DNA of 54,873 bases from assembly GCA_026710325.1 (NCBI GenBank), contig JAPORH010000012.1, positions 1 through 54,873 of the forward strand, read 5' to 3'. The number at the start of each line of letters is the position of its first letter. Position 1 is the stretch's first letter. Shown in pieces: positions 1 through 54,873 of the stretch. Origin of the DNA: Litoreibacter sp. (GTDB lineage: Bacteria > Pseudomonadota > Alphaproteobacteria > Rhodobacterales > Rhodobacteraceae). A model generated the notes under the pieces. The model was given only the letters and a program-made list of their open reading frames with translations. It was not told the origin of the DNA and searched no databases. The position numbers and the translations under genes are program-made.

Positions 1-103
1 GTGGCCAAGGTGAGGATTGAGGCACCGGTAAAGGGCGAAAGCCACCGGAAAACAGCAACTCCCCGCACCTACAGCAGGGCGCGCCTCTCCCTGACTCTAC
101 TCT
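1..103 (+). ncRNA. 3' part of an unidentified structured RNA (cut by window start)
   Basis: There is no good reading frame here, but the sequence folds. A hairpin at 25-48 pairs CCGGT with ACCGG around an inner GGC-GAAA-GCC tetraloop stem, and GAGGC (19-23) can pair with GCCTC (83-87) to close a larger domain. An intrinsic terminator follows directly, and the next plus-strand gene is over 3 kb away, so this looks like the end of a small RNA rather than a leader. I compared it from memory with RNase P RNA, tmRNA, SRP RNA and the cobalamin, FMN and glycine riboswitches and found no convincing match. It could also be a folded 3' UTR of an upstream gene. Confidence 0.3.
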
Positions 104-143
104 AAAAAGCCCGCCGGTCAGTACAAACCGGCGGGCTTTTTTT
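104..143 (+). terminator. strong bidirectional intrinsic terminator
   Basis: A perfect 10-bp stem, GCCCGCCGGT (109-118) with ACCGGCGGGC (127-136), is followed by seven T (137-143) and preceded by five A (104-108). It can end the plus-strand transcript entering from the left and also the pntAB transcript on the minus strand, whose stop is at 159-161. Confidence 0.9.
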
Positions 144-158
144 GTCGTGTGAGACGCG

Positions 159-1625
159 CTAGTCGATCTTCGGCAAAAGCGTATCGAGGGAGGCTTTCGC
201 GTCACCGTAGAACATCCGCGTGTTGTCCTTGAAGAAGAGCGGGTTCTCGATGCCGGAATAGCCCGTGCCTTGGCCCCGCTTGGAGACGAAGACTTGCTTG
301 GCTTTCCAGCATTCCAGCACCGGCATACCAGCGATTGGCGAGTTCGGATCGTCCTGAGCCGCTGGGTTCACGATATCGTTGGAGCCGATGACGATGGCGA
401 CATCCGTTTCGGGGAAGTCCTCGTTGATCTCATCCATTTCCAGAACGATGTCGTAAGGCACCTTGGCTTCAGCCAGAAGCACGTTCATGTGCCCTGGTAG
501 ACGACCTGCCACCGGGTGGATCGCGAAACGCACCTCCTTGCCCTTGGCGCGCAGCTTTTTGACAAGCTCCGCCACAGCCGTTTGCGCCTGCGCCACCGCC
601 ATGCCGTAGCCTGGGATGATGATGATGCTATCGGCCTCATTCAGCGCTGTCGCAACGCCATCGGCGTCAATCGCAACCTGCTCGCCCTCAACAGCCATCT
701 GCTCACCCTTGGCACCGCCAAAGCCGCCCAGGATCACCGAGACGAAGGAACGGTTCATGGCCTTACACATGATGTAGCTGAGGATCGCACCGGACGAGCC
801 CACCAGCGCACCGACCACAATCAACAGGTCATTGCCGAGCGAGAAGCCAATCGCCGCTGCCGCCCAGCCGGAGTAGCTGTTCAGCATGGAGACCACGACA
901 GGCATGTCGGCGCCGCCGATGCCCATGATCAGGTGGTAGCCGATGAAGAGCCCCAGAAGCGTCAGCAGGACCAGCGCGAAAGTGCCAGAGCCACCGAGAT
1001 ACATAATCGCAAGGATCAGGGAGGCCGCAGCAGCTGCCGCGTTCAGCATATGCCCACCGGGCAATTGCTTGGCAGAGGTGTCGATCTCGACGGGCAGCAG
1101 GCTGTCACGCCCAGCGAGCTTGGCATAGGCAATGACGGAGCCTGTGAAGGTCACCGCACCGATCCAGATGCCCAAGACCAGCTCGACCCGCAAAATACCG
1201 ATCTCGACCGGGGTTTTCTTGGCCACAAGCTGACCAAAGGCAGAAAGCTCTTTCAGCGCCTCAGGCGTGGCTGTGCCGCGCAAGGCTTCCGTTGCATTGA
1301 TCATCAAGTCAGCGTTGAAGCCCACAAAGACCGCTGCCAGACCCACAAGCGAGTGCATGATCGCTACAAGCTCTGGCATCTGGGTCATCTGAACCCGTGT
1401 GGCCAGTTGATGGCCCACCAAAGCACCAGCTGCGATCAAGATCAGCGACAGAAGCCAAAGGCCCGAGCCCGGCCCTATGAGCGTCGCGGTGACGGCCAAT
1501 GCCATACCGGCAATGCCGTACCACACGGCGCGCTTTGCGCTCTCCTGCCCCGAAAGACCGCCAAGCGAGAGAATGAACAGCACTGCTGCGACAGCGTAAG
1601 CTGCAATCGTAAATCCGAAATCCAT
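159..1625 (-). CDS. pntB: NAD(P) transhydrogenase subunit beta
   Basis: Inner-membrane subunit of the proton-translocating transhydrogenase, which passes hydride between NADH and NADP+ using the proton gradient and so supplies NADPH. The 488-residue protein has an N-terminal two-thirds made of many hydrophobic helices (proton channel domain II) and a soluble C-terminal NADP(H)-binding domain III with the motif [15 protein letters not shown] near residue 335, typical of PntB. The length is near the usual 460-490. It lies 12 bases after pntA, and its Shine-Dalgarno AAGGAGA overlaps the pntA stop, so the two are co-transcribed. The TAG stop lies just before the terminator at 104-143. Confidence 0.97.
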
Positions 1626-1637
1626 AATCCCGTCTCC

Positions 1638-3218
1638 TTACGACTTTTGGAACATGGCGAGCATGCGCCGGGTGACGAGGAAGCCGCCGAAGATATTTAC
1701 GGCGGCCATGAAGACGCCGAGCGCGGCGAGGATTGTGATCAGCACCGAGCTGGACCCGATCTGAATGAGCGCGCCCAGAATGATGATCGAGGAGATCGCG
1801 TTCGTGACAGCCATTAGCGGCGTGTGCAGCGAATGCGCCACATTCCAGATCACCTGGAAGCCGATGAAGACCGACAGGATGAAGACGATGAAGTGCTGCA
1901 TGAAGCTGGCAGGCATGCCCGGTATTGCGCCCAGGCCAAGCACCAGCGCGGCACCGACGGCCAGCAAGGTCACTTGCGTCTTGGTTTCCTTTTTGAACGC
2001 CGCGACTTCATTGGCGCGAATTTCTTCAGGTGTCAGCTCTTTCGGCTTTTCCTTTGCCGGTTGCGCGGCAATGGCCGCCACTTTGGGCGGTGGCGGAGGC
2101 CAAGTGATCTCTTTCTCATGGGTCACGGTCGCGCCCCGGATCACGTCATCCTCCATGTCATGGTTGATGACCCCGTCCTTTTCAGGCGTCAGGTCAGCCA
2201 ACATGTGGCGGATGTTGTTTGCGTAAAGGCTGGAGGCCTGCGCGCCCATGCGAGATGGGAAATCGGTGTAGCCGATGATCGTGACGCCATTGTCTGTCAC
2301 AATCTTCTGGTCCATCACTGTGAGCTTGCAGTTACCGCCCTTCTCCGCGGCAAGGTCGACAATCACGGAGCCGGGTTTCATCGCCTCAACCATGTCGCGG
2401 GTCCAAAGCTCTGGCGCTTCGCGGTTGGGGATCAACGCGGTGGTAATCACGACGTCGACCTCGGGGGCCAGCTCGCGGAACTTGGCAAGCTGCGCTTCGC
2501 GGAACTCATCGGACTGAACGGAGGCATAGCCACCGGTCGACGCGCCATCTTGTTGCTCTTCCTCGAAGTCAAGGAAGACGAACTCCGCGCCCATGGATTC
2601 AACCTGCTCCGCCACTTCCGGGCGCACGTCGAAGGCGTAGGTAATCGCACCAAGGCTCGTCGAGGTACCGATAGCAGCAAGACCTGCAACACCTGCACCA
2701 ACAACCAGCACTTTGGCCGGCGGCACTTTACCGGCTGCTGTCACCTGGCCAGTGAAGAAGCGGCCAAAATTGTTGCCGGCCTCGATCACGGCGCGGTAGC
2801 CTGCGATGTTGGCCATAGAGCTCAGCGCGTCCATCTTCTGAGCACGGGAGATGCGCGGCACCATTTCCATCGCAATCACGGTGGCGCCAACCTTCTTGGC
2901 CGCTTCCATGCCCGTCTCGTTTCCGGCTGGGTTGAAGAAGGAGATTAGCGTCTGGCCTTCGCGCAGCTTCTTCATCTCCGCAGGCTCTGGCTGGCGGACT
3001 TTGGCGACGATGTCGGCCTCTTTCCACAAAGCAGCGGCGTTTTTGACGACCATTACCCCTGCATCAGTGTATTGCGTGTCGGAGAAACCCGCGGCAGCGC
3101 CCGCCCCGGCTTCGATCAGGCAGTCATGTCCCAGTTTTTGTAGGAATCCCGCGCTTTCCGGCGTCATAGCGACCCGGTTTTCGCCCGCGAATACCTCTTT
3201 CGGTGTTCCGATTTTCAT
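1638..3218 (-). CDS. pntA: NAD(P) transhydrogenase subunit alpha
   Basis: NAD(H)-binding partner of PntB. The 526-residue protein begins MKIGTPKEVF and carries the alanine-dehydrogenase-like domain I, with a Rossmann segment VLVVGAGVAGLAAIGTSTSLGA around residues 170-190. A proline- and lysine-rich linker near 375-400 leads to a hydrophobic C-terminal part with about four membrane helices. This is the one-piece alpha subunit, as in E. coli; other alphaproteobacteria split it into PntAA and PntAB. The ATG is preceded by AAGGAGG at a good distance. It is the first gene of the pntAB operon, and its promoter must lie in 3219-3400, a region shared with the divergent SDR gene. Confidence 0.97.
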   Translation of the reverse strand: MKIGTPKEVFAGENRVAMTPESAGFLQKLGHDCLIEAGAGAAAGFSDTQYTDAGVMVVKNAAALWKEADIVAKVRQPEPAEMKKLREGQTLISFFNPAGNETGMEAAKKVGATVIAMEMVPRISRAQKMDALSSMANIAGYRAVIEAGNNFGRFFTGQVTAAGKVPPAKVLVVGAGVAGLAAIGTSTSLGAITYAFDVRPEVAEQVESMGAEFVFLDFEEEQQDGASTGGYASVQSDEFREAQLAKFRELAPEVDVVITTALIPNREAPELWTRDMVEAMKPGSVIVDLAAEKGGNCKLTVMDQKIVTDNGVTIIGYTDFPSRMGAQASSLYANNIRHMLADLTPEKDGVINHDMEDDVIRGATVTHEKEITWPPPPPKVAAIAAQPAKEKPKELTPEEIRANEVAAFKKETKTQVTLLAVGAALVLGLGAIPGMPASFMQHFIVFILSVFIGFQVIWNVAHSLHTPLMAVTNAISSIIILGALIQIGSSSVLITILAALGVFMAAVNIFGGFLVTRRMLAMFQKS

Positions 3219-3304
3219 GTGGCCCTCCTTTGTGGCTCAAATGAAAAGTTAATCTCCCAACGCTCCCCTTAACTTCGCGCATCGGAAACGTAAAGCGGAG
3301 TCAA

Positions 3305-3325
3305 GTGTCGCGACACAAAATGTCG
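3305..3325. promoter_or_regulatory. palindrome in the pntA/SDR divergent promoter region
   Basis: GTGTCGCGACAC at 3305-3316 is a perfect 12-bp inverted repeat, and a further half copy TGTCG lies at 3321-3325. It is followed by an AT-rich stretch (TTAAAATATACAAATG) that could hold a -10 element. The position between two divergent genes fits an operator, but I do not know the regulator. Confidence 0.35.
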
Positions 3326-3385
3326 TTAAAATATACAAATGTGTACTAATATTTCTCGCTTCCTTCCAGCATTGCGACTGCTACA

Positions 3386-4165
3386 CTGGACGTAAATGCG
3401 AGTGAAAATATACACTTAACGGGGAAACATGCCTTCATCACAGGTGGGGGAACCGGAATTGGCTTGGCCATAGCGCGCGCTTTGGCCGCAGATGGCGCGA
3501 CAGTTACACTCACCGGGCGTCGGCAAAACGTGCTGGACAACGCCGCCATAGAGATCGGCGGACTCGCCCTTGCGCTCGACGTCACAGACCCGTTGGCCGT
3601 CCGCGATGTCACCGCGCACGCCATCGAACAGCAAGGCCCCATTCAGATTTGCGTTGCCAATGCGGGCATCGCAGAGGGCAAGGCGCTGCACAAAATGGAG
3701 CTGGAGTTCTGGCGCAAAATCATGGCGACCAATTTGGACGGCGCAATGCTGACCATTCAGGCCTGCTTGCCTTCGATGTTGGAAAGCGGTTGGGGGCGCG
3801 TGATCGGCGTGTCGTCTATTGCGGGGGTACGCGGTTTGCGCGGGGCGCCTGCCTATACCGCCTCCAAACACGGGCTGATCGGGCTTCTGCGCGCCTTAAG
3901 CGAAGACCATATGGGCGGCGACGTTACCTTCAACGCGCTTTGCCCCGGCTATGTGGAAACAGATATCGTCACGCAAAACACCACAAGCATCTCCGCGCGA
4001 GCGGGCATTTCCGAGGCGGAAGCGCGCGACATGATGGTGCGCGCTAATCGCCACAAACGGCTTATTGATCCTCAGGAGGTTGCCGCTGCCGCAGCTTGGC
4101 TATGCGGCCCAGGCTCGGGCAGCATCAACGGGCAAACCATCGAGATTGCAGGCGGGCAAGTCTGA
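3386..4165 (+). CDS. short-chain dehydrogenase/reductase, 5' end anomalous
   Basis: Classical SDR, a cytoplasmic NAD(P)-dependent oxidoreductase of unknown substrate. The N-terminal cofactor motif TGGGTGIG, the NAG motif (CVANAG), the catalytic Ser (VSSIAG), the YxxxK pair (YTASKHG) and the PGYVETD segment are all present. The best resemblance is to 3-hydroxybutyrate/3-oxoacyl-type SDRs. The cofactor motif is encoded from about 3440, and the frame is open back to a TAA at 3347, but it contains no ATG or GTG start before the motif. The TTG at 3464 would remove the cofactor loop. The start given here is a CTG chosen only as an in-frame possibility. An ATG at 3396 lies in another frame and runs MRVKIYT-stop. 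Either a non-canonical codon is used or an indel has damaged the start. Confidence 0.7.
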   Translation: MDVNASENIHLTGKHAFITGGGTGIGLAIARALAADGATVTLTGRRQNVLDNAAIEIGGLALALDVTDPLAVRDVTAHAIEQQGPIQICVANAGIAEGKALHKMELEFWRKIMATNLDGAMLTIQACLPSMLESGWGRVIGVSSIAGVRGLRGAPAYTASKHGLIGLLRALSEDHMGGDVTFNALCPGYVETDIVTQNTTSISARAGISEAEARDMMVRANRHKRLIDPQEVAAAAAWLCGPGSGSINGQTIEIAGGQV

Positions 4166-4240
4166 CCCCCTGATTTCAGCGATGGACGCGCCGTTCATTC
4201 TGGTTGAACATGGGAACAACACGTTTGTGGGAGCGTCTTG

Positions 4241-6127
4241 ATGGAATCTTTCCTGTTCCAATCCACCATATACCTTCTGGCCGCCTGCGCAGCCGTGCCC
4301 TTGGCGGTACGTTTCGGGTTGGGCTCGGTGCTTGGCTACCTTGTGGCAGGCGTGATCATCGGACCCATTGGCGGTCTGGTGGGCTCAGAAACCGAGAGCC
4401 TGCAACATTTCGCCGAATTCGGCGTGGTCATGATGCTGTTCATCATCGGGTTAGAGCTGGAGCCGCGCGCCCTGTGGGACATGCGCCATAAGCTGATTGG
4501 GCTGGGCGGGCTTCAGGTGACCGTCACCACTGCCTTGATCGCAGGGGCCGCAATCGTTCTGGGCCAACCCACCAGCATTGCCATCGCCATCGGCATGATC
4601 TTTGCGCTCTCCTCCACCGCAATCGTGCTGCAAACGCTCAATGAGAAAGAGTTGATGAACACGGGCGGCGGGCGATCTGCGTTTTCGGTGCTGTTGACTC
4701 AAGATATCGCGGTCATCCCGATGCTGGTCCTGCTTCCATTGCTGGCCATCCCCGGGCTGAATGGCGTGACCGGCGGCGGCCATGCGGGCGGCGGCGATCA
4801 TGAGGCCACTGGCGCGGCGGCAGCCGTTATGTCTTATGTCGACACCCTGCCCGGATGGGGCGTCATGCTGGTCACGTTGGGGGCCATCGTGGCTGTGATC
4901 CTTGGCGGTCATTTCCTGACACGCCCCGTGTTCCGCTATATCGGCTGGGCCCGCATGCGGGAGATGTACACGGCCGTGGCGCTGCTCTTTGTAACAGGCG
5001 TGGCCGTTCTGATGCTGCTCGTAGGCCTTTCCCCCGCCTTGGGCACATTCCTTGCCGGTGTCGTGCTGGCAAATTCTGAATTCCGGCATGAGCTGGAAAG
5101 CGATATCGAGCCGTTCAAGGGGCTGCTTTTGGGCCTGTTTTTCATAACCGTGGGCGCGGGCATCAATTTCGAGATCCTGTTTGGTGCGCCTTTCAGTATT
5201 CTGGGGCTGACCATCGGCGTCATGTCAATCAAAGCGGCGGTGCTTTTTGCGCTCGCCCTGATTTTCAAGATACGATCCCGCGACAAGGCGCTCTTCACGC
5301 TGAGCCTCGCGCAGGCGGGGGAGTTCGGCTTCGTGCTCGTAAGTACCTCTGTCAGCCAAGACGTGATCCCGCGCGAGCTGTCGCAAACGCTGCTGCTAGT
5401 CGTGGCGCTTTCCATGCTTCTGACGCCGCTTTGCTTCATTGCCTATGACAAACTGCATCACCGCTTAGGCAGCGCGGGGGCCGATATGGAGCCCGATGAG
5501 ATTGACGAGCATGGCGCTGTCATCATCGCAGGCATCGGTCGCTTCGGGCAGGTCGTCAACCGGCTGGTCAGCCAATCGGGGTTCAAGACCACTGTGCTTG
5601 ATCATGATCTGGAGACGATCCAGCTGATGCGCCGGTTTGGCTTCAAAGGCTTCTTTGGCGACCCGACGCGGCCGGACCTGCTCCATTCGGCCGGGATCGA
5701 CACGGCACAAATTCTCGTCGTTGCACTCGATGATAAGGAGGCCGCGCTGCGTCTTGTGAAATACGCGCGCAAGACACGCCCTGACATCCATATCATCGCC
5801 CGCGCCTATGACCGATCCATGGTCTTCCGCCTGTTTCAGGCCGGCGCCAATGACATCGTGCGGGAAATGTTCGACAGCTCGCTCCGCGCGGGGCGTTACG
5901 TGCTCGAACAAATGGGCCTCACCGAATATGAGGCACACAGGCAAACCACCACCTTCTACGACATGGACCGTGACGGGATGCGGCAATTGGCCGAGCTTTG
6001 GCGCGAAGACGTCCCGGCCGCTCAGAATGATGCCTATGTCGAAAAGGCCAAGGAGCTGAACCGCGATCTCGAAGCAGCCCTTCTGGGCATGATGAACGAA
6101 CGACAAGCGACAGAGGCTGCCGAGTAG
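4241..6127 (+). CDS. CPA2-family monovalent cation/proton antiporter with TrkA-N domain (KefB/KefC-like)
   Basis: Inner-membrane cation:proton antiporter. Residues about 5-375 form a long series of hydrophobic helices with the conserved GLELEP segment of CPA2 exchangers near residue 70. Around residues 405-520 a Rossmann-type TrkA-N/RCK domain follows, with GIGRFGQ and the acidic LDHD cofactor site, so transport is probably gated by a nucleotide. Length is 628 residues, normal for KefB/KefC. I prefer ATG 4241 (after GGGAG) over the TTG one codon earlier. It stands alone between the SDR gene and convergent cobT. The transported ion (K+ or Na+) cannot be told from sequence. Confidence 0.93.
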   Translation: MESFLFQSTIYLLAACAAVPLAVRFGLGSVLGYLVAGVIIGPIGGLVGSETESLQHFAEFGVVMMLFIIGLELEPRALWDMRHKLIGLGGLQVTVTTALIAGAAIVLGQPTSIAIAIGMIFALSSTAIVLQTLNEKELMNTGGGRSAFSVLLTQDIAVIPMLVLLPLLAIPGLNGVTGGGHAGGGDHEATGAAAAVMSYVDTLPGWGVMLVTLGAIVAVILGGHFLTRPVFRYIGWARMREMYTAVALLFVTGVAVLMLLVGLSPALGTFLAGVVLANSEFRHELESDIEPFKGLLLGLFFITVGAGINFEILFGAPFSILGLTIGVMSIKAAVLFALALIFKIRSRDKALFTLSLAQAGEFGFVLVSTSVSQDVIPRELSQTLLLVVALSMLLTPLCFIAYDKLHHRLGSAGADMEPDEIDEHGAVIIAGIGRFGQVVNRLVSQSGFKTTVLDHDLETIQLMRRFGFKGFFGDPTRPDLLHSAGIDTAQILVVALDDKEAALRLVKYARKTRPDIHIIARAYDRSMVFRLFQAGANDIVREMFDSSLRAGRYVLEQMGLTEYEAHRQTTTFYDMDRDGMRQLAELWREDVPAAQNDAYVEKAKELNRDLEAALLGMMNERQATEAAE

Positions 6128-6152
6128 ACCGGCTTTACGTCTCCATTTGGTT

Positions 6153-6224
6153 CAAAATACTCCGGGGGAGCGCGAGGGGGCAGCGCCCCCTCGTTCCAAA
6201 CATCGTGGGCGCGTCAGCGCGCCT
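6153..6224. repeat. dispersed REP-like repeat, copy A
   Basis: CAAAATACTCCGGGGG is followed by a 7-bp hairpin GAGGGGG/CCCCCTC (6174-6192) and then by CGTGGGCGCG and GCGCGCC. The same arrangement recurs at 9646-9731 and 24697-24779. It lies immediately beyond the stop codon of cobT (minus strand) and could help end that transcript or protect its 3' end. Confidence 0.75.
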
Positions 6225-6229
6225 TTGGA

Positions 6230-7243
6230 TCACTCCCCATCGGCGACCCCGGCTTCTGCAAAGGTCGCCATGCCGGAATGACACGCGATGGCGCCCTTGA
6301 GCACGCCAATGGCAAGGGCCGCGCCCGAGCCTTCCCCAAGACGCAAGCCAAGCGACAAAAGCGGCTCTTTTCCAATGCCACTCAGCATTCGGGCATGCGC
6401 GCCCTCCGCCGACAAATGCCCTGCAACCGTGTGATCGAGCGCTCCGGCATGCGCTTTCTCCAAAACGCTGGCGGCGGCGGTACAAATAAAGCCGTCGAGG
6501 ATCACGGGGATGCGGTAGCTGCGCGCGGCTGCAATTGCGCCTGCCATGGCCGCCAGCTCCCGCCCGCCAAGACACCGCAGCGCTTCAAGCGGGTCGGTGA
6601 CGTCATGTGCCGCCAGCCCTTCAGCGACCACACGCGCCTTGATTGCCAACCCGGCATCATCCACGCCGGTCCCACGCCCAACCCAATCTTCCGCAGCGCC
6701 ACCAAACAAAGCAGCCCCAATCGCGGCAGCGGAGGTCGTATTGCCTATGCCCATCTCCCCCACAACGAGCAGGTCGGCCTCAGGGTCGACCGCCTCCCAT
6801 CCAAGGCCAAGCGCCGCAACGCAATCCGCCTCGCTCATCGCGGAGTCTTGCGTGAAATCCGCAGTGGGCCGGTCGAGCTCCAACGCATGCACATCCATGC
6901 TCGCACCGAACGCACGGCTAAGCTGGTTGATCGCGGCACCGCCATGCTCGAAATTGGCCACCATCTGTACCGTGACCTCTGCCGGGAAGGCTGACACGCC
7001 TTGCGCAGTCACCCCATGATTTCCAGCAAACACAATCACTTGCGGCGCCTTGATCTCTGGCCGCGCGTCGCCGCGCCAAGAGGCGTACCAGATTGCCAGG
7101 TCCTCGAGCCGCCCCAAAGCGCCAGGCGGCTTGGTGAGCTGGCCGTTGCGCGCTTCAGCGCCTAACTTGGCTGCCTCATCGGGCCCTGCACCCTCTTTGA
7201 GCAAGTCGCGGAACGCATTGATAGTTTCAAAGGGCGCGGACAT
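6230..7243 (-). CDS. cobT: nicotinate-nucleotide--dimethylbenzimidazole phosphoribosyltransferase
   Basis: Makes alpha-ribazole 5'-phosphate from nicotinate mononucleotide and 5,6-dimethylbenzimidazole, for the lower ligand of cobalamin. The 337-residue protein has the family's typical features: [10 protein letters not shown] near residue 40, FAGNHGV near 72, [12 protein letters not shown] near 165 and GEGSGAALA near the C terminus, where the Glu corresponds to the catalytic glutamate of Salmonella CobT. The same enzyme is called CobU in the aerobic nomenclature. It is divergent from cobS with 82 bases between the starts; I see no cobalamin riboswitch in that gap. Confidence 0.96.
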
Positions 7244-7325
7244 ATTGGCGGCTCCGTAAGCATTGTCTTCGCCCCCTCTCTAGCCCTAACGTGGCGCGAC
7301 CAAAAGACCCAAGGACGCCCAGAGA

Positions 7326-8099
7326 ATGGCGAAAACCGACAGCCCTCTGAAACAACCTATAAATGATGTGCTCATCGCCTTGCATCTATTGACCCGGCTG
7401 CCTTTACCTGGCGCGCATTGGAGCAACGATGCCCGCCCGCATGCGCGCGCGGCCTGGGCCTATCCTTTAGTTGGTCTCGTGGTTGGTGGGATATCAGCCG
7501 CAACCGCATGGAGCGCTTTGGCCATTGGCCTTCCCGCGATGTTGGCGGCCGGTTTTGCGATTGCCGCCGCTATCGTCGTGACAGGGGCAATGCATGAAGA
7601 CGGCTTAGCCGATTGTGCAGATGGCTTCTGGGGTGGTTGGGAGCCAATACGCCGGCTGGAGATCATGAAAGACAGCCAAATCGGCACTTATGGCGTTTTG
7701 GCGCTGATTTTGGTGCTGGGGCTGAAATGGGCGGCTCTGACGTCACTCTTGGCATCGGGACAGGTCTTCTGGCTTCCCGTCATCGCCACCGTCTCTCGCG
7801 CGTCGATGGTTATCGTGATGGAAAAGCTCCAGAATGCACGAAAGTCCGGACTATCGCAAAGCACCGGGCGGCCAGGTTCGACTGCGCTCTTTTGGGCCGT
7901 GTTGATTGGCAGCGTCACAGCGCTTTCAACAGGGATTGCGACAGGCACAGCCCTTGTCATCCTTTCCGCGCTTTTGACGATTGGGATGATAACGCTCTCT
8001 CGTCGGAAAATCGGCGGCCAGACCGGCGATGTGCTCGGTGCGACCCAGTGCATTGTAGAGACGAGCTTACTCGTCGTGCTATGCGCTCTCGTTCCATAA
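7326..8099 (+). CDS. cobS: adenosylcobinamide-GDP ribazoletransferase (cobalamin synthase)
   Basis: Integral membrane enzyme for the last assembly step, joining adenosylcobinamide-GDP to alpha-ribazole (phosphate) to give adenosylcobalamin (phosphate). The 257-residue protein has the diagnostic motif HEDGLADCADGFWGG near residue 95 and about six hydrophobic segments. Length is normal (about 250). The product is the cofactor needed by the methylmalonyl-CoA mutase encoded at 30458-32590. The gene ends in an intrinsic terminator and stands divergently next to cobT, its partner in nucleotide-loop assembly. Confidence 0.96.
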   Translation: MAKTDSPLKQPINDVLIALHLLTRLPLPGAHWSNDARPHARAAWAYPLVGLVVGGISAATAWSALAIGLPAMLAAGFAIAAAIVVTGAMHEDGLADCADGFWGGWEPIRRLEIMKDSQIGTYGVLALILVLGLKWAALTSLLASGQVFWLPVIATVSRASMVIVMEKLQNARKSGLSQSTGRPGSTALFWAVLIGSVTALSTGIATGTALVILSALLTIGMITLSRRKIGGQTGDVLGATQCIVETSLLVVLCALVP

Positions 8100-8100
8100 A

Positions 8101-8131
8101 AAAGCCGCGCCCGAAACGAGCGCGGCATTTT
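8101..8131. terminator. intrinsic terminator between convergent cobS and carD
   Basis: GCCGCGC (8104-8110) pairs with GCGCGGC (8120-8126) around a 9-base loop. ATTTTT follows on the plus strand, and the run of A before it gives a U tract on the minus strand, so it serves both genes. Confidence 0.88.
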
Positions 8132-8148
8132 TCAATTGTTCCAGCGCT

Positions 8149-8655
8149 TTAAGCCGCGCGGCTGATCAGCACGTCGTCAATCTCTTTCATCGCGGAGGGC
8201 TCGTCATTGCCCTGTACTGCCGCGATTTCGCGGGTCAGCCGTTCCAAAGCGGCCTCATAGAGCTGACGTTCGGAGTAGCTCTGCTCACGCTGGTCACCAT
8301 GGCGGTGCAGGTCACGCACAACTTCGGCGATGGCGATCAAATCGCCAGAATTGATCTTTTGCTCATATTCCTGCGCGCGGCGCGACCACATCGCACGCTT
8401 CACGCGCGCTTTGCCTTTCAGCGTCTTGAACGCCTGGCTCACCAGATCGGGGGAGGCCAGCGGGCGCATGCCCACTTCCACCGCTTTATGGGTCGGCACG
8501 CGCAGTGTCATCTTGTCTTTCTCGAAGGACACCACAAACAGCTCCAACTCGATGCCCGCGACTTCCTGGGTTTCGATGTTCACAATCTTGCCCACACCAT
8601 GGGCCGGGTAGACCACGAATTCGTTGGGGCTAAAGTCTTGCTTCTTCTTGCTCAT
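8149..8655 (-). CDS. carD: CarD-family transcriptional regulator (CdnL-like)
   Basis: RNA-polymerase-binding factor that stabilises open promoter complexes, particularly at rRNA promoters, in alphaproteobacteria and other phyla. The 168-residue protein has an N-terminal RNAP-interacting domain starting FVVYPAHGVGKI (residues about 13-25) and a helical C-terminal DNA-binding part with conserved WSRRAQEYEQKI. Length matches other alphaproteobacterial CdnL proteins. It is last in the minus-strand run helicase / S4 protein / fdxA / carD, but a gap of about 215 bases after fdxA suggests its own promoter. Confidence 0.93.
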   Translation of the reverse strand: MSKKKQDFSPNEFVVYPAHGVGKIVNIETQEVAGIELELFVVSFEKDKMTLRVPTHKAVEVGMRPLASPDLVSQAFKTLKGKARVKRAMWSRRAQEYEQKINSGDLIAIAEVVRDLHRHGDQREQSYSERQLYEAALERLTREIAAVQGNDEPSAMKEIDDVLISRAA

Positions 8656-8872
8656 GCAGCACTTACCTTTACTTAGCGCAAAAAAGACGAAGCCGGTAGC
8701 GTTGCTCCCGATCTCGTCTTATTCTCTTGTTTTCAGCTTTCTTCCTCTGTGCCGCATGTGTCCCCAAGCGGCGTCCAGCTGTCATCTCGGCATCATAATA
8801 GCACAAAAAAGAGGCTTATGAAAGCGCCGCAAAGAAAGGGTGCCCCAACGCCAATCGCAGCGAGGTTTCGAA

Positions 8873-9208
8873 TCAGCCGCCTTCGCCTGCCGCCTCGGAA
8901 AACAGCTCCATCTTGCCTTCTTTGCCGTCCATCTCTTCCGCTGTGGGCAGCGGGTCTTTCTTAGTGATGATGACAGGCCAAAGCTCCGAATACTTGCGGT
9001 TGAACTCAACCCATTTTTCCATATCCGGCTCGGTGTCGGGTCGGATCGCGTCAGCCGGGCATTCAGGTTCGCAAACGCCGCAGTCGATGCATTCATCGGG
9101 GTGGATCACCAACATATTCTCGCCCTCGTAGAAGCAATCCACAGGGCACACCTCGACGCAGTCGGTGTATTTGCAGGCGATGCAGGCATCGTTGACGATA
9201 TAGGTCAT
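8873..9208 (-). CDS. fdxA: 7Fe (3Fe-4S/4Fe-4S) ferredoxin FdxA
   Basis: Small soluble electron carrier. Cysteines near the N terminus fit the 7Fe pattern: C9, C17 and C21 in [15 protein letters not shown], then [12 protein letters not shown] around residues 40-50 for the second cluster. Then come a short linker and the C-terminal extension ([13 protein letters not shown]) typical of the Azotobacter-type ferredoxin I family. Length is 111 residues, as expected. The gene lies 50 bases beyond the S4-protein gene. Its physiological partner is not shown by the context. Confidence 0.95.
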
Positions 9209-9258
9209 GAGCGTTGTCCGAATTTACAGTCACGGCAGTGGTAATCCGAGCCGCGCGA

Positions 9259-9633
9259 TCATTCAAGCGGGGGCTTGCGCGAAAGGTCCAATATGCGACG
9301 ATCTTTCTTGGTCGGACGCCCTTTTCCCCAAGGTGTGACCGCCCGAGGGATTTTTTCCTCATAGACGGTTTTGTCGAGATACAGCGTCTGCGCCTCGGGC
9401 GCAGGTCCACGCCGTGTTCCACACGCCTGAACAACGACGACCCGCGTTTGGTCCCCTTGCGGAAAGGTAATCCCGTCTCCTTCGCCCACTTGGAATGCAG
9501 GTTTCGATATCTTCAATGCGTTCACGCGGACATTGCCTGCCTTCACCACCGAGGCCGCCAAGGTACGCGTTTTAAAGAACCGCGCCTGCCAAAGCCATTT
9601 GTCGAGCCTTATGGTCTCGCGCCCCTCAGACAT
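9259..9633 (-). CDS. S4-domain RNA-binding protein (Hsp15/HslR-like)
   Basis: Small basic protein of 124 residues with an N-terminal S4 fold (RLDKWLWQARFFKTRTLA at residues 9-26, then VRVNALKISKP). It has a positively charged tail rich in Lys and Arg. Hsp15 of E. coli, the best-known relative, binds free 50S subunits carrying nascent chains and helps recycle them; the same role here is inference. It follows the helicase gene, from which it is separated by repeat copy B, and precedes fdxA. Confidence 0.9.
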   Translation of the reverse strand: MSEGRETIRLDKWLWQARFFKTRTLAASVVKAGNVRVNALKISKPAFQVGEGDGITFPQGDQTRVVVVQACGTRRGPAPEAQTLYLDKTVYEEKIPRAVTPWGKGRPTKKDRRILDLSRKPPLE

Positions 9634-9645
9634 GCTTCGTTCTGG

Positions 9646-9731
9646 CGCAAATACTCTGGGAGGGGGCCCGCGTGGCGGAGGGCAAAGCCCTCCAAGAACG
9701 CAAATTATCGTGGGCGCGCAAGCGCACTATT
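9646..9731. repeat. dispersed REP-like repeat, copy B
   Basis: GCAAATACTCTGGGAGGGGG, then a GGAGGGC/GCCCTCC hairpin (9677-9692), then CGCAAATTATCGTGGGCGCG and GCGC. Same order of elements and same orientation as copies A and C. It lies directly beyond the stop codon of the minus-strand helicase gene (stop at 9735). Confidence 0.75.
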
Positions 9732-9734
9732 GGG

Positions 9735-12476
9735 TCAATCCTTTTTCAGCCCCATCAGGGCCGCGGCAAATGGGTTGTCCGGATCAATGGCTTTTTCTTT
9801 CTTGGGCGGGCGGGCCTTGAAGGTCTGTGCCTTGTCATTGCGCGGCCCCTTCCCTTTCGGTCCACGCTGCGGCTTGCCGCCCTCCTTGCGGGGGGGCCGG
9901 TTTCCGCGAGGCTTTGCACCCCGGTTCCCGCCCCAGCGGAACGTGTAGAACACTTCCATCTCGGGGCCTTCGGGGGCTGCAGCCTCGGCAGGTGGTTCTT
10001 CAACAGGAGCCTCTGCTTCAGACGCCACCTCCGCTGACTGTTCCGGTTGCGTTGCATCACTTTCAGCTGTCTCAGCCGACGGAGCCGGTTCCGGGACAGC
10101 TCTTACTTTTTCGCGCTCACCCTTTTCAGCCTTGTAACCCAAACCATCCATGAGGTTCGCAAATTGCTCTAGCGTCATGCCGGTGATCGACAGCATATCT
10201 GGCTTGGCCTCAAACCCACCACGACTGTCCTCAGTACGCAGTTGGTCCGCCAGCCGCTCGAGCATATCAATACGGATCGCACGCTCGCCGGCGAGCCGGT
10301 AGCCCGCATTTGCGTAATATCCTTCAGGCGCGTCCTTGACTGCGGGCACCGTCACAAGGCCCGGCGGTGGTGCTTCTGGAAACTCGCCCAGATCTTTTTG
10401 CAAAGACCACAAGACTAGCCGCAACCTTGTCGGTGCGGGTTTCAACAAAAGCGGCATGAAGATCGTGAATTGGCCAAAGCGGATGCCATGTTTGCGCAAA
10501 GCGCCACGCGCGTCCTGATCAAGCTCTTTCACCTCGCCCGCAACCTCGTCGCGCGGGATGACACCAAGCGCTTCGACCATGCGGAAGGCAAAGCCCTTGG
10601 CCAGCCCTGCCAATGCCTCATCGCCCGACATCGCGATCATGGGCTCAAAGGCAGCTGCGATCTTGCGGTCGATGAAATGTTGCAAACGCCGTTTAACCTT
10701 CTCGGCCACATCGGCGCCCGCTTCCTCATCAACAAAAGGTTCAACACCGGGCTTTAGCGGCTCCGCGCCTTTTACGAGCTTGCCCACAGCCATGTCGCCC
10801 CACATCAGGCCACCTTGCTCGGTGAAATCCATTTCTGTGTCAGGCGCGTTGTAGAACTTGTCGGCGCGCAGGTTGAAATGCGGGGCCAGGGCCGCGACGG
10901 CCGCTTGTTTCAAAGTCTTCGCCTCGTCGGGTGTGGAGGACGCATCCTGACGGAACCGGAACCCGTCCAGCCGGCCAATCATTTCGCCCTCTACAGTCAC
11001 TTCACCCTTGTCGTTCACGTCAGCCACGAGGCTCTCCTTCTGTTTCAACCGGCGCATCAATACGCTCGTACGCCGGTCGACAAATCTTTGTGTCAGCGCG
11101 CCATGCAGCGCGTCTGATAGGCGGTCTTCTACCGCACGGGTTTCGCCACGCCAATGGCTTTCATCGGGCACCCAGCCCTTTCTCTGCGCCACATAGGTCC
11201 AGGTCCGAATAAAGGCCAAGCGTTTCGACAATGTGTCAATATCGCCGTCCGTCCGGTCAATGCGGGCAATCTGGCGGGCCAGATAATCCTGCGGGACTTG
11301 GCCTTTGTCATGCAAATAGCCGAAGATCACCTCCAACATACCCGCATGCTCGCCGCTGGAAATGCCGCGAAAATCAGGGATTCGGCACACGTCCCAAAGC
11401 AACATAACCTCCTGCGGGGCTCGGCTGCGGGCCACAACATCCACGCTTTGGCTCAGCGCTTTGAGGGCAACGACATCATCTGCGTCGCGTGCCCGTGTCA
11501 GCCATTCATCATCGGTGCGCATTTCAAGGGACCGGATCAACCGCTCGATGGAACCAAATTCCAACCGGTCATTGCGCCATTGAAGCTTGTTCACTGGCTT
11601 GAACTTCGATTGCAGGATCGATTGGACGACCTGCTCATCAAGCGGCGCGGCTTCCCCCGTCACCCCAAAGCTTCCCGGGTCGGTATAGCGCCCAGCCCGG
11701 CCTGCAATCTGGGCGAGCTCATGCGGAAACAGGTAGCGCATGCGTCGCCCGTCGAATTTCTCAAGCGCCGAGAAGGCCACGTGATTGATGTCGAGGTTCA
11801 ATCCCATGCCAATGGCATCAGTCGCCACCAGATAGTCGACATCCCCGTTTTGATAGAGCTCGACCTGCGCGTTGCGCGTACGCGGTGACAGCGCCCCCAT
11901 TACAACGGCACAGCCACCTTTTTGGCGGCGGATCAGCTCGGCGATGGCGTAGACATTCTCGACGCTGAACCCGACGATAGCGGAACGCGGCTTAAGACGG
12001 CTGATCTTTTTGGACCCCGTGTAGCTGAGTTCAGAAAACCGCTCACGCTTCAGAAATTGCGCGCGTGGCTCCATTGCGGCTATGGCGGAGCGCATCGTCT
12101 CTGACCCCATGAAAAGCGTTTCAAGATGCCCGCGTGTCTTGAGTAGACGCTGCGTGAAAACGTGCCCGCGTTCGGGGTCGGCGCAGAGTTGAATTTCATC
12201 AACCCCCACAAAGTCAGCGCCCATACCTTCCGGCATCGCCTCAACCGTGCAGACCCAATATTGCGTCCGATCCGGGACGATCCGCTCCTCGCCTGTCACC
12301 AAAGCCACGACGGACGGCCCTCTGATGGCAACGATCCGGTCATAGACCTCACGCGCCAATAGCCGCAAAGGCAAGCCAATCACCCCGGTGCGGTGCGCCA
12401 GCATCCGTTCAATCGCGTAATGGGTTTTGCCGGTGTTGGTCGAACCAAGGACCGCTGTGACGCGTCCTTCGGTCAT
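9735..12476 (-). CDS. SUV3-like superfamily 2 RNA helicase
   Basis: Large ATP-dependent helicase, 913 residues. Motif I GSTNTGKT is at residues 11-18, a DEAH-like VDEI at about 92, motif III-like GSET near 125, and motif VI AQIAGRAGR near 263. This resembles the mitochondrial degradosome helicase SUV3, a type common in alphaproteobacteria. The middle region is SUV3-like. The last 130 residues are an acidic stretch followed by a tail rich in Arg, Lys, Gly and Pro (RGNRPPRKEGGKPQRG) that could bind RNA. The start is ATG 12476. The downstream S4 RNA-binding protein supports a role in RNA metabolism, but the substrate is unknown. Confidence 0.9.
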   Translation of the reverse strand: MTEGRVTAVLGSTNTGKTHYAIERMLAHRTGVIGLPLRLLAREVYDRIVAIRGPSVVALVTGEERIVPDRTQYWVCTVEAMPEGMGADFVGVDEIQLCADPERGHVFTQRLLKTRGHLETLFMGSETMRSAIAAMEPRAQFLKRERFSELSYTGSKKISRLKPRSAIVGFSVENVYAIAELIRRQKGGCAVVMGALSPRTRNAQVELYQNGDVDYLVATDAIGMGLNLDINHVAFSALEKFDGRRMRYLFPHELAQIAGRAGRYTDPGSFGVTGEAAPLDEQVVQSILQSKFKPVNKLQWRNDRLEFGSIERLIRSLEMRTDDEWLTRARDADDVVALKALSQSVDVVARSRAPQEVMLLWDVCRIPDFRGISSGEHAGMLEVIFGYLHDKGQVPQDYLARQIARIDRTDGDIDTLSKRLAFIRTWTYVAQRKGWVPDESHWRGETRAVEDRLSDALHGALTQRFVDRRTSVLMRRLKQKESLVADVNDKGEVTVEGEMIGRLDGFRFRQDASSTPDEAKTLKQAAVAALAPHFNLRADKFYNAPDTEMDFTEQGGLMWGDMAVGKLVKGAEPLKPGVEPFVDEEAGADVAEKVKRRLQHFIDRKIAAAFEPMIAMSGDEALAGLAKGFAFRMVEALGVIPRDEVAGEVKELDQDARGALRKHGIRFGQFTIFMPLLLKPAPTRLRLVLWSLQKDLGEFPEAPPPGLVTVPAVKDAPEGYYANAGYRLAGERAIRIDMLERLADQLRTEDSRGGFEAKPDMLSITGMTLEQFANLMDGLGYKAEKGEREKVRAVPEPAPSAETAESDATQPEQSAEVASEAEAPVEEPPAEAAAPEGPEMEVFYTFRWGGNRGAKPRGNRPPRKEGGKPQRGPKGKGPRNDKAQTFKARPPKKEKAIDPDNPFAAALMGLKKD

Positions 12477-12542
12477 AGGGGCTGGCCCATCATAAGCGCC
12501 GCCTGCCTGCCGTCGGTTGGGGGACCTGAGGTCAGGTCGCGG

Positions 12543-13091
12543 TTAGATGTCCTGGCCGGAGACCTCCGCCTCAAGCCGCTCAATGGCTTCTTCTAACCCC
12601 GGCCTGTAGGGATGTATAGCGAAAGCAGCCTTATAGGCTTTCAACGCGTCTTCATATTCGCCGAGCTCTTCCAACATCCGGCCCAACCCTTGCATTGCCC
12701 CAAAGTGGCGCGGGTTCAGCGCTAAGGTGCGGCCAATATCGGCAATCGATAGCCCGTATTCCCCGGCCCCGAAATAGGCAGTCGCGCGCGCATTCCAACC
12801 TTCGGCAAAATCCGGCGCATGGTCGGTAAGTGCCGTGAAATGCTCAATGGCGGTTTTGTTATCCCCTGCGCTCATGGCCCGGCGGCCGCGTTGCAACAGC
12901 AAATCCATCGATTTGGAGCCGCTTTGCGACCATTCGCGCCAGATCGCCTGCTCCACCTGCTCCCAGTCTTGCAGGTCGGGCGTTTGAAGGCGCTCAAATA
13001 AGCTATTGAGTCTGTCCTCTTCCGCATGCGAAGGCTGGATCATTAGAAATGCCGCAACGGCAGAGTTGAGAAGCAGTTTGGAAATATTCAT
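12543..13091 (-). CDS. exported tetratricopeptide-repeat protein
   Basis: Protein of 182 residues with a signal peptide (MNISKLLLNSAVAAFLMIQPSHA, cleavage likely after SHA) followed by about three TPR units between residues 70 and 170, for example the segment AGEYGLSIADIGRTLALNPRH and the next unit ending in AIHPYRP. It probably acts in the periplasm as a protein-interaction scaffold; no partner is evident. The frame stays open far upstream, but ATG 13091 is chosen because it opens the signal peptide. It lies 66 bases ahead of the helicase gene on the same strand, so co-transcription is possible. Confidence 0.85.
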   Translation of the reverse strand: MNISKLLLNSAVAAFLMIQPSHAEEDRLNSLFERLQTPDLQDWEQVEQAIWREWSQSGSKSMDLLLQRGRRAMSAGDNKTAIEHFTALTDHAPDFAEGWNARATAYFGAGEYGLSIADIGRTLALNPRHFGAMQGLGRMLEELGEYEDALKAYKAAFAIHPYRPGLEEAIERLEAEVSGQDI

Positions 13092-13164
13092 AACGCTACT
13101 AATCCTAGCGGGCCCACGGGCAAAATCGAGCCCCTGCCCAACACTTTTTCGGGAGACATGAAAA

Positions 13165-13452
13165 ATGAGCGATGTGATCAGCAAAGCAGTCGAAGCGTTG
13201 CAAGCAAAAATGGACGGCGGATTTGACGGCTCCGTCAAGTTCGACATCGCCGGCGAAGGCGCGATCATGGTGGACAGCTCCGGCGTGCGCGCAGGCGATG
13301 AAGACGCCGAATGCACCCTATCTGCCGACGCGGAAACCTTTGAAGCGATCCTCGATGGCGACCTGAACCCAACTGCTGCCTTCATGTCCGGCAAGCTGGC
13401 CGTCGACGGCGATATGGGCCAGGCGATGAAGCTGGGCTCCGTTCTGTCGTGA
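13165..13452 (+). CDS. SCP2 sterol-binding-domain protein
   Basis: Small soluble protein of 95 residues made of a single SCP2 fold: an N-terminal amphipathic helix, then SVKFDIAGEGAIMVD, a strand region, and the C-terminal AFMSGKLAVDGDMGQAMKL segment that lines the lipid tunnel in the family. Such proteins bind acyl chains or acyl-CoA; the ligand here is unknown. Its stop overlaps the GTG start of the next hydrolase gene (GTGA at 13449-13452), so the two are translationally coupled and may handle the same lipid. Confidence 0.9.
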   Translation: MSDVISKAVEALQAKMDGGFDGSVKFDIAGEGAIMVDSSGVRAGDEDAECTLSADAETFEAILDGDLNPTAAFMSGKLAVDGDMGQAMKLGSVLS

Positions 13453-14411
13453 GCATCGAGGCGGCACCTTTGCATGAGGATGTCGCTCGCGCGCCTGCGG
13501 GCGGAGAGGCCTTTTGGCTCACCGCCAGCGACGGCGTAAGAATCCGTGTGGCCCTTTGGGGGCATGCGGAGGCATCCAAGGGGACGATCCTGCTCTTCCC
13601 CGGGCGCACGGAATATATCGAGAAATATGGCGTCACGGCAGCAGGTTTCGTTGAACGTGGCTATGCGGTCGCTGTCATAGACTGGCGCGGCCAAGGCATC
13701 GCCGAGCGTCTGTTGGATGACCGCATGCTCGGCCATGTAAGCGCGTTCAAGGATTACCAATTTGACGTGGCCGCTATGCTGGGCCTCGTGCGTGACAAAG
13801 GCTTGCCGGAACCGCTGTTTCTGGTTGCCCACTCCATGGGCGGCTGTATCGGGCTGCGTGCTCTGATTGAGGGGCTTCCAGTCAATGCGGCCGTTTTCAC
13901 TGCGCCCATGTGGGATATCTCGCTGCCCCCCGGCAAACGCAACTTGGGCTGGGTCGCCTCCACCATCGCGCATCAGTTCGGCTTTGGCAGCATCTTGTCG
14001 CCGGGCACGGTTTCGCAAACCTATGTCTTAGCAAACCCGTTTGATGACAACATGTTAACGCGCGATCTTGAGATGTGGGAGCTGATGAAATCTCAGGTCA
14101 GCACCTACCCTGATCTTTCGCTTGGCGGGCCCAGCCTGACTTGGCTGAATGAGGCTTTGCGCGAATGTCGCGCGTTGAAAGCCCATCCAACGCCGAACGT
14201 GCCTTGCATCTGCTATCTCGGCACCAATGAACGCATTGTCGACACCGCCACAGTTCATGATCGAATGTCCCGATGGCCAAATGGCTCTTTGGAGATGATC
14301 GAAGGCGGCGAACACGAAATACTGATGGAAGGCACAGAGCTGCGCAACCGCATCTTTGGGGAGGTCGACGCCTTCTTCGCCGCGAGCGCTGTTGAAGCGA
14401 AGGCGGGCTAG
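13449..14411 (+). CDS. alpha/beta hydrolase (lysophospholipase / serine aminopeptidase S33 type)
   Basis: Protein of 320 residues with the S33/PldB-like fold: the oxyanion-hole region [12 protein letters not shown] near residue 50, DWRGQG near 79, the nucleophile elbow HSMGGC near 128 and a C-terminal GGEHEIL that supplies the catalytic His. No signal peptide, so cytoplasmic. It resembles PldB-type lysophospholipases, but the substrate cannot be assigned. Start is GTG 13449, overlapping the SCP2 gene. Its last four bases overlap convergent lolD (14408). Confidence 0.88.
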
Positions 14412-15085
14412 ACCAGCACGCCCTGCTCTAGCCTGACAGTTCGGTCCATGCGCGCTGCGAGTTCCATGTTATGGGTCGCAATCAGCGCGGCGAGACCCGT
14501 TTCGCGCGCGAGCTTTATCAACGCTTCAAAAACTTGATCAGACGTCTCAGGATCGAGGTTCCCGGTCGGCTCATCTGCCAACAAAAGCCCCGGCGCATTG
14601 GCCAGCGCACGGCAAAAGGCCACGCGTTGCTGTTCCCCGCCCGACAGGGCCCCCGGGCGGTGATCCGCACGCTTTGCCACGCCAACGCGGCCCAACAGAT
14701 CAACCGCTCGGGTCTGCGCATCGGAACGTGAAACCCCTGCGGCCAGTTGTGGCAGGATGATGTTTTCGGCCGCGGTGAACTCGGGCAGCAAATGATGGAA
14801 CTGATAGACAAACCCGATCTGCGAGCGGCGCGCGTTGGTCCGGGCGCGATCAGAGCGACCGGTCAGGTCTTCGCCCGCAATCTCGATCCGGCCCGTGTCG
14901 GGCGTGTCGAGCAGCCCGGCAATGTGCAAAAGCGTAGACTTACCCGCGCCAGAGGGGGCCACCAAAGCCACGACCTCGCCGCGTTCGACCTTGGCAGAAA
15001 CGCCGCGCAAAACCTTGATCTCGTTTGGCTTTTCAGAGTTATAGGTTTTCTCGATCCCGTCGAGATGCAACGCAGTGTCACTCAT
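14408..15085 (-). CDS. lolD: lipoprotein-releasing ABC transporter, ATP-binding protein
   Basis: Energises LolC/E to extract outer-membrane lipoproteins from the inner membrane and hand them to LolA. The 225-residue ATPase has Walker [10 protein letters not shown] (43-51), a Q-loop in [13 protein letters not shown], signature LSGGEQQR, Walker B LLLADEPT and the H-loop THN. The first Walker A residue is Ala where many ABC proteins have Gly; this is common in LolD. The ATG lies 8 bases inside the end of the upstream permease gene, so the pair is coupled. Confidence 0.96.
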
Positions 15086-16376
15086 AACGAAGCGCCTCCA
15101 CCGGGTTCATCCGTGCCGCACGGCGTGCGGGGAAGATGGTGACGACAAAGCTTAAAAACAGTGAAAGCGAGATAGCAGAAAGCACATCCCCCATCTCTAA
15201 CCGCGCGGGCAAGCTTGAGATCAACCGAACCGACGGGTCCCAAACGCCGCCACCGGCGATGTAGTTCACCAGATCGAAAATCGGGTCGATATAGATGGCA
15301 AAAAGGCAACCTAGGATGAGCCCCGCGATGGTGCCAACAACCCCGGTCGACGCCCCACATATAAAGAAGACGCGAAGAATAGAGCCTTCAGACAAGCCCA
15401 TTGTGCGAAGGATACCGATGTCCCGCCCCTTGTTTTTAACCAGCATGATCAGCCCGGACACAATGTTCATCGACGCGATCAAAACCAGGATTGCAAGGAT
15501 CAAGAACATCACGTTGTCTTCCATCTGAAGCGCATTCAGGAAGCCGCCATTGCTATCCTGCCACGTCCAAAGCAGAACCTCTTGCCCGGCCGCGCCGAGC
15601 AGCGCAATCTCGGCTCTTTCAAGGTCCTCTGGGTCCTCTAAAATCACTTCAATTTCATCGGCATAGCCTTCGCGGTTGAAGTAACCTTGCGCCTGCTCAA
15701 AAGGTAGATATGAGCGTACGGAGTCGATATCAAACCGCCCAACCTGGAAGATATAAACCACCTCATAGGCAGCGACGCGCGGGCTCGTGCCAAAAGCGGT
15801 TTTGACCCCATTGGGGGAGATCAGCTTAATCGTGTCGCCAACGCGCACACGGAGCTCCCGCGCGACCCCGGCCCCGATGGCAATGCCTTCGGAAAAGCGA
15901 TTGATATCACCGGCAAATTCCTCCGGATTTGCCACGCGCCTGATGTTTTTCAAATCCTCTGGCCTGATCCCGAAGACCTGCACGCCCGCATTGCTGTTTT
16001 GCGCTGAGGCCAGCACTTGCCCTTTGACCAACGGGGCGGTGCGCACAACACCGGGTGCCGCGGCCAGCTTGGCAGCAAGCTCTTCGTAATTATCGATGGT
16101 TTGGGCAAAGGTGCCCTGATCGGTCACACGCCCTGCATTGTAGACCTGCACATGCGCATTGGCGCCTAGGATCGTGTCGACGAATTCGTAGCGAAAACCC
16201 GACCGTACAGCGAGCGTGATGATCAGCGCGGCCACCGCTAGCGTGATCCCGATCAAGGAGATCCAGGTCATGACCGAAACGCCGCCCTCGGCGCGTTTGG
16301 CGCGCAGATAGCGCCAGGCAATCATCCATTCAAACCCCGCGAAAGGGGCCGTTGTCGCGCGCGTGATTTGGCTCAC
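15078..16376 (-). CDS. lipoprotein-releasing ABC transporter, permease LolC/LolE family
   Basis: Membrane partner of LolD. The 432-residue protein has four membrane helices: one near residues 35-60, a large periplasmic domain to about 280, then three helices in the C-terminal half and the MacB/FtsX-type ending [18 protein letters not shown]. Only one permease gene is present, as usual in alphaproteobacteria, so the transporter is probably a homodimer (LolF-like arrangement). Start is GTG 16376, supported by AGGAGAGAG upstream. In related bacteria I recall proS lying directly upstream; here proS is about 7 kb away. Confidence 0.94.
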
Positions 16377-16763
16377 CGCTCTCTCCTGCTCTGTTGCGCT
16401 CAGATGTGCGCCTTTGGGCGGGCGGGGTCAAGCTTGGCAGGACCCTGCCGCTTTCGCATCGCCGCATTAACCCACGTGACAGGTTCCGCAATCCCTGCCA
16501 ATGTTAAATAATTCAAAGAGAAAGTTGCTTTTTGAGACAATTGCTTGGGCGAAGAATAACCTTAAAATCGTCGCCGATTCAGGCGCTTACTCTAAAATAC
16601 ACCCACTTTAGGGCAATAAACGTGGTGAATTCCACTAAGCTCGAAACACTTGCCAACAATAACAACCAGCCTTCCACGCCAGATCATTTTAACCGGTCAA
16701 CCAGATCGGTGCGCGTTTTTCTTAACAATTGCTTTGCTGTCGGGGGCGACAGGAGGACAGTAA
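16377..16763. other. 387-base divergent intergenic region, lolC/E and usp promoters
   Basis: It is clearly richer in A+T than its flanks from about 16500 on. It holds the Shine-Dalgarno sites of both divergent genes and a direct repeat CCAGATC (16680 and about 16700), but no ORF with coding character, no RNA gene and no clear operator that I can name. Confidence 0.6.
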
Positions 16764-17201
16764 ATGTCAACAAAATTAGTCATTGGACTAGATGGCGACA
16801 GCTCGGGTGAACGCGCCCTCGCCTTCGCCAAAGACCTCTCGAAGCTGATCGGCGCCTGCGAGCTGCTCGTCGTCTATGTGATCGAGTGGTCGCCGTTCAG
16901 CTTTCAAACCGCTGAAGAAAACGCGGAGCGCCACAAACGCCGCGAAGAGGAGATAACGACAGCCATGGCGCGCGTCGTTGAGCCAGCGGTGGCCGCATTA
17001 ACCGCAGCGAGGCTGAGCGCGCGGGGGATTGTGCGCCATGGTGATGTTGCAGACACGCTGAACGCCGTCGCCAAAAAGGAAGGCGCGGCACAGATTATTG
17101 TCGCCCGCTCGACGGATAATTCTCTGAAAAAACGCATTTTTGGCAGCGCCACGGCGCAGTTGGTCATGGAGGCCGATGTGCCCGTGACGGTGATCGGGTG
17201 A
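16764..17201 (+). CDS. universal stress protein, UspA family
   Basis: Cytoplasmic protein of 145 residues with the Usp fold: beta-1 KLVIGLDGD with Asp near residue 10, and a C-terminal nucleotide-loop region [21 protein letters not shown] that fits the G-x2-G-x9-G-S/T pattern only loosely. It begins at an ATG after a strong AGGAGGACAG. Its TGA overlaps the GTG at 17198, and the AGCS symporter gene begins within 12 bases, so the two form an operon. Usp proteins next to transporters often act as accessory regulators; that role is inference here. Confidence 0.9.
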
Positions 17202-17212
17202 GGATGAAAACA

Positions 17213-18763
17213 ATGAACAGACTTATTCAAGCTGCCACCATCACGGCCTTTGGCACCTCCGCCGCTCCGGCCATTGCACAAGAGGCCGCGAGCCTCGACG
17301 CACGAGTGAATGAGGCCTTTGCAACAGCGACGGGCCCCTTCGTGAGCTTCATCTTCGCCCCCTTCCCCGGCACTGAGTTTCCGTGGATCGTGATGTGGCT
17401 GGTGATCGCGGCCACCGTTTTCACGCTCTATTTCGGGCTCGTGCAGCTTCGTTTCTTCGGGCATGCCATTGCGCTGGTCAAAGGCGACTACTCAGATCCC
17501 AACGATGCAGGTGAAGTCAGCCATTTCCAGGCGCTCGCAACAGCGCTCTCCGGGACCGTGGGCCTTGGCAACATCGCCGGTGTGGCCGTCGCGGTCGGTA
17601 TTGGCGGACCGGGTGCCACCTTCTGGATGATCCTCGCAGGTCTTCTGGGCATGGCATCCAAGTTCACCGAATGCACTTTGGGCGTGAAATACCGCAACGA
17701 ATACCCGGACGGCACAGTTTCAGGTGGACCGATGTACTACATGTCCAAGGGCTTTGATGAGCTTGGGCTGCCGGGCGGCAGGATCCTTGCAGTGCTTTTC
17801 TCCATCTTCTGCATCCTTGGCGCGCTTGGCGGCGGCAACATGTTCCAGGCCAATCAGGCACATGCGCAGATCACCCAGATCACGGGCGACTATCCCGGTT
17901 GGATCACTGGTTTGATCTTTGCCGCCATCGTGTTTGCGGTGATCGTGGGCGGGATCAAATCTATTGCCCGCGTGACCGAAAAAGTCGTGCCCTTCATGGG
18001 CATTATGTATGTGCTGGCGGCGCTGATCATTCTGTTGGTCAATTTCGACATGATCGGTTGGGCCTTTGGCCAGATTTTTGCAGGCGCTTTCACGGGTCTT
18101 GGCGTGGCGGGCGGCTTTGTCGGCGCGCTGATCCAAGGCTTCAAACGTGCGGCGTTCTCCAATGAAGCCGGCGTCGGTTCGGCTGCGATTGCGCACTCAG
18201 CCGTGCGCACCAAGGAGCCGATCACCGAGGGGTTCGTCTCGCTCTTGGAGCCCCTGATCGACACCGTTGTGATCTGCACCATGACAGCGCTTGTGATCAT
18301 CATCTCTCAACAGCTGATCATCGATGAGGCCACCGGCAACTACATGTTGAACGAGGCCGGCACTGCGATTGCGACAGTTGATGGCAATTCCGGGGTGGCG
18401 CTCACCTCTGCGGCCTTTGCCTCGGGCATCAGCTGGTTCCCCTTCATTCTAGCCCTTGCTGTGGTGCTCTTTGCCTTCTCGACCATGATTTCATGGAGCT
18501 ATTACGGCTTGAAGGCCTGGACCTACCTGTTTGGCGAAGGCAAGACCTCGGAGCTGATCTTCAAGGTGATCTTCTGCATCTTCATCGTGATCGGTGCTGC
18601 GGCCTCACTTGGGCCGGTGATCGACTTCTCTGATGCAGCGATCTTCGCAATGGCTGTTGTGAACATCTTGGCCCTGTATTTCTTGATGAAGATCGTGCGC
18701 AAAGAGCTGCAAAGCTACTCCGCGCGTTTGAAATCGGGTGAGATCAAGAAGTTCTCCCACTGA
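17213..18763 (+). CDS. alanine/glycine:cation symporter (AGCS family)
   Basis: Sodium- or proton-coupled uptake of alanine or glycine across the inner membrane. The roughly 516-residue protein starts with a signal-like segment ending AAPAIAQ, then about ten membrane helices. AGCS signatures present include the segment [19 protein letters not shown] near residue 110, GGPMYYM near 170, and [19 protein letters not shown] near 315. I prefer ATG 17213, which has AGGA eight bases upstream; ATG 17204 and GTG 17198 are also in frame. It ends with a good terminator. The co-transcribed Usp gene suggests stress-linked control. Confidence 0.92.
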
Positions 18764-18785
18764 CGCGAACGGCCTAGAGCCAAAG

Positions 18786-18818
18786 AAGGCGTGCGCCACG
18801 ACTGGCGCGCGCCTTTTT
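18786..18818 (+). terminator. intrinsic terminator after the AGCS symporter gene
   Basis: AAGGCGTGCGCCA (18786-18798) pairs with TGGCGCGCGCCTT (18803-18815) with one mismatch around a 4-base loop, ending in a run of T. It closes the usp-AGCS operon. Confidence 0.88.
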
Positions 18819-18837
18819 CTGTCGCTAAGCTTCATTC

Positions 18838-19722
18838 ATGTTTTCAGGTTTCAAGACTTTTGAACGCGAGGTCGGCGAGGTCCGGATCGCCGGGCGCATT
18901 GGCGGGTTCGGTCCGCCTTTGCTGCTTTTGCACGGCTACCCGCAAACCCATGTGATGTGGCACAAAGTTGCGCCCAAGCTTGCGGAGCGGTTTACGGTGA
19001 TCGCTGCAGACCTGCGTGGCTATGGCGGCTCGACCTGTCCGCCAACGCGCGAGGACCATTCACAAATGTCCAAGCGGGAAATGGCCGCGGATATGGTTGG
19101 CCTGATGGCGCAATTCGGGTTTGATCGCTTCGACATTCTATCCCATGACCGAGGCGCGCGCGTCGCGCATAGGCTGGGCATGGACCATCCAGACCGAGTC
19201 GGCAAAATGGTTATCCTCGATATCGCGCCCACGCGGGAGATGTACGAGCATACGACCCTTGGTTTCGCACGAACCTATGCGCATTGGTTTTACCTCACCG
19301 AACGCTTTCCACTGCCCGAGCGCATGATCGAGGCCAACCCGCGCGATTTCTGGGACAAGAAATGCGTGTTTGGCGCGGCCGGCTCGGGCCCGTTCGCGCC
19401 CGAGGCGCGCGCGGCTTATCATGAAGCCTTTGACAACGTAGATGTGATCCACGCCAGTTGCGAAGATTACCGTGCCGCCGCGACGATCGACATTCTGCAC
19501 GACAATGAAGATGGCGACCGAAAGCTCACCTGCCCGATTCGGGTTTTATTGGGGGCAAATGGCGCGATTGAGGCTTACTTTGACTGCCTCGGCCTATGGC
19601 GCATGCGGGCAGAGACGGTGATGGGCAAGGCGCTGCCGGGCGGGCATTACTTGGCAGAAGAGCTGCCTGAACTGGTCATTGATGAAGCACTGGCCTTTTT
19701 TGGCGAGGGCGTTTCTGCCTAA
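18838..19722 (+). CDS. alpha/beta hydrolase, probable haloacetate (fluoroacetate) dehalogenase
   Basis: Soluble hydrolase of 294 residues. Counting from the ATG, it has Asp104 (nucleophile), Arg105, Arg108, Asp128, His149, Trp150, Tyr211 and His270. In the characterised fluoroacetate dehalogenase of Burkholderia sp. FA1 these are D104, R105, R108, D128, H149, W150, Y212 and H271, as I recall them, so the triad, the carboxylate-binding arginines and the halide pocket all seem conserved. HGYPQ at 32-36 also fits. Homologous epoxide hydrolases lack the His-Trp-Tyr halide pocket. It has its own position after a terminator. The activity is inferred from residues, not shown. Confidence 0.83.
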   Translation: MFSGFKTFEREVGEVRIAGRIGGFGPPLLLLHGYPQTHVMWHKVAPKLAERFTVIAADLRGYGGSTCPPTREDHSQMSKREMAADMVGLMAQFGFDRFDILSHDRGARVAHRLGMDHPDRVGKMVILDIAPTREMYEHTTLGFARTYAHWFYLTERFPLPERMIEANPRDFWDKKCVFGAAGSGPFAPEARAAYHEAFDNVDVIHASCEDYRAAATIDILHDNEDGDRKLTCPIRVLLGANGAIEAYFDCLGLWRMRAETVMGKALPGGHYLAEELPELVIDEALAFFGEGVSA

Positions 19723-19885
19723 ACCGTCGCCTATGCATTGCAAACCGAGCGGCACCGCAGCATCCTATAAGGGTCGTTTCGTACCGAGTTCGTTTTTCAC
19801 CGCACATTTCAAAGGCGTCTCAGTGTCATTAGACAATTACAAATCCATGTTGAGACGACTCACAGCCAACTTGGGGGATTCTTTC

Positions 19886-21841
19886 ATGTCACTAACAATG
19901 AACCGTCGTGGGTTCCTGGCCAGCACCGCAGGCTTCATCGCTCTGCATCCTTTTTCAGCCAATGCCGCGACCAACCAAGCGCATTTGCGCATCATGGAAA
20001 CCACGGATTTGCACGTCCATGTGTTCCCGTATGACTACTACGCCGACAGGCCGCGCGACACGGTGGGCCTCGCTCGCACGGCCGCCCTGATCAACGATAT
20101 TCGCGCCGAGGCCTCGAACTCGTTGCTGATTGATAACGGTGACTTCCTGCAAGGCAACCCGATGGGCGACTACATCGCCTATGAGCGCGGTATGAAGGAA
20201 GGCGATTTGCACCCGGTGATCGAAGCCATGAACACGCTTGGTTTTGACGCCTCGACACTGGGCAACCACGAATTCAACTACGGGCTCGATTTCCTGATGA
20301 AGTCGCTCGCTGGCGCGGATTTCCCGATTGTCAGCGCCAATGTCGTGAAAGAAATGGGCAGCGATCCGACCAAGGACGTCACACTGATCCCACCTTACGC
20401 GATAATGGACCACAAGGTAACCGACGGTGCGGGTGTTGAGCATGGTATCAAAGTCGGGCTGATCGGCTTCGTCCCCCCTCAGATCATGAACTGGGACCGC
20501 CGCCACCTGGAAGGCAATGTACAGGCCCGCGATATACTTGAGGTCGCCCGCGCCTACATCCCGCAAATGAAAGAGGAAGGCGCTGACGTTATCATTGCGC
20601 TCAGCCACTCCGGCATCGGCGCGGCCAATGAAACCGATGGCATGGAAAACGCCTCCGTACCGCTCGCAGGTCTCGACGGGGTTGATGCAATCCTGACCGG
20701 CCACAGCCATCTGGTCTTCCCCTCGCCTGCCTATACCGACTTCGCAGGTGTCGACGTCGGCGCGGGCACAATCAATGGGACGCCGGCCACCATGGGTGGG
20801 TTCTGGGGCAGCCATATGGGGCTGATCGACCTGCTTTTGGAGAAGGACGGCAATGAATGGCGCGTCGTCACGACTGAGAGCGAGGCGCGCCCGATCTCCA
20901 AGCGAAATGAAGACCGCTCGATCACCGCGTTGGTGGAAAGCGACGCAGCCGTCCTGGCGTCGGTCCAGCAGGAGCATGACGAGACCCTGGCCTATGTGCG
21001 CCGGGCAGTCGGCAAAACCGATGCCCCACTGCACAGCTACTTTGCCCTCGTGGCCGATGACCCATCCGTGCAGATCGTCTCGATTGCGCAAAAATGGTAT
21101 ATTGAGGAGATGCTGAAAGGCACCGAGCATGAGGGCCTGCCGATTTTGTCAGCCGCAGCCCCATTCAAAGCTGGTGGTCGTGGCGGACCTGAATATTACA
21201 CGGATGTTCCGAGCGGCGATGTGGCCATCAAAAACGTGGCCGATCTGTATCTCTACCCCAACACTGCGCGCGCGGTGCGGGTGACGGGGCAGCAGCTGAA
21301 AGACTGGCTTGAGCGCTCCGCAGGTATGTTCAACCAAGTCGACCCCGGCGCGCAGGATGTCGTTCTGCTGAACCCCGATTTCCCAAGCTACAATTTCGAT
21401 GTGATCGATGGCGTTCAGTACCAGATCGACCTGTCCCAGCCGTCGAAATTTGCGCCCAAAGGGGAGCTGGTCAACCCGGATGCCAACCGCATCGTGAACC
21501 TGACCTATGGCGGAAAACCCGTTGATATGGATGCGGAATTCATCATCGCTACCAACAATTACCGCGCCAGCGGCGGCGGCAATTTCCCGGGCGCTGACAA
21601 CGAGACGATCGTCTTTGAAGGCCCCGACACGAACCGCGACGTCATCGTACGCTACATCGTCGAGCAAGGCACGATCAGCCCGCGCGCTGACAGCAACTGG
21701 TCCTTCTTGCCTTTGGACAAAACCACGGTGCTGTTTGACACAGGACCCGCGGCGAAGTCCTACATGGAAGATGTCGACCTGAACATTGAAGAGGCAGGCG
21801 AAGGCCCGGACGGCTTCGCACGTTTCCGTATCTCTTTGTAA
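19886..21841 (+). CDS. cpdB: 2',3'-cyclic-nucleotide 2'-phosphodiesterase / 3'-nucleotidase, Tat-exported
   Basis: Periplasmic enzyme that hydrolyses 2',3'-cyclic nucleotides and 3'-nucleotides for phosphate and nucleoside salvage. The protein of 651 residues starts with a twin-arginine signal (NRRGFLAS, hydrophobic stretch, then ANA). The metallophosphoesterase domain follows with TTDLHVHVF, DNGDFLQGNP, STLGNHEFNYG, SHSG and TGHSH. The C-terminal 5'-nucleotidase domain (from about residue 420) holds YPNTARAVRVTG and TNNYRASGGGNFPG. ATG 19886 is chosen because GGGGGA lies 7 bases upstream; the frame is open further but without coding sense. A terminator-like hairpin follows. Confidence 0.93.
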   Translation: MSLTMNRRGFLASTAGFIALHPFSANAATNQAHLRIMETTDLHVHVFPYDYYADRPRDTVGLARTAALINDIRAEASNSLLIDNGDFLQGNPMGDYIAYERGMKEGDLHPVIEAMNTLGFDASTLGNHEFNYGLDFLMKSLAGADFPIVSANVVKEMGSDPTKDVTLIPPYAIMDHKVTDGAGVEHGIKVGLIGFVPPQIMNWDRRHLEGNVQARDILEVARAYIPQMKEEGADVIIALSHSGIGAANETDGMENASVPLAGLDGVDAILTGHSHLVFPSPAYTDFAGVDVGAGTINGTPATMGGFWGSHMGLIDLLLEKDGNEWRVVTTESEARPISKRNEDRSITALVESDAAVLASVQQEHDETLAYVRRAVGKTDAPLHSYFALVADDPSVQIVSIAQKWYIEEMLKGTEHEGLPILSAAAPFKAGGRGGPEYYTDVPSGDVAIKNVADLYLYPNTARAVRVTGQQLKDWLERSAGMFNQVDPGAQDVVLLNPDFPSYNFDVIDGVQYQIDLSQPSKFAPKGELVNPDANRIVNLTYGGKPVDMDAEFIIATNNYRASGGGNFPGADNETIVFEGPDTNRDVIVRYIVEQGTISPRADSNWSFLPLDKTTVLFDTGPAAKSYMEDVDLNIEEAGEGPDGFARFRISL

Positions 21842-21846
21842 AAATA

Positions 21847-21890
21847 AGTCGGGCCCGGCGCACGCGCCGAGCCCTTCCCCACCGACTTTT
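21847..21890 (+). terminator. hairpin after cpdB, probable terminator
   Basis: An outer stem AAGTCGG/CCGACTT (21847-21853 and 21883-21889) encloses an inner GC-rich stem (GGGC-CCGGCGC/GCGCCG-AGCCC). A short TTTT follows. The U tract is weak, but the position right after the cpdB stop fits. Confidence 0.6.
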
Positions 21891-21918
21891 GTCACCCCCC
21901 CTCGCGGAGGTTTGGTGA

Positions 21919-22278
21919 CTACCGCTGCAACTCGTTACTCAGGATCAACTCGGGTCGGCGGTCCGAGATTCCAACCGCCTTTTTGGCATTCAACGCTTTC
22001 AGGGCTAATACGCGCCCGTCACGCGCCTTGCGAAGCAGGCGAACACGGGGACGTTGCGTCTTAAAAGACCCAGCATCCGAACTATCATCCAAAGCCGCTT
22101 TAAATGCGCGTAACGGGCTCTTTTCAGGTTCTCCTCCCCCAAGGATCGCCTGCACGTTCAGCGCAACAACATTGTCAGAGTCAGGACGTTCCAACACAAC
22201 ATCCTCCTCCGACACTTCGGAACCGGTCTCGGCTTTCGCGGCAGCGGCCCCCCGCTGCGCGATAAAAACTAAACTCAT
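21919..22278 (-). CDS. hypothetical protein, 119 residues
   Basis: I do not recognise this protein. The ATG at 22278 is preceded by GGAGGG at an ideal distance. The N-terminal 45 residues are acidic (SEVSEEDVVLE), followed by DNVVALNVQAILGGG, and the C-terminal half is basic (TQRPRVRLLRKARDGRVLALK). No signal peptide, membrane segment or cysteine is seen. The frame is open for another 46 codons upstream, but those lie in AT-rich non-coding-looking DNA. It converges on cpdB and has an AT-rich promoter region of about 380 bases. The charge split suggests a nucleic-acid- or protein-binding role, but that is only a guess. Confidence 0.65.
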   Translation of the reverse strand: MSLVFIAQRGAAAAKAETGSEVSEEDVVLERPDSDNVVALNVQAILGGGEPEKSPLRAFKAALDDSSDAGSFKTQRPRVRLLRKARDGRVLALKALNAKKAVGISDRRPELILSNELQR

Positions 22279-22659
22279 TACACACCCTCCGGTGCCCCCG
22301 CCGATGACTAAAACGCAACGCCATATTCCGTGCAATATTTCGCCATCTTTCAGAACTGGAAACAAAGTGTTTTCAGGCTGTACCGCACAGAAACAGAGGC
22401 TCCGGAGAAAATTCAAATTTGAGACAAATAGAAAATAAATTTGTTTAAATTCATTATATTAAGATCAATTTCCTAAAACCAAACCACCTCGCAAACTATA
22501 TTTCGGCGCCGCCAGTGAGAGACGAATTGACGAAATATCAAAAATGGCAATCGTCCAATGAAATGCGACAATTGCAACGCTTGCGAAAAACTAAGTCAAT
22601 CTTTGAAACAATGACGGTTTTGGCTGCCGAAATCCTGCCTCATTTGCGACAGAATCAGA
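22279..22659. other. 381-base AT-rich intergenic region
   Basis: The stretch 22400-22620 is strikingly AT-rich for this genome. It must hold the promoter of the 119-residue protein (minus strand). On the plus strand a 59-codon frame runs from GTG 22515 to TGA 22694 without a ribosome-binding site and with unusual codons; see the rejected list. I see no RNA gene or clear operator. Confidence 0.5.
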
Positions 22660-23286
22660 TCACTCGTCCAGAAGTGCCGCTGCGACAGGAATGAGCGCCT
22701 CCCCAAGCGCCCGAGTATTCCCGGCATCGAGATGAATACCGTCGAGCGGTGAGCTCTGGGCCACCTCTTCGGTGAGAAAAACCGGAACCCCCAAGTCACC
22801 CAGCCGCTTTTGCGCCAGCTCAATGAATTTATACGACGTCGCGATCAGCTCTGGCGTCACATGCGGATCATCACAGGGTACCAATAGCTGGGGTAAAACA
22901 AACAGCCGTTTTGGGGTCGCGGCACCTTCAACGCGCAACGGATGATGCGTGACGATTTCAGCCAGGTGCTCGAGCCCGCGCAGCGCGCGCTGCAACGGGT
23001 AGCCCCAGTAGACATCATTTGCGCCGAGAGCGATCACGACCAGATCGAGCGGAGCATGCGCATATAGCGCAGATGGCAGAAGCGCAGCGCCGTTCATGTT
23101 TGCAGGGCTGGCATGTTGGTCCATTGCCGTGGTCCGCCCTCTCAGCCCATCGGCAATAACCTCAACACTGGGTCCAAGACCCGCTTGCAATACATTGGGC
23201 CACCGATCTTCAAAAGCGTGCCGCCCGCCCCCATCCGGGCGCGAGCCCCAAGTCAGGCTGTCGCCGAAGATCAGGACAGATTTCAT
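22660..23286 (-). CDS. SGNH/GDSL-type esterase or arylesterase
   Basis: Hydrolase of 208 residues with the four SGNH blocks: FGDSLTWG at residues 7-14 (nucleophile Ser10), a Gly in [16 protein letters not shown] near 92 and DGIHLD near 185 with the catalytic Asp-His. No signal peptide, so cytoplasmic. It resembles the arylesterase/acyltransferase group around Mycobacterium smegmatis Act, including the long substrate loop, but its substrate is unknown. Its ATG overlaps the proS stop (ATGA at 23283-23286), so it is translated from the proS message. Confidence 0.9.
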
Positions 23287-24620
23287 TGCTTGCCGTAAAT
23301 CGCTGCAATTTTGTTCAGCGCCGCATCCGGAGCCAGCTCTTCGCTTTCCCCAGTTTTCCGGCTGGTCAGCTCAACCACTCCGTTCTTCAAGCCGCGCGGG
23401 CCAACAGTGATCCGCCAAGGCAGACCTATCAGGTCCATCGTCGCAAACTTGCCGCCTGCACGCTCATTGCGATCATCATAAAGCGGCTCAAGCCCCATGG
23501 CCGACATCTTGGCGTAGAGGTCTTCGCAAGCCGCATCCGCCTCAGCATCACCCTGTTTCAAGTTTACAATGCCAGCATGGAACGGCGTCACGCCCTCGGG
23601 CCAGATGATGCCATTTTCGTCATGGCTGGCCTCGATAATCGCGCCTAACAGCCGAGACACGCCAATCCCGTGCGATCCCATATGGACAGAAACGGGCTTT
23701 CCATCCGGTCCCTGTACCGTCGCGCCCAGAGCGTCGGAATATTTCGTGCCAAAATAGAAAATCTGTCCGACTTCGATCCCGCGGGCAACGCGGCGGCGCT
23801 CCTCTGGGATCTCGTTAAACAGAGCCTCGTCATGGGTTTCATCCGTGCGCGCGTATTTGGTGGTGAACTCTTCCAACACGCCTTGGCATTGCGCCACGTC
23901 GTCATAATCGATCTCGCGGTCACCGAAGCTCAGATCGGTCACGGCGCTGTCGTAAAACACCTCCGACTCGCCCGTCTCCGCCAGAACCAAAAACTCATGC
24001 GTATAATCGCCGCCAATCGGCCCGCCATCTGCACGCATCGGAATGGCCTGCAGCCCCATCCGCTCATAGGTGCGCAGGTAGCTCACCAGGTGACGGTTAT
24101 AGGCATGCAGCGCATCTTCCTTGGTGAGGTCGAAGTTATAGCCGTCTTTCATATAGAACTCGCGGCCTCGCATGACCCCAAACCGCGGACGGCGCTCGTC
24201 ACGGAATTTCCACTGGATGTGGTAGAGCGTCAGCGGCAGGTCTTTGTAAGAGGACACATGGGAACGGAAAATATCTGTCACCAGCTCTTCATTAGTGGGC
24301 CCGTAAAGCATGTCGCGACCATGGCGGTCCTGGATGCGCAGCATCTCCTCCCCATAGTCGTCATAGCGCCCGCTTTCGCGCCACAAATCCGCCGATTGCA
24401 GCGTGGGCATCAAAAGCGGGATGTGGCCCGCGCGCTGTTGCTCCTCATGTACGATCGTCTCGATATTCTTGAGCACCTTGTAGCCCAAAGGCAGCCAGGA
24501 ATAGATGCCTGCGGAGCTCTGCTTGATCATGCCAGCACGCAGCATGAGACGGTGAGACACAATCTGCGCCTCGGCAGGCGTTTCTTTTAAAACAGGCAGG
24601 AAATAGCGGGTCAGGCGCAT
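23283..24620 (-). CDS. proS: prolyl-tRNA synthetase, short bacterial type
   Basis: Charges tRNA-Pro. The 445-residue class II synthetase lacks the large editing insertion found in the about 570-residue E. coli enzyme, as usual in alphaproteobacteria, where separate YbaK/ProX-type proteins do the editing. Motif 2 is in [20 protein letters not shown] near residue 150, motif 3 is in [14 protein letters not shown] near 320, and the C-terminal anticodon-binding domain ends in AAIYGKQ. It is followed by an overlapping esterase gene. The more usual neighbour lolC/E lies about 7 kb further on. Confidence 0.97.
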
Positions 24621-24696
24621 CTGGTCAGGCTCCGATCAAAACTTTCACCCCGATTACGCCATCCCCCGCGCAACCGCAATCATGCTTCATTGCTTT

Positions 24697-24779
24697 ACAA
24701 ATATCCCGGGGTCTTGCCCGCGCGGCGCGGGGCTGGCCCCGCAAGAGCGCAAATAGCATGGGGCGCGGTACGCGCGCCT
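24697..24779. repeat. dispersed REP-like repeat, copy C
   Basis: ACAAATATCCCGGGGTC, a GGGGC/GCCCC hairpin (24728-24740), AGAGCGCAAATAGCATGGGG, then GCGCGGTACGCGCGCC. It ends one base before the stop codon of ppx on the minus strand. Orientation and order of parts are the same as in copies A and B. Confidence 0.72.
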
Positions 24780-26318
24780 TCAGGTCACTTCGACCGTCGC
24801 TTCCATCGAAGACGCCAAGGAGTTCAACCGCGCTTGCGCGACCTCTCCAAACAATCCGCGCGTTTCTGGGTGCAGCGTGAGCTGCAAAACATGTTTCTTC
24901 GGGCGATATTTGAATTTGCCCATCAGCTCGGGCCGCTCAACCGAGAACATCGCGCCAAAGCGCATCGCCTTGCCAAGGATTTCCGCCGCCTTCAAATCCT
25001 TCTCCGGCAACAGCTCGAACAACTCATCAAACCGCGTCCCCTCCCGCGAGTTTTTATAGCGATGGAGCAGCGCCACGCCCAAGAAGATGCGCCCAGGGTG
25101 GTCAAGCCCGCCGAGATTTGCCCGCGTTGCGTTATCGAAACACACCTCAGCCCGGTAGTCGGGATGGGCGCGCCAGCTGACATCGTGCAACAAACATGCT
25201 GCGCGGATCAGACGCGCACGCTCATGCTTCACAGGCCCAAAGATCGGTTCAATAAATTTGTGCAGCTGCCGACCAAAACCCGGAATGCGCGCGTTCTTCG
25301 CCTCATCCCAGCGGCAGGCCTCAATCAGCGGGTCCCGACGTTTCAGCTCAAAGGGCATTTGCTCATAAAGCAGCCCTTCCCGTATCCCGTAGCTCGAGGT
25401 CGCCAATTCTTTCGGCTTGAAACGCTGGATCAACGATTTCAGTACCTGCGCTGCAATTGGGACGAGCCGCATCCGCGCCTCCGAGTTGCCAGTGATGGCG
25501 CGAAGCTCATCAACCGACTTGCCGCGGATCCATTTGACCGTCTTCAGAATTGCGCCAGGCGTCATGCGGTATTCATGGAGAACTTTCAGCGGGTAGCCCC
25601 GCCGCTCCATATCGAGCCGCGCAATGGCCCGCCAAGAGCCGCCGACAAGATAGAGCGTGTGATAGGTGTTGGGCATATCTTCCACGAGCCCATCAATCGT
25701 CTTATCGATCAACGCCTTGCGCGCGTCGTAGCCGCCCTTGAGCCCTTTCAATTTCAGCGGGCCAAGCTCGGACGTGACGCGTTTGCCAACCACGCCCTCC
25801 CCGATTTCAGCCAACTCCATCGAGGAGCCGCCAATATCGCACATCAGACCTTTGGCATCGGGCCAACCAAGGAACACCCCTTGTGCCGAAAGGCGCGCCT
25901 CTTCCGTGCCGGAGGCGACCCAGAGCTTGATGCCTGTCTCGCTGAGCACCTCTTCGCAAAATTCTGGCCCGTCTTCCGCGTCACGTACCGCTGCGGTCGC
26001 AACGGCGGTCATGGGGTTCACATCCAAGCCCTTGCACAACAGCGCGAACCGTTTCAGCGCAGATAAGGCGCGCGCGCGCCCTTCCACTGACAAACGCCCT
26101 GTCTCGCGCATGTCTGCGCCAAGTCCGGCCATGATTTTTTCATTGTAGAAATAGGCAGGTGAGCGCGCGGCACCGTCAAAAACGACCAGGCGGACAGAGT
26201 TTGAACCAACGTCAATAGTGCCAACACGACTTAAAGCTTTTGATTTGGGGTCATCGAACAGAGGTCTGCCAAAGGGCCCGAATTCCTCTGTGCTCGCATC
26301 AGGTTGCGTGCCATCCAT
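24780..26318 (-). CDS. ppx: Ppx/GppA exopolyphosphatase-family protein
   Basis: Hydrolyses terminal phosphates of polyphosphate or pppGpp. The roughly 512-residue protein carries the ASKHA ATPase-like core with GTIDVGSNSVRL near residue 33 and the second phosphate loop LMCDIGGSSMEL near 160. The C-terminal half has an HD-like helical domain (LLHDVSWRAHPDY). ATG 26318 is used; a TTG two codons upstream is the only longer option. It lies downstream of ppk on the same strand with a gap of about 80 bases, so synthesis and breakdown of polyphosphate are encoded together. Confidence 0.93.
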   Translation of the reverse strand: MDGTQPDASTEEFGPFGRPLFDDPKSKALSRVGTIDVGSNSVRLVVFDGAARSPAYFYNEKIMAGLGADMRETGRLSVEGRARALSALKRFALLCKGLDVNPMTAVATAAVRDAEDGPEFCEEVLSETGIKLWVASGTEEARLSAQGVFLGWPDAKGLMCDIGGSSMELAEIGEGVVGKRVTSELGPLKLKGLKGGYDARKALIDKTIDGLVEDMPNTYHTLYLVGGSWRAIARLDMERRGYPLKVLHEYRMTPGAILKTVKWIRGKSVDELRAITGNSEARMRLVPIAAQVLKSLIQRFKPKELATSSYGIREGLLYEQMPFELKRRDPLIEACRWDEAKNARIPGFGRQLHKFIEPIFGPVKHERARLIRAACLLHDVSWRAHPDYRAEVCFDNATRANLGGLDHPGRIFLGVALLHRYKNSREGTRFDELFELLPEKDLKAAEILGKAMRFGAMFSVERPELMGKFKYRPKKHVLQLTLHPETRGLFGEVAQARLNSLASSMEATVEVT

Positions 26319-26402
26319 CGCCAATAGGTCCCCGGTCTTTCGTCTCCCGGGCTCTTTCTTATCCCCAAGCGTGATTCTGGTCTAGCGATGCTTCCGGCCA
26401 GG

Positions 26403-28610
26403 TTAATCCTTACTATGCGTCAACTCCGGCACATCGCCTGCTCCAGCCGATCCGCGACCGGAAAGGGAGGGGTTTTCCATGAAGAAACGGTGGCAGTTGA
26501 AAGTCTGCTCATCCTCGCTGAAGCTCTGCCTCGCGTAGCTGCCATCGGGGCGCAGCACCCAGCTCTGCGCGGTATCCGCAAGATTGGCGGCCATGATCTG
26601 GCTCATCACCTGCGCGTGCACAGTTCTATTGGTGATCTCCACCAAGGTCTCGACGCGTCGGTTGAGGTTGCGCCCCATCCAATCTGCCGAGGACATATAG
26701 ACACGCGCCTTCTTAGACGGCAGGCCCCGCCCATTGCCGAAACAGACGATGCGCGAGTGCTCAAGGAAACGGCCCACGACTGATTTGACGCGGATATTCT
26801 CGCTCAAGCCTTCGATCCCTGGACGCAGCCCGCAAATGCCGCGAATAACAAGGCTGATCTTCACCCCTGCCTGGCTCGCCTCATAAAGCGCGTCAATAAC
26901 ATCGGGCTCGATCAACGAGTTCATCTTGGCCCAAATCTCTGCCGGTTTGCCTTCTTTTGCGTAGGCAATCTCCGCCTGAATATTAGCAAGCAGTTGCGAT
27001 TTCAGAGAAAGCGGCGCGATAGACAGGTTCTCAAGGCTTAAAGGCTGCGCATAACCGCCGACATAGTTGAACACCCGCGTGGCGTCCCGCCCCAATGCCG
27101 GGTCACAGGTGAAAAGGCTAAGATCGGTGTAAAACTTCGCCGTAATGGGATGGTAATTACCGGTGCCGAAATGGGTATAGGTGACGAGCTTTTTGCCCTC
27201 ACGACGCACGATTGTGCTGATCTTGGCATGCGTTTTGTAGTTGATGAAGCCGTAGACCACATGGGCGCCCGCGCGTTCCAGCTTGCGCGATTGGCGAATA
27301 TTAGCGGCCTCATCAAAGCGAGCCTTCAACTCCACCAGCGCAGTAACCGATTTGCCGTTCTCCGCTGCTTCGCAGAGCGCGTCGACAATCGGGCTTTCGT
27401 TAGAGGTGCGGTACAGTGTTTGCTTAATCGCCACGACGTCGGGGTCGCGCGCGGCGCGCGACAGGAAACGCACCACCATGTCAAAAGTTTCATAAGGGTG
27501 GTGCAGCAACATGTCCTTTTGCCGGATCGCCGCGAACAAATCGCCGTCATGGTCTTGCACGCGTTCAGGCACGCGTGGGGTAAAATGCGGCCAAAGAAGC
27601 TCCCGCCCGCCCATCTCCACCAACTCGGAAATATCCGACAGGCCGAGCATGCCGGTGATTTCGATCACCTCGGTCTCATTGACCTCCAGCGCGTCCATTA
27701 CGAGGCCGCGCAGCTTTTCCGGTGCGTTTGCGCTCATGGTCAAACGGACCACTTCGCCCCGACGCCGTCGTTTCAGCGCGCTTTCAAACTCGCGCACCAA
27801 ATCTTCGGCCTCTTCCTCGACCTCTAGGTCGCTGTCGCGCAACACACGGAAGGTACAATGGCCGACCGCCTCATAGCCGGGGAAAATCTCCCCGATCCGT
27901 TCGATCAGAAGGTCTTCCATCGCGATGACGCGCGTCTGACCGTTGACCTCCGGCAGGGTAACAAAGCGCTCAATCTGGCTTGGAATTGGCAGCAGGGCTT
28001 GCAGGCTGCGGCCGTCCGAGGAGCGTTTCAATTGAAGCGCCAGCGACAGGCCAGTGTCAGGAATAAAGGGAAACGGGTGCGCCGGATCGATTGCGAGCGG
28101 CGACAGCACAGGGAAGATGTTGGACATGAAGTATTGCTCCATGAACGCATCATCGTCCTTGTTCATATCGCGGCCCGATAGCACCGAAATCCCCGCCGCA
28201 TGCATCAAGGGGCGCAGCTCATCTAGAACCGCATCCTGTCGCTCAAGCAGCCAGCGCGCATTCTCGTCGATCAAAACAAGCTGTTCAGCTGGCGTTCGGC
28301 CATCCGCCGAAGGCGTCCTGTTGCCTTCGATCACCAGCTCCCGCAGGCCAGCGACGCGGACCGAGTAAAACTCATCTAGGTTGTTGGCGGAGATTGCGAG
28401 GAAACGGACCCGCTCCAACAAAGGCACTTTGGGGTTAGACGCCTCTTCCAAAACCCGCCAGTTAAATGCGAGCCAACTCAACTCTCTGTTGAAAAAGCGG
28501 TCGGGGCTCGTCACGTCGAGGCCTTCCACAGCGACAGGGGCCGGGAAGGCGGAGTTGAGAAAGTCGGTGCCGGTCATTGCCGGCTGTTTGAGGTCTGAAT
28601 GTAACGTCAC
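26403..28610 (-). CDS. ppk: polyphosphate kinase 1
   Basis: Makes polyphosphate reversibly from ATP. The 735-residue protein is slightly longer than the usual 690-720. It has the N-terminal domain start RFFNRELSWLAFNWRVLEEA, the tandem phospholipase-D-like catalytic domains with the phospho-acceptor His in FINYKTHAKI, and HSRIVCFGNG and SSADWMGRNLNRRVE in the C-terminal part. The first 35 residues before RFFNREL are extra and not conserved in my recollection. The order AI-2E permease / hdaA / ppk / ppx on one strand is a known arrangement in this family. Confidence 0.96.
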   Translation of the reverse strand: MTLHSDLKQPAMTGTDFLNSAFPAPVAVEGLDVTSPDRFFNRELSWLAFNWRVLEEASNPKVPLLERVRFLAISANNLDEFYSVRVAGLRELVIEGNRTPSADGRTPAEQLVLIDENARWLLERQDAVLDELRPLMHAAGISVLSGRDMNKDDDAFMEQYFMSNIFPVLSPLAIDPAHPFPFIPDTGLSLALQLKRSSDGRSLQALLPIPSQIERFVTLPEVNGQTRVIAMEDLLIERIGEIFPGYEAVGHCTFRVLRDSDLEVEEEAEDLVREFESALKRRRRGEVVRLTMSANAPEKLRGLVMDALEVNETEVIEITGMLGLSDISELVEMGGRELLWPHFTPRVPERVQDHDGDLFAAIRQKDMLLHHPYETFDMVVRFLSRAARDPDVVAIKQTLYRTSNESPIVDALCEAAENGKSVTALVELKARFDEAANIRQSRKLERAGAHVVYGFINYKTHAKISTIVRREGKKLVTYTHFGTGNYHPITAKFYTDLSLFTCDPALGRDATRVFNYVGGYAQPLSLENLSIAPLSLKSQLLANIQAEIAYAKEGKPAEIWAKMNSLIEPDVIDALYEASQAGVKISLVIRGICGLRPGIEGLSENIRVKSVVGRFLEHSRIVCFGNGRGLPSKKARVYMSSADWMGRNLNRRVETLVEITNRTVHAQVMSQIMAANLADTAQSWVLRPDGSYARQSFSEDEQTFNCHRFFMENPSLSGRGSAGAGDVPELTHSKD

Positions 28611-28647
28611 AGTGACTTATGCCATTATTTCTATGTTATTTAAACGC

Positions 28648-29316
28648 TCACTCCGGCGCGCGGTTCAAGATCTCCCCTGCCAGACGTTTCCCGATCGGCT
28701 TGCCTTCGCTAAGCGCGCGCCGGTCCATCTCTTCGACAAAGCGGCGCGCAGCGGCAAAACTGCGCTCAATCCGTGGCAAGATATAATCCAGTAGCCCACC
28801 TGGCAGGTTGATCTGCCGATCTGCGAACATTTTGGTCAATACAACGCTTAGAAGCGCGTCATCGGGCGCGTCCAAAGCGACCAAGGTCGTACCTTGCAAC
28901 CGGCTCATGAGATCAGGGAGCACGATGCCAAGCTGCCCCGGCGGGCGCGTTGTCGTCATCAAAAGTGGATGCCCTTCGGCCAGCATCAGGTTGTGCAGAT
29001 GGAAAAGCGGCGTTTCGTCTTTGGGCGTGAGTTGGTCGATATCTTCCACAACGAGCGGCACCTGTGCCTCTTGCGCGATGTCGCGTGCGGCGAGACCTTT
29101 GCCCGAAATGATCCGCGCACCAGCCTCCCCTGCCCAGACATGCGCCAGATGCGTCTTGCCAGAGGCAGGCGGACCGCAGAGGATCAGCTTCCCATTGGGC
29201 CACATGCTGGCATCTTCCAACGTGGCAACGGCCAATTGATTGGCCTCTGACACAAAGAAATTCTCCCGCCCCAGAGCCGTTTTGGTGGGGAGCGGGAAGG
29301 CGAGCTGTTCTGGCAT
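28648..29316 (-). CDS. hdaA: DnaA-related regulator HdaA
   Basis: DnaA-like AAA+ protein that, with the sliding clamp, stimulates DnaA-ATP hydrolysis and so prevents re-initiation of replication. It has 222 residues and no DNA-binding domain IV. The N terminus has QLAFPLP, a clamp-binding-type motif (QxxLxLF-like) at residues 4-10; Walker A is GPPASGKTHLAH (48-59) and the Walker B-like element is VVEDID. Residues about 190-205 (SFAAARRFVEEMDRRAL) match the sensor region of Hda. Its start directly abuts the stop of the AI-2E permease gene, so the two are one transcription unit. Confidence 0.92.
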   Translation of the reverse strand: MPEQLAFPLPTKTALGRENFFVSEANQLAVATLEDASMWPNGKLILCGPPASGKTHLAHVWAGEAGARIISGKGLAARDIAQEAQVPLVVEDIDQLTPKDETPLFHLHNLMLAEGHPLLMTTTRPPGQLGIVLPDLMSRLQGTTLVALDAPDDALLSVVLTKMFADRQINLPGGLLDYILPRIERSFAAARRFVEEMDRRALSEGKPIGKRLAGEILNRAPE

Positions 29317-30393
29317 TTACTCGTCTCGCTCGTCTGGATCTTGATCGAGCCCGCGATAAAGCCGGGAGCCCTGATATTGCGTAATTCCAAAGCGCGTCAG
29401 CACGCCCAGCATCGCGGCGACAGGCACAGCCACCAGCATGCCCACAAAACCAAAGACCGAGCCGAAGGCCGAGAGTGCAAAGAGCAACCAGACCGGGTGG
29501 AGGCCCACGGACTGGCCAACCAGCTTAGGCGTCAGGATATTGCCTTCCAAGAACTGGCCAACCGCGAAGATAATGGCGACGGCCACGATCCATTGTGGCT
29601 CCCCCCAGAATTGGAACAGAGCAAGGCCTATGGCCAGGGCACCGCCGACGAGCGCGCCCACGTAAGGGATGAATGTGATCAGCCCAGCGATCACACCAAC
29701 GACCAAGCCGAATTGCAGCCCGACCAGCATCAAAGCAACGGCATAGAAGGTACCAAGCACAGCGCAAACGGTAAGTTGACCACGCACGAAACTGGCAAGC
29801 GTGTTGTCAATCTCAGTCGCCAGATTGCGGATGGTTTGGGCATGGTCGCGCGGAAGCAGCGCGTCGATACGGGCGATCATATTGTCCCAATCGAGAAGCA
29901 GGTAGAAGGCCACAACCGGCACAACCACAATGAAGACCAGCGCATTGATAACGCCGATAGCCGAACCAAGAACGGTGCGCGCGATATTGGTGCCTTGTTC
30001 CTTGATCGTATTGCCGATGGTCGAAAGCACCTGCCCCACCGGGCTGTCGGCTTGCAGGATGGACGGGAACCGTTCGCTGAGCGTGTCGCGCAAGGTCGCG
30101 AAATACTCAGGCGCGACCGCAAGGAGGCCAAGGGCCTGTTCCGACACTTCTTTGAACACGAAAACCGCAACAGGGATGATTACAAGAACGGCAATCAACG
30201 AGATTGTGGCCGTCGCGGCCACCCGGCTGAACTTAAGCCGCTCCAGCCGGTCCGCGATAGGGTCCATCATATAGGCGATGGCACCGCCAACGATAAATGG
30301 AAGCAACACATCACCCAGAAACCACAGCGCCAGACAGAAAATGACTGTCGCGATGCCCCAATAGGTTGCCTGCTCTCTCACCGGTAGCGCCAT
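29317..30393 (-). CDS. AI-2E family transporter (PerM/YdiK-like permease)
   Basis: Inner-membrane protein of 358 residues with about seven to eight hydrophobic helices. Family features are PFIVGGAIAYMMDPIADRLERL near residue 33, a long cytoplasmic or periplasmic helical region (about 80-140), and FIPYVGALVGGALAIGLAL near 240, then a C-terminal EGNILTPKLVGQSVGLHP. Family members include antiporters and a claimed AI-2 exporter, so the substrate is open. It is the first gene of the run with hdaA; mcm lies 64 bases upstream on the same strand. Confidence 0.9.
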   Translation of the reverse strand: MALPVREQATYWGIATVIFCLALWFLGDVLLPFIVGGAIAYMMDPIADRLERLKFSRVAATATISLIAVLVIIPVAVFVFKEVSEQALGLLAVAPEYFATLRDTLSERFPSILQADSPVGQVLSTIGNTIKEQGTNIARTVLGSAIGVINALVFIVVVPVVAFYLLLDWDNMIARIDALLPRDHAQTIRNLATEIDNTLASFVRGQLTVCAVLGTFYAVALMLVGLQFGLVVGVIAGLITFIPYVGALVGGALAIGLALFQFWGEPQWIVAVAIIFAVGQFLEGNILTPKLVGQSVGLHPVWLLFALSAFGSVFGFVGMLVAVPVAAMLGVLTRFGITQYQGSRLYRGLDQDPDERDE

Positions 30394-30457
30394 TTCACAC
30401 CCTTTCTTGGGCGCAAGATGGCACAGCTAGGGCGCAGGTAAAACCGGAGATTGGCGC

Positions 30458-32590
30458 TTACGAGCGGGCTTTGCGGATCAGGCTCAAAATATCCTTTGCG
30501 GCCTCGGGGATATTGGTCCCCGGGCCAAAAATGGCCTTCACACCAGCATTGTAGAGGAAGTCATAATCCTGCTGCGGGATGACGCCGCCGCAGATGACGA
30601 TAATCTCGCTCGCATCGGCCTCCGCCAGCGCTTTGACCAGCTGCGGGGCGAGTGTCTTGTGACCCGCTGCCTGGGAGCTGATGCCAACCACATGCACGTC
30701 ATTGTCCACCGCATCTTGCGCGGCTTCCGCAGGTGTCTGGAACAACGGCCCAACGTCAACGTCAAACCCAATGTCGGCAAAGGCCGTGGCGATCACCTTG
30801 GCACCCCGATCATGGCCATCCTGGCCCATCTTGACGACGAGCATACGGGGGCGACGCCCCTCTTCCTCGGCGAAGGTTTCGACGTCTTTCTGGATCGCGG
30901 CGAAGCCTTCATCCCCCTCGTAGGCCGCGCCGTAGACCCCGGCGAGCGTTTTGACCTCTGCGCGGTGGCGGCCGAAGACTTTTTCCATACTCATACTGAT
31001 CTCTCCTACGGTGGCGCGGGCGCGAGCGGCCTCGACGGCAAGGGCAAGAAGATTGCCTTCGCCAGTGGTCGCGGCGTCCTCAAGCGCCGCAAGGGCGCCC
31101 TCGACCGCCGCGGCATCCCGGCTGGCGCGGATGCGGTCGAGCCGTTCAATCTGGCTCGCGCGGACGGCAAAGTTGTCGACATCAAGAATGTCGATCTCGT
31201 CCTCTTGCTCCAGCTTGAATTTATTGACGCCGACGATCACTTCCTCGCCCCGGTCAACCTGGGCCTGACGAAGCGCGGCAGCTTCTTCGATCCGCAGCTT
31301 GGGCATGCCGGAGGCCACAGCCTTGGTCATGCCGCCCATCTCATCAATCTCTTCGATGATCTTCCAGGCCTCTTCTGCCAGATCCGCCGTAAGCTTTTCG
31401 ACATAGTAAGAGCCTGCCAGAGGGTCGACCACCTTGGTCACCTTCGTCTCATTTTGCAAGATAAGCTGGGTGTTGCGGGCGATGCGGCTGGAGAAAGCCG
31501 TGGGGAGCGCAATCGCTTCATCAAAACTGTTGGTATGTAGCGATTGCGTGCCGCCGAGGACCGCCGACATGGCCTCATAGGCCGTGCGGACGATGTTGTT
31601 GTAGGGGTCTTGTTCTTGCAGTGACACGCCAGACGTCTGGCAATGGGTGCGGAGCATCTTGGAGCGTTCGTCCTTCGCGCCGAACTCGGTCATGATGCGG
31701 TGCCACAGGAAGCGCGCGGCGCGCAGCTTTGCGGCCTCCATGAAGAAATTCATGCCGATGGCGAAGAAGAAGCTCAACCGACCTGCGAATTTATCCACAT
31801 CCATGCCCCGCTCCATCGCCGCGCGGACATATTCCTTGCCGTCGGCCAGCGTGAAGGCCAGCTCCTGCACCAGGTTCGCGCCCGCCTCCTGCATGTGGTA
31901 GCCGGAGATGGAGATCGAATTGAATTTCGGCATGTCGGTCGAGGTGAACTCGATAATGTCCGACACGATCCGCATCGAAGGCTCGGGCGGGTAAATATAG
32001 GTGTTGCGCACCATGAATTCTTTGAGAATGTCGTTCTGAATGGTGCCCGACAGAACCGAGCGGTCATGGCCCTGTTCTTCGCCCGCCACGATGAAGGAGG
32101 CCAGCACCGGGATCACCGCGCCATTCATCGTCATCGAGACGGAGATTTTGTCGAGCGGGATGCCGTCAAAGAGGATTTTCATGTCCTCGACGCTGTCGAT
32201 GGCAACGCCCGCCTTGCCGACATCGCCCTCTACGCGTTCATGGTCGCTGTCATAGCCCCTGTGCGTGGCGAGATCGAAGGCGACCGACACGCCTTGCTGC
32301 CCTGCATCAAGCGCTTTGCGGTAGAAGGCGTTCGACTCCTCAGCCGTCGAGAACCCGGCATATTGCCGGATTGTCCAAGGGCGCCCGGCATACATTGTGG
32401 CCTTAGGCCCGCGCGTGAACGGCCCCTCCCCGGGCATCGAGCCCATATGGTCCAGTCCTTCAGCATCCTCGGCCGTGTAGACGGGCTGGATAGGGATCCC
32501 CTCGGGGCTGTCCCAGGTCAGTTCATCCAGCGCGCGCCCGCGCAGCTCTTTCGTGGCGCGGGCTTCCCAATCTTTCTTGTCGGTCATCAT
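30458..32590 (-). CDS. mcm: methylmalonyl-CoA mutase (adenosylcobalamin-dependent)
   Basis: Converts (R)-methylmalonyl-CoA to succinyl-CoA, the last step of propionyl-CoA use. The 710-residue protein is of the single-chain homodimeric type. The N-terminal substrate barrel starts [17 protein letters not shown] (around residue 50) and includes [10 protein letters not shown] near 155. The C-terminal B12-binding domain has the base-off motif DGHDRGAK (D-x-H-x-x-G) near 590. The open frame begins 26 codons earlier, but AGGAAGAC just before the double ATG at 32590/32587 sets the start. It needs cobalamin, whose last steps are encoded by cobT and cobS at 6-8 kb. It is on the same strand as pccA and pccB. 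Confidence 0.97.
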
Positions 32591-32687
32591 GTCTTCCTCT
32601 CGCATCCGTGGACCCCATAGCGTCGCGCGCCAGGGGGTCGAAAAATGTCGCCAGGCCATCGCTGCCATTGATCAGCCAGTCGATATC

Positions 32688-33596
32688 CTAGGCGTAGTCC
32701 TGTCGTAATTTGAGCAACTGTTCGTCCGAAAAGGGCTGGTACAGGCCAGACGCGTTAGTGGCGCTGTCCCTCGCCTCGCCCCGTTCCGCCAAAATCTCGG
32801 CCAGACGTATGGCTGCCGGCACAGGCCCGCCCGCGGCCTGCGGCAAAAGCATCGTGCTCGGAGGTGCTGCGCCAGTAAGCCCTGCAAATTGCTGTCCCAA
32901 CTCACCCGCCAAAGCATCATAGCTCCAGACGACGACCTCCGCCTCAGGAAGCGCCTGCTTTATGTCGGCCACGAGATGACGCCAGCGGCGGGGCTGGTAG
33001 CACAGCTCGTCTAGCCTGTCGGGGCGAGGGACAGAATATCCGCTGGCAATCCGGCTTGCCAAAGCGCCGGTCCAAAAGGCGTCATAGGAGCGAATTGAGA
33101 GCCCCACCCGCAATGGCCGACCACCAAACCCGGCCGCCACGCGGGATAAACGTACGCGCGCGCCCGGGTACAGACTTCCCGCTGCAAACATGTGGCTCGG
33201 ACGTCCCAGCAAATCCGGGGCGCAAAAAATAAGACGCGCAGGCCATGCCGCCTCAAGTTGAGACAGTGCAATCTGGATACGGCCCACGGAACGTTGAGCC
33301 CGGTTGGCGGCCTTGATGGGGTCGTTTAGCAAGCCAGCAAACAACCCGTCATGAAGCCGCTCTGGGTGCCAATACTGCGTTCCCGACCCGGCCAAACGCT
33401 TTCGGTTTTGCGCCATATAGTCCTGAAACTGGGCGTTTGCGCAGAAATGCGCGCCCAAGTGAAAACAGATATCGATGACCTTGCCTCCTGTCTCGCGACG
33501 CGCCACAGGCGCGCCTTTGCGAGGGGCAGACTGGGCCAAAACCCTGTTCAAGCGGTTAATCGGCGCTGCTGGGTTCACAGAGGCGAGATTTTGCAT
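32688..33596 (-). CDS. hypothetical protein, degenerate sulfotransferase-like
   Basis: Protein of about 302 residues. The N-terminal KVIDICFHLGAHFCANAQF (near residue 45) looks like the start of roseobacter sulfotransferase-fold proteins, where the loop reads roughly HxGxHKTGTTxLQ. Here the Lys-Thr-Gly-Thr-Thr of the PAPS-binding P-loop is replaced by FCANAQ. Later segments (SYDAFWTGALASRIASG and PLRVGLSIRS) fit the same fold loosely. It therefore probably lacks sulfotransferase activity or binds something else. The start is uncertain: ATG 33596 has only a weak ribosome-binding site. It lies between mcm and a divergent exported protein gene. Confidence 0.6.
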   Translation of the reverse strand: MQNLASVNPAAPINRLNRVLAQSAPRKGAPVARRETGGKVIDICFHLGAHFCANAQFQDYMAQNRKRLAGSGTQYWHPERLHDGLFAGLLNDPIKAANRAQRSVGRIQIALSQLEAAWPARLIFCAPDLLGRPSHMFAAGSLYPGARVRLSRVAAGFGGRPLRVGLSIRSYDAFWTGALASRIASGYSVPRPDRLDELCYQPRRWRHLVADIKQALPEAEVVVWSYDALAGELGQQFAGLTGAAPPSTMLLPQAAGGPVPAAIRLAEILAERGEARDSATNASGLYQPFSDEQLLKLRQDYA

Positions 33597-33642
33597 AGCA
33601 TTGCCCAAATCGCCGCCTATATAGCGAATGGTAGGAGGACAA

Positions 33643-34119
33643 ATGTCACGCAGGCTTTTCATCACCTTTGGCGCGCTCTTAGCGGCAAATGTCGCCGGCG
33701 CCACGCTGGCGCAAGACTCAGATGCGACGGTCGAGTCGGATATGGCGCCCCAAGCCATGGGGGATGCCAATCTGAACGATTTTCTTTGGGAGAAGCGCCC
33801 CATCGTTGTGTTTGCCGACACGGCGCGCGACCCGGCCTTCATTCGGCAATTGGAGCTGCTCGAAGACCGCCCAGAGGCGCTTGCTGAGCGTGACGTCGTG
33901 ATCCTGACCGATACCGACCCCAACGAGTTATCCGATCTGCGTGAAAAGCTGCGCCCGCGCGGCTTTATGCTGGTGCTGATTGGAAAAGATGGCGATGTGA
34001 AGCTGCGTAAACCTTTCCCGTGGTCGGTGCGAGAACTCTCTCGCGCTATTGATAAAATGCCGATGCGGCAGCAAGAAATCCGTGACAGGCGCGCCGATGG
34101 CGTCGGAAGCAGCGGCTGA
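33643..34119 (+). CDS. exported DUF4174-type protein
   Basis: Protein of 158 residues with a signal peptide (SRRLFITFGALLAANVAGATLA, cleavage near AQD). The mature part has a thioredoxin-like layout without CxxC: RPIVVFADTARDPAF, then RDVVILTDTDP and GFMLVLIGKDGDVKLRKPFPW, which is the typical end of DUF4174 proteins. The catalytic cysteines of thioredoxins are absent, so redox activity is not expected. The start at 33643 is set by GGAGGA 5 bases upstream; an in-frame ATG at 33628 precedes that site. Confidence 0.83.
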   Translation: MSRRLFITFGALLAANVAGATLAQDSDATVESDMAPQAMGDANLNDFLWEKRPIVVFADTARDPAFIRQLELLEDRPEALAERDVVILTDTDPNELSDLREKLRPRGFMLVLIGKDGDVKLRKPFPWSVRELSRAIDKMPMRQQEIRDRRADGVGSSG

Positions 34120-34193
34120 GGCCCATTATTGAAAAAGCAAGCAGTTTGCCTTATATTCAAGGTATCAAAGCACGCGTTTAGCGAAGGTGATGA

Positions 34194-34268
34194 ATGACAA
34201 TCTCGCGCGAAACTGAAAAATTCCCGCTGGAATCGCCCTTTAAAGATGACTCGGGCGGTCAATTCTGA
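34194..34268 (+). CDS. possible 24-residue peptide
   Basis: A short frame, ATG 34194 to TGA 34266-34268, with GAAGG about 7 bases upstream, gives MTISRETEKFPLESPFKDDS and four more residues. It is hydrophilic, with no signal or membrane segment. It lies between the DUF4174 gene and the convergent membrane-protein gene. There is no independent support for translation. Confidence 0.2.
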   Translation: MTISRETEKFPLESPFKDDSGGQF

Positions 34269-34279
34269 GCAGTAACCGC

Positions 34280-35131
34280 TCATGACGGCTCAACCTCGGG
34301 CAATCTGATATCCCTGTTGTTGCCCGAGCGCGGAATGCTCTGACGTACTTCGCCCAAAATATCTGTATCTATCGCGTTAAGAGCGACCAATCCAAAATAG
34401 ATCGTGTTGCGTCTGATACTGGTCAGCGCGACCTGAAAACTCTTACGCCGCTCAACGTCCAGTTTTTCAAAGCTTGGGCGTTGCATATCCGCAATTCGGC
34501 TGCGCAATTTGTCCAGCTCCGCATAGAACCGAACGATAGCCGAAAGGGTCGCAGGCCGCAGCAGTGAGATAGAGGGCCGCAACGCTTCAAAAATGACGGC
34601 GGGGCTTTCGCTCGTGACGAAGGGGAAATAGGCGCTGTCCTGGCCATCGCCGCCTTTTTCAATATTCTCCGTCGTTTCCTTAAGATCACGTGTCCAGTCA
34701 CGGGAATCGAGCGCTTCGAAATAGACGTAGATTTCCTGCCGAAGGGCGCGCAGGACCTCCTCCTCATCGCGGTCACGCTCAACGCGGCGCTGAAATTCAG
34801 CGGCCAGTTGCGTCGCGACCCAACCGGCGACAATCACTGTGCCGGTGATCATGGCAGGTTTTTGCGGGTCAAACGCCTGCGGTAAGGGCAGGATCGCAAA
34901 GAAGATGATCACCGTCGCCAGAAATTGGACCGGCAATAAAGAAAGGATCACGAGCCAAAAAGACAGTATCCAACGTTTGCCGAGAAGCAGGTAATAGAAC
35001 ACCGCCAAGGCAAGGCCAAAGAGCAGTGCCGCTTGCCAATCGGCCGCGTCGCCGCGCCACCAGCCCCACGCGATAAGAGCAAGGCAAAGCGCAGCCGTCG
35101 CAGCTGCCGCGATATCCTTGCTTGAAGACAC
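34280..35131 (-). CDS. hypothetical four-helix membrane protein
   Basis: Protein of 283 residues, not recognised. Four hydrophobic segments lie at about 7-25, 32-51, 54-83 and 93-112. They are followed by a charged, probably helical cytoplasmic part of 170 residues (FQRRVERDRDEEEVLRALRQ and LDVERRKSFQVALTSIRRN). It directly abuts the pccA stop (35131/35132), so it is translated from the pcc message. A role as a membrane anchor or sensor linked to propionyl-CoA metabolism is only inference. Confidence 0.72.
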   Translation of the reverse strand: MSSSKDIAAAATAALCLALIAWGWWRGDAADWQAALLFGLALAVFYYLLLGKRWILSFWLVILSLLPVQFLATVIIFFAILPLPQAFDPQKPAMITGTVIVAGWVATQLAAEFQRRVERDRDEEEVLRALRQEIYVYFEALDSRDWTRDLKETTENIEKGGDGQDSAYFPFVTSESPAVIFEALRPSISLLRPATLSAIVRFYAELDKLRSRIADMQRPSFEKLDVERRKSFQVALTSIRRNTIYFGLVALNAIDTDILGEVRQSIPRSGNNRDIRLPEVEPS

Positions 35132-37132
35132 TTATTCGAACTCCAGGATCACGTCGTCAACGGCCAGGTTATCGCCCGCTCCCGCGTTGATTTCGGAGAC
35201 AACCCCTTTCTTTTCGGCCCGCAGGATGTTCTCCATCTTCATCGCCTCAACGGTGCAAAGCGCTTGGCCTTCTTGCACCTCTTGGCCAACCTCGACATCC
35301 ATCTTCACAATCAACCCGGGCATTGGGCAAAGCAGCAGTTTGGACGTGTCGGGGGCCACCTTCTCGGGCATCAGCGCGGCAAGTTCGGCCTGACGCGGGG
35401 TGCGCACATAGACGCGCAGATCCGCCCCACGCATCCTCAGCCGGAACCCGGAGGTGCGCTTTTCGACCTTGAGAACCATTGGCTCGCCGTCGATCTCCAG
35501 TTCAGCCAAGCTCATGCCGGGCGTCCAGTCCGACGTCACCCGATGCGACGGGCCCTTCTTATGCTTGACGGTTGAGCCATCCAGGTCGGCCTTCACCTTC
35601 ACCCGGAACTCTTGCCCCTGAATGGAGACGACCCAGTCCTTGCCGACCTTGCGCTTGTGATTGTCGATCCGGCCAGAGATGCGCGCGCGCCGGATTTCGG
35701 CGACGCGGTTCATGGCGGCGGCGGCAGAGGCGACCTTGGCCAAGGTCTCCTCGTCCAGGTTCACGCCCTCGAAACCTTCGGGATATTCCTCTTCGATAAA
35801 CGCCGTAGTGATGTCGCCGGAGACAAATTTAGGATGGTCCATCACCGCCGAGCAGAATGGCAGGTTATGCCCGATCCCTTCGACCTCGAAACTGTCCAGC
35901 GCCACGCGCATGTTTTCAATTGCCGACGCACGGTCAGGCCCCCAAGTGCAGAGCTTGGCGATCATCGGATCGTAATACATCGAGATCTCGCCGCCCTCGT
36001 AGACGCCGGTGTCATTGCGCACGACGACGGCCTTCTTGCTGATCTCCTCCGGCGGGCGGTAACGGGTCAGACGGCCAATCGACGGCAAGAAGTTGCGATA
36101 CGGGTCCTCGGCATACAGCCGACTTTCCATGGCCCAACCGTTCAACTTAATGTCGCTTTGCTTGAGCTTCAGCTTCTCACCATTGGCCACCCGGATCATC
36201 TGCTCGACTAGGTCGACCCCGGTAATCAGCTCGGTCACAGGGTGTTCCACCTGCAGGCGGGTGTTCATCTCGAGGAAGTAGAAGTTTTTGTCACCATCGA
36301 CGATGAATTCCACGGTCCCCGCGCTGGCATAGCCAACCGCATCGGCCAAAGCGCAAGCCTCTTTTCCCATGGCTTCGCGGGTGGCCTCATCCAGAAACGG
36401 CGATGGCGCTTCCTCGATCACCTTTTGGTTGCGGCGCTGGATGGAGCATTCACGCTCGCCAAGATAGATCGTGTTGCCCTGCCCGTCTGAGAGCACCTGA
36501 ATTTCGATATGGCGCGGCTGGGTGACGAATTTCTCTATGAAAATACGGTCGTCGCCAAAGCTCGACGCGGCTTCGTTCTTGGAAGACTGGAAGCCCTCGC
36601 GCGCCTCCTCGTCATTCCAGGCGATGCGCATGCCTTTGCCGCCGCCACCTGCGGAGGCCTTGATCATCACGGGGTAGCCAATCTCGGCGGAGATTTTCAC
36701 CGCCTCATCGGCGTCCTCGATCAATCCCATATAGCCCGGTACTGTGGAGACATCCGCGTCTTGGGCGATCTTCTTGGAGGTGATCTTGTCCCCCATTTTT
36801 TCGATCGCGCCGACAGGTGGCCCGATGAAGGCCACGCCTGCTGCTTCAAGGGCTTCAGCGAATTTGGCGTTTTCCGACAGGAAGCCATAGCCAGGGTGCA
36901 CGGCCTCCGCCCCGGTTTCCTTGATCGCCGCCATAACCTTGTCGATCACGATATAGGATTGGTTGGCGGGCGGCGGGCCGATATGCACCGCCTCATCCGC
37001 CATTTTGACATGCATCGCGTTGCGGTCTGCATCCGAATAGATCGCAACTGTCTTGATGCCCATTTTGCGGGCGGTCTTAATGACGCGGCAAGCGATCTCG
37101 CCCCGGTTGGCGATCAGGATTTTCTTAAACAT
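35132..37132 (-). CDS. pccA: propionyl-CoA carboxylase alpha subunit (biotin carboxylase plus BCCP)
   Basis: Carboxylates its own biotin with ATP and bicarbonate; PccB then passes the carboxyl group to propionyl-CoA. The 666-residue protein holds the biotin carboxylase domain (about 1-450; glycine-rich loop KASAGGGGKGMR near 160, EMNTRLQVEHPVTE near 300), the BT linker domain (about 500-580) and a C-terminal biotinyl domain with EAMKM, the biotinylated Lys being residue 632. The size and the BT domain distinguish it from acetyl-CoA carboxylase AccC (about 450). ATG 37132 is used; the longer open frame has no family support. It lies about 2.2 kb downstream of pccB, separated by small genes. 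Confidence 0.97.
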   Translation of the reverse strand: MFKKILIANRGEIACRVIKTARKMGIKTVAIYSDADRNAMHVKMADEAVHIGPPPANQSYIVIDKVMAAIKETGAEAVHPGYGFLSENAKFAEALEAAGVAFIGPPVGAIEKMGDKITSKKIAQDADVSTVPGYMGLIEDADEAVKISAEIGYPVMIKASAGGGGKGMRIAWNDEEAREGFQSSKNEAASSFGDDRIFIEKFVTQPRHIEIQVLSDGQGNTIYLGERECSIQRRNQKVIEEAPSPFLDEATREAMGKEACALADAVGYASAGTVEFIVDGDKNFYFLEMNTRLQVEHPVTELITGVDLVEQMIRVANGEKLKLKQSDIKLNGWAMESRLYAEDPYRNFLPSIGRLTRYRPPEEISKKAVVVRNDTGVYEGGEISMYYDPMIAKLCTWGPDRASAIENMRVALDSFEVEGIGHNLPFCSAVMDHPKFVSGDITTAFIEEEYPEGFEGVNLDEETLAKVASAAAAMNRVAEIRRARISGRIDNHKRKVGKDWVVSIQGQEFRVKVKADLDGSTVKHKKGPSHRVTSDWTPGMSLAELEIDGEPMVLKVEKRTSGFRLRMRGADLRVYVRTPRQAELAALMPEKVAPDTSKLLLCPMPGLIVKMDVEVGQEVQEGQALCTVEAMKMENILRAEKKGVVSEINAGAGDNLAVDDVILEFE

Positions 37133-37182
37133 GTCTGTATTTCCCCGAATGGTGTTCGGCGCGCTGCTTTGAACGCGCATAG

Positions 37183-37217
37183 AAAAAGCCGGAGGCCCGA
37201 GCGGGGCCAACCGGCTG
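37183..37217 (-). terminator. intrinsic terminator downstream of the first 66-residue lipoprotein
   Basis: Read on the minus strand, AGCCGG (37211-37216) and its partner CCGGCT (37187-37192) bracket a GGCCCCGC/GCGGGCC-type inner stem and are followed by TTTTT. It separates the lipoprotein gene from pccA, so pccA probably has its own promoter within 37133-37183 or relies on readthrough. Confidence 0.75.
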
Positions 37218-37257
37218 TCTAGAGTTGCGGCGCCAACGCCCCGCTATGAAGTCTGTA

Positions 37258-37458
37258 TTATCCGCAGATACCAAGGTCGTCGCAGAAGACGCCTGCAACA
37301 CCGCCAACAAGGGCACCCGTGCCGATGCTTCCGCCCGTGGCGACGGAGACGGCAGCGCCAGCCCCTGCCCCAACTGCGCCGCGTTCAAAATCATTGTCGC
37401 AGGCCGCGAGTGTCGAGAAGAGGCCGAAAGCCACGAAAACGATGATCGGTTTGCGCAT
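37258..37458 (-). CDS. small glycine-rich lipoprotein, tandem copy 1
   Basis: Protein of 66 residues with a lipoprotein signal (GLFSTLAAC, lipidated Cys at residue 20) followed by DNDFERGAVGAGAGAAVS, a Gly/Ala-rich stretch of glycine-zipper type, and a C-terminal end VFCDDLGICG with two cysteines. AAAGGAGG lies upstream of the ATG at a good distance. It is the same length as the next copy (37594-37794) and shares DNDFERGAVGAGAG and AGVFCDD. Glycine zippers often pack in membranes; the function is unknown. Annotation pipelines often miss genes of this size. Confidence 0.82.
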   Translation of the reverse strand: MRKPIIVFVAFGLFSTLAACDNDFERGAVGAGAGAAVSVATGGSIGTGALVGGVAGVFCDDLGICG

Positions 37459-37593
37459 GATGCACCTCCTTTATGAGTCGCGGCACGAAACCATGCCGCA
37501 CCCTTCAGGTGCAGTAAAAACCGCGCGTCATAGCGATATGAGCGACGCTTCGCGCGAAGCCCGGCCGCTCCTGTGGCTAAATCCCGCCGGTGC

Positions 37594-37794
37594 TTAGTCG
37601 CAGACGCCCGCGTCGTCGCAGAACACGCCCGCCAAGGTGCCCAAAAGCGCGCCCGTGGTTGCGTCGCCGCCGACCGCTTTCGACACAACAACCCCCGCGC
37701 CTGCGCCAACGGCGCCGCGTTCAAAGTCGTTGTCGCAGGCCGACAAAAGCCCAATCGTTGCAATAAGTGCAGCGCCTGTAAGTGTTTTCCGCAT
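37594..37794 (-). CDS. small glycine-rich lipoprotein, tandem copy 2
   Basis: Protein of 66 residues, paralog of copy 1. The lipobox is LLSAC (lipidated Cys near residue 20). Then come DNDFERGAVGAGAGVVVS, GALLGTLAGVFCDDAG and a final VCD. The start is ATG 37794 after GGAGAG; an in-frame ATG 13 codons upstream would give a charged leader before the signal peptide and is less likely. It is separated from copy 1 by 135 bases, consistent with a local duplication. Both copies sit between pccA and the rest of the pcc cluster. Confidence 0.82.
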   Translation of the reverse strand: MRKTLTGAALIATIGLLSACDNDFERGAVGAGAGVVVSKAVGGDATTGALLGTLAGVFCDDAGVCD

Positions 37795-38113
37795 ACCCGC
37801 TCTCCTTTTTTGTTTTTTAAAGGACGTAACCATATCGGGCCGGAAAAAGATTCCTCTGATTTTCCTTGGCCGCTCGATCGGCGGACTTTTGCCGAGGCCG
37901 AAAGGAAAAGAGGTCCGTTAGTGTGAACGGACCTCTTTAGAGGGGAAGGGTAACGGTTTTGTACACGTGGCCGCGCGACTGTGCTGGAGAAGCGGTGCCA
38001 CAACTCAACCATGTCTTGTCCGAACGACGTTTCAAAGCGTGCCGCGCTGACATGCTCGTTTTGAGCGTAAATTTGCCCATAGTTACGGGCCACTAGCAGG
38101 GTTGCGCCGAAAC
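37795..38113. other. 319-base gap with a terminator hairpin
   Basis: It contains the promoter region of lipoprotein copy 2, the hairpin at 37907-37938, and on the minus strand an open frame that begins in an ATGA overlap with the stop of the 118-residue protein (38114-38117). That frame runs through the hairpin and the lipoprotein genes in the wrong phase, with no coding sense beyond about 60 codons. I see no confident gene. Confidence 0.5.
37907..37938 (-). terminator. perfect 13-bp hairpin, probable terminator
   Basis: AAAGAGGTCCGTT (37907-37919) and AACGGACCTCTTT (37926-37938) form a perfect stem with a 6-base loop. On the minus strand it is followed by TTTTCC, so it can end transcripts coming from the 118-residue protein gene. 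Confidence 0.75.
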
Positions 38114-38470
38114 TCATCCGTAGCTCCCGTCAAATGCGGCCGGGAAAGAGGCGCGTGCGCGTACAACGTCAATGCGCAGCAATGCCTCGTAGCTGGCGGG
38201 ATCAAAGGGCTCCTCCGCCGGAACGACTTCCCGCTCCAAAAGCCAGCTCAACCGTCCCGCATCAAGATTGCCGCGCTCGAACGGTTCCTCACCGAAATAG
38301 TCCCAAAGTGCCCACATAAAGCCCTCATCCGCGCGCCGGTCAGCGGGTTTCCGGTCGGCATAGCGTTCGCGCGCGACGAGCGGGGTTGCGCCTTTTTTAT
38401 TGTCGCGGCGGATGGTGAATTGAAAATCCGTTCCGGGCAAACGGCCCGGAAACCCTTTGTGCTTCAACAT
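38114..38470 (-). CDS. hypothetical protein, 118 residues
   Basis: I cannot name a family. The start ATG 38470 has GGGAGG seven bases upstream. The protein is soluble, with MLKHKGFPGRLPGTDFQFT at the start, a charged region rich in Arg/Asp (residues 30-45), FMWALWDYFGEEPFERGNLD near 55 and AEEPFDPASYEALLRIDVVRAR near 85. The well-formed ending and the ribosome-binding site argue that it is real. It lies in the pccB-to-pccA interval together with the small lipoproteins, and a terminator lies about 175 bases beyond it. Confidence 0.7.
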   Translation of the reverse strand: MLKHKGFPGRLPGTDFQFTIRRDNKKGATPLVARERYADRKPADRRADEGFMWALWDYFGEEPFERGNLDAGRLSWLLEREVVPAEEPFDPASYEALLRIDVVRARASFPAAFDGSYG

Positions 38471-38596
38471 AAAAAAGCCTCCCGCCGATACGAGAGCACA
38501 TCTTGGTCAGCACTGTCTGAAAGGGTCAGCTCAACGCGATTTGCGGAGCGGGGTAGGTTTTGCGGGGCGCGCCAGAAAGAGCGCCCCGCAAAGGTA

Positions 38597-38725
38597 TTAG
38601 AACTTCTCGAATACGGGCTCTTCAACCACAGGCTCGACAACAACCACTTCTTCTTCTTGCTGAGCGCAAGCAGCAATGGTTGCAACGAAGGCCAAGGCCA
38701 CGATGGCTTTGATGCTCTTGGACAT
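38597..38725 (-). CDS. 42-residue lipoprotein
   Basis: Short gene, ATG 38725 to TAA 38597-38599, with AGGAGA upstream. The product begins MSKSIKAIVALAFVATIAAC: a lipoprotein signal ending in ATIAAC, so the lipidated Cys is residue 20. The mature part of only 23 residues is AQQEEEVVVVEP followed by VVEEPVFEKF, acidic and rich in Glu, Val and Pro. Small lipoproteins of this type are common and usually unannotated in Rhodobacteraceae. It lies between the 118-residue protein and the DUF6497-like gene. Confidence 0.8.
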   Translation of the reverse strand: MSKSIKAIVALAFVATIAACAQQEEEVVVVEPVVEEPVFEKF

Positions 38726-38939
38726 GTCTGTCTCCTATTAAGTTCATACGCTAACTCGCCCGAGTCACCCCGGATTTCGTTAACCCACATGCTATGGGTC
38801 ACAGAAATGCGACCACGATGCAAGCTATCTGTATTCGTTGTGGAATAATACCGCGCAACGTTGCCGAAATCACGATTTGCTGCGAATGCATCATTTTCAG
38901 CACAAAATCGTACAAGCATCTGATTTACCTTAGCTTTCA

Positions 38940-39371
38940 TCAAAGACCTGCCCAGATACAGGCCTCGGAAACCACGTCGAAGGCATCAAAATACTGGATG
39001 ATTTCCGGCGAAATTTCCCCTAAAACCAACGGCTCCGAAGAAATCGAAATGATGATTTGTTCCGCTTTCGGGGCCGATCTTGCGCGAGTCATGAGCCCAT
39101 CAGTCTCGCAAAGATGCGCGAAATCACCTTCGATCTGATCAAAGGAAAACGCCTTTTCGCCAAGTTGTTCAGACACGTAACGCAGACGAACAGTGCGCAC
39201 CGAATGAGTCGGTACGCCCATCGGTTCCAGCCTGACGTCAGGCGGTGCCACGACAAGCCCGGAGGGCAGCAGCTTGCCCTCCCCCGCATCGACAGCGGTC
39301 ATGCTCGAAAGCAGCGTTGCCGCCGCAATCCCACCAGCTGCACAGGCGTGTCTGTAGCCAACCCGGATCAT
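38940..39371 (-). CDS. exported protein resembling DUF6497
   Basis: Protein of 143 residues. It has a signal peptide (ACAAGGIAAATLLSSMTAVDA), then LLPSGLVVAPPDVRLEPMG, a strand-rich part with TVRLRYVSEQLG, and SFDQIEGDFAHLC. This resembles the DUF6497 proteins found beside pccB in roseobacters; I rely on memory for that match. Two cysteines in the mature part (near residues 88 and 138) could pair. Its ATG overlaps the pccB stop by one base (TAATG at 39369-39373), so it is translationally coupled to pccB. Confidence 0.75.
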   Translation of the reverse strand: MIRVGYRHACAAGGIAAATLLSSMTAVDAGEGKLLPSGLVVAPPDVRLEPMGVPTHSVRTVRLRYVSEQLGEKAFSFDQIEGDFAHLCETDGLMTRARSAPKAEQIIISISSEPLVLGEISPEIIQYFDAFDVVSEACIWAGL

Positions 39372-40903
39372 TACAGCGGAATGTTGTCGTGCTTTTTCCA
39401 GGGGGTATGAACCTTTTTACCGCGCAAAGAGGCGAAGGCGCGGCTCACCCGTTTGCGTGTTGAATGCGGCATGATCACCTCATCCACGAACCCTTTCTCG
39501 GCAGAGACAAACGGGTTGGCGAAGCGGTCTTCGTAGTCAGCGGTGCGCTGCGCGATCTTTTCGGGGTCATCCAGCTCGGACCTGTAGAGGATTTCTACGG
39601 CACCTTTCGCACCCATTACAGCGATCTCGGAGGTCGGCCAGGCGTAGTTAAAGTCTCCGCGCAAGTGCTTAGATGACATCACCACATAGGCCCCGCCATA
39701 GGCTTTGCGCGTGATCAAAGTAACCTTTGGCACCGTGGCCTCACCATAGGCGAAGAGCAGTTTAGCGCCGTGCTTGATCACGCCACCATATTCTTGCGAG
39801 GTTCCGGGCAGAAACCCAGGCACATCGACCAGCGTCAGGATCGGAATTTCAAACGCGTCGCAAAACCGCACGAAGCGCGCAGCCTTGCGGGAGCTGTCGA
39901 TATCGAGCACACCCGCGAGCACCATGGGTTGGTTGCCAACGACACCGACTGTTTGCCCTTCGAGCCGGATGAACCCGGTCAGAATGTTCTTCGCAAAGTC
40001 TGGCTGGATTTCGTAAAAGTCCCCTTCGTCAGCAAGCTTCGTGATGAGCTCTTTCATGTCGTAGGGCGTGTTCGGATTATCCGGGATCAAAGTGTCGAGC
40101 GAGTTTTCTTCCCGCGCGACATCGTCAAAGAAGGGGCGCACAGGCGGTTTCGCTTGGTTGTTGAGTGGCAGGAAGTCGACCAACCGGCGCACTTCGGCCA
40201 AGGTCTCGACATCGTTCTCAAAAGCACCATCTGCGACAGACGACTTCTTGGTATGGGTGGAGGCGCCGCCCAGCTCTTCCGCCGTTACCACCTCATTGGT
40301 CACGGTTTTCACCACATCCGGGCCAGTGACGAACATATAGGACGTGTCTTTGACCATGAAGATGAAATCGGTCATCGCAGGTGAGTAGACCGCGCCGCCC
40401 GCGCATGGCCCCATAATGACGCTGATCTGCGGCACGACGCCAGATGCCATGATGTTGCGCTGGAAAACCTCGCCGTAAGCCGCAAGGGAGGCGACGCCCT
40501 CTTGAATACGCGCTCCACCGGAATCGTTGATCCCGATAATCGGCGCGCCATTCTGCATGGCCATATCCATGATCTTGCAGATCTTCTGAGCATGCGTCTC
40601 AGAAACCGAGCCGCCCATCACCGTGAAATCCTGGCTGAACACATAGACCTGGCGACCGTTAATTGTGCCCCAACCGGTCACCACGCCGTCGCCAGCTGGG
40701 CGGTCCTTGTCCATCCCAAACTCGGTGCAACGATGCGCAACGAACATGTCAAACTCTTCAAAGGAGCCTTCGTCTAAAAGGACTTCGATCCGCTCGCGCG
40801 CTGTGAGTTTTCCCTTGGCGTGCTGCGCGTCGATCCGTCTTTGGCCGCCACCTTTGCGCGCGTCTTCGCGGCGCGCTTCGAGCTGGTCGAGAATATCTTT
40901 CAT
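39371..40903 (-). CDS. pccB: propionyl-CoA carboxylase beta subunit (carboxyltransferase)
   Basis: Transfers the carboxyl group from biotin on PccA to propionyl-CoA, giving (S)-methylmalonyl-CoA. The 510-residue protein starts [14 protein letters not shown] and has the acyl-CoA carboxylase beta signatures [13 protein letters not shown] near residue 120, [12 protein letters not shown] near 165 and [18 protein letters not shown] near 390, and ends in KHDNIPL, as propionyl-CoA carboxylases do. The start is ATG 40903 with GGAGG eight bases upstream. The promoter region 40904-41112 carries GCAAA-type repeats, probably operators for the ScfR/PccR regulator encoded at 42388-43770. Confidence 0.97.
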
Positions 40904-40976
40904 TTGGGCGTCCTCCCTTATGTGTTGGCGAGACCCTAAAGAAATGCTGCAGTGCAAAAAAGAAGAATTGAGCAAA

Positions 40977-40996
40977 TTTGCAAAGTTATTCGCAAC
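40977..40996. promoter_or_regulatory. probable ScfR/PccR operator upstream of pccB
   Basis: TTTGCAAA (40977-40984), four bases, then TTCGCAAC (40989-40996). As I recall, the PccR site described in Rhodobacter sphaeroides is TTTGCAAA-N4-TTTGCAAA, and this copy differs at two positions of the second half. It lies 74 bases upstream of the pccB start and 117 upstream of the MFS gene. Confidence 0.8.
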
Positions 40997-41008
40997 TCAG
41001 CACATCAA

Positions 41009-41025
41009 ATTGCAAATCCGCAAAC
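41009..41025. promoter_or_regulatory. second GCAAA repeat in the pccB/MFS intergenic region
   Basis: ATTGCAAATCCGCAAAC has two GCAAA units eight bases apart. The same 8-base spacing recurs just before scfR (GCAAATCTGCAAAT), so this may be a second regulator site serving the MFS gene. Confidence 0.55.
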
Positions 41026-41112
41026 ATCTTCTTAATGCATACATTCGGCAATACATGGCCGATCAGCTGAGCAAAACGTAGACATCGCCATCGGCTTTGT
41101 TACTGTTTCGAA

Positions 41113-42324
41113 ATGGAAAACGCTAAAGCGGTCAAATTTTTGGATCGCGCCTCCCCGCCACATTTATTTACGCTCGTGCTGCTTGCCGGCGTATCCGCAA
41201 TGAGCATGAGCATTTTCCTCCCCTCGCTCCCCGCGATGACCCAGGAGTTCGGGACCAGCTACGGGTTGATGCAACTGTCCGTCTCTTTGTACCTGGCTTT
41301 CACGGCGCTGGCGCAGTTCTTGATTGGACCCATCTCAGACAAATACGGGCGCCGACCCATTGTGCTTGGCGCTTTGGGGTTGTTTACCGTTGCATCCATC
41401 GGGTGCGCATTCGCAAATAGCGTCGAAGTTTTTCTATTTTTTAGGATGTTACAAGCTGTTGTTGCCGTTACGATGGCGCTCAGCAGAGCCATTGTTCGCG
41501 ATATGGTGCCCCAAGCTGAAAGCGCCGCGATGATTGGCTATGTGACAATGGGCATGTCGCTTGTTCCGATGATTGCGCCGACAATTGGCGGCGTTCTGGA
41601 CGCAAATTTCGGATGGCGCACTACGTTTGTCGTGATGGCAGCGTTCGGCTTCGCCTTGCTGAGCCTCACTTTTTTCGATCAAGGCGAAACCAACAGCTCC
41701 AAAGGTCAAAGCTTTGCCTCTCAAGTTTCTGATTACCCTGAGCTTTTCACCTCACGGCGTTTCTGGGGCTATGCGCTTTGCGCCGCTTTTTCCTCGGGCG
41801 CTTTTTTCGCTTTTTTGGGCGGCGCCCCCTATGTCGCGACGACGGTCTATGGACAACCGGCGGCAACCGTTGGGATGTTCCTTGGCATTCCGGCCATTGG
41901 CTATTTCTTTGGCAACCTGCTGTCAGGGCGGCTTTCCGTGCGTCTGGGTATAAATAAGATGATCTGGATTGGCACAACAGTGCTTTTTGCCGGGATGCTA
42001 TGCTCAATCGTCGTAACCCTGTTGGGTTTGGGCAGCGTTTTCAGCTTCTTCGCGTTTTGCGCATTTGTGGGGCTTGGCAATGGAATGGTGCTGCCGAATG
42101 CAACGGCCGGTCTTCTCTCGGTCAGGCCGCATTTGGCAGGAACCGCATCGGGTGTTGGCAGCGCCATCATGATCGGCGGCGGTGCGGGCTTAGCCGCGAT
42201 TGCTGGTGCCGCGCTGGAAGGAAGCGGGTCAAGCCTTCCCTTGCAATGGATCATGGCGCTCAGCGCTTTGGCCTCTGTGATCTCCATTTTCTACGTGAAT
42301 CGTCGCGAAGCGCAGGTTGCCTGA
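41113..42324 (+). CDS. Bcr/CflA-type multidrug efflux MFS transporter
   Basis: Inner-membrane drug:proton antiporter family with 12 helices, 403 residues. MFS motif A, GPISDKYGRRPIV, lies near residue 75 (loop 2-3), and SRAIVRDMVPQAESA near 120 is the family's motif after helix 4. LSVSLYLAFTALAQF near 55 is typical of Bcr/CflA. The substrate is unknown. It lies between pccB (divergent) and scfR (63 bases downstream, same strand) and shares the GCAAA operator-like sites, so it is probably under the same regulator. Export of an organic acid or acyl compound is conceivable but unsupported. Confidence 0.9.
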   Translation: MENAKAVKFLDRASPPHLFTLVLLAGVSAMSMSIFLPSLPAMTQEFGTSYGLMQLSVSLYLAFTALAQFLIGPISDKYGRRPIVLGALGLFTVASIGCAFANSVEVFLFFRMLQAVVAVTMALSRAIVRDMVPQAESAAMIGYVTMGMSLVPMIAPTIGGVLDANFGWRTTFVVMAAFGFALLSLTFFDQGETNSSKGQSFASQVSDYPELFTSRRFWGYALCAAFSSGAFFAFLGGAPYVATTVYGQPAATVGMFLGIPAIGYFFGNLLSGRLSVRLGINKMIWIGTTVLFAGMLCSIVVTLLGLGSVFSFFAFCAFVGLGNGMVLPNATAGLLSVRPHLAGTASGVGSAIMIGGGAGLAAIAGAALEGSGSSLPLQWIMALSALASVISIFYVNRREAQVA

Positions 42325-42340
42325 AGGCTTGCCACATAGG

Positions 42341-42382
42341 TTTGCAAATCCTATTGGTAAGTTTCGCAAATCTGCAAATCGG
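42341..42382 (+). promoter_or_regulatory. GCAAA repeats directly upstream of scfR
   Basis: TTTGCAAA at 42341-42348 and TTTCGCAAATCTGCAAATC at 42362-42380, the latter ending 7 bases before the ATG at 42388. A bound regulator here would cover the translation start region, which suggests autoregulation. Confidence 0.7.
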
Positions 42383-42387
42383 TCAAA

Positions 42388-43770
42388 ATGGCACAACAGA
42401 AACTTTATGCTGGCATCAAACTGCGCGAACTACGCTCTAAGCTTGGTCTGACCCAAAAAGCCTTCGCGGCGCAGCTTGGCGTGTCCCTGCCCTATCTCAA
42501 CCAGATGGAGAACAACAACCGGCCCGTTTCTACGGGGGTGGTGTTGGCAATGGCGCAGGAGTTTGGCTTCGACATCACGCAGCTGCGCACCGGCGAGGCA
42601 GGCCGGATGGTCAGCGACATGCGCGAGGCTTTGAGCGATCCGGTTTTTGACCAAATGGACGCGCCTTTGGCCGAATTACAACTTGCGGCGTCCAACGCAC
42701 CGGGGCTTGCACACGCGTTCCTGCAGCTCCACCGCGCCTATCGAGAGACGCATGAACGGCTTGCCTCCCTGGATGAGGTATTGGGGCGCGATGACGCCGC
42801 CTTGCAGCCCAGCCCATGGGAGGAGGTGCGCGATTTCTTCCATTACTGCGACAACTACATCGACGCCGTGGACCGCGCGGCGGAACGGTTTGCAGGCTCA
42901 TTTTCAGGCGACGTGTTACGCGCCGAAAGCCTGCCGCTTGCTATTCACTTCGGCGAGAACGCGCGGCTGCGTTCCTACGATCCCGACCTGAATGAACTCA
43001 CTCTGTCGGCCCAGGCCGACCCCGCTACACAGCGCTTTCAGGTGCTTCATCAGGTGGCCTTGGTGGCCCAGAACGACTTGCTTGAAGCGACACTCGATCT
43101 GGCACGTTTCAAGACAGAGGCTGCGCGCGACATCGCAAAGATCGGATTGGCGAATTACTTCGCGGGCGCGGCCCTGCTGCCTTACACAAAGTTTCTGGAG
43201 GCCGCGCAGAGCTGCCGTCACGACTTGGAACATCTCGCCAACCAGTTTGGCGCGTCTATTGAACAAGTGGCGCATAGGCTTTCCACCATGCAACGCCCCG
43301 GCGCGAAGGGCATTCCGTTTTTCTTTGTTCGCGTCGATCAGGCGGGGACGATCACCAAGCGCCATTCCGCCACGCATTTGCAATTTGCGCGGTTTGGTGG
43401 CGCCTGCCCGCTGTGGAATGTGCATCGTGCTTTTGAAACGCCGGGGCGGTTTTTGCGGCAATTGGCGGAAACACCTGATGGGGTGCAGTACATCTCCCTC
43501 GCGCGCGATGTGTCAAAGCCAGGGGGGAGCTTCCATGCGCCGACGCGGCGGTTCGCGATTGCTTTAGGGTGCGAGGTCAACCATGCCGAGGCCATCATCT
43601 ATGCTGATGATCTGCTGCCCGCGAAACCGCGCGCGTTTGAGCCGATTGGCGTGTCTTGCAGAATTTGTGAGCGGGTGAACTGCCACCAGCGCTCCGTTCC
43701 GCCTTTAGAGAGCAAGCTCAGCGTGGATCACAACCGGCGCGCGGTTTTGCCTTACACAGTAGGGGGTTAG
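42388..43770 (+). CDS. pccR: short-chain fatty acyl-CoA regulator (ScfR/PccR family)
   Basis: Transcription factor that, in Rhodobacter sphaeroides, senses propionyl-CoA status and activates pccB. The 460-residue protein has an XRE-type helix-turn-helix at residues about 9-60 (KLGLTQKAFAAQLGVSLPY), an ImmA/IrrE-like middle domain (about 200-330) and a C-terminal ScfR domain with the cysteine motif CRICERVNC near 430. The gene is 1.5 kb from pccB, and operator-like repeats lie before both, so a PccR role is very likely. The symbol is assigned by family and neighbours. Confidence 0.9.
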   Translation: MAQQKLYAGIKLRELRSKLGLTQKAFAAQLGVSLPYLNQMENNNRPVSTGVVLAMAQEFGFDITQLRTGEAGRMVSDMREALSDPVFDQMDAPLAELQLAASNAPGLAHAFLQLHRAYRETHERLASLDEVLGRDDAALQPSPWEEVRDFFHYCDNYIDAVDRAAERFAGSFSGDVLRAESLPLAIHFGENARLRSYDPDLNELTLSAQADPATQRFQVLHQVALVAQNDLLEATLDLARFKTEAARDIAKIGLANYFAGAALLPYTKFLEAAQSCRHDLEHLANQFGASIEQVAHRLSTMQRPGAKGIPFFFVRVDQAGTITKRHSATHLQFARFGGACPLWNVHRAFETPGRFLRQLAETPDGVQYISLARDVSKPGGSFHAPTRRFAIALGCEVNHAEAIIYADDLLPAKPRAFEPIGVSCRICERVNCHQRSVPPLESKLSVDHNRRAVLPYTVGG

Positions 43771-44408
43771 CGGCGCGACTTGCGCCATCCGGCGGCCCGT
43801 GCCTGCGCTTCAGTGTCGAAGCAGGCTTCGCCCTGTGCTGCGTTGATCCTGACTTGGTCATAGTGGCGTTGGCCAGGCACATGGTAAATTTTTTCACCTG
43901 AATTCGGGGAGATATTGCCTTTGACCGGGCAATCTGAACTGGGCGGGGCCACGCGGGAGGCAGCGCGGTGCTGGGCTGGCGGCTCAAACGGATAGGCCCA
44001 GAACCCTCGCTCGTTTAGAGCCGCGGTTTTTTCATCGAGCACATAGTCATTCGAGTATTTCACATAGGCCCAGGCCATGCCCGCCGCGACGATCATTTGG
44101 CCGATGTCTTTGCCCCCTAGCGTCTTGCACTTGGCAACGGGTCGGTTGTAGCGGCTATCCCAAGCCGTTTGGGTGCAGGTCAGCCGCTTCCCCTCAATGC
44201 GCTTGGCAAGCCAGGCTTTTGCCTCCCGCCCACAGGCAACAGCACCGCAGCGCTGGCTGATCTCAGGCGCGTCGATGCCATGAAGCCGGATATTTGCAGA
44301 AAAGCCCAGATCGAGCGTATCGCCATCAACGACGCGCGCGGTTCCGGAAAAGCTGTCGGCTTGCGCGGCCGTCGCGGCGAGAAAGAAAACGGTAATGAAT
44401 TTTAACAT
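43767..44408 (-). CDS. exported staphylococcal-nuclease-like protein
   Basis: Protein of 213 residues with a signal peptide (FITVFFLAATAAQA). The SNase/thermonuclease domain follows: ARVVDGDTLDLG near residue 25, IRLHGIDAPE near 42, and YNRPVAKC near 93. Most catalytic-site positions are present (Asp in DGDT, Arg in IRLHGID). A C-terminal part with CPVKGNISPNSGEKIYHVPG and CFDTEAQARAAGWRKS resembles Rhizobium ExoI-type proteins. It may degrade extracellular nucleic acid or act in another role. It converges on scfR and overlaps its end by about four bases. Confidence 0.88.
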   Translation of the reverse strand: MLKFITVFFLAATAAQADSFSGTARVVDGDTLDLGFSANIRLHGIDAPEISQRCGAVACGREAKAWLAKRIEGKRLTCTQTAWDSRYNRPVAKCKTLGGKDIGQMIVAAGMAWAYVKYSNDYVLDEKTAALNERGFWAYPFEPPAQHRAASRVAPPSSDCPVKGNISPNSGEKIYHVPGQRHYDQVRINAAQGEACFDTEAQARAAGWRKSRR

Positions 44409-44462
44409 GCGCGTAAGATGCGTAAACGCCGCCCGCGCGCAAGAGGGTTTCGTTTACCGAAG

Positions 44463-46121
44463 TTAACGCTGCGCGGTCTCCCAATCCGGGTGAAACCAAG
44501 GGGTTGCGTTGTCGCGTGGCAAAGACTGTTTACCAAGGATGTGATCCGCCGCCTTCTCACCCACCATGATTGACGGCGCGTTGAGGTTGCCATTGGTAAT
44601 GCGCGGGAAGATGGAACTGTCGGCGAGGCGCAGATTATCCACCCCAATCACGCGGCATTCCGGGTCCACCACCGCGCCCGGATCATCGCGCCGCCCCATG
44701 CGCGCGGTGCCGCAGGGGTGATAAGCGCTCTCGGCATGTTCGCGAATAAATTCATCAAGTTGCGCGTCGCTTTGAATGTCCGCACCCGGTTGGATTTCAT
44801 GCTTGGCGTAGGGCTTGAACGCGTCTTGACCAAAGATTTCCCGTGTGAGGCGGATGCAGGTGCGAAACTCCTCCCAATCGTCGGGATGAGACATGTAGTT
44901 AAACTCGATCTTGGGGGCCTCAGCCGGATCGGCGGAGCGCAGGGTGACTTGCCCGCGCGACTTCGAGCGCATCGGCCCAACATGGGCTTGATAACCATGC
45001 CCCTCCGCCGCCGCCTGCCCGTCATAACGCACGGCAATGGGCAGGAAGTGGAACTGAATGTCGGGGTAACGGATGCCAGCTTTGGATCGAATAAAGCCGC
45101 CGCTTTCAAACTGGTTCGACGCGCCAAGGCCGAGCTTGGCCAGAAGCCATTGTGTGCCCACCCAGCCCTTCATTGGGATGTTCCAGTATTTGTAGAGCGT
45201 CACCGGCTGGGAGGCCGCCATTTGGATGTAAAGTTCCAGATGGTCTTGCAGGTTTTGACCGACGCCTTGCCGGTCGGCGATAACCTCGATGCCGTGCTCT
45301 CGCAAATGCGCTGCAGGTCCGATGCCAGAGAGCATCAAAAGCTTCGGGGAGTTGATGGAGGAGGCCGCAATGATCACCTCAGCATTTGCTTTGATGACCT
45401 CGATGCGGCCCTTGCGCGTGACCTCGACCCCCGTTGCGCGCCCGTTTTCGACAACAACTTTACGCGCGAAGGCATTGATAAGGCTGCAGTTCTCCCGCTT
45501 CATGGCCGGGCGCATATAGGCGTTGGCGGCAGACCAGCGTCGCCCATTTTTGATCGTGGCGTCAAAGGGTCCGACCCCCTCCTGCCGCTCCCCATTATAG
45601 TCCGGCGTCATCTGGTAGCCCGCTTCTACGCCGGCATCGATGAAGGCCTGGGTCAGCGGGTTTTTTCCAGGACCACGGGAGACGTTCAAAGGCCCGTCTT
45701 TGCCGCGCCAGGACGGATCGCCGCCACGGCCACCGGAGGTCCAAGCCTCCATGCGTTTGTAGTAGGGCAGCACATCTGCATAGGACCAGCCATCCGCGCC
45801 CATCTCAGCCCAGTGATCGAAATCGCCCGCATGGCCACGCACATAGACCATGCCGTTGATCGAGCTGGACCCGCCGATCACCTTGCCGCGCGGGGTGGCG
45901 AGACGACGGTTGTTCAGGTTTGGCTCAGGCTCGGATCGGTAGCCCCAATCATAGCGCGCCATGTTCATAGGGAAGCTGAGCGCGCCGGGCATCTGGATGA
46001 ACGGCCCAATGTCGGAGCCGCCATGCTCGATCACGATGACCGAGCGGCCAGCCTCGGCGATGCGGTAAGCCATGGCGCAGCCCGCAGAGCCTGCGCCGAC
46101 GATAACGTAGTCGGCCTGCAT
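44463..46121 (-). CDS. betA: choline dehydrogenase
   Basis: FAD-dependent membrane-associated oxidase of choline to betaine aldehyde, the first step to glycine betaine. The 552-residue GMC oxidoreductase has the dinucleotide motif [11 protein letters not shown] at residues 8-18, [20 protein letters not shown] near 80 (GMC signature 1), and the C-terminal active-site region [12 protein letters not shown] with its conserved His near 465, then [21 protein letters not shown]. Length fits E. coli BetA (556). It lies 2 bases after betB on the same strand, so betBA form an operon, in the order regulator / betB / betA. Confidence 0.95.
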
Positions 46122-46123
46122 GG

Positions 46124-47575
46124 TTAGAAAGGGGCCTCGACATCGCCCATGCGGACATAGACGGATTTGACCTGGCTGTAATGGTTGATCGCCTCTTTCG
46201 AGTTTTCGCGGCCCACGCCAGAAGCTTTGGAGCCGCCGAACGGTGCCTCGACCGGGGCGTCATTATAGGTGTTGATGTAGCAAGTGCCCGCCTCAAACCC
46301 GGCTGCGACGCGGTGCGCACGAGTCAGGTCGCTTGTGAAGACGCCCGCGGCGAGGCCGAATTCGGTGTCATTGGCGCGGGCCATCACCTCATCCTCGGTG
46401 TCGAAATCGAGGACGGAGAGGACGGGGCCGAAAATCTCCTCCCGCGCGATGGTCATGTCGTCGGTGACATCGGCAAAGATCGTTGGTTCGATGAAAAAAC
46501 CGTCGCGCTGCGCCATCTTGCCGCCTGTGATCAGCCGCGCACCCTCAGCGATGCCTTTGTCGATATAGCCCAACACGATGTTCATCTGGTTGGCAGAGAC
46601 CATGGGGCCAAAATTCGTGGCCTCATCGAGCGGGTCGCCCATTGTGGCCTGCTCTGTACGTTCCTTTAGCCGGGCCAGAAACGCCTCCTTAATGCCCTTC
46701 TGGACGAAGACCCGCGTGCCGTTGGAACAGACCTGGCCCGAAGAGTAGAAATTGCCAAGGATTGCGCCGCCGACAGCATTATCAAGGTCCGCGTCATCGA
46801 AAATGATAAGGGGCGATTTGCCGCCTAGTTCCATCGTGACATGCTTCATGCCTTCAGCGGCGGCCGCGTAGACCTTGCGACCCGTTGGCACTGAGCCGGT
46901 GAGCGAGACTTTATCGACCCGCGCGTCGCTGACCAGCGCCGCGCCCACATCGCCGTAGCCTTGGATGACGTTATACACACCTGCGGGGACACCAGCCTCG
47001 TGCAGGATCTCGGCGACCTGCAGCGCGCAGAGCGGGGTTGTCTCCGATGGCTTGAAGATCATGGCATTTCCGCAAGCCAGCGCGGGCGCGCCTTTCCAGC
47101 AGGCGATTTGAGTTGGGTAGTTCCATGCGCCAATGCCAACACAGATGCCCAATGGCTCGCGCACGGTATAGACCCAGTCTTGCCCGAGTGAGATGTGTTC
47201 GCCTGTGAGGCTTCCCGCGAGCCCGCCAAAATATTCCAGCGCTTCGCGGCCGGATGTCGCGTCAACGTAAAGCGTCTCCGACAGCGGTTTGCCGGTGTCG
47301 AGCGTCTCAAGGATCGAAAGGTCGCGGTTGCGTTCCTCGATGATAAAAGCGGCCTTGCGCAAAACGCGGCCTCTTTCGGTCCCCGACATAGCGGCCCAGA
47401 TTTTCTGCCCTGCTTTGGCGCTTTCCAGCGCTTGTTCGATGATCGCAGGCGTGGCCGAGTGAAGCTTTGCCACGACCTCCCCCGTTGCAGGGAAAATGCA
47501 CTCGATGACATCGCCGGCGGCGTCCTCAACATAGGCACCGTTGATGAAATGACTGGCTTTGGGTTGCGCGCGCAT
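46124..47575 (-). CDS. betB: betaine-aldehyde dehydrogenase
   Basis: Oxidises betaine aldehyde to glycine betaine with NAD(P)+, giving the osmoprotectant. The 483-residue aldehyde dehydrogenase has the WNYP motif (GAWNYPTQ near 150), the catalytic Glu in MELGGKSPL near 248, the catalytic Cys in [12 protein letters not shown] near 280, and [10 protein letters not shown] near 385. The start is ATG 47575 after GGAG; a longer in-frame start at 47599 adds eight residues without a good ribosome-binding site. Its promoter shares the 116-base divergent region with betI, including the perfect palindrome at 47633-47658. Confidence 0.96.
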
Positions 47576-47632
47576 CGGGGATTCTCCTGCAAAAGACACA
47601 TCCGCCTAGCAGGTTTTATCCAAGCCAGCAAG

Positions 47633-47658
47633 AAAACTTGTATGGCCATACAAGTTTT
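47633..47658. promoter_or_regulatory. perfect 26-bp palindrome, probable BetI operator
   Basis: The half-site AAAACTTGTATGG (47633-47645) is followed by its exact reverse complement CCATACAAGTTTT (47646-47658). It lies between the divergent betI and betB starts (34 and 58 bases away), the usual place for a TetR-type operator controlling both. Confidence 0.85.
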
Positions 47659-47691
47659 GCTTTTCTTATCTGAACCTGCGACAAACGCTCC

Positions 47692-48261
47692 ATGTCTCGT
47701 ATTCGCGATATCCGAAATGAAGAACTGACGACCGCCGCGAAACGCGCGGTGCATCGGCATGGTTATGCGCAGGTCACAATGACCGAGATTGCGTTGGAGG
47801 CGAATGCCTCGGCCGCCTCAATCAACTACTATTTCGGCACCAAAGAAAAACTGATGGAGGCCACGATGCGCAGGCTTTTGTCTGTGCTGAGACAAGCCTG
47901 TTTGGACCGATTGCGCACAGCAGAAGGGCCGCGCGCGCGTCTTACGGCGCTGGTCGAGGCCAATTTTGATGACCGGTTATTCACGCCCGAACAATGCTCG
48001 CTTTAGGTGCAATTCTGGTCCAACGCGCCCTATTCCAAAAGCCTCGCCCGGCTGCATCGGATCAATAGGTCCCGCGTGCATAGCCATCTGCGGGCGGAGG
48101 TCGGACAGCTGGTGCCACCAACAGAAAGTGCGACAGTCACAGCGATGATCCAAGCCTATATGGACGGGGTTTGGTTGGAAGCAGCGCAATCTGAGCAATG
48201 TGACTCAAAAACCGCTCGGCAAGACGCGGGCCGGGTGCTGGACAGGCTGCTGCGCGTCTAA
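47692..48261 (+). pseudogene. betI: BetI transcriptional repressor, interrupted by an in-frame TAG
   Basis: TetR-family choline-responsive repressor of bet genes. The N-terminal 104 residues are intact and include the helix-turn-helix (TMTEIALEANASAASINYYFG, residues about 29-49). A TAG at 48004-48006 then ends translation, but the same frame continues from 48007 for 84 codons with clear BetI homology (VQFWSNAPYSKSLARLHRIN and DGVWLEAA). In E. coli BetI the position before the conserved LAFW segment is Trp, so a TGG-to-TAG change is the simplest cause. The total of 188 sense codons plus the TAG fits BetI (about 195). A truncated protein would lack most of the ligand and dimer domain. A sequencing error cannot be excluded. 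Confidence 0.88.
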
Positions 48262-49160
48262 ACTTTCGTGGCAGAGGAAGACGGCGTCACCTGCCGCTGC
48301 TTAATTTTATGCTCGCGCCAGGTGATAAAACTGACTGCCCCAATAATCATGCCGCCACCCATGATGACGTAGATATCAACGGCTTCATTGAACACCGCCC
48401 AGCCCAGCAAAACGGCCCAGACCAATTGCAGAAAATAGACCGGCTGCGTCACGGTCAGCGGTGCCGCCGCGAAGGCCAGTGTCATCGTGTAATGCCCGCC
48501 AGTGGCCAAGGCGGCGAGGACAAACATCCAACCGATCTGCGGCCATGTCGGCGTAACCCAGACCGCCCAGGCCATTGGCGCGAGCCCGATTGTAACAGTG
48601 ACCGATAGCATGAAGACCACGACGGCCGGGCTCACCTCATCGGCCATGATCTTTGCACTGAGATAAGAGGCCGCAAAGAAAATCGCAGCAAAAATCATCG
48701 CAATATGGCCGGGCGAAAGTTCCCGAAACCCTGGGCGCAGAATGATCAAAGCGCCAAGAAATGCGGCCGTAATGGCAAGTATACGGCGCACGGCCAGCTT
48801 CTCCCCCAGAAACAGCGCGGCGGCGATCGTGACATAAATCGGGTTGAGGAAGTTCATCGCTGTGACCTCCGCAATTGAGATACGGGTCATGGCGTAGAAC
48901 CACAGCGCGACGGCAATGGAATGCGCGAGCCCCCGCAGCCCAAAGATGGTCCAGAGCCGCTTGGTCAGCACCACTTGGCGCATGGCCGGGATCATCGGGA
49001 TCAGGAAGACCAACCCCAGCAGATATCGCAGGAAAGCTGCCTGCGCTGCCGGAAGCCCGTCGCCCACAAATTTGACCACTGCCGTGACACCAACGAATAG
49101 CAAGCCGGTGAGAAACATCCAGAAGACGCCGAGGACGGGGTTGTGCGATTTGGGGGCCAT
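48258..49160 (-). CDS. DMT-superfamily (EamA) transporter
   Basis: Ten-helix inner-membrane transporter of 300 residues made of two EamA repeats. The first ends with LGALIILRPGFRELSPG near residue 145 (the GxxLxxxP-like signature), the second with GWAVFNEAVDIYVIMGGGMII near 265, carrying FNE as in other EamA exporters. The substrate is unknown; the family exports amino acids, nucleosides or drugs. The stop overlaps betI's end by about 4 bases (convergent). Upstream, 43 bases away, lies a second exporter gene of the LysE family on the same strand. Confidence 0.9.
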   Translation of the reverse strand: MAPKSHNPVLGVFWMFLTGLLFVGVTAVVKFVGDGLPAAQAAFLRYLLGLVFLIPMIPAMRQVVLTKRLWTIFGLRGLAHSIAVALWFYAMTRISIAEVTAMNFLNPIYVTIAAALFLGEKLAVRRILAITAAFLGALIILRPGFRELSPGHIAMIFAAIFFAASYLSAKIMADEVSPAVVVFMLSVTVTIGLAPMAWAVWVTPTWPQIGWMFVLAALATGGHYTMTLAFAAAPLTVTQPVYFLQLVWAVLLGWAVFNEAVDIYVIMGGGMIIGAVSFITWREHKIKQRQVTPSSSATKV

Positions 49161-49203
49161 GGCGCCACCTGACAGGCTTGGGGCTGGCGCCGCAAGCGCT
49201 AAA

Positions 49204-49806
49204 TCAATGGCGCAAGATCAAAGCCAAAGCGATAGACCACATCGTGATCCCAATAAGCGTGTCGAGCACCCGCCAGGCCTTGGGTTTGGCAAAGACCGGC
49301 GCGAGCAACCGCGCGCCATAACCCAACATAAAAAAGAAGGTGGCTGCGGCCGATATAGCCCCTGCCCCGAACTGGCCGCGCGCCTCCCCGTATTGCGCCG
49401 CGAGCGCGCCGAGTAGCACGACCGTATCGAGGATCGCGTGCGGGTTAAGCCAGGTGAAGGCCAGACAGGCCAGGATGGTTGCCTTGAGGCTCATTTGCTG
49501 CCCTTCAGACGCCTGCAGCCCTTCCGAGCCCCGCCATGCTGAGCGGAAACAGAACGCGCCATAGACGAACAGGAACAGCGCCCCACCCCAGAGCATGACC
49601 GTGGTGATCCAAGGCGCAAGATCGGCAATTTTACCGAAGCCAAAGACCCCGATGCTGACCAGCACAACCTCTGACAGCGAACAAGTCAGACACACTGCGA
49701 ACACATGGGAGCGCCGCAAGCCTTGCCGCAAAACGAAGGCATTTTGGGCGCCAATCGCGAGGATAAGTGAGAAGCCGAGCGCATAGCCCGCGAGAAAAGT
49801 GCTCAT
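49204..49806 (-). CDS. LysE/ArgO-family amino acid exporter
   Basis: Six-helix inner-membrane exporter of basic amino acids (lysine or arginine), 200 residues. The N-terminal region has the LysE signature AIGAQNAFVLRQGLRRSH near residue 17, which fits ArgO/LysE better than RhtB, and the second half has TWLNPHAILDTVVLLGALA near 117 with the conserved NP. No regulator of LysG/ArgP type is found next to it. It lies upstream of the DMT gene and might be co-transcribed with it. Confidence 0.9.
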   Translation of the reverse strand: MSTFLAGYALGFSLILAIGAQNAFVLRQGLRRSHVFAVCLTCSLSEVVLVSIGVFGFGKIADLAPWITTVMLWGGALFLFVYGAFCFRSAWRGSEGLQASEGQQMSLKATILACLAFTWLNPHAILDTVVLLGALAAQYGEARGQFGAGAISAAATFFFMLGYGARLLAPVFAKPKAWRVLDTLIGITMWSIALALILRH

Positions 49807-49878
49807 AAGGATGCCGCTACGCCAGTCGCGACTTAAGGTCCAGCCCTGCGCGTGTCTAAACAGGTGCGTGATACGCGT

Positions 49879-52509
49879 TTATGTGTTCCTGCCAAAAGTC
49901 TGAGCTGACCGCGAAACCTGCTCTGGGGGTTTCCCATGAGGTTGCGACTGCAAGATGTCGCACAGCGCTTCAAATGGCATAGGGCGCGCGAAATAATACC
50001 CTTGGAGTGCGTTGCACCCCAGATCACGCATGATTGCCGCATGTTGCGCCGTCTCAACCCCTTCAGCGATCACTTCGATCCCAAGCGCATGGCCCATCCC
50101 AATGATGCTCTTGACGAGGCTCCTTGCAGTATGGCTGTCGACCACAGGCATCACCAATTCTCGGTCAATCTTCATCACATCGGGTTGGAGGCGCTGAAGG
50201 CTGACGACCGACGCGTGCCCTGAGCCAAAATCATCGACTTCTATCTGGAACCCTTCGGCTTTGAGCGCTTTGACGCGTTCCATGAAGTCTTTGCCTTGGT
50301 CCTCAATTAGAACGCTTTCGAGAATTTCGAGAGCGATGGATGTTGAATTGACCCTTTTTTCGGCAACCACTTTCGACAGAGCCGTGTTCATCAGTTGGTT
50401 TGCGCTCAAATTGAACGCAATTTTGGGGACGCCGAGCCCTATTGCGTCGAGGTCCCGAATACGATCAAGACCGTATTCAAAAATCTGCTGATCAATATCT
50501 GAGACAAGCTTGAGTTTCTCAGCTGTTTCCATGAACTCGGGTGGTGCTAGTATCCCGCGGCTCGGATGGTTCCAACGCGCCAGAGCCTCAACACCTACCA
50601 ATGTCTCAGTCTGCGCGTCGAACTGAGGTTGAAAATACGCGATAAACTTCTTCTCGAGGATGGCACTTTCGAGCTCACCTGAAATCTTACGTCGTTCAAG
50701 AACGTTTTGGTGAAGCTCCGGCGTGTAAAGCACCGTTTTGTTTCGGCCCTCATCCTTGGCGAAATACAAAGCCGAGTCAGCGCTTTTTAAAAGCTCGGCA
50801 TTTTCCACCAGTCCCGCCTTCGATGAGCAGACGCCGAAGCTCGCCCCTATCCGGCACGTCTTCCCTTCGAATCTCATCTCTTCTCGGATCATGCGGCGGA
50901 GTCTTTCCGTGAAGTGAAGCGCTTCTTCTTCAGTTGTGCCTTCCTGCATCAGCACCACAAATTCGTCACCTCCGGTGCGGGCCGGCAAATCACCTTTGCG
51001 AACCTGTGACCAAATGATATCGGCAACACGCTTCAAAACAAAATCACCTGCTGCATGTCCCAGCGTGTCATTGACGTTTTTGAAGTGATCAAGGTCAATT
51101 CGAACAAGTGTTCGAGCATGAGAATTATATCTGACGACGCGTTCAAGCGCCTCGTCAATCGCGCGCCTGTTCGGCAAGCCGGTCAGGGAATCATGTCTTG
51201 CCTGATGCTCGGTTTTATCCTTCTCGCGCTCAAGCTCGGCCCGGGCGTTTTTTGCTTCGGTGATATCTGCAGAAATGGAAGCAAATCTGACGCCCCCATC
51301 AATAGAGTTTGGAATAGGCGAGATACTGAGATTTATCCAATGCGGTTCGCCCGATTTTGTGTAGTTGAGCATCTCGCATTGGATGGATTTTCTTTTTTTG
51401 AGGGCGAAGGAAATGGATCTAATCGCCTCTTCGTCGGTATCAGCTCCCTGGAGCAACGCCCCCGGCTTTTTTCCAATGATTTCAGATGGATGATATCCGG
51501 TGGTTTCCGAGAATGCGCGATTGACCCAGGTTGCGCGCCCTTCCTGGTCGGTAACGATGATGCTTTCCGAGGCCATCTCGGCAACTTCTGCCAATTCTGC
51601 GAGCCGCTCAGTCTTTTCGAGCAGCTCTGACCGCGAGCGCTCGAGTTGCCTATGCGGTTTGACGATAGCTTGAAACCCCGACACGCCGAGCGCGACAAAC
51701 GGGATGAGCAACGCGACAAATGCCCCGCCCAAGGCGACTTTGACCAAAGCCGCGCCGTTAGAGGCTTTCGTGGATATGTCTGGCTGCGAGGCTAAGAAAA
51801 AATTCGTCCCGGGCACAGGAACCACGACAAATTCACGACCTTCGGCGTTCCAGTCGTTCCAATAGGAAAGCTGGAATTCCGTCAACATCGACGTTTGCGT
51901 CGAGCCTTTTTCGAGTGAGAGCACGTCCGCAAAGTTTGAGTTGACCTCAAATGACATCAGCCCGGCAAATCCAGACTCTGTTTGAATCGGTAAGTTGATG
52001 AGAAAAATAGCTTTGTGGGTGCCATCACCGGGGCGGTAATTGACGATCGGGGTTGGGCTGCTGCGGCCATCCACCATATCTGCAAGCCCGTTTTGTGCTT
52101 CTACCGCCAGATAGCGAGACGGAGTTTGAACGACAGGTGGATCGAGGAGTTCGCGCCCTTGTAGATCGATCAGACGAATATTCTGGGCCTGAGAAAAGCG
52201 CGACAAGTCGCGCCTCACGTCAGCTTCGGCGTCTAAGCCTCCGTTTATGAACGCTTGTACGGCCGGGAGCTGAGCAATGTATTGTCCCTCATTTATGAAG
52301 TTTCCCAAGACCTGGGCGATCACTTGAGCCTTTGTGTCGAGATGAGCGCGCTTCGCCTCGACTTGCATCTCTTTCAAAATCGGCTTGGTGGCGAACCAAA
52401 TGACAACACCGACAGATACAACAGCTAGCGCGTATCCCAGAACCGTCAGTTTGATGAAACGTGACGCAAAACTGTTGCGCCACAGCTCACCCTCCCCCGC
52501 AGCTGGCAT
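49879..52509 (-). CDS. membrane PAS-GGDEF-EAL protein (cyclic-di-GMP synthesis and breakdown)
   Basis: Protein of 876 residues. Membrane helices at about 18-40 and 250-275 frame a large periplasmic sensor domain. A PAS domain follows (about 305-415; WVNRAFSETTGYHPSEIIGK), then GGDEF (about 430-590) with intact RTGGDEF and an RxxD inhibition site (RKGD) five residues before it, then EAL (about 605-850) with EALARW, NLSANQL, DDFGSGHAS, KIDRELV and EGVET. Both catalytic sites look functional, so it may have either activity, set by the sensor. It stands alone; 489 bases without a gene precede acnB. No effector or partner is next to it. Confidence 0.94.
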   Translation of the reverse strand: MPAAGEGELWRNSFASRFIKLTVLGYALAVVSVGVVIWFATKPILKEMQVEAKRAHLDTKAQVIAQVLGNFINEGQYIAQLPAVQAFINGGLDAEADVRRDLSRFSQAQNIRLIDLQGRELLDPPVVQTPSRYLAVEAQNGLADMVDGRSSPTPIVNYRPGDGTHKAIFLINLPIQTESGFAGLMSFEVNSNFADVLSLEKGSTQTSMLTEFQLSYWNDWNAEGREFVVVPVPGTNFFLASQPDISTKASNGAALVKVALGGAFVALLIPFVALGVSGFQAIVKPHRQLERSRSELLEKTERLAELAEVAEMASESIIVTDQEGRATWVNRAFSETTGYHPSEIIGKKPGALLQGADTDEEAIRSISFALKKRKSIQCEMLNYTKSGEPHWINLSISPIPNSIDGGVRFASISADITEAKNARAELEREKDKTEHQARHDSLTGLPNRRAIDEALERVVRYNSHARTLVRIDLDHFKNVNDTLGHAAGDFVLKRVADIIWSQVRKGDLPARTGGDEFVVLMQEGTTEEEALHFTERLRRMIREEMRFEGKTCRIGASFGVCSSKAGLVENAELLKSADSALYFAKDEGRNKTVLYTPELHQNVLERRKISGELESAILEKKFIAYFQPQFDAQTETLVGVEALARWNHPSRGILAPPEFMETAEKLKLVSDIDQQIFEYGLDRIRDLDAIGLGVPKIAFNLSANQLMNTALSKVVAEKRVNSTSIALEILESVLIEDQGKDFMERVKALKAEGFQIEVDDFGSGHASVVSLQRLQPDVMKIDRELVMPVVDSHTARSLVKSIIGMGHALGIEVIAEGVETAQHAAIMRDLGCNALQGYYFARPMPFEALCDILQSQPHGKPPEQVSRSAQTFGRNT

Positions 52510-52998
52510 CTAAGTTCCCCCCACGCATAAATGTGCCTTGCGAGATTGGTCGTCGCGGCTGAACGCGATCGCTTTTGCGACTGCCTTCGAGGAAAAGGCT
52601 TGAGCGTCACGCGCGCAGAACATGCCGCTTGGAGCAGTATTTTGAGATAAAGGCGTCAAACAATTTCGCACTTTACACTTCCCGGCACTTACTTACTTCT
52701 CTCTTCGCGTCACGTTGCGCTGCAGCTCAACACAAGGTTACAGAGCCAGCCTGAGAGAGCGAAGATTGGTCGAAAATGTGTGTGTCGAGGGCGTTTAGAT
52801 GCGTTTAATCCCGAGCTGCTTTTTAAGGTCCTTTTTAAGCTAATTTTTGGGAATTCAGCCCTCAAAGAAGCTTCGCAGCAAAATCTAATTAGATCGATGT
52901 GATTTAGCGGACCTAGGCTGTTTGGCGATGGTTTTCTTCATCCAAAAGAAAACGCTGCCCGAAGGAAACTCCGAGCAGCGTTGAAAATGTCGTTTTTT
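52510..52998. other. 489-base intergenic region between GGDEF-EAL gene and acnB
   Basis: It contains the promoter region of the GGDEF-EAL gene (minus, near 52510-52600) and the acnB terminator (52951-52982). There is also a direct repeat CTTTTTAAG at 52819-52827 and 52831-52839 in an AT-rich part. I find no coding frame or RNA gene. Confidence 0.55.
52951..52982 (-). terminator. intrinsic terminator of acnB
   Basis: AACGCTGC (52951-52958) pairs with GCAGCGTT (52975-52982) around a loop. Read on the minus strand it is followed by TTTTCTTTT. It lies 17 bases past the acnB stop. Confidence 0.88.
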
Positions 52999-54693
52999 TC
53001 AGTAATGCGCCGAAAGGCTCGCCATGCCGGTTGCCTTGGGCGGAGCAAACTTGGTCAAGTCGATGCCGTCAACCGCCTCTTTGTATTCGTCCAACGTCGG
53101 CGTGCGGCCAAGGATCGCTGAAAGCACAACAACAGGGGTTGAGCCCAAAAGGGATTCACCCTTCTTCGTCTCGCTATCGGCAACCACACGCCCTTGGAAC
53201 AGGCGGGTGGACGTGGCCAAGACCGTGTCGCCTTTGGCGGCCTTCTCCTGATTGCCCATACACAGGTTGCAGCCCGGGCGTTCGAGGTAGAGGATGTTCT
53301 CGTACTCGGTCCGCGCCGCAACCTTGGGGGCGCTGTCGTCGAACTCGAACCCGGAGTATTTCTGCAGGACTTCCCAGTCGCCCTCCTCCTTCAGCTCATC
53401 GATGATGTTGTAGGTTGGTGCAGCCACCACCAGCGGCGCTTTGAACTTAACTTCACCATGCGCCTTCTCGAGGTTGCGCAACATCTGCGCCACGATCTTT
53501 ACGTCCCCTTTATGCACCATGCAGGAGCCGACAAAGCCCAGGTCAACTTCCTTCTCCGCTTTGTAGAAGGAGATTGGCCGGATCGTGTCATGGGTGTAGC
53601 GCTTGGAAACATCTGCGTTGTGCACATCCGGGTCCGCAATCATCGGCTCGTTGATCGCGTCGAGATCGACAACGACCTCCGCCACATATTTCGCGGTCTC
53701 ATCAGGCGCGAGCGCTGGCTTTTCGCCAGAGCGAATTTCCGCGATGCGCTTGTCGGCGATATCGATCAGCCCTTGCAGCATCTGCACATCGTTATCCATG
53801 CCCTTGTCGATCATGATCTGGATGCGCGCCTTGGCGATTTCCAGCGACCCGATCAGTGTCTCATCGTTGGAAACACAGATCGAGGCTTTCGCCTTCATCT
53901 CCGCCGTCCAATCGGTGAAGGTGAAGGCCTGGTCAGCCAAGAGGGTGCCGATATGAACCTCGATGATACGGCCTTGGAAGACGTTGTCCCCGAACTGGTC
54001 CAGCATCTGCGCCTGCGTCGCATGCACCACGTCGCGGAAATCCATGTGATCGGCCATCTCACCCTTGAAGGTGACTTTGACGCTTTCGGGGATCGGCATA
54101 GTCGCTTCCCCTGTGGCAAGCGCCAAAGCGACGGTGCCGCTATCTGCACCAAAGGCCACGCCCTTGGACATCCGCGTATGGCTGTCGCCGCCAATGATAA
54201 TGGCCCAGTCATCCACCGTGATGTCGTTCAGTACCTTGTGAATAACATCCGTCATCGAATGATAGACGCCTTTGGGGTCGCGCGCCGTGATCAGCCCAAA
54301 TTTGTGCATGAATGCCATAAGGCGCGGCGTGTTGGCTTGTGCTTTCGCGTCCCAGACGGAAGCCGTGTGGCAGCCAGACTGATAAGCGCCATCGACGGAA
54401 GGCGACAACACGGTCGCGGCCATTGCCTCCAGTTCCTGGCTAGTCATCAGCCCGGTCGTGTCCTGCGAGCCCACGATGTTGACTTTGACGCGAACATCAG
54501 AGCCCGCATGCAGCACCTTGCCCGGCGTCGTGCCGCGCGCATTGGCGTTGAAGATTTTCTCCACCGCGGTCAGGCCTTGGCCTTCATGGCTGATCTCTTT
54601 GGAGGGCGCGAATGCTGATTTAAGTTCAATACCCAAGGTCTCGCAGGCAAATGTCTGAAGTTTTTTGCCAAAGACAATCGCGTAGGAGCCCCC
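52999..54693 (-). pseudogene. acnB: aconitate hydratase B, 3' part of a gene cut by an insertion sequence
   Basis: AcnB interconverts citrate and isocitrate, and also hydrates 2-methylaconitate (2-methylisocitrate dehydratase). This fragment of about 564 codons covers the C-terminal three-fifths: GGSYAIVFGKKLQTFACE at the left edge of homology, then SHEGQGLTAVEK, VGSQDTTGLM, SGCHTAS, IIGGDSHTRMSKG and LERPGCNLCMGNQ. The three Fe-S cysteines appear to be kept (GCHTAS, C-x2-C). The homology stops abruptly at about 54693, where the frame runs into IS sequence with an in-frame TAA. A TTG at 54636 could begin a truncated product, but it would lack the N-terminal domains. The missing N-terminal part probably lies past the IS, outside the window. 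Confidence 0.88.
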
Positions 54694-54873
54694 CGGGTTG
54701 TGTCTCGAAAGTGGTGGAAATTATTCCATGGCGTCTCCGAGCGGCTTATTGTTTGGCTTTGTTATGCTGCGAGGTCAAGGATTTCGTTGAGCGGCTGATC
54801 GAGGGTTTCCCAGCCATTGACCTTGCGCATCTGGATTTGGCCCGATGCCATCAATGCCCAGAACAGCATTGGC
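54694..54873 (-). mobile_element. end of an insertion sequence interrupting acnB (partial)
   Basis: The sequence from GGGTTGTGTCTCGAAAGTGG (about 54695 on) is unrelated to AcnB and probably includes the terminal inverted repeat. About 70 bases inside lies the stop of a coding frame on the minus strand, entering from the window edge. The other end and any target-site duplication are outside the window. Confidence 0.8.
54762..54873 (-). CDS. transposase, C-terminal 36 residues (partial)
   Basis: The frame reads PMLFWALMASGQIQMRKVNG and then WETLDQPLNEILDLAA before TAA 54762-54764. Endings of the form ASGQIxMRKVDGWxTL are familiar from transposases of alphaproteobacterial insertion sequences, possibly the IS256 group, but I cannot fix the family from 36 residues. 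The rest of the gene is outside the window. Confidence 0.6.
   Translation of the reverse strand, partial: PMLFWALMASGQIQMRKVNGWETLDQPLNEILDLAA

What the first reader, a model, noticed from the sequence alone, without database searches (positions are those of the whole stretch)
52999..54873. acnB is interrupted by an insertion sequence
AcnB homology is continuous from the stop up to the codons for GGSYAIVF and ends at about 54693. Beyond that, a terminal-repeat-like sequence and a transposase C terminus follow. The gene lacks its first two-fifths here. AcnB is often the main aconitase and also serves the 2-methylcitrate route, so loss would make the cell depend on AcnA or on the PccAB-Mcm route encoded in the same window. 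The insertion may be recent, since the remaining frame is intact.
Basis: partly seen in the sequence, partly recalled or inferred. Interest (0 to 1): 0.72.

Follow-up and report, generated by a model that had tools for sequence, protein, structure and literature searches.

The report
Accessory aconitase gene split by IS256-family element
A common type of jumping DNA has landed inside a spare aconitase gene of a bacterium, leaving the two halves of the gene on separate assembly pieces; the other aconitase gene is intact, so this looks like an ordinary and probably recent gene disruption.

Summary
The window is one whole contig (C53) of a 240-contig draft and ends inside a repeated IS256-family element. 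acnB runs from 52999 to 54695; the IS occupies 54696-54873. The missing N-terminal two-fifths lies on a 3,039-bp contig (C208:260-1387) next to the other end of the same kind of element. The flanks share an exact 8-bp target duplication (CGGGGGGC), and without the IS they read in frame through FMRAGG|SYAIVFG, as in relatives. This fits one simple IS insertion; both halves look undecayed, so it is probably recent.

The physiological reading is weakened. An intact AcnA is present. In the genus, 18 of 18 genomes at least 90% complete have an AcnA-sized frame, while 2 of 21 have AcnB; in the family, 71 of 395 sampled genomes have the AcnB N-terminal domain. PrpB above its curated cut-off is found in 0 of 21 (prpC was not searched). 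AcnB is thus an accessory second aconitase here, and its loss leaves the strain as most of its genus already is. Ordinary finding. Not settled: proof from reads, whether some cells keep an intact copy, and the name of the organism.

The parts
52999..54695 (-). C-terminal three-fifths of acnB, one open frame, ending at the IS
54688..54695 (.). 8-bp target site duplication (CGGGGGGC in gene orientation), present again at C208:260-267 beside the other IS end
54696..54873 (-). right end of an IS256-family element: terminal inverted repeat, and the last 36 codons plus stop of the transposase on the minus strand (36 codons at 54765-54872); the contig ends inside the element

Best explanation
An IS256-family insertion sequence (about 1.4 kb, judged from a related complete element) transposed into acnB between the codons for FMRAGG and SYAIVFG, inside the Pfam domain Aconitase_2_N, and duplicated 8 bp of target. 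The gene is left as two pieces: an N-terminal piece that runs 9 codons into the IS before a stop (shown), and a C-terminal piece without its native start (shown). No functional AcnB is expected (inferred). The assembly broke at the multi-copy IS, so the pieces are on different contigs, C208 and C53. AcnB is a patchily distributed second aconitase in this genus. The intact AcnA is expected to carry the TCA cycle, and propionyl-CoA is expected to go through the carboxylase and mutase genes in the window, so the loss is probably tolerated (both inferred from gene content).
For: One copy of each acnB half was found in the genome: the C-half on C53, the N-half on C208. C208 begins with 259 bp of IS left end and then the N-half. 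An exact 8-bp repeat links C208 to C53; 3 of 10 left ends have an 8/8 partner among 20 right ends, against a mean of 0.055 pairs when the letters of each 8-mer are shuffled. The flanks, without the IS, read in frame as QKLEFMRAGGSYAIVFG; at that place 46 of 80 aligned relatives have GGSYAI and the other 34 close variants. The two IS ends agree at 23 of their first 29 positions as inverted repeats and encode the N and C termini of an IS256-type transposase. A 1,392-bp relative on a Sulfitobacter plasmid has the same order of ends and is flanked by an 8-bp repeat. The halves depart from the relatives at 1 of 396 invariant columns. AcnA is intact. AcnB is in 2 of 21 genus genomes.
Against: No contig spans the insertion and no reads were available. 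The interior of the element was not recovered: the one Transposase_mut match in the genome is a fragment on C191. 7 of 10 left ends found no 8-bp partner; the right-end search scored 40 of 66 candidates, so partners may have been missed. The N half is rather more diverged relative to the C half than in most relatives (ratio 1.66, higher than 75 of 80 controls, inside their range of 1.28-1.75). The 8-bp repeat in the Sulfitobacter relative can also be read with 9 bp or shifted by one base. A mixed population with an intact allele cannot be excluded.
Confidence: 0.93

Rival explanations
1. The junction is an assembly artefact: unrelated contigs were extended into a repeated IS and acnB is intact in the cell.
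For: Draft of 240 contigs; 17 of the 20 reported copies of this IS end run to the same inner base of the query, and 19 of 20 touch a contig end; no reads could be examined.
Against: Two junctions (C53 and C208) meet the IS at the same acnB point with an exact 8-bp duplication and the expected orientation of IS ends; no uninterrupted copy of either half was found in the assembly.
Confidence: 0.04
2. The population (or a metagenome bin, if this is one) is mixed: some cells carry the intact gene and some the insertion.
For: Not testable without reads; the frames are undecayed, so the event may be very recent.
Against: No contig with an uninterrupted acnB was found; contamination is given as 0.29%.
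Confidence: 0.05
3. The two fragments are still expressed and assemble into a working two-piece aconitase, in the manner of the two-subunit isopropylmalate isomerases.
For: The motifs GSCMVH and CNLCMGN stay on the C-terminal piece and GSSRM on the N-terminal piece; their roles as Fe-S ligands and active-site loop are recalled, not tested. Both pieces are undecayed.
Against: The break is inside Aconitase_2_N: profile positions 2-165 of 204 on C208 and 163-204 on C53, not at a domain boundary. A consensus scan of 54400-54873 found no sigma-70-type promoter (other promoter types not covered). The first ATG, GTG or TTG in the C piece is a TTG at 54636, about 60 bases into what is left, with no ribosome site that I could see (by eye).
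Confidence: 0.02

Closest known systems
IS256-family insertion sequences (IS256, ISCth4, and copies in Rhodobacterales plasmids such as the ISPko2-like element)
   Same: Element ends, transposase termini, imperfect terminal inverted repeats and an 8-bp target duplication. ISCth4, an IS256-family member, is flanked by 8-bp duplications (PMC7780238, passages read).
   Different: The target here is G+C-rich (CGGGGGGC), whereas A/T-rich 8-bp targets are described for ISCth4 and IS256; the related Sulfitobacter copy is also flanked by a G+C-rich repeat (GGGCGGGC).
AcnB, bifunctional aconitate hydratase 2/2-methylisocitrate dehydratase (NF006690, TIGR00117; structure 1L5J)
   Same: The halves match consecutive parts of model NF006690: 1-334 and 332-827 of 852.
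   Different: Disrupted here. The 81 other acnB loci that I translated (80 and G016) show no break at this point (one of them, L063, is cut by its contig end before the start). Of 71 family genomes with the N domain, 70 have it in a frame of 808 aa or more and this genome in one of 410.

Membership tests
IS256 family | Transposase related to IS256-family (mutator-type DDE) transposases | tested here: met
   Only the termini are present. They resemble by eye the N and C ends of WP_322345894.1, annotated as IS256 family transposase. DNA of the two ends matches 21 and 18 plasmid records; an IS256-type transposase is named under 12 of the 20 rows listed and 11 of 18, at 69.5-82.9% identity over all rows listed. 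Against: the two short peptides alone gave no Pfam match.
IS256 family | DDE catalytic residues (named for ISCth4 in PMC7780238) | not testable with these tools
   The interior of this copy is not in the assembly (one search found one transposase fragment, on C191).
IS256 family | Imperfect terminal inverted repeats | tested here: met
   23 of the first 29 positions agree between the ends.
IS256 family | Target duplication of about 8 bp | tested here: met
   8 of 8 bp at acnB; also C198/C217 and C77/C90; 7 of 10 left ends found no partner. 8 bp for ISCth4 and IS256 is from passages of PMC7780238.
AcnB (the interrupted gene) | Aconitase_B_N and Aconitase_2_N domains followed by the aconitase domain | tested here: met
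   Aconitase_B_N and most of Aconitase_2_N on C208; the rest of Aconitase_2_N and Aconitase on C53. The short Aconitase_2_N remainder scores 27.3 bits and 25.0, around the cut-off of 27.
AcnB (the interrupted gene) | One continuous reading frame of about 930 aa | tested here: not met
   A 385-aa ORF on C208 and a 573-aa open frame on C53, separated by the IS.

The most novel reading that the evidence does not exclude
The insertion created a natural split aconitase whose two pieces (N-terminal domain plus most of the mobile domain; catalytic domains) are still made and work together, an accidental step toward a two-subunit enzyme.
Probability: 0.02. Interest if true: 0.6.

Novelty: new member of a known kind. 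Interest (0 to 1): 0.14.

Why it matters
It is one more case of an abundant insertion sequence knocking out a gene that most of the genus lacks. Its use is practical: it explains where and why the contig ends, tells annotators that the acnB fragments on C53 and C208 belong to one interrupted gene, and cautions against inferring a metabolic change, since an intact AcnA is present.

Tried and rejected
Looked for a second, intact acnB in this genome: none found (one search agrees, since matches of AcnB strength to Pfam Aconitase, about 165-175 bits, appear in G000 and G016 only). Looked for decay of the halves: inside the range of relatives, though near its upper end for the N half. Looked for an outward promoter at the IS end: none by a sigma-70 consensus scan. 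Literature: 'acnB', 'insertion sequence' and 'IS256' together gave 0 papers; 'aconitase', 'alphaproteobacteria', '2-methylcitrate' and 'acnB' gave 0; 'aconitase', 'acnB', 'acnA', 'Rhodobacter' gave 5, seen as a listing only, none by title on this; led to PMC7780238, of which I saw passages, on insertion sequences and pseudogenes in Roseobacter relatives, was seen as a listing only. The far end of C208 was compared with all loci held (last 139 bases) and with plasmids (last 100 bases) without a match other than itself. Plasmid records matching the IS ends belong to Paracoccus, Sulfitobacter, Cereibacter, Haematobacter, Limimaricola and Pseudorhodobacter (13 of 21 and 18 of 18), and also to Bradyrhizobium, Roseomonas and Microvirga; a Rhodobacterales host is inferred from this, no more.

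Origin of acnB, only partly pursued. In a FastTree tree the halves pair with L055, an uncultured alphaproteobacterium (support 0.84), lie at the shortest distance from L051, and fall in a group of 12 (support 0.904) that leaves out G016, the other genus member with acnB (21st nearest of 80). In one search, apart from acnB and frames overlapping it, matches above 40% identity between the 81 loci and this genome's C53 and C208 ORFs occurred in 8 of 81 loci, all to window ORFs about 7 kb or more from acnB, none to its neighbours; weaker matches were not printed and flanks reach 5 kb at most in the 80 loci. Separate gain or movement of acnB is possible.

Full report
What is there. The window is the whole of contig C53 (54,873 bp) of a draft genome of 4,185,406 bases in 240 contigs, 99.75% complete. 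The minus-strand frame that ends at 52999 is the C-terminal part of AcnB: NCBIfam PRK09238 positions 332-827 of 852, Pfam Aconitase 2-463 of 463 plus the last 42 positions of Aconitase_2_N, and E. coli AcnB 1L5J from residue 341. acnB sequence ends at 54695. From 54696 to the end of the window lies one end of an insertion sequence that was reported at 20 places in the genome, this one included; 40 of 66 candidates were scored, so this is a lower bound. 19 of the 20 touch a contig end.

The other half. The AcnB N-terminal domain (PF11791) has one match in the genome, at C208:878-1348, on a contig of 3,039 bp; Aconitase_2_N is divided between C208 and C53. C208 starts with 259 bp of IS sequence, followed by acnB codons up to the start of the gene. 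That IS end was reported at 10 places, 3 of them over 28 bases only. The ORF on C208 is 385 aa, of which 376 are AcnB and the last 9 lie in the IS. So the first two-fifths of the gene is present but separated.

Evidence that both belong to one insertion. The 8 bp next to the IS are CGGGGGGC on both sides. Among 10 left ends and 20 right ends, three left ends have an exact 8-bp partner (C208/C53, C198/C217, C77/C90), against a mean of 0.055 pairs from shuffled letters; seven have none among the ends examined. Laid side by side without the element, the flanks read QKLEFMRAGGSYAIVFG in frame. At the same place 46 of 80 aligned relatives have GGSYAI, 18 GSSYAI, 13 GGSYAV, 2 GGAYGI and 1 GSSYAV (L063 was dropped before that count, being cut by its contig end at 605 aa). 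In one search, 72 of 81 loci have a recognised start and at least 900 aa in one frame. In the other nine the script's start pattern was not found: seven have uncut frames of 928-1000 aa, and two are cut by a contig end (901 and 605 aa). In all 81 the frame runs through the place of insertion.

The element. Its two ends agree at 23 of 29 positions as inverted repeats. They encode the N-terminal 52 residues (start codon at C208:158) and the C-terminal 36 residues of a transposase. Both resemble by eye the ends of a 409-aa IS256-family transposase of Sulfitobacter sp. OXR-159, whose element of 1,392 bp has both ends in the same order and orientation and is flanked by an 8-bp repeat, readable also as 9 bp or one base over. 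ISCth4, of the IS256 family, is flanked by 8-bp duplications (PMC7780238, passages read). The interior is missing from this assembly, as expected when a multi-copy repeat is collapsed: the one Transposase_mut match is a fragment on C191.

Age. Of 396 columns invariant in the 80 relatives the halves depart at one. The divergence of the N half relative to the C half is 1.66; the relatives, each tested in the same way, range from 1.28 to 1.75, and 75 of 80 are lower. There is no stop or frameshift in either half other than at the IS.

Meaning for the cell. AcnA is intact on C74 (896 aa, TIGR01341 1330.7 bits, cut-off 945). In the genus an AcnA-sized frame (907-1101 aa) matches in 18 of 18 genomes at least 90% complete, this one included; I judge these by length and score, and tested only this genome's against NCBIfam. 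Of the three less complete genomes, G011 has a partial match in a 542-aa frame, G012 a fragment in a 173-aa frame, and G009 none of that kind. AcnB is found in 2 of 21 genomes, this one and G016. In the family, the AcnB N domain is in 71 of 395 genomes (sampled evenly, completeness at least 90%), 66 of 351 genera; among the 71, this genome alone has it in a short frame, 410 aa against 808 or more. PrpB over its curated cut-off is in 0 of 21 genus genomes and in 4 of 14 control genomes; this genome's best is 81.1 bits against 354.4, and two genus mates reach 295.4 (G009) and 239.9 (G007). prpC was not searched. Methylmalonyl-CoA mutase (1258.7 bits, cut-off 876) lies in the window with two carboxylase subunits; the latter score best against methylmalonyl-CoA decarboxylase alpha (780.9, below its cut-off of 998.8) and acetyl-CoA carboxylase biotin carboxylase (631.2, cut-off 597), so calling them propionyl-CoA carboxylase rests on arrangement and recall. 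The loss of AcnB leaves this strain as most of its genus already is.

Limits. No reads were available, so a mixed population or a mis-joined contig is not excluded formally. That AcnB is dispensable rests on gene content, not on a test.

Noticed in passing
L028 (C208):2323-3039: A CheA-like frame beside acnB (Hpt domain found) seems, by eye, to change character in its last roughly 70 bases before the contig end, as if cheA too were cut by an insertion or a misassembly; no match for the end was found in the loci held or in plasmids.
   Followed up: partly
L032 (C191:2000-3211) and C191:3112-3493: A different transposase-like frame (Tn3-type, named from recall) lies close to a partial copy of this IS end and to the one Transposase_mut fragment found in the genome, suggesting nested mobile elements.
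   Followed up: no
L126 (G016:C1:1460000-1479000) and window 52999-54695: The two genus members with acnB carry it beside different genes, and their acnB sequences are not nearest neighbours in the tree: acnB may have been gained separately.
   Followed up: partly
G013:C3:353237-354661 and G019:C1:3377614-3379035: Two genus members have a second long aconitase-family frame (868 and 897 aa) besides the AcnA-sized one; what kind was not tested.
   Followed up: no
window 54577-54779: Four terminator-like sites on the + strand (antisense to acnB), against 0.4 expected from shuffles, two of them inside the IS end.
   Followed up: no
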